Shown piece after piece: positions 1 to 36,567 of a stretch of DNA of 36,567 nt. The notes under the pieces were generated by a model, which saw only the letters and a program-made list of their open reading frames with translations, did not search any database and was not told the DNA's origin. Location of the stretch: contig CAMSZT010000033.1 in assembly GCA_947066815.1 (NCBI GenBank), positions 1 to 36,567 of the forward strand. The letters are read 5' to 3'. Numbering within the stretch: the stretch's first letter is position 1; each line of letters starts with the position of its first letter. This stretch comes from an uncultured Lachnotalea sp. GTDB taxonomy: Bacteria > Bacillota > Clostridia > Lachnospirales > Lachnospiraceae. The position numbers and the translations under genes are program-made.

Positions 1-123
1 TGGGTACGTGTGCCCTCTGGGTACGTGTGCCCTCTGGGTACGTGTGCCCTCTGGGTACGTGTGCCCTCTGGGTACGTGTGCCCTCTGGGTACGTGTGCCC
101 TCTGGGTACGTGTGCCCTCTGGG
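1..123. repeat. 17-bp tandem repeat, seven copies
   Basis: Seven head-to-tail, apparently identical copies of TGGGTACGTGTGCCCTC fill bases 1-119, followed by four bases of an eighth copy. The array may continue to the left of the window. Each unit is a near-palindrome (GGGTAC and GTGCCC can pair with one G-T wobble). Because 17 is not a multiple of three, an open frame across it cycles through all three frames, so its open reading frames are not evidence of a protein. It lies downstream of the decayed SDR gene. Confidence 0.95.
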
Positions 124-196
124 CATAGTTTACCACACTTTGCAGACCTGCTCAATCAGGGAGCTCTTAATTTTCTAAAAACACTTCCTAAAAATT

Positions 197-363
197 TTAA
201 AAACAGGTGAACGCCCCGGCCTTGGAGGCGCTGTAGGCGCACTGGGGCTGCGGCACATTGACGATATGGGCCGACATGGAAGCCGTATTGATGATGAACC
301 CGCCGCCGTGCCTGTCACAAAACCCCGTTTTCCGTCCAGCCTCATTTTTTCGATGATCCCCAT
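197..363 (-). pseudogene. Remnant of a short-chain dehydrogenase/reductase (SDR) gene with internal deletion and lost 3' end
   Basis: From the ATG at 363 the start reads as a normal SDR amino end: MGIIEKMRLDGKRGFVTG, ending in the Rossmann TG motif. It has a good ribosome binding site (GGAGGAACGATC before the ATG). Directly after the TG motif the original frame turns to nonsense. The +2 frame then reads GGGFIINTASMSAH and later AYSASKAGAFTC, which is the SDR catalytic core (N/S...YxxxK). So roughly the 100 residues expected between the cofactor loop and the NTAS strand are missing, the join is out of frame, and homology stops near base 204 at a TAA at 197-199. What remains cannot make an oxidoreductase. 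The family is certain from the two motifs; the lost substrate is not knowable. Confidence 0.85.
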
Positions 364-399
364 GATCGTTCCTCCTCCATGGATTTTGGGTTTTCTTCC

Positions 400-428
400 A
401 TTATATTGGGCACGGCAGACAGTGTCAA
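400..428 (-). promoter_or_regulatory. Consensus sigma-A promoter before the SDR remnant
   Basis: On the minus strand TTGACA (423-428) and TATAAT (400-405) are separated by exactly 17 bases, a perfect match to the vegetative consensus. It lies about 35 bases upstream of the SDR remnant's start codon and just past the terminator of the murI operon. Confidence 0.9.
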
Positions 429-480
429 ATGATTTTCCCAGCCGGACTACAGGTTTCCTTTCCGAATCTCTACATGCAGC

Positions 481-509
481 AAAAAAGGTGACATGTCCTC
501 TCTGTCACC
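481..509 (-). terminator. Rho-independent terminator of the ddl-murI-DUF1934 operon
   Basis: Read leftward: GGTGACA, a 9-base loop, TGTCACC, then TTTTTT. The stop codon of the DUF1934 gene (505-507) lies within the first arm, so the operon ends immediately after translation stops. Confidence 0.88.
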
Positions 510-951
510 CTAATTCCACCTCGCACGCGTCCTTGGACTCGATGCGGATCTCCACCTCACAGTCCGCCATGTGCTGATAGTCCACCTCCAGGCGGTAGTC
601 TAACTTCAGGCGGATCCGGTCCTCCTCCTCCAGAAGATCCATGTGGTTGGTCTCCAGGCCCACCATCAACTTCCCGTAGGGCATGTCATAGTAGGAGAGG
701 GTCTTCTTATGGAGACCGAACACCATATGGATGCTGGACTCGCCGCTCTTTAAGACCTCGGCCCCGCCGTCATAGATCTTGATGGTGTTTTTCGACTTCT
801 GCCTGCCGCCCTCGGAGAGCTCCTCGTAGACCACGTAGTGCTTTCCGTTCTTATGATAATACTGGCCCGTGGTGATCAGCTGGAGCTGGTCGTCCTCCAC
901 GGTCCCTCCTGTCTGATGGCTTCCCATAAATAAAATTACATCCTTCTGCAT
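505..951 (-). CDS. DUF1934 (YwiB-like) beta-barrel protein
   Basis: 148 residues with no signal peptide or membrane segment, so probably cytoplasmic. The pattern (GSHQTGGTVEDDQLQLITTGQYY near the start, then alternating strands with YDMPYGKLMVGLETNHM and a final LDYRLEVDYQHMADCEVEIRI) fits the DUF1934/YwiB family, small lipocalin-like barrels of unknown role common in Firmicutes. The start at 951 has a strong site (GGGAGGGAGAGAC before ATG) and overlaps the murI stop by 16 bases, suggesting translational coupling. It is the last gene of a ddl-murI operon. Function unknown; involvement in envelope metabolism is only inferred from position. Confidence 0.82.
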   Translation of the reverse strand: MQKDVILFMGSHQTGGTVEDDQLQLITTGQYYHKNGKHYVVYEELSEGGRQKSKNTIKIYDGGAEVLKSGESSIHMVFGLHKKTLSYYDMPYGKLMVGLETNHMDLLEEEDRIRLKLDYRLEVDYQHMADCEVEIRIESKDACEVELG

Positions 952-1802
952 GTCTCTCCCTCCCGCAGATCCTCTGTCTCAAAGTCTTCAATATCGATCT
1001 GCTGTACGGCCCCGATGTCGTAGGGCAGGATGGTATTCGCAAAATCACAGAATTTTTCTGCCGCGTCGCTGACAAAAAATTCATATTTCTCTCCCGCCCG
1101 GCCCACATCCCCGCGGCAGGAAAGCCCCTCTCTGCCAAGGAGCTCCCCCAGCTCCATGGCCACCTCGTAGGCCGGGTTCACCAGAGTCACGTCCTCCCCG
1201 GCGATCTTGCGGAAGGTGGACCTGAGGAGCGGATAATGGGTACAGCCCAGGATCAGCGTGTCGACGGATTTATACTGCAGATCCTTCAGATAACGGCTGA
1301 CCACTTCCTCGGTAATGGTGTCGTGAAGCCAGCCCTCCTCGGCCAGAGATACCAGGAGCGGACAGGCCTTTCCGTAAACCTCTGCCTTTTCATTATACTG
1401 CCTCAGCGCCTTTTCGTACATGCCGCTCTCGATGGTGGCGGTGGTCCCCACCACCCCGACCCGGTTGTTTTTCGTAACGCTCCCCGCCACCCTGGCCGCC
1501 GCGTCGATGACGCCGATCACCGGGATCGGGAGCTCCCTCTGTATCTCCTCCAGGGCACAGGCCGTCGCCGTATTGCAGGCGATCACGATGGCCTTCACCT
1601 CTTTTGTCATCAAGAAACGGACGATCTGCCTGGAAAAGCGGATCACCGTGTTTTTCGACTTGGTGCCGTAGGGAAGCCTGGCCGTGTCCCCGAAATAGAC
1701 CATCCGCTCCTCCGGGAGCTGGCGCATGATCTCCCTGGCCACCGTGAGCCCTCCCACGCCGGAGTCAAAAACCCCGACGGGCGCGTTGCTGCCTGCCGCC
1801 AT
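936..1802 (-). CDS. murI: Glutamate racemase
   Basis: 288 residues. It interconverts L- and D-glutamate, supplying D-Glu for the peptidoglycan stem peptide, in the cytoplasm. Family motifs are all visible: GVFDSGVGGLTV at residues 10-21, YFGDTARLPYG near 36-46, the first catalytic cysteine in ACNTATA (Cys76) and the second in LGCTHYP (Cys187). Length is close to the usual 260-290. The start at 1802 follows the ddl stop by three bases, and its ribosome binding site AAAGGAGTGATGA overlaps the end of ddl. The carboxy end carries a short acidic tail (DIEDFETEDLREGE) beyond the core. Confidence 0.97.
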   Translation of the reverse strand: MAAGSNAPVGVFDSGVGGLTVAREIMRQLPEERMVYFGDTARLPYGTKSKNTVIRFSRQIVRFLMTKEVKAIVIACNTATACALEEIQRELPIPVIGVIDAAARVAGSVTKNNRVGVVGTTATIESGMYEKALRQYNEKAEVYGKACPLLVSLAEEGWLHDTITEEVVSRYLKDLQYKSVDTLILGCTHYPLLRSTFRKIAGEDVTLVNPAYEVAMELGELLGREGLSCRGDVGRAGEKYEFFVSDAAEKFCDFANTILPYDIGAVQQIDIEDFETEDLREGETCRRM

Positions 1803-1805
1803 TCA

Positions 1806-2864
1806 TCACTCCTTTCTGGAGAAAGCCATACGGATCAATGTCTCTATGAGCTCCGGCTTCGAGATCCCCCTGTGCTCCCAGAGCATGGGATACATGCTGA
1901 TGGCCGTAAAGCCGGGAAGGGTATTGATCTCATTGAACACCACCTGGTTTTCCTCCCTCGTCACAAAAAAGTCCACTCTGGCAAGGCCGAAGCCGTCCAC
2001 CGCCCGGAAGATCCGAAGGGCATTCCTGCGCAGCTCCTCCACGGTCTCCTCCGGCAGGTTCGGATCCAGCACGGTCTTGGACTCCGCGTTGTGGTATTTC
2101 GCCTCGTAATCATAAAAATCCGCCGCCGCCAGGATCTCTCCCACGCCGGAGGCCCTTGCCCCGGCATCTCCCAACACGGCACACTCGATCTCCCTGCCGG
2201 AGATGGTCTCCTCCACCAGGATCTTCCGGTCATGCTCCGCCGCCGCCAGAAGACCGGATTCCAGCATGCTCCTGTCTTCCGCTTTGGAAACACCCTTGGA
2301 GGAGCCCGCATTGCAGGGCTTGATGAACACCGGATAGGAAAGACTTTCCTCCACTCTGCGAAGGACCGCTTCCATATCAAACAGCTCCTCCTTCCGGACA
2401 GCCACGTAAGCCGCCTGCCGGATCCCGAGCCTCTCCACGATCAGCTTTGTGTAATACTTATCCATGGACACCGCGGACGCCAGCACATTGCAGCCCACAT
2501 AGGGGATCTGCGCCATCTCAAACAGCCCCTGGATGGTCCCGTCCTCCCCGAAAAGCCCGTGGAGCACCGGGAAAGCGGCGTCGATCCTGCGAAGGCTCAC
2601 CCGGTCTCCCTCAAGGATCAGCAGGCCATGCTGCTTTGCATCAGGAGAAAGCACCGCCCGGACGGAGCCGTTTCTCCATTCGCCGGAACGGACCGCATCC
2701 ACACCGTCCGTGAGGAGCCATTCCCCCTCCTCGGTGATGCCGACCAGCACCACGTCGTATTTATCCCGATCGATATGATCGATCACATTGACTGCCGAAA
2801 GACAGGAGATCTCATGCTCGGATGACTGTCCTCCGAAAAATACCGCTATGACCTGTTTTGCCAT
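1806..2864 (-). CDS. ddl: D-alanine--D-alanine ligase
   Basis: 352 residues, ATP-grasp fold. It joins two D-Ala molecules for the peptidoglycan precursor. Visible motifs: the amino-terminal substrate loop GGQSSEHEIS (residues 11-20), FIKPCNAGSSKGVSK with the ATP-binding lysine in the middle, the omega-loop EAKYHN carrying the tyrosine typical of true D-Ala:D-Ala ligases rather than D-Ala:D-Lac resistance ligases, and FFVTREENQVVFNEINTLPGFT with the metal-binding acids near the end. First gene of the operon ddl-murI-DUF1934. A good start context (AGGAGGGCGTTCCA) precedes the ATG at 2864. No van-type neighbours are present. Confidence 0.96.
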   Translation of the reverse strand: MAKQVIAVFFGGQSSEHEISCLSAVNVIDHIDRDKYDVVLVGITEEGEWLLTDGVDAVRSGEWRNGSVRAVLSPDAKQHGLLILEGDRVSLRRIDAAFPVLHGLFGEDGTIQGLFEMAQIPYVGCNVLASAVSMDKYYTKLIVERLGIRQAAYVAVRKEELFDMEAVLRRVEESLSYPVFIKPCNAGSSKGVSKAEDRSMLESGLLAAAEHDRKILVEETISGREIECAVLGDAGARASGVGEILAAADFYDYEAKYHNAESKTVLDPNLPEETVEELRRNALRIFRAVDGFGLARVDFFVTREENQVVFNEINTLPGFTAISMYPMLWEHRGISKPELIETLIRMAFSRKE

Positions 2865-2915
2865 TGGAACGCCCTCCTTCTGTGGTTTTCTCCCATTTTA
2901 TTCAAACTCCCTCCC

Positions 2916-2944
2916 ATTGTACCGTTCTTTCTCGATTTCTTCAA
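2916..2944 (-). promoter_or_regulatory. Sigma-A promoter of the ddl operon
   Basis: Leftward TTGAAG (2939-2944), 17 bases, TACAAT (2916-2921), about 52 bases before the ddl start. It diverges from spoIIR and lies only about 10 bases from the spoIIR promoter candidate. Confidence 0.7.
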
Positions 2945-2953
2945 TGTGAAATT

Positions 2954-2981
2954 GTAATAAATCCCAAAAAACGGGAACACT
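2954..2981 (+). promoter_or_regulatory. Candidate sporulation sigma-F promoter of spoIIR
   Basis: GGGAACACT at 2973-2981 fits the GGnnAnAnT-like -10 of forespore sigma-F promoters. GTAAT at 2954-2958 is a poor match to the GYATA -35, about 14 bases away. In Bacillus spoIIR is transcribed by sigma-F (established); the match here is partial, so this is a candidate only. No good sigma-A promoter is seen in its place. Confidence 0.35.
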
Positions 2982-3017
2982 CTCCCTATATCAGTTTACA
3001 TAAAGGAGTATAAAAAT

Positions 3018-3698
3018 ATGAAAAAAGAACGGATCTTCTTAAGCCTGCTTCTGGCCCTTCTCTGCATGGGGGCCGTCTCCCTCTGGATCTCCTCCCGCCG
3101 GGCCGTGCGCACCGTCCACGAGGATCTCTCCGGCCATATCCTCCGGTTCCACGTCCTTGCCAACAGCGATTCTGAGGAAGACCAAGCCCTCAAGCTCTCG
3201 GTCAAGACGAGTGTCCTTAACTATCTGGAAGCCGCCCTCCCGGAGGATGCGGACCTGGAGTCCACAAAGGCATTTCTCAGGACTCATGAAGCACAGATAC
3301 AAAAAATCGCCGAAGACGTGATCGCTTCGGCGGGATTCGATCATCCTGTCTCCCTCTCCCTGGAGCCCTGGTACTTTCCGACAAAGGTCTACGGAGACCT
3401 GACCTTCCCCTGCGGGACCTACGATGCCTTCCGCATTGTGATCGGGGACGGCGGCGGCAAAAACTGGTGGTGCGTCCTCTACCCCTCCCTCTGCTTCGTC
3501 GACGTGGCTTCCGGCGTGGTACCGGAGGAGTCCAAGGAGGAGCTTAAGACCATCCTGGATGAGGATACCTACGAAACCCTGCTGCCCGCTGAAAATGACG
3601 AAAGACGGGCAGAAAAAACTCCGGGACAGGCTGACCCCGAAAGCGTCCGTCCCCGGATCCGTTTCCGCCTCGCCGAATGGCTGGCGGAGTTATTGTGA
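3018..3698 (+). CDS. spoIIR: Stage II sporulation protein R
   Basis: 226 residues. An amino-terminal hydrophobic segment (about residues 5-24, IFLSLLLALLCMGAVSLWI) exports it. The hallmark block LRFHVLANSDSEEDQALKLSVK follows at about residues 42-63, and GTYDAFRIVIGDGGGKNWWCVLYPSLCF at about 133-160. In Bacillus the forespore secretes SpoIIR to trigger SpoIIGA-dependent activation of sigma-E in the mother cell. The start is set by AAAGGAG eleven bases before the ATG. The carboxy part after about residue 190 is charged and ends RFRLAEWLAELL, a variable region in the family. It is convergent with the GntR gene, with only 22 bases between stops. Its presence marks an endospore-forming lineage. 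Confidence 0.95.
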   Translation: MKKERIFLSLLLALLCMGAVSLWISSRRAVRTVHEDLSGHILRFHVLANSDSEEDQALKLSVKTSVLNYLEAALPEDADLESTKAFLRTHEAQIQKIAEDVIASAGFDHPVSLSLEPWYFPTKVYGDLTFPCGTYDAFRIVIGDGGGKNWWCVLYPSLCFVDVASGVVPEESKEELKTILDEDTYETLLPAENDERRAEKTPGQADPESVRPRIRFRLAEWLAELL

Positions 3699-3720
3699 GC
3701 CTTCGCTTCCCCGCAGATGT

Positions 3721-4401
3721 TCAGGAATCCTTCTCCTGCCTCCGGATGTGCTTCGCCACAGTGATCTCCTGTTTGTTGATGTGGTTCCGGATGGTCCGCC
3801 TGGTGGCTTCCACGTCCCTTGCCGCCAGCGCCCGCATGATCTCCTGATGCTCCTGTACCAGGACTCTCCTCTGGGACCGGTCCTTGATATGCTCGATCCG
3901 GTAGCGGTACATCTGTTCCCTTAAATGGTTGACCATCTGGATCAGCCGGTCATTTTCCGTCGCCTGGTAGATCAGGCCGTGGAACGCCTCGTCCGCCTGG
4001 GCGATCTCCGTAATATCGTCGCTCCCGAGTATCGAAGTAAACCTGTGATTGGCTTTCTCAAGCTGTTTGAATTCCTCCTCTGTCATCCGCTTGCAGGCCA
4101 GCTCTCCCGCCAGCTCCTCGAGAGCCCGCCGCACCTCCAGCACATCCCGCAGATTCTTTCCCGAAATATGAGCCACCTCGGCGCCCTTCCTGGGGATCAT
4201 CACCACCAGCCCCTCCAGCTCCAGCTTCCGTATGGCCTCCCGGACCGGCGTGCGGCTGACCCCCATCTTTTCCGCCAGCTGGATCTCCATCAGCCTCTGG
4301 CCGGGAACCAGCTCCCCCCGCAGGATCGCCCGCCGCAGGGTATTGAACACCACATCCCGCAGAGGAAGATATTCATTTTCCTTTACTTTCCATGCATCCA
4401 T
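3721..4401 (-). CDS. GntR-family transcriptional regulator (FadR/FCD type)
   Basis: 226 residues. Residues about 10-75 form the GntR winged helix (PLRDVVFNTLRRAIL, then LAEKMGVSRTPVREAIRKLELEGLV). Residues about 90-215 are the all-helical FCD effector domain, with metal/ligand-type residues in ADEAFHGLIYQATEN and EHQEIMRALAARDVEATRRTIRNHI. Such proteins usually sense small organic acids. The start at 4401 lies inside the end of ispE (29-base overlap), so the two are one transcript. The ligand and targets cannot be read from the sequence. An ispE-GntR pairing, from memory, occurs in related clostridia. Confidence 0.93.
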   Translation of the reverse strand: MDAWKVKENEYLPLRDVVFNTLRRAILRGELVPGQRLMEIQLAEKMGVSRTPVREAIRKLELEGLVVMIPRKGAEVAHISGKNLRDVLEVRRALEELAGELACKRMTEEEFKQLEKANHRFTSILGSDDITEIAQADEAFHGLIYQATENDRLIQMVNHLREQMYRYRIEHIKDRSQRRVLVQEHQEIMRALAARDVEATRRTIRNHINKQEITVAKHIRRQEKDS

Positions 4402-5293
4402 TTCTTAACCTCCGACTGCGTCCGTCCACATAAAACGGCCTTACCGTATAGATCTGCCTGGCCAGCCTGTCCTCCCGTATCCTCGCCTCGGCGCGCAGGG
4501 CCGCCTCCCGTTCCGTGAATATCCCGAAAACCGTCGGCCCGCTCCCGCTCATGAGAGCCGCCAGCGCTCCCTCCTCCTTCATCCTGGCTTTGATCTCCCC
4601 GATCCCCGGGTGGGCCGGTATGGTCACGGTCTCCAGCACGTTCCCCATGCAGGAAGCGATCCCGGCCAGATCCTGTTTCTCCAGCCCCTCAAGGATCCCG
4701 TCGATGTCCGGATGGAAGGGAAGGCTGTCCGCCTTTAAATTCCCATACACAAACCTGGTGGAAACGCTCACCGGAGGCTTCGCCAGGAGGAGAAGGCACT
4801 CCGGCATGGAGGGAAGAGGCGTCAGCCGCTCTCCGATCCCCTCTGCCAGGGCCGTCCCCCTCATGATACAGTAGGGGACATCGGCCCCCAGCTTCACTCC
4901 CCGCTCCATCAGCATCCTTTTGGAAAGTCCCAGCCGGAACATCCGGTTCATCCCCACCAGGACCGCCGCCGCGTCGCTGCTGCCGCCCGCCATACCGGCC
5001 GCCACCGGTATCTTCTTGTATAAAGAAATGGAAATACCCTCCTCAATGCCGAACTCGTCCATCAAAAGCTTCGCCGCCCGGCAGACCAGGTTGTCCGGAC
5101 CCGTGGGAAGGAACGGAAGGTTTGTCCGGACCCCGATCCCCGGCGCCCGCCTCGTCCTGATCTTGATATTGTCATAAAGGTTCACGTTCTGCATGACCAT
5201 CCGGACCTCGTGGTATCCGTCCGGGCGTTTCCCCGTCACGTCCAGGCCCAGGTTGATCTTCCCGTAGGCCCTCAGATTGATCTCGTCTCTCAT
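4373..5293 (-). CDS. ispE: 4-diphosphocytidyl-2-C-methyl-D-erythritol kinase
   Basis: 306 residues, GHMP kinase fold. It phosphorylates CDP-methylerythritol in the non-mevalonate isoprenoid pathway. Visible: YGKINLGLDVTGKRPDGYHEV at residues 10-30 with the catalytic lysine and substrate site, the glycine-rich ATP loop PVAAGMAGGSSDAAA near residues 91-105, GADVPYC with the catalytic aspartate near 135, and LMSGSGPTVFGIF near 250. The tail beyond residue 285 (RSRRLRNGCMESKGK) overlaps the start of the GntR gene. The ribosome binding site is a CGGAG about seven bases ahead of the ATG. Confidence 0.97.
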   Translation of the reverse strand: MRDEINLRAYGKINLGLDVTGKRPDGYHEVRMVMQNVNLYDNIKIRTRRAPGIGVRTNLPFLPTGPDNLVCRAAKLLMDEFGIEEGISISLYKKIPVAAGMAGGSSDAAAVLVGMNRMFRLGLSKRMLMERGVKLGADVPYCIMRGTALAEGIGERLTPLPSMPECLLLLAKPPVSVSTRFVYGNLKADSLPFHPDIDGILEGLEKQDLAGIASCMGNVLETVTIPAHPGIGEIKARMKEEGALAALMSGSGPTVFGIFTEREAALRAEARIREDRLARQIYTVRPFYVDGRSRRLRNGCMESKGK

Positions 5294-5321
5294 ATTGTAC
5301 TCCGAAGTATTTTGTATCCAC

Positions 5322-5351
5322 AGTATAACACAGATCCCCCAAAAAATACAA
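5322..5351 (-). promoter_or_regulatory. Sigma-A promoter of ispE-GntR
   Basis: Leftward TTGTAT (5346-5351), 18 bases, TATACT (5322-5327), ending about 29 bases before the ispE start. Confidence 0.75.
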
Positions 5352-5403
5352 TGGGTTGCGTCGCCTGAATTTTCGGAAAGCCCACAGAGCTTCTTCCTAT
5401 GGT

Positions 5404-5434
5404 AAAAAGAGCGGTGGCAAGTTCCGCTCTTTTT
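5404..5434 (-). terminator. Terminator after the 48-aa protein gene
   Basis: AAAAAGAGCGG (5404-5414), nine-base loop, CCGCTCTTTTT (5424-5434): an 11-bp perfect stem that is A/T-rich at its base, so it can act in either direction. It begins two bases after the stop codon of the small gene at 5437-5583, which it most likely serves. Confidence 0.85.
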
Positions 5435-5436
5435 CT

Positions 5437-5583
5437 CTAATCTTCCTTTTCCTCTTTTTTCTTCTTTTTTCCTTCAACTGATTCGATGCAGTCAACGATA
5501 TCGTCATTTGTGAAATTTTTGGATTTCAGCCAATCGATCAGATTTAGAACCTCTCTTGCTGTCATTGCTTTTAATACCTCCAC
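5437..5583 (-). CDS. Small helical protein of unknown function (48 aa)
   Basis: A GTG start at 5583 has a textbook ribosome binding site (AAGGAG, then eight bases). The protein reads MEVLKAMTAREVLNLIDWLK, then SKNFTNDDIVDCIESVEG, then a strongly charged tail of lysines and glutamates. It has no membrane segment or cysteine pair; two amphipathic helices are likely, and the pattern (LxxLIxWLKxKxFTxxDIxDCI) resembles small conserved clostridial proteins I cannot name. An alternative start is the internal ATG seven codons in, with GGAGG eleven bases upstream. A perfect-stem terminator directly after the stop supports a real gene. Confidence 0.72.
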   Translation of the reverse strand: MEVLKAMTAREVLNLIDWLKSKNFTNDDIVDCIESVEGKKKKKEEKED

Positions 5584-5662
5584 TTTCCATTCTCCTTTCC
5601 GTCCATCAGATTTACTTGCCTCATCCGATCATACTCCCACAAAATCGTCAATCTTATACAGC

Positions 5663-6940
5663 CTATCTCCTCTCCCGCTCCCTGCGCAGCTTCTGGAATC
5701 TTCCGAAGAGTCCGCCCTCCTGTGCAGCCGCCTTCCGATCGGAGCCGGTCCCCTTCCCTTTCGCCTCCTGCTCCTTCCGGTTTACATATTCCTGCACATA
5801 GGCGAGATACATCATGACGGAATTGGTCACGGCGTCCTCGTCGATGTTGAATTTCTCATGGTGGTTGGGATAGGCACGTCCCATCTCCTCGTTGCCGGCG
5901 CCGATGAAGGCAAACGCTCCGGGGACCCGCTGCTGGTACACGGAGAAGTCCTCGCCCAGCATCATTTTGGGGACCTCCAGGAACGCCTTCCGTTCAAATA
6001 CCTCCGCCGCTCCGGAGAAGGCAATCTCTGCCACATCCAGGTCGTTGTCCACCGCCGGGTGGGCGGAAAGGTTGTATTCCACGTTGGCGGTCGCGTGATA
6101 GGTGGCGGCCGTCCCCATGGCCACCCGCTTCACCGCGTTCTTGATCCGCCTGCCCTCCTCCCTGGAGAAAGTCCGGACCGTCCCCTCCAGAACCGCCGAG
6201 CCGGCGATGACGTTCCGCACGGTCCCGCACTCCACGTGCCCGATGGTCACCACCGCCGAGTCGATGGGATTGGTCTCCCGGCTGACGATCTGCTGAAGGT
6301 TCAGAATCATCGCCGCCGCCGCCACCGTCGCGTCCACGCACTGCTGCGGCTTCCCGGCATGACCCTGCCGGCCCTTGATGGTAATCTTAAAGTAGTCGGA
6401 CTCCGCCATCCTGGGCCCCGGCTCGATATTCACATAGCCCACCGGAATGTCCGCAAACACGTGAAGGCCAAAGATCTGCTCCACGTGATCCAGGTGTCCG
6501 GCCTCCAGGATCATCTTGGCCCCCTTGGAGACCTCCTCCCCCGGCTGGAAAATCAGCTTCACCGTACAGTTCAGTTCCTCCTCATGAGCCTTCAGGATCC
6601 TCGCCGCCCCCAAAAGCGCCGCCGTGTGGGCATCGTGCCCGCAGGCATGCATGACCCCGGGCACGCAGGACTTATACACGATGTCGTTCTGCTCCTCCAC
6701 CTTCAGGGCGTCGATGTCCGCCCGCAGGGCGATCACCGGCCCGCCGCTTCCGATCAGCCCGATGACTCCCGTCTCCGCTGCCGGAGTGACCGGGATCCCC
6801 ATCTCCGTAAGTTCGGCCTGGATCCGTTTCGACGTCTCCCATTCCTCCAGCGAAAGCTCCGGATGCTGGTGGAAATGCTTCCGCAGGTTTACCACGTAGC
6901 TGTGGAGCGCCTGCGCTTCTTTTCTGATCTCAATATTCAT
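5663..6940 (-). CDS. M20 family amidohydrolase (M20D, N-acyl-amino-acid/IAA-amino-acid hydrolase type)
   Basis: 425 residues. Metal-dependent cleavage of an N-acyl amino acid or related amide, probably cytoplasmic (no signal peptide). Features: LRKHFHQHPELSLEEWET (residues 19-36), ALRADIDAL (71-79), metal ligands in HACGHDAH (Cys100, His102), FQPGEEVSKGA with the catalytic Glu134/Glu135, GLHVFADIPVG (His159), the dimerisation domain GHAGKPQQCVDATVAAAAMI (about 205-225), and PNHHEKFNIDEDA near 375. Odd point: the family normally ends near MYLAYVQEYV, but here a further strongly basic 35-residue tail follows (KEQEAKGKGTGSDRKAAAQ to RRERERR). It starts 22 bases after the cyclophilin gene, so the two probably form one operon. 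Exact substrate unknown. Confidence 0.93.
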   Translation of the reverse strand: MNIEIRKEAQALHSYVVNLRKHFHQHPELSLEEWETSKRIQAELTEMGIPVTPAAETGVIGLIGSGGPVIALRADIDALKVEEQNDIVYKSCVPGVMHACGHDAHTAALLGAARILKAHEEELNCTVKLIFQPGEEVSKGAKMILEAGHLDHVEQIFGLHVFADIPVGYVNIEPGPRMAESDYFKITIKGRQGHAGKPQQCVDATVAAAAMILNLQQIVSRETNPIDSAVVTIGHVECGTVRNVIAGSAVLEGTVRTFSREEGRRIKNAVKRVAMGTAATYHATANVEYNLSAHPAVDNDLDVAEIAFSGAAEVFERKAFLEVPKMMLGEDFSVYQQRVPGAFAFIGAGNEEMGRAYPNHHEKFNIDEDAVTNSVMMYLAYVQEYVNRKEQEAKGKGTGSDRKAAAQEGGLFGRFQKLRRERERR

Positions 6941-6962
6941 ACCTTGCCCCCGCCGCGCCTCG

Positions 6963-7490
6963 TCAGCACTTCTCCGGTTCCGGATAATCCACTCCGAAGG
7001 TCTCCACCGTCACGCATTTCATCCTCTGCTCATCTAACGGCCGGTCGGCATAACCGGTCGGCGCGGCCGCGATGGCGTTCACCACGTCCATGCCCTCGAT
7101 CACCTTCCCAAAGGCCGCATACTGTCCGTCCAGATGGGGGGACTTCTCATGCATGATGAAAAACTGGGAGCCCGCCGAATCCGGATGCATGGCCCTCGCC
7201 ATGGAGAGCACGCCGGGATCATGGGCCAGGTCATTCTCCACGCCGTTGGCGGCAAATTCGCCTTTGATCTGATAGCCGGGGCCTCCGGTACCCTGGCCCA
7301 GCGGACAGCCTCCCTGGATCATAAAGCCCCGGATCACCCGGTGGAAGATCAGGTCGTCATAAAATCCCTTCTTCACCAGACTGATAAAATTGTTCACCGT
7401 GTTGGGGGCGACCTCCGGATAAAGCTCTGCCTTGATCACGCCGCCGTTCTCCATCTCGATCGTTACCACCGGATTCTTTCTCTCTTCCAT
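6963..7490 (-). CDS. Cyclophilin-type peptidyl-prolyl cis-trans isomerase
   Basis: 175 residues, one cyclophilin domain throughout. The motif [13 protein letters not shown] (catalytic arginine, near residue 50) and [31 protein letters not shown] (about 106-136) are diagnostic. With no signal peptide it should act in the cytoplasm on folding proteins. The ribosome binding site is AAAGGAAA, slightly far from the ATG at 7490. A TATAAT sequence at 7512-7517 (leftward) could be its -10, but no good -35 is visible, because the palindromic repeat 7524-7589 occupies that place. First gene before the M20 amidohydrolase. Confidence 0.95.
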
Positions 7491-7523
7491 TTTCTTTGTT
7501 TCCTTTCTTTAATTATATTGCTT

Positions 7524-7589
7524 CAGGTAATTGCGAAGCATGAATACTGAAAGAATATTCGACAAGTTTTTGAGTTTCGCAATTACCTG
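7524..7589. repeat. Short palindromic element, family B, copy 1
   Basis: Fourteen-base perfect inverted ends: CAGGTAATTGCGAA at 7524-7537 and TTCGCAATTACCTG at 7576-7589. Bases 7553-7591 match 10549-10587 at 33 of 39 positions, so it is a member of the same family as the longer element at 10393-10585, with the middle missing. It sits between the cyclophilin and TPM genes. Confidence 0.88.
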
Positions 7590-7620
7590 TCATATGGTTT
7601 CGGTCATCGCCGTGCATCCG

Positions 7621-8490
7621 CTAAAAACTCCTGCCTCCGCCGCCGTGGCTCCGGCCGCTGCTGCCGATATGGGACGAGCTGTGGCCGCGGCCCCCGCCGC
7701 CCCCGTTGTCCTTTGGGATCTGGCGGGTCACTACCGTCGTGTGGGTGAACCGGTCGCTCCGCTCCCGAAACTGCAGGCCGCCGTCTTTCATATAGGTGCC
7801 GCCGTCCACACTCATCCTGGTCTTCCGGTTCCGGGAAATGATCAGGACCACGAAGGCCGAAACCGCCGCCGAGATGGAAAACACGATCGCCAGCCGCTCC
7901 GGGGAGACCGCCTTCTTCCAGCCCGGCTCTTTCTCTGCGGAGGGATATTCGGCAGGATATTCCACAAACCGGTCCGCTTTCTCGTCATAATACCCGTTGT
8001 CCCCGGTCTCACCGCCCGTCAGACACCGCTCCGCCTCCGAGACAAAAGTGAAACAGGCGCCCGCATAGTCTCCCGCACGCATATCGGGCATGACCGCATC
8101 CAGCGTGTCGTCGATCTCGGCGTCCGTATACTTCCCGATGGCCGTCCCGGCCGTGCTGATGTAGATCTCGGAGGCGTCCATATCGATCAGGAACAAAACG
8201 CCGGAGCCATTCTCCTTCTCGTAGCCGAAGCCATGCCTGTCATAAAAATCATCGGCGTAATCCCTGGCTTCTTTTCCCCGGTTATCCCGGGTGGTCACAA
8301 TGACCAGATCCTGCTCCACACGGTCCGCCGTCTCCACCAAAAACTCCTGCAGCCTGGTCTCCTCAGCTTCCGTCAATAATCCCCCGTCGTCGTAAACCTT
8401 TTGTTCCCGGCTGTCAAAGCCACAGGCAGACCCAAGGGCCGCCAAAACCGCCAGCGCGGCAAACAGCCGTCTGATCCCATGCCTTCCCAT
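7621..8490 (-). CDS. TPM-domain membrane protein (YgcG-like)
   Basis: From the ATG at 8490, 289 residues. An amino-terminal export signal (GIRRLFAALAVLAALGSACG), a TPM domain (about residues 30-160: VYDDGGLLTEAEETRLQEFL, DLVIVTTRDNRGKEARDYADDFYDRHGFGY, GVLFLIDMDASEIYISTAG), a transmembrane helix (LAIVFSISAAVSAFVVLII, near 205), and a carboxy tail rich in glycine and serine (GGGGGRGHSSSHIGSSGRSHGG). That is the usual layout for outward-facing TPM proteins. A second start is equally possible at 8514: it overlaps the zinc-ribbon stop as ATGA, and both starts carry almost the same sequence (GGAGGACTGT, T or C, ATG). Coupled to the gene at 8511-9629. Role unknown, perhaps envelope maintenance. Confidence 0.85.
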   Translation of the reverse strand: MGRHGIRRLFAALAVLAALGSACGFDSREQKVYDDGGLLTEAEETRLQEFLVETADRVEQDLVIVTTRDNRGKEARDYADDFYDRHGFGYEKENGSGVLFLIDMDASEIYISTAGTAIGKYTDAEIDDTLDAVMPDMRAGDYAGACFTFVSEAERCLTGGETGDNGYYDEKADRFVEYPAEYPSAEKEPGWKKAVSPERLAIVFSISAAVSAFVVLIISRNRKTRMSVDGGTYMKDGGLQFRERSDRFTHTTVVTRQIPKDNGGGGGRGHSSSHIGSSGRSHGGGGRSF

Positions 8491-8510
8491 GACAGTCCTC
8501 CCGCCGCTGC

Positions 8511-9629
8511 TCATAACAGTCCTCCGATCACTGAAACCGCCGTGATCAGCGTAAACAGCCCTACCGTGAGTCCCGCCCACCATCCGAGCATCCTGCCCTT
8601 GCCAAGGGGAAGGGTCCCCACCAGCTTCCCGGTCTGCCCGTTGATGGCAAACTGATAGTTTTTTCCCTGATAGCGGTAATTCAGCATCCATACGGGAAGC
8701 ATCACGTACTCGGCTCCCGTCTCGTCAATCCGGAGCCTCCGCTCCACCAGGTTCACGCTGCTGTAGCCGGAAATGCTCCCTCTGGCCGCCGCCAGGGCAT
8801 ATTCCCGCACCCGTTCCTTCCCCCGGCTCTCCATCTCCTTCTCCGTATAAGAATACACGTCCGCCAGATATCCGGACAGATAAGGAAGCTCGAAGGGCTT
8901 TAAATCCTGATAGTGGAACGGTTCCAGCAGATCCATGGTCCCGTCGTCCATCTTCTCCGAGGCGTCCATGGGGATCCTCTCATAGCCCGCGTCCACGTTC
9001 CGCCTTACGTCGTAATGATCCGTGTAGATATATTCCGTATCCCCGGAACGAATCACTCTCGTTCTGGCGCAGCGGGCGTGAAGCCGGACGTTCGCCCGGT
9101 AATCCACCAGCCAGAAGGGCACGTAGATCCCGGTGATCTTGTCTATGACGCTCCGGCTCCGAAAGCCCTTCGGCGTGAACAGGCCCCGTTTCGTCCAGGC
9201 ACGGAATTTTTCCGCCGCCTGTTCCCTTGTCACCTGAAAGGGGATCACCCGCTCCGGCCGTCTCGCCCCCTCCATCCGCTCCTCAAGAAGTGTCGGGCTC
9301 CCGCAGAAGCCGCAGACGGAGGCCGCCGTCGTCTCGTCGGTGACCACCTCCGCCCCGCAGGAGGAACAGTGGTATTTTTTCACATGCATGGTGGAGCCCT
9401 CTCCATAGGATATCCGCTCCCCTTCCTCCTCCGTCTCCACCGGCCCCGCATCCATGCGGTCCGCCGCCTTTTCCTCTTCCGTCTCTTCCCGCAGGGCCGG
9501 CTCTCCATACCGCTCCTCGTACTCCTTCGCGGAAAGCTCCGTACCGCAATGATCGCAGGACAGCTTCTGACTCTCCGGGTCGAAAACCATCGGCGCTCCG
9601 CAGGACGGACATTTATAAGTGATCACCAT
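8511..9629 (-). CDS. Zinc-ribbon membrane protein
   Basis: 372 residues. Two treble-clef type zinc ribbons occupy the front: CPSCG...CDHCG (residues about 8-29) and CSSCG...CGFCG (about 88-110), joined by an acidic linker. The rest is a soluble region with PFQVTREQAAEKFRAWTKRGLFTPKGF and GIYVPFWLVDYRA, and a single hydrophobic helix at the end (WWAGLTVGLFTLITAVSVIGGLL), so the ribbons should face the cytoplasm. Homologues I recall are annotated as TFIIB-type zinc-ribbon proteins with no known function. Start at 9629 has GAGGTGAGAGC. Its stop overlaps the upstream start option of the TPM gene by four bases, implying joint expression. Confidence 0.82.
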   Translation of the reverse strand: MVITYKCPSCGAPMVFDPESQKLSCDHCGTELSAKEYEERYGEPALREETEEEKAADRMDAGPVETEEEGERISYGEGSTMHVKKYHCSSCGAEVVTDETTAASVCGFCGSPTLLEERMEGARRPERVIPFQVTREQAAEKFRAWTKRGLFTPKGFRSRSVIDKITGIYVPFWLVDYRANVRLHARCARTRVIRSGDTEYIYTDHYDVRRNVDAGYERIPMDASEKMDDGTMDLLEPFHYQDLKPFELPYLSGYLADVYSYTEKEMESRGKERVREYALAAARGSISGYSSVNLVERRLRIDETGAEYVMLPVWMLNYRYQGKNYQFAINGQTGKLVGTLPLGKGRMLGWWAGLTVGLFTLITAVSVIGGLL

Positions 9630-9665
9630 GCTCTCACCTCAAACTCTGTCTTTTCTGTCACTACC

Positions 9666-9694
9666 ATCGTAACATTTTACCTCCGCATTTACAA
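9666..9694 (-). promoter_or_regulatory. Sigma-A promoter of the zinc-ribbon/TPM operon
   Basis: Leftward TTGTAA (9689-9694), 17 bases, TACGAT (9666-9671), about 36 bases before the start codon. A six-bp dyad (GATTGA...TCAATC) sits just upstream. Confidence 0.65.
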
Positions 9695-9699
9695 GCAGA

Positions 9700-9965
9700 A
9701 TATCATCCCCTCCCCGGATAGATTGACAAACTTTCATCAATCTGTTCATATTTTGTTCAAATATCATTCAAAATCTTTTTACAGAAGCAACATGATTTCT
9801 TCATGATTGCCCCATATACTATAACCATGAAACAAAACAACAGCAACAAAGCAGCATCGACCATGACAACTGACAATATTCGGAGCATCAGCCAGTGCTA
9901 ATGCCGCAATATTTTTTTCATAACATGAGCTGTCTTCAGCTCTCCTCCCTTTTTACTATCATAAT
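9700..9965. other. Gene-free A+T-rich spacer
   Basis: No gene is supported here. A 24-codon rightward frame (9829-9903, starting MKQNNSNKAAS) follows a TATACT sequence at 9815-9820 but has no ribosome binding site and no good -35. A short hairpin (GAGCTG, four bases, CAGCTC) lies at 9927-9942. A small RNA is possible but not shown. Confidence 0.5.
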
Positions 9966-10004
9966 AAAACCGCCTCTGTTTCTCGTCAAAACAGAGGCGG
10001 TTTT
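9966..10004 (-). terminator. Strong terminator after the ArsC/Spx-like gene
   Basis: AAAACCGCCTCTGTTT (9966-9981), seven-base loop, AAACAGAGGCGGTTTT (9989-10004): a 16-bp perfect stem ending in a T run in both directions. It starts three bases past the stop of the leftward gene at 10008. Confidence 0.93.
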
Positions 10005-10007
10005 ATT

Positions 10008-10361
10008 TCATAAAAAAACTTCCTGCCATTCCGGCTCCTTAAATCCCACCAACACCGTATCCCCCGCCAAAAGGATCGGGCGCTTCACCAGCATGCCGTC
10101 CGTCGCCAACAGATCAAGCTGCTCCTCCTCGTCCATCTCTTTCAGCCTGTCCTTTAAGTTCATGGACTTGTAAAGCTGGCCGCTGGTATTGAAGAACCGC
10201 TTCAGCGGAAGGCCGCTCCTCTCCCACCAGGCTTTCAATTCCTCAAAGGAAGGGTTCTCCTCCTTGATGGGGCGCTTCTCATAGGCGATCCCCCTCTCCT
10301 GCAGCCATTTCTCCGCTTTTTTGCAGGTGCTGCATCTGTCGTAGCAGATAAAAATGTTCAT
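10008..10361 (-). CDS. ArsC/Spx-family thioredoxin-fold protein
   Basis: 117 residues from MNIFICYDRCSTCKKAEKWL. The redox motif CSTC is at residues 10-13, followed by ERGIAYEKRPIKEENPSFEEL, FNTSGQLYKSMNLKDRL and the family's LLATDGMLVKRPILLAGDTVLVGFKEPEW. This is the arsenate reductase/Spx/YffB fold; with CxxC and no RNA polymerase-specific signature I can recognise, it is either a thiol reductase or an Spx-like regulator. The longer frame to 10391 is rejected because GGAGGAGACCATC lies directly before the ATG at 10361. It stands alone between a terminator and the palindromic element 10393-10585. Confidence 0.88.
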   Translation of the reverse strand: MNIFICYDRCSTCKKAEKWLQERGIAYEKRPIKEENPSFEELKAWWERSGLPLKRFFNTSGQLYKSMNLKDRLKEMDEEEQLDLLATDGMLVKRPILLAGDTVLVGFKEPEWQEVFL

Positions 10362-10392
10362 GATGGTCTCCTCCTGTCTCTCTTGTCTCACT

Positions 10393-10585
10393 CAGATAAT
10401 TGCGAGAATATTCTGGCAATATGTCCGTCCAAAGCCTGCAGCGCCAACCGTTCCGGCAAGCCCAGAGAAGTCATTCGGGAAAGGGTCCCTCCTGCCTTCT
10501 CTGGTCTTGCCTCCACGGCGCAGAGGGCTTTTCCCGGAAATATTGCCAGAATATTCGGCAAATTTTCGGGCTTCGCAATTCCCTG
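10393..10585. repeat. Long palindromic element, family B, copy 2
   Basis: One long imperfect hairpin. Ends: CAGATAATTGCGA and TCGCAATTCCCTG. Next layer: 10406-10426 pairs with 10536-10556 (20 of 21). Core layer: GCAAGCCCAGAGAAG (10456-10470) pairs with 10496-10510 (14 of 15). It carries several overlapping open frames with no ribosome binding sites, as palindromes often do. Flanks carry TTGTCTCACT on the left and TCGTCTCACT on the right, a likely 8-10 bp target duplication. No transposase; MITE- or REP-like. It abuts the stop of the gene at 10595. Confidence 0.9.
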
Positions 10586-10594
10586 TCGTCTCAC

Positions 10595-11329
10595 TCAATG
10601 CTTCAACGCCTCGCTCAGGGAATGGGGGATCCCCCTCGGGCCTCTCACCGCATAGATCCCATATTCCTCCTTCAAAATTTCAAAGGTGAACTGATCCGGC
10701 CGGTAGCGTCTCTGCAATCTGATCTTCATCCGCGCCGTCATGGCCACGTGCTTGTCCGCATAAGTATACGGGATGTCCGTCTCTGTCACCCTGCACTGAA
10801 AAAGGATGGCGGACACCGGGGCCGCCACGTATAGATACACCGTATCCCCCGCCTTGATGCCCCTGCCCTGTTTCCAGCCGATTTCCTCCGCCTCGTCAAA
10901 GGCATGCTCGACGTTGTAATACTTCGGATTGGCGGGGATCACCCATTCCCTGGGCGGGCGGAACTTCTCCTTCTTCTTCGCCGACGCCGTGGCCAGGAAG
11001 CTCCGGTCGATCAGGTCGAAAACCGTGTCTTCCCGGACCGTGCCGTCCAGAAGGACAGTGATCCAGTGCCGCTTGTTCATGTGCCAAGCCGGGAGGATGC
11101 CCTTCTCCCCGAGGAGCGCCTCCCGGAAAAACGGATCGTCCAGCTTCAGATTGACCACCCAGACTTCCTCCGCCCCGGGAAGGCCCAGCTTGTCTCTCCC
11201 CACGCGCATCACCAGGGCGAACCATTTCCGGTTGTCGCCATGGCGGAACACGGCGTTGTCGTCGCCCCAGGGATATTCTGGAGAAACTTTGTATTTCTTT
11301 TTGATATGGTCGAATACGGTCTGTCTCAT
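10595..11329 (-). CDS. MmcQ/YjbR-like protein fused to a PUA/EVE-like domain
   Basis: 244 residues in two parts. Residues 1 to about 120 match the MmcQ/YjbR fold (VFDHIKKKYKVSPEYPWGDDNAVFRHGDNRKWFALVMRV, then NLKLDDPFFREALLGEKGILPAWHMNKRHWITVLLDG), a double-wing CyaY-like fold often labelled DNA-binding. Residues from about 145 (WVIPANPKYYNVEHAFDEAEEIGWKQGRGIKAGDTVYLYVAAPVSAILFQCRV) resemble EVE/ASCH PUA-like domains, which bind modified bases or RNA. The second call is from pattern only. Stop abuts the palindromic element; start at 11329 follows a short gap from the ATPase gene. Confidence 0.78.
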   Translation of the reverse strand: MRQTVFDHIKKKYKVSPEYPWGDDNAVFRHGDNRKWFALVMRVGRDKLGLPGAEEVWVVNLKLDDPFFREALLGEKGILPAWHMNKRHWITVLLDGTVREDTVFDLIDRSFLATASAKKKEKFRPPREWVIPANPKYYNVEHAFDEAEEIGWKQGRGIKAGDTVYLYVAAPVSAILFQCRVTETDIPYTYADKHVAMTARMKIRLQRRYRPDQFTFEILKEEYGIYAVRGPRGIPHSLSEALKH

Positions 11330-11350
11330 AAGGTTATCTCCCGGTTTTTC

Positions 11351-13102
11351 TCAAGCACTCCCGCACACCACCTGACAGCTCTTTTTATAGCATGCGATCC
11401 CATATTTGTGGATTGTTTCCATCCCGTTTCTCCGCAGGGACTTCGCATAACCCTTTTTCTCGATCTGTCCCAAAGCCTCTTTGCATGCGGCGTCCAAACG
11501 GCCATTCTGCGCATATTTCACTTCGATCACACAGCCCGTTTTTTCTGCCGGGATCTCAATCTGGATATCCGCATAACCCACGCCGGATTCTGAATTCGAT
11601 TTTACCACCCAGTTTCCCTTCGCCTGTAAAAGTCCAAGAAGCATGCCATGATAGTAATTCTCTTTCATGTCATTCCTCACGCAGGTATCCCGGATACTGA
11701 CAGAATCCGATAAAAATTCATTATAAAGCTCCTGAACCTCAGAGTCCCTGCCGCTTTTGACAGCATTGCAAAACGCCAGCCATTGTTCTGAATGCATTGT
11801 CACTTTCTCCTTGAACCAGGAGCGGATCTTCTTTTCATAGATTCCCCGCACTTCCCGATTGGGGATCCGGAGCCTGCTCAGCCCCTCCCTGGGCGGACCG
11901 GCCTCCGTCAGATACCCTGTGGAAAACAAAACGCTCCAGAGATATGTCTGGCGGGTCTCCTCATCCCCGCTGTCAAGATCCGTGTAGGTAAGTTCCGGCA
12001 TCAGCCTTTTTTCCACACACTCTCCGGAGATCAGAGCCTCGATCTGGTCCTTCGTCGTGGCAGTCGCATGTTCGAGAATGTCCCGCACAATGGCATTGCT
12101 GCTGCTGTTCTCCCGGTGTGCCTCCATTGACGCATCCTTGGACAGGCGGAGTCTGTCACACTGATTCAGCACGTCCCAGGGACAATAAATATCCACCGGA
12201 CCGATGCGGTAGCCGTCATACCATTCTTTCATTTTTCCAAAGGCTTCCGGAATCCCGTAATACTGCAGCATGGCCCGGACCTCCCCGTCCGTAAAGCCGA
12301 AATACTCCGCATAGTCCGCATCCGAAAGCGTCCTCACCTTGAAATTATTCAGGCCCGTAAAAATGCTCTCCCTGGCGATCCTGAGACACCCGGCGACCAC
12401 CGCAAAATGCAGACTTTCATTGGTCTTGAGAACCGGGCTGAACAGGGAACGGATCAACTCCGCCATCTGCGGATAATACCCTTTTTGATAGGCTTTATCC
12501 AGGGGCACGTCATATTCATCGATCAGGACAATTACTTTTGTCCCGTAATGCCTGCGCAGCAGGCGTGTCAAAAGCTTCAGGCTGTTATGGAGATATGCCT
12601 TCTTCTCAAAATCTCCCTCCATCATCCGTGCAAGCTTCGCTTTCTCCGTCTGCAACAGTACTTCACTGTCCATGAGAAAAGCGTATCGCTCCGCCAGTTC
12701 ACTGACCAGGATCCCCAGGCTGTCACAGGCCGTTTCATAATCCTCTCCCGCGACATCCTTCAGGCTGACAGACAAAACCGGATATTTTCCCATATGCTGT
12801 TTACAAAGCTCCTTTTCCTCCGCGATCTCAAGTCCTGCAAAAAGGGAGGGATCCGTCCCGATCTCAAAAAAACTCCTCAGCATATCCATGTTCAGGCTTT
12901 TCCCAAAACGGCGGGGTCTGGTGATCAGGTTCACGCTCCCGCATCCGTCAAGCAATTCCCGGATGAGCCTCGTCTTATCCACATAGTAATAGCCTCCCTC
13001 CAGGGCAACAGCAGAACGGAAAAAATAATTCTTTAAAAATGGCTGCAAGATCCCCAAAATTTCATCGGTAGAGAATCCATCGCTTTCTCTATCATAAAAC
13101 AT
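11351..13102 (-). CDS. AAA-ATPase-like protein with PD-(D/E)XK nuclease-like domain (DUF1703 type)
   Basis: 583 residues. The front half has YYYVDKTRLIRELLDGCGSVNLITRPRRFGKSLNMDMLRSFF (degenerate P-loop RRFGKS near residue 70) and VIVLIDEYDVPLDKAYQKGYY (Walker B, near 200). The carboxy part has GYADIQIEIPAEKTGCVIEVKYA, the D...ExK core of a PD-(D/E)XK fold. Proteins of this family occur in many copies in gut Firmicutes and Bacteroidetes; their biological role is not established, though mobile or defence-like functions have been suggested. The base composition seems more A+T-rich than its neighbours, which fits horizontal spread. Ribosome binding site before 13102 is weak. Confidence 0.85.
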   Translation of the reverse strand: MFYDRESDGFSTDEILGILQPFLKNYFFRSAVALEGGYYYVDKTRLIRELLDGCGSVNLITRPRRFGKSLNMDMLRSFFEIGTDPSLFAGLEIAEEKELCKQHMGKYPVLSVSLKDVAGEDYETACDSLGILVSELAERYAFLMDSEVLLQTEKAKLARMMEGDFEKKAYLHNSLKLLTRLLRRHYGTKVIVLIDEYDVPLDKAYQKGYYPQMAELIRSLFSPVLKTNESLHFAVVAGCLRIARESIFTGLNNFKVRTLSDADYAEYFGFTDGEVRAMLQYYGIPEAFGKMKEWYDGYRIGPVDIYCPWDVLNQCDRLRLSKDASMEAHRENSSSNAIVRDILEHATATTKDQIEALISGECVEKRLMPELTYTDLDSGDEETRQTYLWSVLFSTGYLTEAGPPREGLSRLRIPNREVRGIYEKKIRSWFKEKVTMHSEQWLAFCNAVKSGRDSEVQELYNEFLSDSVSIRDTCVRNDMKENYYHGMLLGLLQAKGNWVVKSNSESGVGYADIQIEIPAEKTGCVIEVKYAQNGRLDAACKEALGQIEKKGYAKSLRRNGMETIHKYGIACYKKSCQVVCGSA

Positions 13103-13229
13103 ATATCAAGGCAGTGCAAGCACCAATCACGCTTTCGTCTCTGCGTTTTTCCAGCCGTGGATCGAAAAGATTATTTCCCCTTGGACAAATGCTGCATTTC
13201 GTTAACACTTTATACATCTTTCAGGGTGT

Positions 13230-13268
13230 AAAAAACCGCTTCCAAAGCATAACGCCTCAGAAACGGTT
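13230..13268 (-). terminator. Terminator of glutamine synthetase III
   Basis: Leftward AACCGTTTC (13260-13268), 17-base loop, GAAGCGGTT (13234-13242) with one G-T pair, then TTTT. It lies 54 bases past the glnN stop. Confidence 0.8.
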
Positions 13269-13321
13269 CTTATTATATGGGCATCGTCACGCAAACCTCC
13301 GGCCGCACGGGCCGAAAGCAA

Positions 13322-15442
13322 TCACACCTCGAAGGTCAGATCCCCGTAGGACGGGATCGGCCAGAGTTCCTTGTCCACGATCATCTCCAGCTTGTCGAGG
13401 GGAGCCCGCAGTGCGGACATGGCGGGCATCACCCGGTCATGGTAAGCCCTCGCCTGGCCCTCGCCTTCCTCCATGGCCGCCGCCTCCGCGGTGATGGCCT
13501 TCAGGGCGTTAAGGGCCTTTTTGGACTCGGCCAGCAGGGAAGAGGTCTCGACCAGAAGCTCCGTCTGGGCGCTCACGTCCGCCTCGGGGCAGGCGTCCCG
13601 GACCGCGCCGATGGAGGAAGCCAGCTCGGTCGTGTAGGCGATCACGGAAGGGATCAGCTGCTTTCCGGCCATGTCGACCATGGTCAGGGCCTCGATGTTG
13701 ATGGCCTTGGCGTAGGTCTCGTAGAGGACCTCCGCCCGGGATTCCAGCTCTGCCTTGGTGAAGATGTGGAATTTCTCGTACAGCTTCACGGCCTTCTCCG
13801 TGGTAAGGCTCTTCACGGAATCCACCATGGACCGGATGTTGGGAAGCCCTCTCCGCTCGGCCTCGGCCACCCACTCCTCGGCATAGCCGTTGCCGTTGAA
13901 GATGATCCTCTGATGCTCCGTCAGGTATTCCTTGATCAGGTCGTGGACCGCCACGTCGAAGTCCTCCGCCTTCTCCAAAAGATCCGCCGCCTCGCAGAAA
14001 GCCTCCGCCACGATGGCGTTCAGGGTGGTGTTGGGGCTTGCGATGGAATCGGAAGAACCGACCATGCGGAATTCAAATTTATTTCCGGTGAAGGCAAAAG
14101 GCGACGTCCGGTTCCGGTCGGTGGCGTCCTTCTGGAGATCCGGCAGGGTGCTCACGCCGGTGTAAAGCCGTTCGCCTTCCTTGCAGGAAGCGGCCTCCCC
14201 CGTCTCGATGAGCTGCTTCACCACGTCCTCCAGCTGCTCGCCCAGGAACATGGAAATGATCGCCGGCGGCGCCTCGTTGGCTCCCAGCCTGTGGTCGTTG
14301 CCCACGTTGGAGGCAGACTGACGCAGAAGGTCCGCGTGAGTGTCCACCGCCTTGATGATACAGGCCAGCACCAGGAGGAACTGGATGTTCTGATTGGGCG
14401 TGTCACCAGGATCCAGCATGTTCACACCGTTATCGGTGCAGATGGACCAGTTGTCGTGCTTGCCGGAGCCGTTCACACCCGCGAAGGGCTTCTCGTGGAG
14501 CAGACAGGCCAGGCCGTGGCGGGTCGCCACCTTCTTCATGGTCTCCATGACCAGCTGGTTGTGGTCCACCGCAATGTTGGCCGTATTGAAAATGGGGGCC
14601 AGCTCATGCTGGGCTGGAGCCACCTCGTTGTGCTGGGTCTTGGCGGAAATGCCCAGCTTCCAGAGCTCCTCGTTGAGATCCTTCATGTAAGAACCAACCC
14701 GCTCCTTGATGACGCCGAAGTAATGATCGTCCATCTCCTGTCCCTTGGGGGCCGGCGCGCCGAACAGGGTGCGGCCCGCATAGATCAGGTCCTTTCTCTG
14801 CAGGTACAGATCCCGGTCCACCAGGAAATATTCCTGCTCCGGCCCGACGGAAGCCGTCACCTTGGTGGCCTCGGTATTCCCGAAGAGCCGCACGATGCGC
14901 AGCGCCTGCTCACAGAGGGCCTCCATGGAGCGCAGGAGCGGTGTTTTCTTGTCCAGCGCCTCGCCTTTATAGGAACAGAAGGCCGTCGGGATGCAGAGGA
15001 TCGCCCCCGTCGCGTCTTTTTTCACAAAGGCAGGGGACGTGCAGTCCCAGGCCGTGTAGCCCCTCGCCTCAAAGGTGGCCCGAAGCCCCCCGGAGGGGAA
15101 GGAGGAGGCGTCCGGCTCGCCCTTGATCAGCTCCTTGCCGGAAAACTCCATCAGCATGCGGCCCTCCGCGTCCGGGTTGGTCACGAAGGAGTCATGCTTC
15201 TCCGCCGTGATCCCGGTGAGTGGCTGGAACCAGTGGGTAAAATGGGTCGCCCCCAGCTCCACGGCCCAGTCCTTCATGGCCTTCGCCACCACATCGGCCG
15301 TCGCCGGGGAAAGCTCCCCGCCGTGGTCGATGACGTTCTTCACCTCCGCGTATACCTTCCTGGGAAGACGCTCCTTCATCTTGCCCATGGTGAACACGTT
15401 CTCGTTAAAAATCGCTTCCACATTTACTGCCTTTTCGCACAT
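13322..15442 (-). CDS. glnN: Glutamine synthetase type III
   Basis: 706 residues from [23 protein letters not shown]-dependent synthesis of glutamine from glutamate and ammonium. The great length (type I and II enzymes have 350-470 residues) plus [46 protein letters not shown], the ATP/glutamate region [32 protein letters not shown], and the carboxy-terminal helical bundle ending [26 protein letters not shown] define type III. The start at 15442 is set by GGAGGAAGATCT; the frame is open 42 codons further upstream, through a structured leader, but that part is not protein-like. It is a single-gene transcript with promoter, long leader and terminator. Confidence 0.96.
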
Positions 15443-15642
15443 AGATCTTCCTCCAAGCTTTCCTCGGACCTGATAAGATCGGACCGGGCTTCGCCCGGCG
15501 TCCGCATCCAGCGCCCCTGGAAATAGAGAGAAGGCGCCCTTTCTGGAACGCCTTCGTTCGATTATCAAGTCTATATTCGGGGTACCGTCCCCGTCTGTTC
15601 CCCGGCAAAACCCATCACGGATGCCTCCTGCCGGATACTTCG
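15443..15642 (-). promoter_or_regulatory. Structured 5' leader of glnN (about 200 nt, five hairpins)
   Basis: Between the inferred start of transcription and the glnN ribosome binding site the leftward strand holds five stems in series: 15602-15634 (CCGGCA/TGCCGG with an inner CATC/GATG), 15579-15592 (GGGG/CCCC), 15530-15555 (GAAGGCG/CGCCTTC, 12-base loop), 15508-15520 (CCAG/CTGG) and 15484-15498 (CCGGGC, three-base loop, GCCCGG). A pyrimidine-rich stretch follows the third stem. This suggests control by attenuation or antitermination, possibly through an ANTAR-type regulator as proposed for clostridial glnA; no regulator gene is adjacent here. Confidence 0.5.
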
Positions 15643-15648
15643 TAGTAT

Positions 15649-15677
15649 ACGATACCTCATTTTCTTTCGGATTGCAA
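15649..15677 (-). promoter_or_regulatory. Promoter of glnN
   Basis: Leftward TTGCAA (15672-15677), 17 bases, TATCGT (15649-15654). A second -10-like sequence TATACT overlaps it but is 22 bases from the -35. Confidence 0.5.
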
Positions 15678-15739
15678 GCACTTTTTTACGTACACCCGCT
15701 TCCCTCGCCTAATTTTCTAAGGAAACGCTGATCAGATCA

Positions 15740-16555
15740 TCATTTTCCTAAACGCTTCGCCTGCACCACCAGCCGGTCCACGTTCTTGTTGACACAGGTG
15801 GACAGGGTGATGATCTTGTCGCCGGCCTCCACCGTGACTCCCGTATCATGCAAGGAACGTTCCTGCATGCGGGCAATGTAATCCAGAAACGCTACGTCGT
15901 CCTCAAATCCCAGTGTGTAGGTGTCGCTGTCCGGCGAGACCACCGACACGGAAAAGATCTCATAGGTGTAAAAGCCGGTCTTGGTGTTGACCCGGAAGGT
16001 CTTATGCCCCTCATAAAAATCGTCCTCCCGGTATTTCTTGAGCCCCGCGAACATGGAGCCGTTCTTCATGTTGTGCCCGTAGACGATCACGTTCTTCCCC
16101 TCCATGCCTTCGGGAATGTTGCTGTCCACGAACAGGGTTCCCGCCGCATTCTCCGTCCCCTCAAAGGTATGGGCCAGATAATAATCGTTGTCCGTATACT
16201 GGACGATGGGATAATCGATTTGGGTATCCTGGATCGTGATCCACCCCACATAGTCCTCATTTTCCCCGCGCATCAGCGCATCCAGCTCCTCCCAGGGAAA
16301 GGGCCCCGTCTCTGCCTTCTGACCCGGGCTGCTCCCCGCCCCGCCGCCGTCCTCAGCCCCCTGTCCCTCCTCCGCCTCCGACAGAATCCTCGCCGCCTCG
16401 TCCGCCAGCTTATCATACTCGTCGCTGCCTTTTTTATACTCCAGGTAGATCTTCAAAAGCTGATACCCGGAGAAAAGAAAGACCGCCAGCGCAATGACAA
16501 AGACCACCGCCTGGATCCTTCTGGAACGCCTCTTTTTCGTCCACTTTGTCGCCAT
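15740..16555 (-). CDS. srtB: Class B sortase
   Basis: 271 residues, membrane-anchored transpeptidase acting on the outer face. Transmembrane helix at residues about 14-36 after a basic start (KKRRSRR), a spacer rich in glycine and glutamate (60-85), then the sortase barrel: DYVGWITIQDTQIDYPIVQYTDNDYYL (101-127), catalytic His161 in YGHNM, catalytic Cys254 in TLSTC, and Arg261 in VDRLVV. The YYLAHTFEGTENAAGTLFVD block and the length indicate class B. No substrate with a sorting signal (NPQTN- or LPXTG-like) is visible in the window, so its target is encoded elsewhere. Start has GGGAGGAGCGGATAT. Divergent from the GNAT gene across a dyad. Confidence 0.95.
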   Translation of the reverse strand: MATKWTKKRRSRRIQAVVFVIALAVFLFSGYQLLKIYLEYKKGSDEYDKLADEAARILSEAEEGQGAEDGGGAGSSPGQKAETGPFPWEELDALMRGENEDYVGWITIQDTQIDYPIVQYTDNDYYLAHTFEGTENAAGTLFVDSNIPEGMEGKNVIVYGHNMKNGSMFAGLKKYREDDFYEGHKTFRVNTKTGFYTYEIFSVSVVSPDSDTYTLGFEDDVAFLDYIARMQERSLHDTGVTVEAGDKIITLSTCVNKNVDRLVVQAKRLGK

Positions 16556-16595
16556 ATATCCGCTCCTCCCGTTCCACGATCATTTCAGCCCCCTC

Positions 16596-16639
16596 TTGAA
16601 ATTTTTCTTCTTTTCATCTATGATAGAAGAAAATTTTCA
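16596..16639 (+). promoter_or_regulatory. Promoter of the GNAT gene inside an inverted repeat
   Basis: TTGAAA (16596-16601), 17 bases, TATGAT (16619-16624). The arms GAAATTTTTCTTCT (16598-16611) and AGAAGAAAATTTTC (16625-16638) are complementary at 13 of 14 positions, so the -35, spacer and -10 lie in or between the arms. This could be an operator for the divergent srtB/GNAT pair or an RNA hairpin at the 5' end. Confidence 0.65.
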
Positions 16640-16659
16640 TGCAAAGAAGGGTTCACTCT

Positions 16660-17106
16660 ATGATTATACGAAATATGTCCGCCAAAGACAAGAACAACTT
16701 TCTATCCATGTCCGAGATTTTTTACAGCTCCGAGGCGGCCCTCCACGGTTTCGACCGGGCCGCCCAGGAACGGAATTTTGAGGCTTCTCTGACAGGCGCA
16801 CTCCCTGTCCGCTGCCTGATGCTCGAGGAGGAGGATGGGACCTGTCTCGGCTACGGCATCGTCTGTCATTCCTGGAGCAGCGAGCTGGGCGGCCCCATGA
16901 TCCTGGCGGAGGAACTGTATCTGAAGCCGGAGGCGAGGGGACGCGGCCTTGCCAGCGGATACTTCCGATGGCTCTTTCAGGAATACGAGGGACGGGCGGC
17001 AGGCTTCCGCCTGGAGGTGGCCCCCGAAAACGCCTGGGTCATGGACATCTACAAGAAACACGGTTTTGGACCGTTAGAATACATCCAGATGATCAAGGTT
17101 CTGTAG
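16660..17106 (+). CDS. GNAT-family N-acetyltransferase
   Basis: 148 residues from MIIRNMSAKDKNNFLSMSEIFYSSE. The acetyl-CoA pyrophosphate loop is ARGRGLAS (after LYLKPE), preceded by the beta-4 strand, and followed by FRLEVAPENAWVMDIYKKHGFGPLEYIQMIKVL, the classic N-A-x-x-x-Y-x-K-x-G-F end. It transfers an acetyl group from acetyl-CoA to an amine; acceptor unknown. The ATG at 16660 is preferred over 16639 because AAAGAAGG lies just before it and homologous proteins begin I-R-x-M/A. It may be co-transcribed with pyruvate kinase 34 bases downstream. Confidence 0.9.
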   Translation: MIIRNMSAKDKNNFLSMSEIFYSSEAALHGFDRAAQERNFEASLTGALPVRCLMLEEEDGTCLGYGIVCHSWSSELGGPMILAEELYLKPEARGRGLASGYFRWLFQEYEGRAAGFRLEVAPENAWVMDIYKKHGFGPLEYIQMIKVL

Positions 17107-17140
17107 ATCCATTCCATTTTATAACAAGGAGGAGACATTT

Positions 17141-18559
17141 ATGCGAAAAACAAAAATCATCTGCACCATGGGTCCCGCGGTGGATTCGGACGACGCCATC
17201 CGCGCCCTGATCGGCGGCGGCATGGACTGTGCCCGCTTCAATTTTTCCCACGGCTCCCACGAGGAACAGAGGGTGCGCATGGACCGGGTAAAGCGGGTGA
17301 GCGCCGAGCTCCATCGGCCCATCGCCCTTCTTTTAGATACCAAGGGGCCGGAGATCCGGATCCGGGATTTTGAGAACGGCTCCGTCACTCTGGAGGCGGG
17401 ACAGAGCTTTACCCTCCGTGCCTCGGGGGAAACCGGCAATGAGGAGGGCATCGGCCTCACCTTCTCCGGCCTTGCCTCCTGCGTGACCATCGGCACCAGG
17501 ATCCTCATCGACGACGGGAAGCTCGCCATGTTCGTGGAGCGCATCGACGGCTCCGACGTGGTCTGCCGTATCATCAACGGCGGCACCGTCAGCAACCGCA
17601 AGAGCATCAACATCCCCAACCTGGACATTCCCATGCCCTACATCAGCGAGACGGACAAAAGTGACATCCTCTTCGGCATCGGGCAGGACGTGGATTTCGT
17701 GGCCGCCTCCTTCACGAGGACCGCGGACGACATCCGCAAGCTCCGCAAACTCCTGGACGACAACGGCGGGGAGCGGATCCAGATCATCGCCAAGATTGAA
17801 AACACCCAGGGGATCGAGAACCTGGACGAGATCCTCACCCTGGCCGACGGCATCATGGTGGCCCGGGGCGACATGGGCGTGGAGATCCCCTTCCGGGAGC
17901 TGCCCGGCATCCAGAAGACCATCATCAAGAAATGCTACCTGGCCGGAAAGCACGTGGTCACGGCCACCCAGATGCTGGAATCCATGACCAAAAGCCCCCG
18001 CCCCACCAGGGCCGAGGTCTCCGACGTGGCCAACGCCATCTACGACGGCACCACAGCCATCATGCTCTCCGGGGAGACGGCCGCCGGGGACTATCCCACC
18101 GAGGCTGTCCGCACCATGGCGGAGATCGCCGAGGAGACGGAAAAGCACATCAATTACAAAAAACGGTTTTCCGAGCTCCACGACGCCCTCTCGCTGAAGA
18201 GAAGTCCCGCCGTGGCCGTGGGGATCGCGACCATCACCAGCTCCAACTATCTGGACGCCAAAGCCATCGTGGCCGTCACCAGGACCGGCAGGAGCGCCCG
18301 CATGATCGCCGATTACCGGCCCGCCGCCCCCGTCATCGCCCCCACCGTGGACCGGAAATCCCTCCGTCAGTTAAATCTGACCTGGGGCGTCTATCCCTTC
18401 CCCGCCGACGAGCAGGCCAGCGCCGACAGCCTGTTCCGCCATGCGGAGGAGATCGCGCTCCACTCCGGGATCGTGGAGGAGGGGGATACGATCGTGATCT
18501 CCGGGGGGCCCCATGAGAAGGACAGTGCGATCGATATGATGAGGATCATAAAGTTATGA
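17141..18559 (+). CDS. pyk: Pyruvate kinase
   Basis: 472 residues. Converts phosphoenolpyruvate and ADP to pyruvate and ATP, the last step of glycolysis. Visible: TKIICTMGPAVDS (residues 3-15), ARFNFSHGSHE (27-37), LLDTKGPEIRI (63-73), the active-site block IIAKIENTQGIENLDEI, MVARGDMGVEIP, and TATQMLESM with PTRAEVSDVANAIYDGT. The carboxy domain ends at DSAIDMMRIIKL, so the extra PEP-utiliser domain present in many Bacillus and clostridial enzymes is absent. Ribosome binding site AAGGAGGAGACATTT. A nested palindromic element begins seven bases after the stop. Confidence 0.98.
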   Translation: MRKTKIICTMGPAVDSDDAIRALIGGGMDCARFNFSHGSHEEQRVRMDRVKRVSAELHRPIALLLDTKGPEIRIRDFENGSVTLEAGQSFTLRASGETGNEEGIGLTFSGLASCVTIGTRILIDDGKLAMFVERIDGSDVVCRIINGGTVSNRKSINIPNLDIPMPYISETDKSDILFGIGQDVDFVAASFTRTADDIRKLRKLLDDNGGERIQIIAKIENTQGIENLDEILTLADGIMVARGDMGVEIPFRELPGIQKTIIKKCYLAGKHVVTATQMLESMTKSPRPTRAEVSDVANAIYDGTTAIMLSGETAAGDYPTEAVRTMAEIAEETEKHINYKKRFSELHDALSLKRSPAVAVGIATITSSNYLDAKAIVAVTRTGRSARMIADYRPAAPVIAPTVDRKSLRQLNLTWGVYPFPADEQASADSLFRHAEEIALHSGIVEEGDTIVISGGPHEKDSAIDMMRIIKL

Positions 18560-18565
18560 TGGCCG

Positions 18566-18645
18566 GAGGGGCCGTCAGAAAACTTTCCATCGCAGACACG
18601 GCTTACGCCTATCGTCTGCTCACGGAAATTTTCTGACGGCCCCTC
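18566..18645. repeat. Nested palindromic element, family A, copy 1 (complete)
   Basis: Outer arms GAGGGGCCGTCAGAAAA (18566-18582) and TTTTCTGACGGCCCCTC (18629-18645) are perfectly complementary over 17 bp. Inside, TTTCC/GGAAA, then GCAGAC (18592-18597)/GTCTGC (18614-18619), then GGC/GCC pair in turn, with unpaired ATC, AC, TATC and TCAC segments. The core matches the copy at 36460-36542 almost exactly, whereas the arms do not. It follows pyk but has no T run, so it is not an ordinary terminator. Confidence 0.9.
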
Positions 18646-18659
18646 CTCACTCGGTCTCT

Positions 18660-18710
18660 CCGGGGCGGACTCGGCTTACGCCTGGCGGCGGCTCTCGGAA
18701 CAGCCCCTGG
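18660..18710. repeat. Nested palindromic element, family A, shortened copy
   Basis: Bases 18667-18700 match 18595-18628-type core sequence of the copy just to the left at 27 of 34 positions, including an identical CGGCTTACGCCT. Its own short arms, CCGGGGC and GCCCCTGG, flank it. The TTTCCATCGC part of the left side is missing. It stands 14 bases to the right of the complete copy. Confidence 0.65.
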
Positions 18711-18716
18711 ATCTTT

Positions 18717-19222
18717 TCACAGAGGCGGGACGGGGGGCACGCCGGTAAATAGAAACTGAAGATCCGGCACATGTTTGGCCGCCAGATGATAGGACAGCGG
18801 CGGGAACGGAGGGGGTACCTCCCGCGGATCTAAACCCGACAGCACGCGGTTCATCGTTCGACGAGGTTCTGTCCGACTGCGCCGCCGAGAGCCATCCCCG
18901 CCATTATGGCGGCAGGATGAAATCCGGGACTGCCGTCCAGGCTGACGCCTCCCGCACTGTTTGCACCCATTTTCCCCAATGCCTCCGCGCCGGCCGTCCC
19001 AACCTTCGCCTGGAACGGAGTGCCGCCGGCATAAGCCAGTGAAACGATACCCGCGAGAACCGGAAGGTTTGACGTTTTGATCTTTTGGGTAAAAGGGCCC
19101 TCGATAAAATCCTGCATAACGCCGTTTTTCTGCCTGTAGACAAACACTGCGGCCTCCCCGTCCCTCACCCGCAAAGAGGAACCCCAACGGATCGCGTTTT
19201 CCCTGCGGTTATTCCCCCGCAC
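18717..19222 (-). pseudogene. Decayed SPFH (band 7/YdjI-like) protein gene with GYF-type tail
   Basis: From the GTG at 19222 one frame reads ENAIRWGSSLRVRDGEAAVFVY, then DFIEGPFTQKIKTSNLPVLAGI, then GGTPFQA: the front of an SPFH protein. It then jumps to GTAGAEALGKMGANSAGG and HPAAIMAGMALGGAVGQNL, the region that normally follows the SPFH domain, so about 200 residues are missing. That frame stops at 18851, but another frame continues with TMNRVLSGLDPREVPPPFPPLSYHLAA, which looks like the proline linker and start of a GYF_2 domain; one lost base near 18857 explains the shift. Intact relatives are often beside zinc-ribbon proteins, as here. Family calls are from memory; the decay is seen directly. 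Confidence 0.75.
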
Positions 19223-19775
19223 AGCTCCAGCATCGAACCGTTATCCAGAAGAAAAGAAAGGCCGATCTCCGCCATGCCGCTCAGAGCGGCGATCAAAAAA
19301 TCGGCAGGGCCTGCTTTTCTCTTTGAAAGGGCAGAAGCTGAAATGATAAGAGCCAGGCAGCCGAAGATCTCAAGTGCGGAAGAGTTCCCTCCGCTCCGGT
19401 CGACCCGTACCGCGATGAACAGGGCAAGAATCCCGCACCAGACACCGGCATTTTTTATTATAATATCGATCACTCGTTTTTGTTTCCGCCTGGTCTCCGT
19501 CTTTGCGGTCTTTTTCTGTGTCCGGTCATAAATATCCTGGATCTTGGAAAAATCCGGACCGATTCCGAAGCCTTTACCCCTCTGAACTCATAGCCGCAGG
19601 TCCGGCACGATGTCGTAAACGCATCTATGGGCTCCCCGCAATTCGGACATTTATGTATCTTACCTTCAAACTGTGTCCCTCCTCCGGACGTTTCCGGAGC
19701 AACCGGCTTTCCGCACCCCGGACAGAACTTTACCTGCCTCTCTATTTCCTGTCCGCAATTTGAGCAAAACGGCAT
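19165..19775 (-). pseudogene. Frameshifted zinc-ribbon membrane protein gene
   Basis: The first part, from ATG 19775 (GGAGGAGAAATAGAAA), has two zinc ribbons: CSNCG...CPGCG (residues 4-22) and CPNCG...CRTCG (about 43-61), followed by YEFRGVKASESVR. At about 19553 the frame breaks. The frame that reads DFSKIQDIYDRTQKK and then ETRRKQKRVIDIIIKNAG continues into three hydrophobic helices (WCGILALFIAV, IFGCLALIISASAL, FLIAALSGMAEIGLSFLL) and stops at 19165. Relatives have a longer stretch between the ribbon and the IYDK-like segment, so I infer an out-of-frame internal deletion rather than a simple one-base loss. The original frame ends at 19470. The second frame overlaps the start of the SPFH remnant. 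Confidence 0.72.
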
Positions 19776-19812
19776 TTTCTATTTCTCCTCCGTATATTTC
19801 CCTATAGACCAC

Positions 19813-20025
19813 TCATTCCGGATCCGCGCGCACGGCGTCACAGATATCTCCGATATTACAATCCAGATACCCGCATATGCGCAAAAGGACAGAGAGAGCA
19901 ACCTCTTCGTTTTTGCGCAGTTTTGTCATGGTCCCTGTCGCAATGTTTAGATCCTCCCTGAGTTTTGCGGGGGATATGTCTTTTTCAATGAGCAAGATCC
20001 ACAGTTTTTTATAGCTCATTTTCAT
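19813..20025 (-). CDS. Small XRE-type helix-turn-helix regulator
   Basis: 70 residues, starting MKMSYKKLWILLIEKDISPAKL and containing LREDLNIATGTMTKLRKNEEVALSVLLRICGYLDCNIGDIC: a complete Cro/C1-type HTH domain with no other domain, of the short form used in many clostridial plasmid, phage and chromosomal loci. The upstream 40 codons that are open in the same frame lie inside sfsA and are not used; GGAGG stands eight bases before the ATG at 20025. It starts 20 bases after sfsA and may be co-transcribed with holA-sfsA, or may regulate the zinc-ribbon/SPFH locus that follows it. Confidence 0.88.
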   Translation of the reverse strand: MKMSYKKLWILLIEKDISPAKLREDLNIATGTMTKLRKNEEVALSVLLRICGYLDCNIGDICDAVRADPE

Positions 20026-20045
20026 AGCGCCGGCCTCCGGCCGAT

Positions 20046-20759
20046 TCACAACCACACCGGCACCTCCCTGTCGATGGTCATGGTGTCCTCCGTGACAATA
20101 CAGTCCCGGGCCAGGATGCGGACTCCCGCCTGTGCGGCGGCCCGCAGGGCCTCCCCGAAGGCCGGGTGGGTCTCCTCGTTGGGGGCGAAGGCCCGGATCC
20201 CTTTCATCTGGATCACGAAAAGGAGGTATGCTCTGTATCCGGCCGAGACGGCCGCCGCCAGCTCCTCCACGTGCTTCACGCCCCGCTCGGTGGGTGCGTC
20301 GGGGAATTTTGCCACCCCGCCTGCATCCAGGGTCACGCCCTTCACCTCCATGAAGCATTTCCTGCCGTCCGCCTCAAAATACAGATCAAACCGGGAATTC
20401 CCGAATTTCTTTTCCCGTTTCAAAAATGTCACCTCCCGGAGTAGCCCGTCCCCTCCCCGGCCGACCCAGGCGGCAGCTGCCTCGTTGGGAGCCTGGGAAT
20501 CGATATTCACGAGGACCGGCCTTGCCTCCGGCCCCGGCTTCTCCACCGCGATCAGGGAGTATTTCGTTTTCCGCTCTGCCTTTGCACAGCGCTGCAGCCA
20601 TATGCCCGCCCCCGGGACCAGAAGCTCCTTAAGCCGCCCCGTGTTTTTCACGTGGCAGCGGGCCACCTCCCCGCGAAGCTCTGCCTCCGCCACAAAACGA
20701 TTGGGGCGTCCGAGAAAGACGCCCCGCTCCATATCCTTATAAACCACATCCGCTCTCAT
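20046..20759 (-). CDS. sfsA: SfsA family DNA/RNA nuclease
   Basis: 237 residues. Motifs ERGVFLGRPNRFVAEAEL (residues 11-28), CHVKNTGRLKELLVPGAGIWL, SLIAVEK, the PD-(D/E)XK-like core RFDLYFEADGRKCFMEVKGVTLD near 122-145 (aspartate, then E-V-K), FPDAPTERGVKHVEEL, and FVIQMKGIRAFAPNEETHPAFGEAL. Originally named for sugar fermentation stimulation, the family has an N-terminal OB-like and a nuclease-like domain. Its start overlaps the stop of holA as ATGA, so the two are translationally coupled. Confidence 0.95.
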   Translation of the reverse strand: MRADVVYKDMERGVFLGRPNRFVAEAELRGEVARCHVKNTGRLKELLVPGAGIWLQRCAKAERKTKYSLIAVEKPGPEARPVLVNIDSQAPNEAAAAWVGRGGDGLLREVTFLKREKKFGNSRFDLYFEADGRKCFMEVKGVTLDAGGVAKFPDAPTERGVKHVEELAAAVSAGYRAYLLFVIQMKGIRAFAPNEETHPAFGEALRAAAQAGVRILARDCIVTEDTMTIDREVPVWL

Positions 20760-21748
20760 CTTAATTTATCCTCTCTCCCGGAAAACTCCGTAATCAGAAG
20801 CTCCACCGCCAGCTTATCGAAGAGCCGTCCGGTCTTCACGGCCTCCTCTGCCTCGGCGCACCGCTCCAGATAGCTCCTAAGCTCCTCCATGCGGAAATGT
20901 TTTCCCTGGCTCATGGCTTTTGCGGCCACGAAGGGCTGGATCCCCGCCTTCTTTGCGATCTCATCCTTTCCCTTCCCGGTAAGGGCCAGCTCCTTCACCA
21001 CCAGAAGCTGGTTAAACTGCCTGGCAATAAGAAAGAGGATCCGCATGGGCGGCTCCCGGAGGGCCAGAAGGTCGTAGTACTTTTCCATGGCCGCCTTCCT
21101 GCGGCCTAGAGCCACGTCCGTGATCATCTCGAAGATCCGGCCCGTAATCTGCACAGAACAGACCGCCTCCACATCCTCCGGCAAGATCCCCTCCCGGCCT
21201 TCCGTGTAGGCGATCAGCTTGTCAAGTTCCGTGCGGATGTGCTCCATGTCATCTCCAACACGGTCCAGAAAAAGGGCCATGGCCGCCTGGGAGATCTGCC
21301 GGTTTTCCTGTTTCAGGCTCCGGACGATCCATTTTTTCAGCTCCCCCTCCGGCTGCCTGCCAAGCTCCGTCACGTACCCCAGCTCCTTCACTCTCTTATA
21401 GAGCTTGTTACGTTTGTCCACCTGCTCCTCCACGAAGAGGAGCACCGTGCTCTCCGGCATCCGGGGCAGGTAGGAGGGGAGCGGCTCCGCATCCTTCTTG
21501 AACAGGCCGCTGTTTTCGATGAGGATCAGCCGCTTCTCCGAAAAAAAAGGCATGGTATCCGCCAGGCTGATGACCTCGTTCAGATCCGTCTCCTTCTCAT
21601 AAAAGCCCTGAAAATTCATCCGGTCGTCGCCGAGAATGGCCTCGATCAGCTTATTTTTATAGCTCTTTTTCAAAAAGGCCTCCTCCCCGTACAGGCAGTA
21701 TACGGGGCGGAAGGCTCTGTCTTTGATATCCTGATTTAATGTTTTCAT
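20756..21748 (-). CDS. holA: DNA polymerase III delta subunit
   Basis: 330 residues. Part of the clamp loader that opens the beta sliding clamp. Seen: VYCLYGEEAFLKKSYKNKLIEAIL (residues 18-40), the beta-binding region RMNFQGFYEKETDLNEVISLADTMPFFSEKRLILIENSGLFK (about 44-84), LLFVEEQVDKRNKLYKRVKELG, and the carboxy collar region LFLIARQFNQLLVVKELALTGKGKDEIAKKAGIQPFVAAKAM. Normal length. First gene of holA-sfsA-XRE. About 30 bases separate it from the pfkB stop, so it may also be read from the promoter in front of that gene. Confidence 0.96.
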   Translation of the reverse strand: MKTLNQDIKDRAFRPVYCLYGEEAFLKKSYKNKLIEAILGDDRMNFQGFYEKETDLNEVISLADTMPFFSEKRLILIENSGLFKKDAEPLPSYLPRMPESTVLLFVEEQVDKRNKLYKRVKELGYVTELGRQPEGELKKWIVRSLKQENRQISQAAMALFLDRVGDDMEHIRTELDKLIAYTEGREGILPEDVEAVCSVQITGRIFEMITDVALGRRKAAMEKYYDLLALREPPMRILFLIARQFNQLLVVKELALTGKGKDEIAKKAGIQPFVAAKAMSQGKHFRMEELRSYLERCAEAEEAVKTGRLFDKLAVELLITEFSGREDKLR

Positions 21749-21781
21749 GCTCTCTGTCCGGCGGCCCCTGGTCCGGGCCGC

Positions 21782-22750
21782 TTACTTTTTCAGATACTCT
21801 TCAAACTGGGCGGCCGTCGCATAGGAGGCGATGGCGCCGTTTCCGAGAACGCTGTATTCGCAGTAACGATTGGAGAACAGCAGGTATCTTTCCAGCTGCT
21901 CCGCCGCCAGATCCTTGAGGGTGTCCACCGTCACACCGTCCGCGGAGAGCTGATAGAGGAAGGAACCGATGAAGGCGTCGCCCGCCCCCGTGGTGTCGAT
22001 GGCCTTGACCTTTCTGGAGGGCGCCTCGGCAGAGGCCGTCTTCGTGTAGGCTTCCGCCCCGTCGGACCCCTTGGTGTAGATCACCAGCTGCACGTTTCCC
22101 TGGAAGAGAAGGTCCTTCGCATCCTCCACCTTCGTCTTCCCGGTAATGAATTCCAGCTCCTCGTCGGAGATCTTCAACACGTGGGCGTAAGGGATGAATT
22201 CCAGGATCGCTTTCCGGAGCTCATTGTAATCCTTCCACAGCGGCAGGCGGATGTTGGGATCGAAGCTGATCATATCGCCGCACTCCAGTGCATAGGTGAT
22301 GGCCTTCCTGTGGGCCTCCTTCATGGGGAAGTCCCCCAGGCACAGGGAACAGAAATGAAGGGCGTAGGCGTCCTCGAACCACGCCTTCTCCACCACGTCG
22401 GCGCTCATCAGCATGTCCGCGCTGGGTTTCCGGTAGAAGGAGAAGTCCCTGTTTCCGTCTTCTTTCAATGACACAAAGGCCAGGCAGGTATTGGCCTCGT
22501 CGGTGCGCAGCACATGGCTCACGTCGATGCCGTGGCCCACGAACTCGTCCACGATCCGGTCTCCGAAGGCGTCGTTTCCCAGCTGGGTGACCATGGCCGC
22601 CGGGCCGCCCAGCTTGATGTAGGCGCCGCCCACATTGGCCGGGGCCCCGCCCACCACGCCTTTAAAATCTTTAACCTCTTTCAACTCGCATCCGATCTGA
22701 TGGGGCACAAAATCGATCAATGCTTCTCCAATGGAAATCAGTCTTTTCAT
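21782..22750 (-). CDS. PfkB-family carbohydrate kinase (fructokinase-like)
   Basis: 322 residues from MKRLISIGEALIDFVPHQIG. ATP-dependent phosphorylation of a sugar or nucleoside. The GGAPANVGGAYIKLGG motif (residues 36-51) is PfkB signature 1, and DTTGAGDAFIGSFLYQL near 258-274 is signature 2 with the catalytic aspartate. Sequence details (GEALIDFVP, CSLCLGDFP, SFDPNIRLPLW) resemble fructokinases more than ribokinases or 1-phosphofructokinase. The start at 22750 is preferred because AGGAGGAATAGC precedes it; the frame is open 28 codons further but reads unlike the family. There are no sugar transporter genes nearby. Confidence 0.93.
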   Translation of the reverse strand: MKRLISIGEALIDFVPHQIGCELKEVKDFKGVVGGAPANVGGAYIKLGGPAAMVTQLGNDAFGDRIVDEFVGHGIDVSHVLRTDEANTCLAFVSLKEDGNRDFSFYRKPSADMLMSADVVEKAWFEDAYALHFCSLCLGDFPMKEAHRKAITYALECGDMISFDPNIRLPLWKDYNELRKAILEFIPYAHVLKISDEELEFITGKTKVEDAKDLLFQGNVQLVIYTKGSDGAEAYTKTASAEAPSRKVKAIDTTGAGDAFIGSFLYQLSADGVTVDTLKDLAAEQLERYLLFSNRYCEYSVLGNGAIASYATAAQFEEYLKK

Positions 22751-22852
22751 GCTATTCCTCCTGCTTCCGTTATTTTTGCGGCTTTCCCGCCGCACCTTAT
22801 CTACCAGTATAGCACGCCCGGTTTCTTCCTGCAATTCCTATCTTTTCCCAGA

Positions 22853-24274
22853 TCACTGCCAGGCGTTTCCGCTTTCACGTGTGCCGCTTTCCTCCCATGA
22901 AACATCCTCCCGGTCATAAAATCTGTACTTTTCGCTGCTTTGATTTTCCTGCATGATACAGTTTTCCAGCGTAAACGACGTATTTCCGGCAGTACCTCCG
23001 AACAGGGGAGCCTCTCCGTTTCCGACAAAGGCACACTCCTCAAACCGAAGTTCCCCATCTCCCCCCAGCCAGTACAGCGCCTCGTCGCTGCAGTCCCGGA
23101 TCACGGTCCTCCGCGCCATAATACTGCTGTTGCTGCCGGAAAGCCCGGTCAGGCCGCATCCGTAAATGTCACATCCCTCCAGTTTTACATCCTCACAGTT
23201 ATGGAAAAGGACCACGCCCGCCGTGCATTCCGATATCTCCGGGGGAAGCTCATGGCCCATGATCAGGCCGTACAGCAGAAGATTTTTGCAGTTATATGCC
23301 GAAAGGATCAGCTCATCCCCATTCGTCGTCACCAGCCTGGTCTTCCCGGTTCCGATGATGGAGAGGTTTTCAAATCCCTGAAAATTCAGATACTGCACCT
23401 CGTAGGTCCCGTCTCCCAGGTAGAGCTCTGTATTGGAGAGATCCGCATTCATGGCCAGTTCTTTGAGCTCTGCCCCATCCTCCGCTTCCAGGCTCCGCCG
23501 CTCGATCCCGTCCTGGGGAAGCTCCGGCATCTCCAGGCCCACTTCCGGGTCATAATACTGCACGGTCTCATTTTCCTGCCCATCCTCTCCCGCAGTTTCT
23601 CCCGAGCCCTCCGTCTCCGGGCCGGATTCCTCATCCGTACCGGCAGGCAGGCCCGCCGTCAGCTCCCCTGCCTCCTCCAGCACAAAGTCGGGAACATCCT
23701 CTCTGGAAAGAGGCCGCACCTGGATCTGTGTCTCCCCGTCCGCAAGCACCGCCATCTGCCCGGCCTCGACGGCCACGCTGTCCCCTTTCGGCGTCCGGCA
23801 CTCCACGGTCCCTTCCAGGAGGCCCAGCCGGGAGTAGTCCTCCCCCCGCTCCATCCATCCGCAGGTCCCCCGGATCCCCGTGATCATCGTGGAGGTCCGG
23901 ATCTCCATGGACTCGTCCTCCCCCAGCGGTTCCGTCACGTTGAAAAACAGACCGCCGGACCGCACGTCGATCTCCAGTTTCTTTTTGTCTTCGCTCTTCT
24001 GTATCTCGATCTCACTGTCCTCATCCATCTTGGCAAGCTTCACCTCGTCTAGGTCGATCCAGGCATAGCTCGCCGCCTCCGTCCCCACCTGATAACCGCT
24101 GTAAAGCCCCAGGTTTTCCGTCGGGGAAACCGCCTTTTCCTTCTCGTCCTGTACGGCGACCGTCCCTTTTGTCTGCACCAGGTGCATGGTCGCCGCCGTC
24201 TTTTTATCCCCGCCGCACCCTGCAAGGAGCGCTGCCGCCAGCAGGCCTGCCGCCATCCATGATCTCTTCCTCAT
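22853..24274 (-). CDS. FecR-domain lipoprotein with right-handed beta-helix
   Basis: 473 residues from MRKRSWMAAGLLAAALLAGCGG. A lipobox (LLAGC, cysteine near residue 20) anchors it outside the membrane. Residues about 28-190 are FecR-like (HLVQTKGTVAVQ, YSGYQVGTEAASYAWIDLDEVKLAKMDEDSEIEI, MEIRTSTMITGIRGTCGW, GLLEGTVEC, AGQMAVL). An acidic linker of glutamate, glycine and serine (about 215-250) follows, then a parallel beta-helix from about 280 with repeated short strands ending in N/D-C (NCKNLLLYG, NCEDVKLEGCDIYGCG, DCSDEALYWLGG, ECAFVGNG, NCIMQENQ). In clostridia such FecR proteins are not iron signallers; function is unknown, perhaps surface binding or polysaccharide contact. Start at 24274 has GGAGGAGAGGGAAA. 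Confidence 0.85.
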   Translation of the reverse strand: MRKRSWMAAGLLAAALLAGCGGDKKTAATMHLVQTKGTVAVQDEKEKAVSPTENLGLYSGYQVGTEAASYAWIDLDEVKLAKMDEDSEIEIQKSEDKKKLEIDVRSGGLFFNVTEPLGEDESMEIRTSTMITGIRGTCGWMERGEDYSRLGLLEGTVECRTPKGDSVAVEAGQMAVLADGETQIQVRPLSREDVPDFVLEEAGELTAGLPAGTDEESGPETEGSGETAGEDGQENETVQYYDPEVGLEMPELPQDGIERRSLEAEDGAELKELAMNADLSNTELYLGDGTYEVQYLNFQGFENLSIIGTGKTRLVTTNGDELILSAYNCKNLLLYGLIMGHELPPEISECTAGVVLFHNCEDVKLEGCDIYGCGLTGLSGSNSSIMARRTVIRDCSDEALYWLGGDGELRFEECAFVGNGEAPLFGGTAGNTSFTLENCIMQENQSSEKYRFYDREDVSWEESGTRESGNAWQ

Positions 24275-24350
24275 TTTCCCTCTCCTCCTGTCATCCCATA
24301 AAGACTTTCTACCTGCGCGGTTGGAAAACCTTCGCAAAACCAATACCCCA

Positions 24351-24379
24351 ACTGTACTACAAAAGCCGGCTGCTTACAA
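24351..24379 (-). promoter_or_regulatory. Promoter of the FecR/beta-helix gene
   Basis: Leftward TTGTAA (24374-24379), 17 bases, TACAGT (24351-24356), about 75 bases before the start codon and just past the comEC stop. Confidence 0.6.
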
Positions 24380-24416
24380 GTCCGTTTCTGCTCCCGCTGT
24401 AAAAACCCTTCTATAA

Positions 24417-27098
24417 TTAATGAGATCCGGAGCTTCCCTCGGGATTTCCTTCCGGGATCCCGCTCCCTCTGTACCCGGAGATCCGGACCCGCTCTCCGTT
24501 GCTCCTCACCGTCACGGCCCCGCACCGATCTGTGCGGAATACCCGACAGCCGGCGGCCGAAAGCCGCTCCAGGGTCTCCTGCGCCGGATGTCCGTAGCGG
24601 TTATTCTTTCCGCAGGAGATGACGCCGTATCCCGGAGCCGCCGCTTCCAGAAAGTCCGTCCCGCCCGCGCCGCCGGAGCCGTGGTGGGGAACCTTGAGGA
24701 TATCTGCCCTTCTCCCGGAGGCTTTGCGGTATGCCTCCAGGTACCCGGTCACCGCATCCTCGCCGCCGCCCTCCAGGTCCCCGGTGAACAGGACGTCAAG
24801 CTCCCTCCAGGAAAACCATAGGACCATGGACGCCTCATTCTCCTCCAGGGATCCGGCCGCTTTCCCGCCGGAAGCCTCCGGCCAGAGACAGGTGAAGGCC
24901 GCCTCCCCCGCTGTGAGCCGCTCCCCGCGGCCCAGGAAAAGGACAGGGATCCCGGCCTCCTCCGCCTGTTCCTTGAGGGCCGCAAGCCCTTCTCCCTCCT
25001 CCCGCCCGCGGGGCAGGACAAGAGCTCCGATCCGGCCTGTCCCGATCAGCCCGGCGATGCCGTTTATGTGATCCGCATCCCCGTGGCTCACCAGGGCAAA
25101 GTCTGCCCCTTTCACCGCCCGGACGTCCAGAAACGGCTCCAGGCGGTACTCTCCCACCTCCTTCTGGTCGCTGCTCCCCCCGTCGACGAGAAAGGTCACT
25201 CCTTCCGGCGTCCTGAGAAAACAGCTGTCCCCCTGGCCCACATTCAGGAAGGTGATCTCCAGTTCCCGGCCGCGGACCGGCGTCAGACTGAGGAACAGCC
25301 CCGCAAAAAGCAGGAGGCCCGGCAGCCCGCTCTTTCCCCCCCTCCTCAGCCCTCTCTTTTCTTTTTTCTCCTTCTTTTTTCGCTCTTCCGTTTCCCGGCC
25401 GGCCCTTTTTCCCTCTCCCGTTTTTTCTTCCTTCGTTTTTTCTCCCATCCTTTTTTCTTGCTCCGCTTTCTCCTCCTCCTTTTTCTCCGCCGCCCGCCGT
25501 AAAAGCCATCTGCAAAAGAGGAGCAGCAGCATTCCGTACAACAGAAGCTGCCAGTTCTCCGGCCGGCCCGTCCGCCAGACGGCGCCGGGCAGCCGCAGGC
25601 TCCGCGCCCCCAAAAACTCATACAGTCCCAGGATCCACCCGGCAGGCCGGAGCAGGAGGGACAGGAGCCCCGGCAGGGCTCCTCCCAAGAGGGCCCCCGC
25701 GATCCCGAGAAGGGCGGCCGCCGTAAAAAGAGGCAGCACCGCCAGGTTCAGAAGCAGGCCGTAAACCGGGATTTTATAAAAGAAGGAGGCCTGAACGGGA
25801 AGTGTCAGAAGCTGGATGGAAAGCCCCGGAAAGAGGGGCGAGAGAAATTTGGGAAGTCCTGCCCGGGAAAGGAGGGGATAGATCAGCCCCAGTGCCAGCA
25901 CGGAGCCGAAGGACAGGAGAAAACCGCTCTGGAACAGGAGGAGAGGGCGGCGCAAAAGCATCACGAGGGCAGAGAGGGCGGCCGCCGAGGCCAGGTCATA
26001 CTGCCTGCCGAGCGCCTGCCCGATCCCATAGACCGTCAGCATAAAAAACGCCCGGCCCGCGCTGGTCCCCTCGCCGGTCAGAAGGTAATAACAGAAGGAC
26101 ATGGCCGTACAGCCGGCCGCCGCCAGCACATAAGAGCAGTTCAGCCTTTTTCGCAGAAGGCGCCAGACCCCCATGCCGGCCAGGGAGATGTGGAGGCCGC
26201 TGATGGCGAGAAGATGCCCCATGCCGCTCTCCGTGTACAGGGAGACGCTCCCTCCGTCGGCCTCCCACTTTTCTCCGAGGACCATGGCACAGAGCATCCC
26301 TCCGCTCTCTTCTCCCGCCGTCCGCAGAAGATTGTCGGAACCATACTGTCTGAGGAGTCTTAAGCCCATCCGCAGACAGTCTGTCCTGCCGGATACCGCG
26401 AGGAGGGCCGTCCCCTTTGCCCGGTAGGAGATCCCCTGGCTCCGGTAATAGCTCCGGCTGTCGAACTGCCCCGGATTCCCGGGCTCCTCCATCTCCGAAA
26501 GCCGGACCCTCATGGTGAGGTCCCGGCCCTCCCGCACGCCCTCCGGCAGCTCCTCCAGGGTAAGCTGTACGCCTCCCACCGGAAACACCTCTGTCTCTTC
26601 CGGCCCGGCGCTCCGATCCCCGGCCTCCTCCGCCGGAATCCCCCCCTTTTCGGAATCCTCCGGCCGGAAGCTGCAGCCGGAGAGCAGGAGGCGGAAGCTC
26701 TCTTCCCCCTTCGTGCTGCGAAGCTCCATGCGGACGATCCGCCCGGAGAGGACCCCTGTCAGGCTCTCCTTCTCCGCCAGGATCCCATCCAGCCGCCTGA
26801 CGGCAGGAGGATCCCCGGACCGGGAAAGCCGGAGCGATCCGAGCACGAAAAAAAGAGACAGAAAAAACCACAGGACCCGTCTGCCCCGCACGCCCTGTCC
26901 CCCGGAACGTCTGGCCGGGCACGCCCGCCGCGCCCTCCTGCGGACAAAGAGGAAAATCTTCTTGCTCTTGCGTAAACAACAGACTGCCGCTGTCCCTGCC
27001 GCCGCGAGAAAGACAGCAGGCCAAAGGCCCCCGCCATGCAGGGCAAGCACCTCTCCAAGCGCATAGGCTCCCGCATACCAAAGCAATGGCCTTTTCAT
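24417..27098 (-). CDS. comEC: ComEC/Rec2 DNA uptake channel with metallo-beta-lactamase domain
   Basis: 893 residues. Membrane channel for single-stranded DNA in natural transformation. After two amino-terminal helices comes the OB-like DUF4131 region (about residues 105-270), the competence domain with many helices (GHLLAISGLHISLAGMGVWRLLRK near 290-313, FFMLTVYGIGQALGRQYDLASAAALSAL, and on to about 545), and a secreted metallo-beta-lactamase domain from about 630 (TFLNVGQGDSCFLRTPEG, LVSHGDADHINGIAGLIG, VLFTGDLEGGGEDA, LKVPHHGSGG). Unusual: a 50-residue run of almost only lysine, glutamate, arginine and glycine (about 545-600) links the two. The ribosome binding site is poor: AAGGAG stands about 17 bases from the ATG, yet a TAA lies in frame just upstream. 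Last of comEA-RR-HK-GerMN-comEC. Confidence 0.93.
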   Translation of the reverse strand: MKRPLLWYAGAYALGEVLALHGGGLWPAVFLAAAGTAAVCCLRKSKKIFLFVRRRARRACPARRSGGQGVRGRRVLWFFLSLFFVLGSLRLSRSGDPPAVRRLDGILAEKESLTGVLSGRIVRMELRSTKGEESFRLLLSGCSFRPEDSEKGGIPAEEAGDRSAGPEETEVFPVGGVQLTLEELPEGVREGRDLTMRVRLSEMEEPGNPGQFDSRSYYRSQGISYRAKGTALLAVSGRTDCLRMGLRLLRQYGSDNLLRTAGEESGGMLCAMVLGEKWEADGGSVSLYTESGMGHLLAISGLHISLAGMGVWRLLRKRLNCSYVLAAAGCTAMSFCYYLLTGEGTSAGRAFFMLTVYGIGQALGRQYDLASAAALSALVMLLRRPLLLFQSGFLLSFGSVLALGLIYPLLSRAGLPKFLSPLFPGLSIQLLTLPVQASFFYKIPVYGLLLNLAVLPLFTAAALLGIAGALLGGALPGLLSLLLRPAGWILGLYEFLGARSLRLPGAVWRTGRPENWQLLLYGMLLLLFCRWLLRRAAEKKEEEKAEQEKRMGEKTKEEKTGEGKRAGRETEERKKKEKKEKRGLRRGGKSGLPGLLLFAGLFLSLTPVRGRELEITFLNVGQGDSCFLRTPEGVTFLVDGGSSDQKEVGEYRLEPFLDVRAVKGADFALVSHGDADHINGIAGLIGTGRIGALVLPRGREEGEGLAALKEQAEEAGIPVLFLGRGERLTAGEAAFTCLWPEASGGKAAGSLEENEASMVLWFSWRELDVLFTGDLEGGGEDAVTGYLEAYRKASGRRADILKVPHHGSGGAGGTDFLEAAAPGYGVISCGKNNRYGHPAQETLERLSAAGCRVFRTDRCGAVTVRSNGERVRISGYRGSGIPEGNPEGSSGSH

Positions 27099-27161
27099 AT
27101 TCCGTTAAAATGATCTCCTTTTTAAAATCCTGATCCCAGGCAACCTCCTGGTCCTGTCGCT

Positions 27162-28124
27162 CTACTGTTCTGTCCCCTGCTCTGCGGCCGCCCCGCCCTC
27201 GATGTATTCGGTCCGCCGCTCCAGGGGCTGCTCCAGGGCAATGCTGTCCCGGAACATGATGTTCCCGACCCCCTCCACGGAAATCTGGACCCGGCTCACA
27301 TTGGGGAGCTCCGTCAGAGAATCGACGATCGAATAGATCGGGATATAGTCGTTCACATTCAGCGCCTCATTCAGGAACGCCGAATCAAAATTGATGTAGC
27401 AGACGCCCTTCCTCGTGGCCACGGAGAGGGCCTTCGCCTTCGCCGGCAGGGTGGCATACCGCCCCGCCTCCTCACACCCGGCCAGGAGCTGCTCCACCAC
27501 CAGGGACTCCATGGAGATTCCGGTGCTGCACACCACCGACCGCTCTGTCTCCAGGAGCTTCGTTCCCGTCTCGTCGGTAAAATAAAGGGTCAGCTCCACC
27601 TGCTGCAGCTCCGCCGAGTTGTTCCCCGAGCTCTCCACAAAGGAGGAGGCCGACATCAGATGGATGCTGTTGCTCACCGCATCCATCAGAGGCTGGTCGT
27701 TGACATAAAAGCCCACGTAATCGATGCCCTCGATCTGTGTCAGGGTCTTCACCACCGCCGCCCGGCACAGGATCTCCCGGATGGGCTCCATGGCATTATA
27801 GGCAGCGTTAAAATACACAAAGAACTGGCCGCTGTCCCCGGCCTGTGTCCGTGTGATGCGGACTTCCTCCGGGATCGCCGACAAAAGCTCCATATTTTTC
27901 GGCGCCTCCTGCATTTTTTCAAGAAGGCTGTCCGCCAGCCCGGCCGGATCGGATCCCTCCTCCGCCCTGTAGATCTCCGTCCCCAGCTTCGTAAAAGCCG
28001 CGTTTGTATAATAGAGATAATATTCTCCCTCTCCCGGTTCCTCCTGCTTTGCCTCCTTCCTGCCGCAGGCCAGAAGCCCGCAGAGGACCGCCAGGAAAAC
28101 GAACAGATACCGTCTGCGCTTCAT
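27162..28124 (-). CDS. GerMN-domain lipoprotein
   Basis: 320 residues. Signal with lipobox (VFLAVLCGLLACG, cysteine near residue 21), then two GerMN (sporulation/spore germination) repeats: YYLYYTNAAFTKLGTEIYRA...LLEKMQEAPKN...QFFVYFNAAYNAM...VVKTLTQIEGIDYVGFYVN (about 35-145) and VELTLYFTDETGTKLLETER...VVEQLLAGCEEAGRYATLP...CYINFDSAFLNEALNVNDYIPIYSIVDSLTELPNVSRVQISVEG (about 175-285). In Bacillus GerM takes part in spore envelope and germination steps. Starts 15 bases after the sensor kinase stop, and GGAGAGGAGAACC precedes its ATG. Likely under control of the same two-component system. Confidence 0.9.
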   Translation of the reverse strand: MKRRRYLFVFLAVLCGLLACGRKEAKQEEPGEGEYYLYYTNAAFTKLGTEIYRAEEGSDPAGLADSLLEKMQEAPKNMELLSAIPEEVRITRTQAGDSGQFFVYFNAAYNAMEPIREILCRAAVVKTLTQIEGIDYVGFYVNDQPLMDAVSNSIHLMSASSFVESSGNNSAELQQVELTLYFTDETGTKLLETERSVVCSTGISMESLVVEQLLAGCEEAGRYATLPAKAKALSVATRKGVCYINFDSAFLNEALNVNDYIPIYSIVDSLTELPNVSRVQISVEGVGNIMFRDSIALEQPLERRTEYIEGGAAAEQGTEQ

Positions 28125-28139
28125 GGTTCTCCTCTCCTG

Positions 28140-29612
28140 TCATGCAATATAGATCAGCGGGACCCGCACGGTAAAGGTCGTCCCCTCATTCTCCCTGCTG
28201 TACAGCTTGATGGCCCCGTGGTGGGAATAGACGATGCTCTTCGTGATGGCGAGCCCCAGCCCCGTGCCTCCCGCTTCTCTGGAACGGGCCTTATCCACCC
28301 GGAAAAACCGTTCAAAGACATGCTCCTGGGATTCCTCCGGGATACCGATCCCGTTGTCGGCCACCTTCACATAGAAAAATTTGTGGTCGGCATTGAGGCT
28401 GACCTTCACCCAGCCGTCCCGGTTGTTGTATTTGACCGCATTTTCCACCAGGTTGCTGATGGCCAGGGTGAACTTCGTCTTATCCAGCTCCGCCAACACC
28501 GGCCGGAAGCTCTCCAGGATCAGATCCACATTTTTCTGCTGCGCAATAGGCCGCAGCCGTTTGAGGGTCCCCTCCAGAAGCTCATTCACATTGATCTGGG
28601 TGATATTTAATTCCGTGGAGGACCGGTCCAGACGCACCAGGCTCAAAAGATCCTCGATGATCTGGCTCTCCCGGTCGATCTCCTCGGAGATATCGCTCAT
28701 GAACTCCCGGTAAAGCTCCACCGGGATTTCCTCCTGTCCCATCAGCGAATCCGCCAGCACCCGGATGGAGGTGATGGGCGTCTTGAGCTCATGGGATACG
28801 TTGGACACAAACTGCTGCCGGGACTCATCCAGCCGCTTGAGCTGCTTCAGGGTTTTGTTGTACGCCTCCGAGACCCGCCTGGTCTCCACAAAATCTCCCA
28901 CTTTGATCTCCTCGCCCAGCGGATTCTCCGTCGCGTGGTTCAGGGAGGACGTGATCCGTTTAAAGGGCCTTACCATCCAGTGGGAGAGGACCGCCGAGAG
29001 CGCGACGACCATCACCGCCTCGATGGTCTCCAGCAGACGTATCCGCAGCTTAAGCTTTTCCGCCAGCTCGTCCAGGGAACTGGTGGAGGAGGACAGGAGC
29101 ATGACTCCGACCACCTCTGTATTATCCGCACCATAAATAGGCTGGGCAAAATCCAGATACCGGTCGCCCTGCTTGTAATTCACCTTTGTCTCCCCGGAAA
29201 AACACTGGAGCACGGCCTCCGAGATATTGTACTTCCCGCTGTCGATCTCATATGTATCCTTGATGGTCCGGAAGCTTTTGTTCACCACGATGACACGGCC
29301 GTCCTGAAGCCTGGCCATCTGTTCCAGTTCGGCGTCGATGACCTCGTTCTGGGGATTATCCACGTAACCGCTCTTGGAAACCTGGTTCGCCACGATCATC
29401 CACTGATTCTGGATCCTTGCGATCCTGGACTGGACCTCATTGGCAGTCGACGTGGCGTAGACAATGTGATTGATGACGGACACCGGGACCGTCCCGAACA
29501 GGACCAGCATCACAAACCAGATCAGCCGCAGGCTCCGGAGCCGTCCCGGCTTCCTCTCCCCGCTCCTCTTATCCTTTGAAAAAATAACCAACGCCCCATT
29601 TCGTATATACAT
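28140..29612 (-). CDS. Sensor histidine kinase (WalK/PhoR-like)
   Basis: About 490 residues. First transmembrane helix LIWFVMLVLFGTVPVSVI (about 30-50), an extracytoplasmic sensor domain to about 195, a second helix IEAVMVVALSAVLSHWMV (about 197-214), a HAMP linker, the dimerisation helix with phosphorylated histidine in VSHELKTPITSIRVLADSL (His about 274), and HATPase boxes (NLVENAVKYNN, VADNGIGIPEE, GGTGLGLAI). The start is unsure: ATG at 29612 overlaps the regulator by 44 bases and has no clear ribosome binding site; a GTG at 29624 or a downstream TTG is possible. A purine-rich AAGAGGAGCGG right after the regulator stop hints at a later non-ATG start. Confidence 0.92.
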   Translation of the reverse strand: MYIRNGALVIFSKDKRSGERKPGRLRSLRLIWFVMLVLFGTVPVSVINHIVYATSTANEVQSRIARIQNQWMIVANQVSKSGYVDNPQNEVIDAELEQMARLQDGRVIVVNKSFRTIKDTYEIDSGKYNISEAVLQCFSGETKVNYKQGDRYLDFAQPIYGADNTEVVGVMLLSSSTSSLDELAEKLKLRIRLLETIEAVMVVALSAVLSHWMVRPFKRITSSLNHATENPLGEEIKVGDFVETRRVSEAYNKTLKQLKRLDESRQQFVSNVSHELKTPITSIRVLADSLMGQEEIPVELYREFMSDISEEIDRESQIIEDLLSLVRLDRSSTELNITQINVNELLEGTLKRLRPIAQQKNVDLILESFRPVLAELDKTKFTLAISNLVENAVKYNNRDGWVKVSLNADHKFFYVKVADNGIGIPEESQEHVFERFFRVDKARSREAGGTGLGLAITKSIVYSHHGAIKLYSRENEGTTFTVRVPLIYIA

Positions 29613-30258
29613 ACTGCGGGTCACTGGGATTGGCCTCCACCTTTTCCCGCAGCCTTCTCACGTGTACGTCCACGGTCCTGACATCGCCGGGATATTCATA
29701 ACCCCACACGATGTTCAGGAGCTTTTCCCTGCTGTAGACCTTCCCGGGATTGGTGAGAAGGAGCTCCAGAAGGTCGAACTCCTTTCCGGTCAGGTTCAGC
29801 TCCTTCTCGCCGCTCCAGACCCTCCGGCTTTCTTTGTCCATGGTCAGTCCCTTTACTTTCAGGACATTCTTCTGCTCTGCAGCCTTTGCTTTCTTTGCGT
29901 TCCTGCGGATGATGGCCTTGATCCGTGCCTTTACCTCCAGGATATTGAAAGGCTTGGTCACATAATCGTCCGCTCCCATATCCAGCCCCAGGATCTTATC
30001 CATATCGTCACTTTTCGCCGTTATCATGATGATGGGCACATCGGAGAACTCCCGGATCTGCTGACACACCTCGAAGCCGTCAAAGACCGGAAGCATCACA
30101 TCGAGGAGGATCAGATCGTACTCCCCCCGCTTTGCCAGGTCAATGGCTTCCTGCCCGTCGTATGCGCAGTCCACCTCCATGCCCTCCTGCTCCAGGCTGA
30201 ACCGGAGCCCCTTCACGATCAGCTTTTCATCGTCAACCACCAGAATCCTGTTTGCCAT
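29569..30258 (-). CDS. OmpR/PhoB-family response regulator (WalR-like)
   Basis: 229 residues. Receiver domain 1-120 with acidic pocket VDDE, phosphorylated Asp53 in LILLDVMLPVFDGFEVC, MITAKSDDMDK and KPF; winged-helix DNA-binding domain about 130-229 (LTGKEFDLLELLLTNPGKVYSREKLLNIVWGYEYPGDVRTVDVHVRRLREKVE, ending WGVGYFFKG). Directly upstream of and overlapping its kinase. The gene series with GerMN and comEC suggests control of envelope or sporulation genes, but no target sites were identified. AGGGTGAGCAG precedes the ATG. Confidence 0.95.
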   Translation of the reverse strand: MANRILVVDDEKLIVKGLRFSLEQEGMEVDCAYDGQEAIDLAKRGEYDLILLDVMLPVFDGFEVCQQIREFSDVPIIMITAKSDDMDKILGLDMGADDYVTKPFNILEVKARIKAIIRRNAKKAKAAEQKNVLKVKGLTMDKESRRVWSGEKELNLTGKEFDLLELLLTNPGKVYSREKLLNIVWGYEYPGDVRTVDVHVRRLREKVEANPSDPQYVYTKWGVGYFFKG

Positions 30259-30346
30259 CTGCTCACCCTGCCCTTCAAATGCTGCCTTTCCCTCCCGGTC
30301 TTTTGCCCCGGTCTTATCCTTCGGGTCTTCCCTGCGTCCCTGTGCC

Positions 30347-31102
30347 TCAGTCCCTCACCGTGATCTTATCCCTCAGCTTTGCGTAGGCCGCCTCCTTGAT
30401 CCCCGGTATCCGCATGATATCCTCGGGTTTCTCAAAGGGCCCCTGTTCTTCCCTCCAGGAGAGGATCGCCTCCGCCTTTGCCTCCCCGATGCCGGGCAGG
30501 CTCATGAGGGTCTCCTTATCCGCATGGTTCAGATCCACCAGGCCGTCTCTTTCCGCGGCTGTCCCGCCGGCCCCGTCATCCGGTCCCGCCTCCTCCCGGC
30601 CCCCGGTCACGCCAAAGGACCCGGAGGGTCCGCACGCTTCCCCCTCGGAAAGCTCCGAGAGAAAGGGGACCCGTACCTTCGCCCCGTCGAAGACCTCGTC
30701 CGCCAGGTTGAGATAATCCGCCGCAGCCTCCGGCGCCATGCCTCCGGCGGCTTCCACCGCCTCGAACACCCGGCTTCCCGCAGGCAGCCGGTAAACGCCC
30801 GGGGCATTCACGGCCCCGCAGACATGGACCTGGAGCGTCTCCGGCGCGGCCGTCGCAGGGGAATCCTCCGCGCCGGTCTCACGGCCGCCTTCTCCCTCCC
30901 CGGCCCTTTCCTCCGTCTCTTTATCCGCTCCCGGACCGGAGCCGGAATCTTCCGTCTCCTCCCCTGCCTCCCCGGCGGGCACGGTCTCCAGGACCACCGC
31001 CTGTTCCCGGCCGCAGCCGGAAAGGGCGGCAAGGACCGCCGCCAGGAGGAACGCTTTCCTCCAGCCTGTAAATCTGTTTTTTTCTTCTTTTTTTCGGTAC
31101 AT
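30347..31102 (-). CDS. comEA: ComEA-type DNA-binding protein
   Basis: 251 residues from MYRKKEEKNRFTGWRKAFLL. A signal peptide ending in a lipobox-like LSGCG (cysteine near 30) is followed by an acidic disordered linker, an SLBB domain (LQVHVCGAVNAPGVYRLPAGSRVFEAVEAAGGM, about 92-160), a second linker rich in glycine and glutamate, and a pair of helix-hairpin-helix motifs (VDLNHADKETLMSLPGIGEAKAEAILSWREEQGPFEKPEDIMRIPGIKEAAYAKLRDKI, about 190-248). This is the layout of ComEA, the DNA receptor that hands DNA to ComEC. Most ComEA proteins use a transmembrane anchor; a lipid anchor would be a variation. AAGGAGGATGTC precedes the ATG at 31102. Confidence 0.92.
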   Translation of the reverse strand: MYRKKEEKNRFTGWRKAFLLAAVLAALSGCGREQAVVLETVPAGEAGEETEDSGSGPGADKETEERAGEGEGGRETGAEDSPATAAPETLQVHVCGAVNAPGVYRLPAGSRVFEAVEAAGGMAPEAAADYLNLADEVFDGAKVRVPFLSELSEGEACGPSGSFGVTGGREEAGPDDGAGGTAAERDGLVDLNHADKETLMSLPGIGEAKAEAILSWREEQGPFEKPEDIMRIPGIKEAAYAKLRDKITVRD

Positions 31103-31179
31103 GACATCCTCCTTCCGGCGGATGCCCGCATTTCTCACACCTCTTTATTCTAACCGAAACGCCCGTTCTTTACAAGAGG

Positions 31180-31608
31180 CTACCACTTAAAAATTATGAT
31201 TCCGGCCACGGAAATTATCATTCCCAGGAGCTTGTGCCATTCAAAAGCCGCTTTCTCCGTTCCGAAGAGCCCGAACAGCTCGATCACGTAAGCCACGGCC
31301 ACCTGCGCCACCACGATCAGCATGGCGGCCCTGGCCGGTCCCAGGCTCCCCATGGCCTCGATGACCGTATAGGTGATAAAGGCCCCCATGACTCCTCCGA
31401 GCAGCATGTATTTGGGCTCCACCTGCCAGAAGGCGAGCACCGGCTCCCGTCCCGTGAAAAGCCAGGCAGCCGCGCAGGTCAGAAATGCCGTGAGCTGGAC
31501 AAACCCGGCCGCCACCCAGACGCTGCTGGCCTTCGTCACCTCCGTGTTAAATACACCCTGAATGCTCATAAGCGCTCCCGAGAGCAGGGCGATCAGTACT
31601 CCGAACAT
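31180..31608 (-). CDS. DMT-superfamily small membrane protein (DUF606/YdcZ)
   Basis: 142 residues with five hydrophobic segments: MFGVLIALLSGALMSIQGV, VAAGFVQLTAFLTCAAAWLF, YMLLGGVMGAFITYTVIEAM, ARAAMLIVVAQVAVAYVIELFGLF and LLGMIISVAGIIIF. The FGVLIALLSGALMSIQGVFNTEVTK start is characteristic of DUF606. Relatives usually form tandem pairs of half-size transporters; here only one is present. The ribosome binding site (GGAGGGA) lies inside the 3' arm of a strong hairpin that ends five bases before the ATG, so translation may be occluded or the gene poorly expressed. Confidence 0.88.
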   Translation of the reverse strand: MFGVLIALLSGALMSIQGVFNTEVTKASSVWVAAGFVQLTAFLTCAAAWLFTGREPVLAFWQVEPKYMLLGGVMGAFITYTVIEAMGSLGPARAAMLIVVAQVAVAYVIELFGLFGTEKAAFEWHKLLGMIISVAGIIIFKW

Positions 31609-31652
31609 AAAAATCCCTCCATTCGGGGATAGTGTATCCCAAAATGGAGGGA
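31609..31652 (-). terminator. Terminator-like hairpin covering the ribosome binding site of the DMT gene
   Basis: Leftward: TCCCTCCATT (31643-31652), inner stem GGGATA/TATCCC with a three-base loop, AATGGAGGGA (31614-31623), TTTTT (31609-31613), then the ATG at 31608. The ten- and six-bp stems are perfect. Stem plus T run make it a likely terminator for the toxin-antitoxin operon, yet GGAGGGA is also the only ribosome binding site of the next gene. Confidence 0.72.
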
Positions 31653-31677
31653 ATCATACGGCAGACGTCAGGCTCCT

Positions 31678-31846
31678 GCGATCAGACGCCCTCTTAGCAT
31701 CAGGATGCAGACGCCCACGCAGACACCGGAAACGGCCTGGGAGATCTGTCCCGCCAGGTAAAGGTTTGCCGCTGTCAGCTCTTTCCCGGAGCTTCCCCCT
31801 CTGCCATAACCGCGCCGTACGGCCTGCCGCCGTTATACTCGTCCAT
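31678..31846 (-). pseudogene. Short frameshifted membrane peptide gene after vapC
   Basis: An ATG at 31846, inside the end of the toxin gene and preceded by CAGGGAGATGCGT, opens MDEYNGGRPYGAVMAEGEAPGKS and stops at 31775. If one base is restored near 31782 the +1 frame continues GKELTAANLYLAGQISQAVSGV, then CVGVCILMLRGRLIAGA, a clear membrane helix, to a stop at 31678. So this is probably a broken gene of some 55 residues, or the end of a larger gene whose front was replaced by the vapBC pair. I do not recognise the family. Confidence 0.45.
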
Positions 31847-32279
31847 ACGCATCTCCCTGAAAATCGTGCAGTTCTATTCGCTCCAGTAACTCTGTTGGCT
31901 TGATAGCCGCGACTCTGCTCATCGTAAAGTCCCTGATATTCCTTGTTATAATGTAATTGGCCTTTATCCGAACTGCACAGGCGCTCTGCACAGCATCTTC
32001 ATAATCTTTAAATTGCATATCGGCTGCTTTTTTCAGATCATCCGCCTTCAGATCGGCAATCGAAAAGATCAGGGACAGATCATCCAAAATCTCCTTTGTT
32101 TTTTCCGGATCAAGTTCCTTCCTTAAAATATACATAATATTAAGAATGGAAAGGGCAGATATCACACCTGATATCCCCTTAACCTCGCAAAGCTTAAAAA
32201 TTTTTGCTGAGTCCTCATAAAAATCGGGGCGTTTACAAAGAACATCTAACATGATGTTTGTATCAATCAGCACTTTCAT
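31833..32279 (-). CDS. vapC: PIN-domain toxin (VapC-like)
   Basis: 148 residues, one PIN domain. MKVLIDTNIMLDVL holds the first catalytic aspartate (Asp6), MQFKDYEDAVQSACAV the central acidic pair, and YIITRNIRDF the carboxy site. Such toxins cut specific RNAs (tRNA or rRNA) once the antitoxin is lost. It overlaps the antitoxin gene by 17 bases, typical of VapBC operons. The pair is visibly more A+T-rich than its surroundings, which fits acquisition from elsewhere. Confidence 0.93.
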   Translation of the reverse strand: MKVLIDTNIMLDVLCKRPDFYEDSAKIFKLCEVKGISGVISALSILNIMYILRKELDPEKTKEILDDLSLIFSIADLKADDLKKAADMQFKDYEDAVQSACAVRIKANYIITRNIRDFTMSRVAAIKPTELLERIELHDFQGDAYGRV

Positions 32280-32496
32280 ATTTCTGTATACACTCCGTTT
32301 TGGACTCTTTCTCGTTATGATCGTTTTTTAATACACCGATCAGCGAATCCGTTAAGAAAGAAACGCTTTTATCATGAGATACCAGCCTCGCAACCTCTTT
32401 GCCGTTTTTCATTACAATGACCTCTCCACCGGTCTGCACCATATGCAGATACTTGCCGAAATTATTCTGAACTTCCGTTGCCGTAGCCGTAATCAT
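32263..32496 (-). CDS. vapB: Phd/YefM-family antitoxin
   Basis: 77 residues. MITATATEVQNNFGKYLHMVQTGGEVIVMKNGKEVARLVSHD is the Phd/YefM dimerisation and DNA-binding domain (residues 1-43); the rest (VSFLTDSLIGVLKNDHNEKESKTECIQ) is the toxin-binding tail. It neutralises the PIN toxin and probably represses the operon. Start at 32496 has a GGGGGCGG-type site. The Phd type with a PIN partner is a common mixed arrangement. Confidence 0.92.
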   Translation of the reverse strand: MITATATEVQNNFGKYLHMVQTGGEVIVMKNGKEVARLVSHDKSVSFLTDSLIGVLKNDHNEKESKTECIQKYESAD

Positions 32497-32525
32497 AGAA
32501 CCGCCCCCTTATTTTAACTAATTTT

Positions 32526-32554
32526 AGTATATGTGATCTTATCCATTTTTTCAA
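32526..32554 (-). promoter_or_regulatory. Promoter of vapBC
   Basis: Leftward TTGAAA (32549-32554), 17 bases, TATACT (32526-32531), 30 bases before the antitoxin start. TTAGCTAA just upstream is a perfect eight-base palindrome, a possible operator for the antitoxin. Confidence 0.8.
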
Positions 32555-32631
32555 TGTGTTAGCTAATATATACATAGTATATTTTATCCAATATCTTTAT
32601 AGCTATGCATACAAAAAAGACGAAGCCGAAA

Positions 32632-32650
32632 GGGGCTGTTGCAAAAGTAG
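32632..32650. repeat. Possible relic end of an insertion sequence
   Basis: GGGGCTGTTGCAAAAGTAG resembles the GG(..)CTGTTGCAAA-type terminal repeats of several insertion sequence families. No transposase or second end is visible, so this could be chance. It lies in the spacer between vapB and argD (32497-32785). Confidence 0.25.
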
Positions 32651-32700
32651 ATGAAAAATCCACCGGAGCAACAGCTCCATTCTAAAAATCATACCGATGA

Positions 32701-32731
32701 CAAAACGGCACCCGGTCTCATCCGGATGCCG
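32701..32731 (-). terminator. Terminator of the argB-argD operon
   Basis: Leftward CGGCATCCGG (32722-32731), six-base loop, CCGGGTGCCG (32706-32715) with one wobble pair, then TTTTG. It lies about 55 bases past the argD stop. Confidence 0.8.
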
Positions 32732-32785
32732 CCCTGCGATGATATTCTGTTTTTCGTGACGCACTGTTTTCCTGACGGCGCACTG

Positions 32786-33976
32786 TCATCCCTGCTCCTC
32801 GAGCACCTCCTCGAGCACCCGGATCATCTCATCCACATGCTCCTCTTTGATGACTAACGGCGGGACAAACCGGAGGACGTTGTGCTCCGCCGTGATCAGG
32901 ATCACACCCTTTTTGACAGCGGCCGCGGCAATCTCGCCGGGAGCCTTCGCAAACTCCAGTCCCTGGAGTAACCCCACACCTCTGTGGTCCACGATCTCCG
33001 GGTATTTTTCCTTAAACGCCTCCAGCTTTTCCCAGAGGTAAGCGCCCACCCGGTTTACATTATCCAAAATATGTTCCTTCTCAAAAATGTCAAGCACAGC
33101 GTTTGCCCCGGCGCAGACTAACGGGTTGCCGCCGTAGGTGGTCCCGTGGTCTCCCGGCACCAGCACCGCCGCCTTTTCCGTGGTCAGGAAAGCCCCGATG
33201 GGAAGGCCGTTCCCGAGGGCCTTGGCCACCGCCATCACGTCCGGCTTCACGCCGTATTTCTGGCAGGCGAACATGTTCCCGCTCCGCCCCATGCCGCACT
33301 GGATCTCGTCGAAGATCAGGAGGATATCCCTCTCGTCGCAGAGCGCCCTGAGGCCCCGCAAAAACTCTCCGTCCGCCGGATAAATGCCTCCCTCCCCCTG
33401 GATGGGCTCCAGCAGGATGGCGCAGGTCTTCTCATCGACCAGGGACTTCACACTTTCCAGATTGTTATATTCCGCAAAGCGGACGCCCGAGAGGAGGGGC
33501 TTAAAATCCTCCTGATAATGGGGATTTCCCGTGACGGACAAGGAGCCCATGCTCCTGCCGTGGAAGGAATGGTCCATGGCGATGATCTCATGGTCCTTCG
33601 TCCCGTCCTTCTTCATGGCATATTTCCTGGCGGTCTTAATGGCCCCCTCGATGGCCTCGGTGCCGCTGTTGGTGAAGAACACCCGGTCCATGCCGGACAT
33701 CTTCCGGAGCTTCTCCGCCGTCTCGATGGCCGGCACGTTGTAATACAGGTTGGAGGTGTGAGTGAGCTTCTCCACCTGATTTTTGAGGGCCGTCTCAAAC
33801 TCCGGATTTCCGTAGCCAAGCCCCACCACGGCGATCCCCGCCGCAAAGTCCAGGTATTTCTTTCCGTCCACGTCATAGAGGTACACGCCCTCGCCCCTCT
33901 CGAGCACGACGGGTGTCCGGTTGTAGGTGTGGAGGAGCGCCTGCTCCCCCCGTTTCATATATGCTTCAGCCTTCAT
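32786..33976 (-). CDS. argD: Acetylornithine aminotransferase
   Basis: 396 residues, class III PLP-dependent transaminase. It makes N-acetylornithine in arginine synthesis and may also serve in lysine synthesis. Visible: [26 protein letters not shown] (residues 30-55), [21 protein letters not shown] (near 100-120), [45 protein letters not shown] with the PLP-lysine (about 215-260), and [18 protein letters not shown] (about 275-292). The start at 33976 overlaps the end of argB by 11 bases. Confidence 0.96.
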
Positions 33977-34862
33977 AATAATACCGCTCCTCCTTGCTGT
34001 TCAAGATCGCCGTCCCGATCCCTTTGTTGGTAAAGATCTCCAGGAGCAGGCAGTGGGGGATCCGCCCGTCCAGGATATGCACCCTGGACACTCCCTCCCG
34101 CAGCGCGTCCACACAGTTTTGCAGCTTGGGGATCATGCCGCCTCCGGCCATTCCCTGGGCAATGAACTGCTCCGCCTCGTCCAGGGTGAGCTCCGAGATC
34201 AGGCTGGACTTGTCCTCAAAGTCCCGGTAGACCCCCTCCACGTCCGTGAGGAAGGCCAGCTTTTCCGCATTGACCTCCTTGGCGATGGCGCAGGCCGCGT
34301 CGTCGGCGTTGATGTTGTAGGTGTCGAACTTATCGTCGTAGCCGATGGGACAGACGATGGGGAGGAAGTCCTTCTCCAAAAGGTCGTAGAGGATCTTGGG
34401 GCTCACATGCTTGATGGAGCCCACGTATCCGATGTCCTCCCCGTCTGACATCCGCTTCTCCACATTGAGGAGCCCGCCGTCCTTGCCGCTGATGCCCACG
34501 GCCTTGACGCCAAGCTCCTGGACCATCTGGACCAGGCCCTTGTTGACCCGGTTTAACACCATCTCGGCGATCTCCATGGTGGGAGCATCCGTCACCCGCA
34601 GTCCGTTGACAAAATGGGGCTCCATGCCCACCTTCCCGACCCAGGTGCTGATCTCCTTGCCGCCTCCGTGGACGATGATGGGCTTGAAGCCCACCAGCTT
34701 TAAGAGCACCACATCCTTGATGACGTTCCGCTTCAGCTCCTCATCCACCATGGCGCTACCGCCGTACTTGACCACGATGATCTTCCGGTTGAACCGCCGG
34801 ATATAGGGGAGGGCCTCGATGAGCACCTCCGCCTTGTGCATGATCTTTTCATCCAGTTCCAT
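33966..34862 (-). CDS. argB: Acetylglutamate kinase
   Basis: 298 residues, amino acid kinase fold; phosphorylates N-acetylglutamate, the second step of arginine synthesis. [17 protein letters not shown] (residues 28-44), [14 protein letters not shown] (61-74), [65 protein letters not shown], and [28 protein letters not shown]. The longer amino-terminal helix ([24 protein letters not shown]) is the kind seen in arginine-inhibited hexameric enzymes, so feedback control by arginine is probable. argC and argJ, the usual partners, are not adjacent. Confidence 0.96.
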
Positions 34863-35002
34863 AATCTGTCAATTCCTTTCCGTCACGGATCTGATCGGTT
34901 TCGGGTGCGTCAAGTCGCAGGATCACGAACCATTGTGCAATTTGACGGCAACTGAGGAGACGGGCGGCTTCCCACACCCGGATCCCAACTGGCAATTACG
35001 CA

Positions 35003-36376
35003 TCACCCCAGGAAAAATTTCGAGATGTAGCCCCACACGAAGATGAACAGCACGATCAGGGGCAGGAGGATGGTCACGTATAAGCGGGCCCAGCCGGGGA
35101 ACTTGAACCCCCTGCCCGCATTGGCCTCCTCCGTGAAATTCTTCCAGCCCCAGCCGTACCTGGTCACGCAGAACAGCAGGTACACCAGGCTTCCCAGGGG
35201 AAGCAGGTTGTTGCTTACCAGGAAATCCTCCAGGTCCAGCACGTTGCTGCCCTCGCCCAGGGGGGCAAACCCGCTCCAGAGGTTGAAGCCCAGCACGCAG
35301 GGCAGGGACAGGACGATGATCACGACGATATTGATCAGGACCGCTTTTTTTCTGGAGCAGCCCGTCAGATCCGTAGCAAACGATATGATATTTTCAAAGA
35401 CGGCAATAACCGTGGAGATTGCCGCAAAAAACATGAAGATGAAGAACAGGGTCCCCCACAGCCGCCCAAACGCCATCTCGTTGAACACGTTGGGCAGGGT
35501 GATGAAGATCAGGCTGGGGCCCTCGCCGGGATTCACGTCGTAGGCAAAGCAGGCCGGGAAGATGATGAGACCCGCAATGAGCGCCACCACCGTGTCCAGC
35601 ACCGTAATGTTCACCGCCTCCCCCGTGAGCCTCCGGTCCTTGCCGATATAGCTCCCGAAAATGGCGATGGCCCCGATCCCGAGGCTTAAGGTAAAGAACG
35701 CCTGCCCCATGGCTGCGTAGAGCACCTCGAAGATCCCGTATTCCTTGAATTTACTGAAATCCGGCACCAGGTAGAACTTGAGTCCCTCGCCGCCGCCCGG
35801 CAGAGTAACAGAACGGACGGCCAGCACGATCATCATGACCAGAAGGCTGATCATCATGACCTTGGTGATCCGCTCCACGCCCTTCTGCAGGCCGATGACG
35901 CAGACTCCGAAGCAGAGCACCACGATGATCACCATGAAAGCGGCCATCAGGCCCGGCCTCTGAGTCATCGTCCCGAATTCCCCGGCCACCTGCTCCGCAT
36001 TTAAGCCCGCAAACTGCCCGGATGCCATTTTAAACACGTAGTAGAGCATCCAGCCGGCAATGGTGGTGTAGAACATCATCAGCAGATAATTCCCTGCCAT
36101 GGCGCCCCATTTGTACCAGTGCCACTTGCTGCCTTTTGGCTCCAGCACGTCGAAGGAGTGGGCCGCGCTCTTCTGGCTCGCCCGTCCCACCGCAAGCTCC
36201 GCCACCATGATGGGCAGGCCCAAAATCAGCAGGAAGAAAATATAGAGCAGCACAAAGGCCGCACCTCCGTACTTTCCGGTAATGTAGGGAAAACGCCATA
36301 CGTTGCCCAGGCCGATGGCACATCCGGCGGAGATCAGGATAAAGCCCAGCCGGGAAGAAAATTGCTCTCGTTTCAT
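35003..36376 (-). CDS. SNF-family sodium-dependent transporter
   Basis: 457 residues from MKREQFSSRLGFILISAGCAIGLGNVWRFPYI, the signature start of the neurotransmitter:sodium symporter family (LeuT fold, with the unwound helix 1 GNVWRFPY). About eleven to twelve hydrophobic helices follow (e.g. AAFVLLYIFFLLILGLPIMVAELAVG, MISLLVMMIVLAVR, AFFTLSLGIGAIAIFGSYIG, LFFIFMFFAAISTVIAVFENIISFATDL and VTILLPLIVLFIFVWGYISKFFL). It probably takes up an amino acid (tryptophan- or branched-chain-like) with sodium. AAAGGGGG precedes the ATG at 36376; the frame further upstream runs into the palindromic element and is not used. Confidence 0.94.
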   Translation of the reverse strand: MKREQFSSRLGFILISAGCAIGLGNVWRFPYITGKYGGAAFVLLYIFFLLILGLPIMVAELAVGRASQKSAAHSFDVLEPKGSKWHWYKWGAMAGNYLLMMFYTTIAGWMLYYVFKMASGQFAGLNAEQVAGEFGTMTQRPGLMAAFMVIIVVLCFGVCVIGLQKGVERITKVMMISLLVMMIVLAVRSVTLPGGGEGLKFYLVPDFSKFKEYGIFEVLYAAMGQAFFTLSLGIGAIAIFGSYIGKDRRLTGEAVNITVLDTVVALIAGLIIFPACFAYDVNPGEGPSLIFITLPNVFNEMAFGRLWGTLFFIFMFFAAISTVIAVFENIISFATDLTGCSRKKAVLINIVVIIVLSLPCVLGFNLWSGFAPLGEGSNVLDLEDFLVSNNLLPLGSLVYLLFCVTRYGWGWKNFTEEANAGRGFKFPGWARLYVTILLPLIVLFIFVWGYISKFFLG

Positions 36377-36406
36377 CTTAAAAACCCCCTTTTTGTATTC
36401 CCAGAA

Positions 36407-36435
36407 AGTATAACCTATTTTCTGCCGGATGGCAA
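36407..36435 (-). promoter_or_regulatory. Promoter of the SNF transporter gene
   Basis: Leftward TTGCCA (36430-36435), 17 bases, TATACT (36407-36412), about 31 bases before the start codon. The family A palindrome lies 24 bases upstream of the -35. Confidence 0.8.
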
Positions 36436-36459
36436 TAGTGGGGTGGGGGATTGGAGTCC

Positions 36460-36542
36460 GGGAGCGTGCGGAAAATGCTTTCCATCGCAAACACGGCGAA
36501 ACGCCTATCGTTTGCTCACGGAAACATTTTCCGCACGCTCCC
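36460..36542. repeat. Nested palindromic element, family A, copy 2 (complete)
   Basis: Outer arms GGGAGCGTGCGGAAAATG (36460-36477) and CATTTTCCGCACGCTCCC (36525-36542) are perfectly complementary over 18 bp and differ from the arms of copy 1. The inside (CTTTCCATCGCA, A, ACACGGC and ACGCCTATCGT, T, TGCTCACGGAAA) matches copy 1 except at the variable inner stem base pair and the apical loop (GAAA here, TTAC there). A further fragment with CGGGTGAAACGC begins at 36556 and is cut off by the window edge; it may be a second shortened copy. Confidence 0.9.
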
Positions 36543-36567
36543 TCCTCCCAAGTTTCGGGTGAAACGC

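What the first reader, a model, noticed from the sequence alone, without database searches (positions are those of the whole stretch)
18566..18645. Palindromic element whose loops are conserved but whose arms covary
Comparing 18566-18645 with 36460-36542: the segments CTTTCCATCGCA, ACACGGC, ACGCCTATCG and TGCTCACGGAAA are the same in both. The 17-18 bp outer arms are different in sequence yet perfectly self-complementary in each. The inner stem is GCAGAC/GTCTGC in one and GCAAAC/GTTTGC in the other, a compensated pair change. Conserved unpaired segments plus freely changing stems is the mark of a structure under selection, either as RNA or as a folded DNA element. It has no T run and no coding capacity. 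I know of no named family that matches, but I could not search.
Basis: partly seen in the sequence, partly recalled or inferred. Interest (0 to 1): 0.8.

Follow-up and report, generated by a model that had tools for sequence, protein, structure and literature searches.

The report
Dispersed hairpin repeats after gut-bacterium genes
The two look-alike hairpins are short members of an unnamed family of long hairpin repeats, found mostly just after genes in a group of gut bacteria, whose unpaired parts stay similar while the two sides of the outer stems change together.

Summary
In detail: both copies are at the stated coordinates, with identical loops, different but perfectly self-complementary 18-bp arms, and a compensated inner pair. 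They are not an isolated pair. A model of the core finds 8 places in the genome (E<=0.1). A same-site comparison exposed a longer ~140-nt core; its model gives 42 matches in this genome (32 distinct places listed) and matches in 7 of 11 genomes of the genus and 16 of 397 sampled genomes of the family, own included. The window copies are short members with only the basal module. No Rfam family matches. Short copies are strongly enriched at convergent gene junctions. In 13 same-site pairs from two species, loops changed 7.2%, arms 12.2%, flanks 13.8%. Compensated arm changes far exceed chance; about 45% are transversions, without clear G-U strand bias; two of 15 cores are flipped. I read this as a REP/ERIC/MITE-like repeat whose arms are kept paired largely by replication template switching (inferred), and whose loops are recognised by something unknown: a new variant of bacterial interspersed palindromes.

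The parts
18565..18646 (.). Copy 1, complete short element (perfect 18-bp outer arms plus core)
18565..18582 (+). Copy 1 left arm; begins 5 nt after the pyruvate kinase stop codon
18583..18628 (-). Copy 1 core (level-1 module); model R1 match on the minus strand, 73.4 bits
18629..18646 (+). Copy 1 right arm, reverse complement of the left arm
18656..18700 (.). Degenerate look-alike of the core, 76% identical, no paired arms; may be a decayed half-unit like those that follow full copies in congeners (inference)
36460..36542 (.). Copy 2, complete short element, ends 25 nt before the contig end
36478..36524 (-). Copy 2 core; model R1 match on the minus strand, 75.3 bits
17141..18559 (+). Pyruvate kinase gene directly upstream of copy 1
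   Evidence: Pfam PF00224 and PF02887
35003..36376 (-). Sodium:neurotransmitter symporter family gene; copy 2 begins 83 nt before its start; in congener G007 a 414-aa ORF of the same strand precedes the gene
   Evidence: Pfam PF00209; gene order in L074

Best explanation
These are short members of a dispersed family of long palindromic repeats in Lachnospiraceae. The full form is a rod-like hairpin of roughly 180-290 nt: in many copies outermost paired ends, then a drifting 15-25 bp arm pair, a conserved internal-loop module (level 1), a second conserved module (level 2), a drifting inner stem and a conserved tip. The window copies have level 1 only. Shown: copy number, location mostly next to gene ends, paired drifting arms, constrained loops, short and long forms at one site, flipped cores. 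Inferred: the element is, or was, a non-autonomous mobile repeat that settles in 3' intergenic DNA like REP, ERIC or MITE repeats; its loops are the recognised part (by an unknown mobilising or RNA-binding protein); its arms are free in sequence and are re-matched mainly when the replicating strand switches template from one arm to the other. When transcribed it would give a very stable hairpin at the 3' end of a gene, which may stabilise or delimit the upstream message.
For: Copies: R1 8 places in G000 at E<=0.1, one of them a half-unit. R2 matches at E<=0.01: 42 in G000, 32 in G010, 59 in G007, 15 in G009, 11 in G006, 10 in G005, 4 in G004, 0 in G001, G002, G003 and G008; the list was cut, and I count about 150 distinct listed places, 32 of them in G000. 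16 of 397 family genomes, own included. Long form in G000 and short form in G010 at the same site. Location: short copies 20 convergent, 6 tandem, 0 divergent, 1 inside an ORF (27 of the 32 with paired arms), against 29/102/36 of 167 control gaps, Fisher p 3e-9 on intergenic cases; short and long together 2 of 61 divergent against 36 of 167, p 5e-4. Constraint in 13 same-site pairs: loops 45/627, arms 68/558, flanks 351/2535; loop v flank p 2e-6, arm v loop p 0.004, arm v flank p 0.34. Arm copying: in 15 same-site pairs, 40 compensated of 706 pairs with ~5.8 double changes expected if independent; 22 transition- and 18 transversion-type, not different from unpaired and flank bases (107:117, p 0.49). 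In element orientation with shorter flanks: 36 compensated (19 and 17), single changes 12 G-T and 11 A-C, cores flipped in 2 of 15. Arm homogenisation and spacer inversion are the two reported outcomes of template switching at inverted repeats (PMC8604942, passages; see PMC8794818, abstract and part of the introduction).
Against: No mobilising gene was identified. Y1 transposases (PF01797) were not found in G000, G004, G005, G006 and G007, which carry copies. No clean empty site with a target duplication was obtained. Template switching is inferred from patterns, not observed; selection without G-U tolerance would look similar. Over 134 distinct copies isolated G-T mismatches exceed A-C 61 to 42 (p 0.076), and with RNA-energy folding of same-site pairs one-sided changes that keep a G-U or other pair exceed A-C 28 to 17 (this method favours G-U): hints of RNA-level tolerance. 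The transversion-rich control (107:117) may be inflated by misaligned flanks. Stems were taken from one of the two copies, so changes are seen from that side only. One inner stem (helix 1) is 80% conserved, so not all stems drift. R2 also matches the opposite strand of some copies (4 of 15 matches), so the totals may count some copies twice. Gene calls in the location census are crude, and copies at the same site in two species were counted separately. Stability or processing roles are untested.
Confidence: 0.57

Rival explanations
1. A structured RNA (3' untranslated or intercistronic) under direct selection in each copy, for example an mRNA stabiliser, processing site or protein-binding RNA; stems covary by ordinary two-step compensation.
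For: Loops are constrained in place at about half the flank rate; covariation is very strong; copies are mostly 3' of genes and seldom in divergent gaps; G-T exceeds A-C over all copies, 61 to 42, p 0.076; the internal loops contain conserved GA motifs (by eye).
Against: Compensated changes are 45% transversion-type (18 of 40) and single changes in same-site pairs are not biased to G-T over A-C (12 v 11); cores are flipped relative to the flanks at 2 of 15 sites, which a strand-specific RNA would not tolerate easily.
Confidence: 0.25
2. Core sequences inserted into the loops of existing hairpins (terminators), so that arms are simply the host hairpins.
For: At the GntR-like/hydrogenase-like junction G000 has the same arms as G010 but a bare 11-nt loop followed by a T run. 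At the pyk site 4 of 6 congeners without a copy (G001, G002, G003, G006) have other perfect inverted repeats of 12-13 bp within 200 nt of the stop, with unrelated sequence.
Against: The bare loop retains CTTTC and CGTC and so may be a deletion remnant. At the symporter site 6 of 6 congeners without a copy have no inverted repeat of 9 bp or more, and none of the pyk hairpins shares the element's arms. Only 8 of 60 arm ends of short copies have TTTT, 5 TTTTT, within 12 nt. In G006 copies sit between successive same-strand genes.
Confidence: 0.11
3. A REP family moved by a REP-associated tyrosine transposase (RAYT).
For: Copy number, 3' location, inverted neighbouring pairs; several G000 long copies end in CTTCCGTC, reminiscent of the CGTC tag (by eye).
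Against: Units are about 80-290 nt, not 20-40; PF01797 not found in five of the seven carrying genomes of the genus.
Confidence: 0.07

Closest known systems
REP / BIME / REPIN repeats, incl. GTAG- and CGTC-tagged REPs (PMC3733652 abstract and passages; PMC8266576 passages; PMC3116915 listing only)
   Same: Many copies, palindromic, mostly downstream of genes and between convergent or same-strand genes, often neighbouring copies in opposite orientation; in REPs unpaired bases matter for recognition of the folded single strand.
   Different: Longer, several conserved internal loops, arms drifting freely, no Y1 transposase found in several carrying genomes; the main text of PMC3733652 has no occurrence of Clostrid or Firmicutes.
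ERIC sequences (PMC2267715 passages; length, sequence conservation and palindrome-induced internal deletions recalled, not checked)
   Same: Long imperfect palindrome predicted to fold as one long stem-loop; short internally deleted forms (recalled).
   Different: ERIC is recalled as sequence-conserved and enterobacterial; here most stems are not conserved in sequence. No direct sequence comparison was run.
MITEs
   Same: Short dispersed units with inverted outer ends in some subfamilies.
   Different: Outer ends differ between subfamilies; no target duplication or matching transposase shown.
Template-switch (quasipalindrome) hairpin evolution (PMC8794818 abstract and part of the introduction; PMC8604942 passages; PMC7202029 listing only)
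   Same: Arm homogenisation, double substitutions, spacer inversion.
   Different: That is a mutational process, not a repeat family; here it would act on well over a hundred related copies.

Membership tests
REP (GTAG/CGTC-tagged) | 20-40 bp palindrome | tested here: not met
   Short copies about 80-90 nt, long copies roughly 180-290 nt
REP (GTAG/CGTC-tagged) | Unpaired GTAG or CGTC tag at one end | tested here: inconclusive
   Seen by eye only: several G000 long copies end in CTTCCGTC; others do not
REP (GTAG/CGTC-tagged) | High copy number, mostly 3' of genes / convergent junctions | tested here: met
REP-RAYT system | Y1/HUH transposase in the genome | tested here: not met
   PF01797 hits in 3 of 11 genomes of the genus (G002, G009, G010); none in G000, G004, G005, G006, G007, which carry copies; some of these genomes are incomplete
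ERIC | Conserved ~127-bp enterobacterial sequence (recalled) | not tested
   No ERIC sequence was fetched or compared
MITE | Conserved terminal inverted repeats of a known transposon and a target duplication | tested here: inconclusive
   Inverted outer ends in subfamilies; no clean empty site
Intrinsic terminator | G+C-rich hairpin followed by a T run | tested here: not met
   Both window copies lack a T run; 8 of 60 arm ends of short copies have TTTT within 12 nt; long copies not counted
Any Rfam 15 family | Score above gathering threshold | tested here: not met
   0 hits in the window; 8 sub-threshold hits at E<=10 on four loci, five of them microRNA models; in ten loci with long copies two hits, both in L131 outside the element

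The most novel reading that the evidence does not exclude
A family of selfish palindromes in which loops are kept by selection for recognition while arms are sequence-neutral and kept complementary by replication itself, so that base-pair covariation, normally taken as proof of selected RNA structure, arises largely from template switching in well over a hundred natural copies.
Probability: 0.35. Interest if true: 0.75.

Novelty: new variant of a known kind. Interest (0 to 1): 0.6.

Why it matters
The family gives a natural test bed for a basic question: how far can stem covariation come from mutation (arm-to-arm copying) rather than from selection on RNA? Well over a hundred copies, some at the same sites in related species, with loops, arms and flanks evolving at measurably different rates, let the two be separated. 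It also adds a sizeable unnamed repeat family to gut bacteria, one that may break draft assemblies (copy 2 ends 25 nt before a contig end, and a tandem array lies at the ends of two contigs of G010, one of them at the same locus).

Tried and rejected
Rfam: 0 hits in the window at gathering thresholds; at E<=10 on L096, L042, L004 and L003 eight sub-threshold hits, five of them microRNA models. Coding: copy 1 reads ADTAYAYRLLTEIF and the look-alike ADSAYAWRRLSEQ in one frame (read by eye), but the extra loop base shifts the frame in copy 2 and the pattern is structural, so dropped. A common neighbour gene: several ~490-aa neighbours proved to be an artefact of the 1500-nt flank limit; the genes look ordinary (by eye). 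Y1 transposase partner: not found in several carriers. Phages and plasmids: no full-length relative; best plasmid matches cover 20% or less of the query; exact motif scans of viral contigs gave 0 hits, a scan for the tip motif 6. The class-wide search with R3 hit only G000 (1 of 391), but for the genomes shown only 8 of hundreds of candidates were scored, so it is a weak negative.

Literature: none of the listed papers of searches describes this family by title or shown abstract. The library is open-access only, so absence from print is not shown. I saw passages, not the family tables, of PMC2267715.

Rows dropped before counts. One search used 44 of 45 R1 rows (one cut off by a contig end). 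One search used 51 of 75 R2 rows (antisense, partial and duplicate rows dropped) and its printed output was cut; A6 used 39 chosen rows. Searches used 15 of the 18 locus pairs (one long-versus-short pair and two duplicate or one-sided pairs dropped; two flipped pairs kept); one search used 13 (the two flipped ones dropped). The location census used 43 long copies (4 at an edge and 4 inside an ORF were not classed) and 27 of the 32 short copies with paired arms. The 32 short copies were chosen for paired arms (32 of 44), so their pairing score is not an unbiased estimate. One search failed on a file name and was repeated.

Full report
What was checked. Copy 1 is 18565-18646 and copy 2 is 36460-36542. 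Loops are identical, the 18-bp arms are different and perfectly paired, and one inner pair is compensated. Each folds far better than shuffles, on both strands. A decayed third core lies at 18656-18700.

More copies. A covariance model of the two cores (R1) finds 8 places in the 3.44-Mb genome at E<=0.1, one of them a half-unit, and 10 at E<=10. In a sample of 61 genomes only five, all of the genus, have matches at E<=0.1. Named records with the core are five stretches of three Lachnospiraceae MAGs; contig lengths suggest that G010 is the MAG with accession prefix JAAWRC (inference). Of 44 matches examined, 32 have clearly paired arms. Those arms pair with their own partner at a mean score of 16.1, against 5.4 for partners of other copies (9 of 992 foreign pairings reach 11; the 32 were chosen for pairing). 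Arms are 33% identical between copies against 30% expected from composition, 28 nt of the core 78%.

The longer form. Comparing two G010 copies with the same sites in G000 gave two surprises. At one site G000 keeps the arms around a bare loop. At the other, G000 has a long form whose tip carries about 90 extra nt. A model of two long copies (R2) gives 42 matches in G000, 59 in G007, 32 in G010, 15 in G009, 11 in G006, 10 in G005, 4 in G004 and none in G001, G002, G003 and G008; the printed list was cut, and I count about 150 distinct places in it, 32 of them in G000. R2 also matches the opposite strand of some copies (4 of 15 matches), so the totals may count some twice. In a sample of the family 16 of 397 genomes match, own included. 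So the window's two elements are short members of a widespread repeat. Long copies fold into single rods (e.g. about -165 kcal/mol for 245 nt). Two conserved internal-loop modules and a tip alternate with stems, most of which vary.

Statistics of covariation. On 39 chosen long copies the consensus structure has 29 pairs; 27 carry changes on both sides (18.4 in shuffles), 92.5% of cells pair, the covariation score is 0.645 against 0.231 in shuffles, and no shuffle of 500 comes near. Slid partners give 32-50% pairing. Columns of the inner variable stem are 54% identical, outer columns 43%, the level-1 and level-2 loop regions 83-85%; the short stem next to level 1 is 80% identical, so not every stem drifts.

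Same-site evolution. I used 15 sites that carry a copy in both G000 and G010. In symmetric DNA pairing, 706 stem pairs gave 622 unchanged, 40 compensated to another Watson-Crick pair, 4 double changes without pairing, and 40 single changes (12 G-T, 16 A-C, 12 other; contig orientation); about 6 double changes are expected if sides were independent. The compensated changes are 22 transition- and 18 transversion-type, like unpaired and flank positions (107:117, p 0.49; that control may be inflated by misalignment). With element orientation respected and shorter flanks the result is 36 compensated, 12 G-T and 11 A-C. With stems from RNA energy folding it is 50 compensated, 28 one-sided changes that keep a G-U or other pair, 17 A-C and 43 broken. 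At two of the 15 sites the core is flipped relative to the flanks. In the 13 unflipped pairs loops changed at 7.2%, inner stems 6.0%, arms 12.2%, flanks 13.8%. Arm sequence thus drifts about like the flanks while pairing is kept, and loops are constrained in place.

What keeps arms paired. Two-step compensation in an RNA should pass mostly through G-U pairs, giving transitions and a strand bias. Neither is clear in same-site pairs, although over all 134 distinct copies G-T exceeds A-C 61 to 42 (p 0.076). Template switching between arms copies one arm onto the other in one step and can invert the spacer; both outcomes are described for short inverted repeats (PMC8604942, passages; see PMC8794818, abstract and part of the introduction). 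I therefore favour template switching for the arms and selection for the loops. This is inference; selection on a DNA hairpin would leave similar marks.

Where they sit. Copy 1 begins 5 nt after the stop codon of pyruvate kinase. Congeners G004, G005 and G009 have copies at the same place with other arms; G010 has only a piece resembling the start of the left arm; G001, G002, G003, G006, G007 and G008 have no copy there. Four of those six (G001, G002, G003, G006) have other perfect inverted repeats of 12-13 bp within 200 nt, with unrelated sequence; G007 and G008 have none of 9 bp or more. Copy 2 begins 83 nt before a symporter gene. Six of six congeners without a copy there have no inverted repeat of 9 bp or more; the G004 copy has decayed arms. 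In G007 the gene before the symporter is a 414-aa ORF of the same strand (its likeness to ornithine acetyltransferase is recalled, not tested). Short copies are at convergent junctions in 20 of 26 classed intergenic cases, against 29 of 167 control gaps (p 3e-9). Short and long together are seldom in divergent gaps (2 of 61, both the same site in two species, against 36 of 167, p 5e-4). Copies at the same site in several species were counted apart and gene calls were crude. In G006 four copies sit between successive same-strand genes, which argues against a terminator role; only 8 of 60 arm ends of short copies have TTTT within 12 nt.

Rearranged forms. Some full copies are followed by half-units made of core plus right arm: tandem 74-bp units at the ends of G010 contigs C36 and C27, and repeats after pyk in G005 and G009. 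Copy 2 ends 25 nt before the contig end, probably because of such an array (inference). Subfamilies have outer inverted ends of different sequence. Clean empty sites were not obtained.

What it is like. The location and copy number match REP repeats, described as lying mostly downstream of genes and between same-strand and convergent genes (PMC3733652, abstract), but size, internal loops and the absence of a Y1 transposase match from five of seven carriers in the genus differ. Nothing in Rfam matches. None of the papers listed by searches describes it by title or shown abstract. Part of the tip of a copy from another genus (L144) also matches an Ilyobacter megaplasmid (8 places), and the exact tip pattern GTTTGAGCGNAGCGAGTTT occurs in 6 viral contigs; R3 does not match those loci. 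Wider kin may thus exist that share only the tip.

Verdict. Observation confirmed; interpretation partly supported. A real family without a name that I could find, best placed as a new variant of bacterial interspersed palindromes. Its most interesting feature is that pairing is kept although arm sequence drifts about as fast as the flanks.

Noticed in passing
L156:14205-14358 and L161:19755-19908: A second palindrome family: shared core GCCCTCTGCGCCATGGAAA..GAGACCATGGAAAAC..GGAGGGCC with different perfect arms.
   Followed up: no
L042 end (G010 C36) and L040 start (G010 C27): Tandem 74-bp half-units (core plus right arm) at two contig ends, apparently one array broken by assembly.
   Followed up: partly
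L063, downstream of pyk (G005): Four tandem units mixing the right half of one element with the left arm of a neighbouring inverted element.
   Followed up: no
L064 and L066, downstream of pyk (G006, G002): Sites without the element have other perfect 12-bp inverted repeats with 38-nt spacers, of different sequence in each species; one arm seems to lie in the 3' end of the facing gene (by eye).
   Followed up: partly
L235 (Ilyobacter polytropus pILYOP01) and L236-L241 (viral contigs): The tip motif, in L237 and several others within long hairpins, outside Lachnospiraceae; in L235, L237 and L240 a second inverted repeat beginning near CCTTGA follows.
   Followed up: partly
L131:1013-1179 and 1356-1430: A Clostridiales-1 RNA and a fluoride riboswitch lie just before a long copy in G315.
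   Followed up: no
L007/L030 and L202/L223: Core flipped relative to the flanks at the same site in two species.
   Followed up: yes
L095/L081 (G000 C23): Hairpin with the same arms as the G010 copy but a bare 11-nt loop and a T run: possible core loss leaving a terminator-like hairpin.
   Followed up: partly
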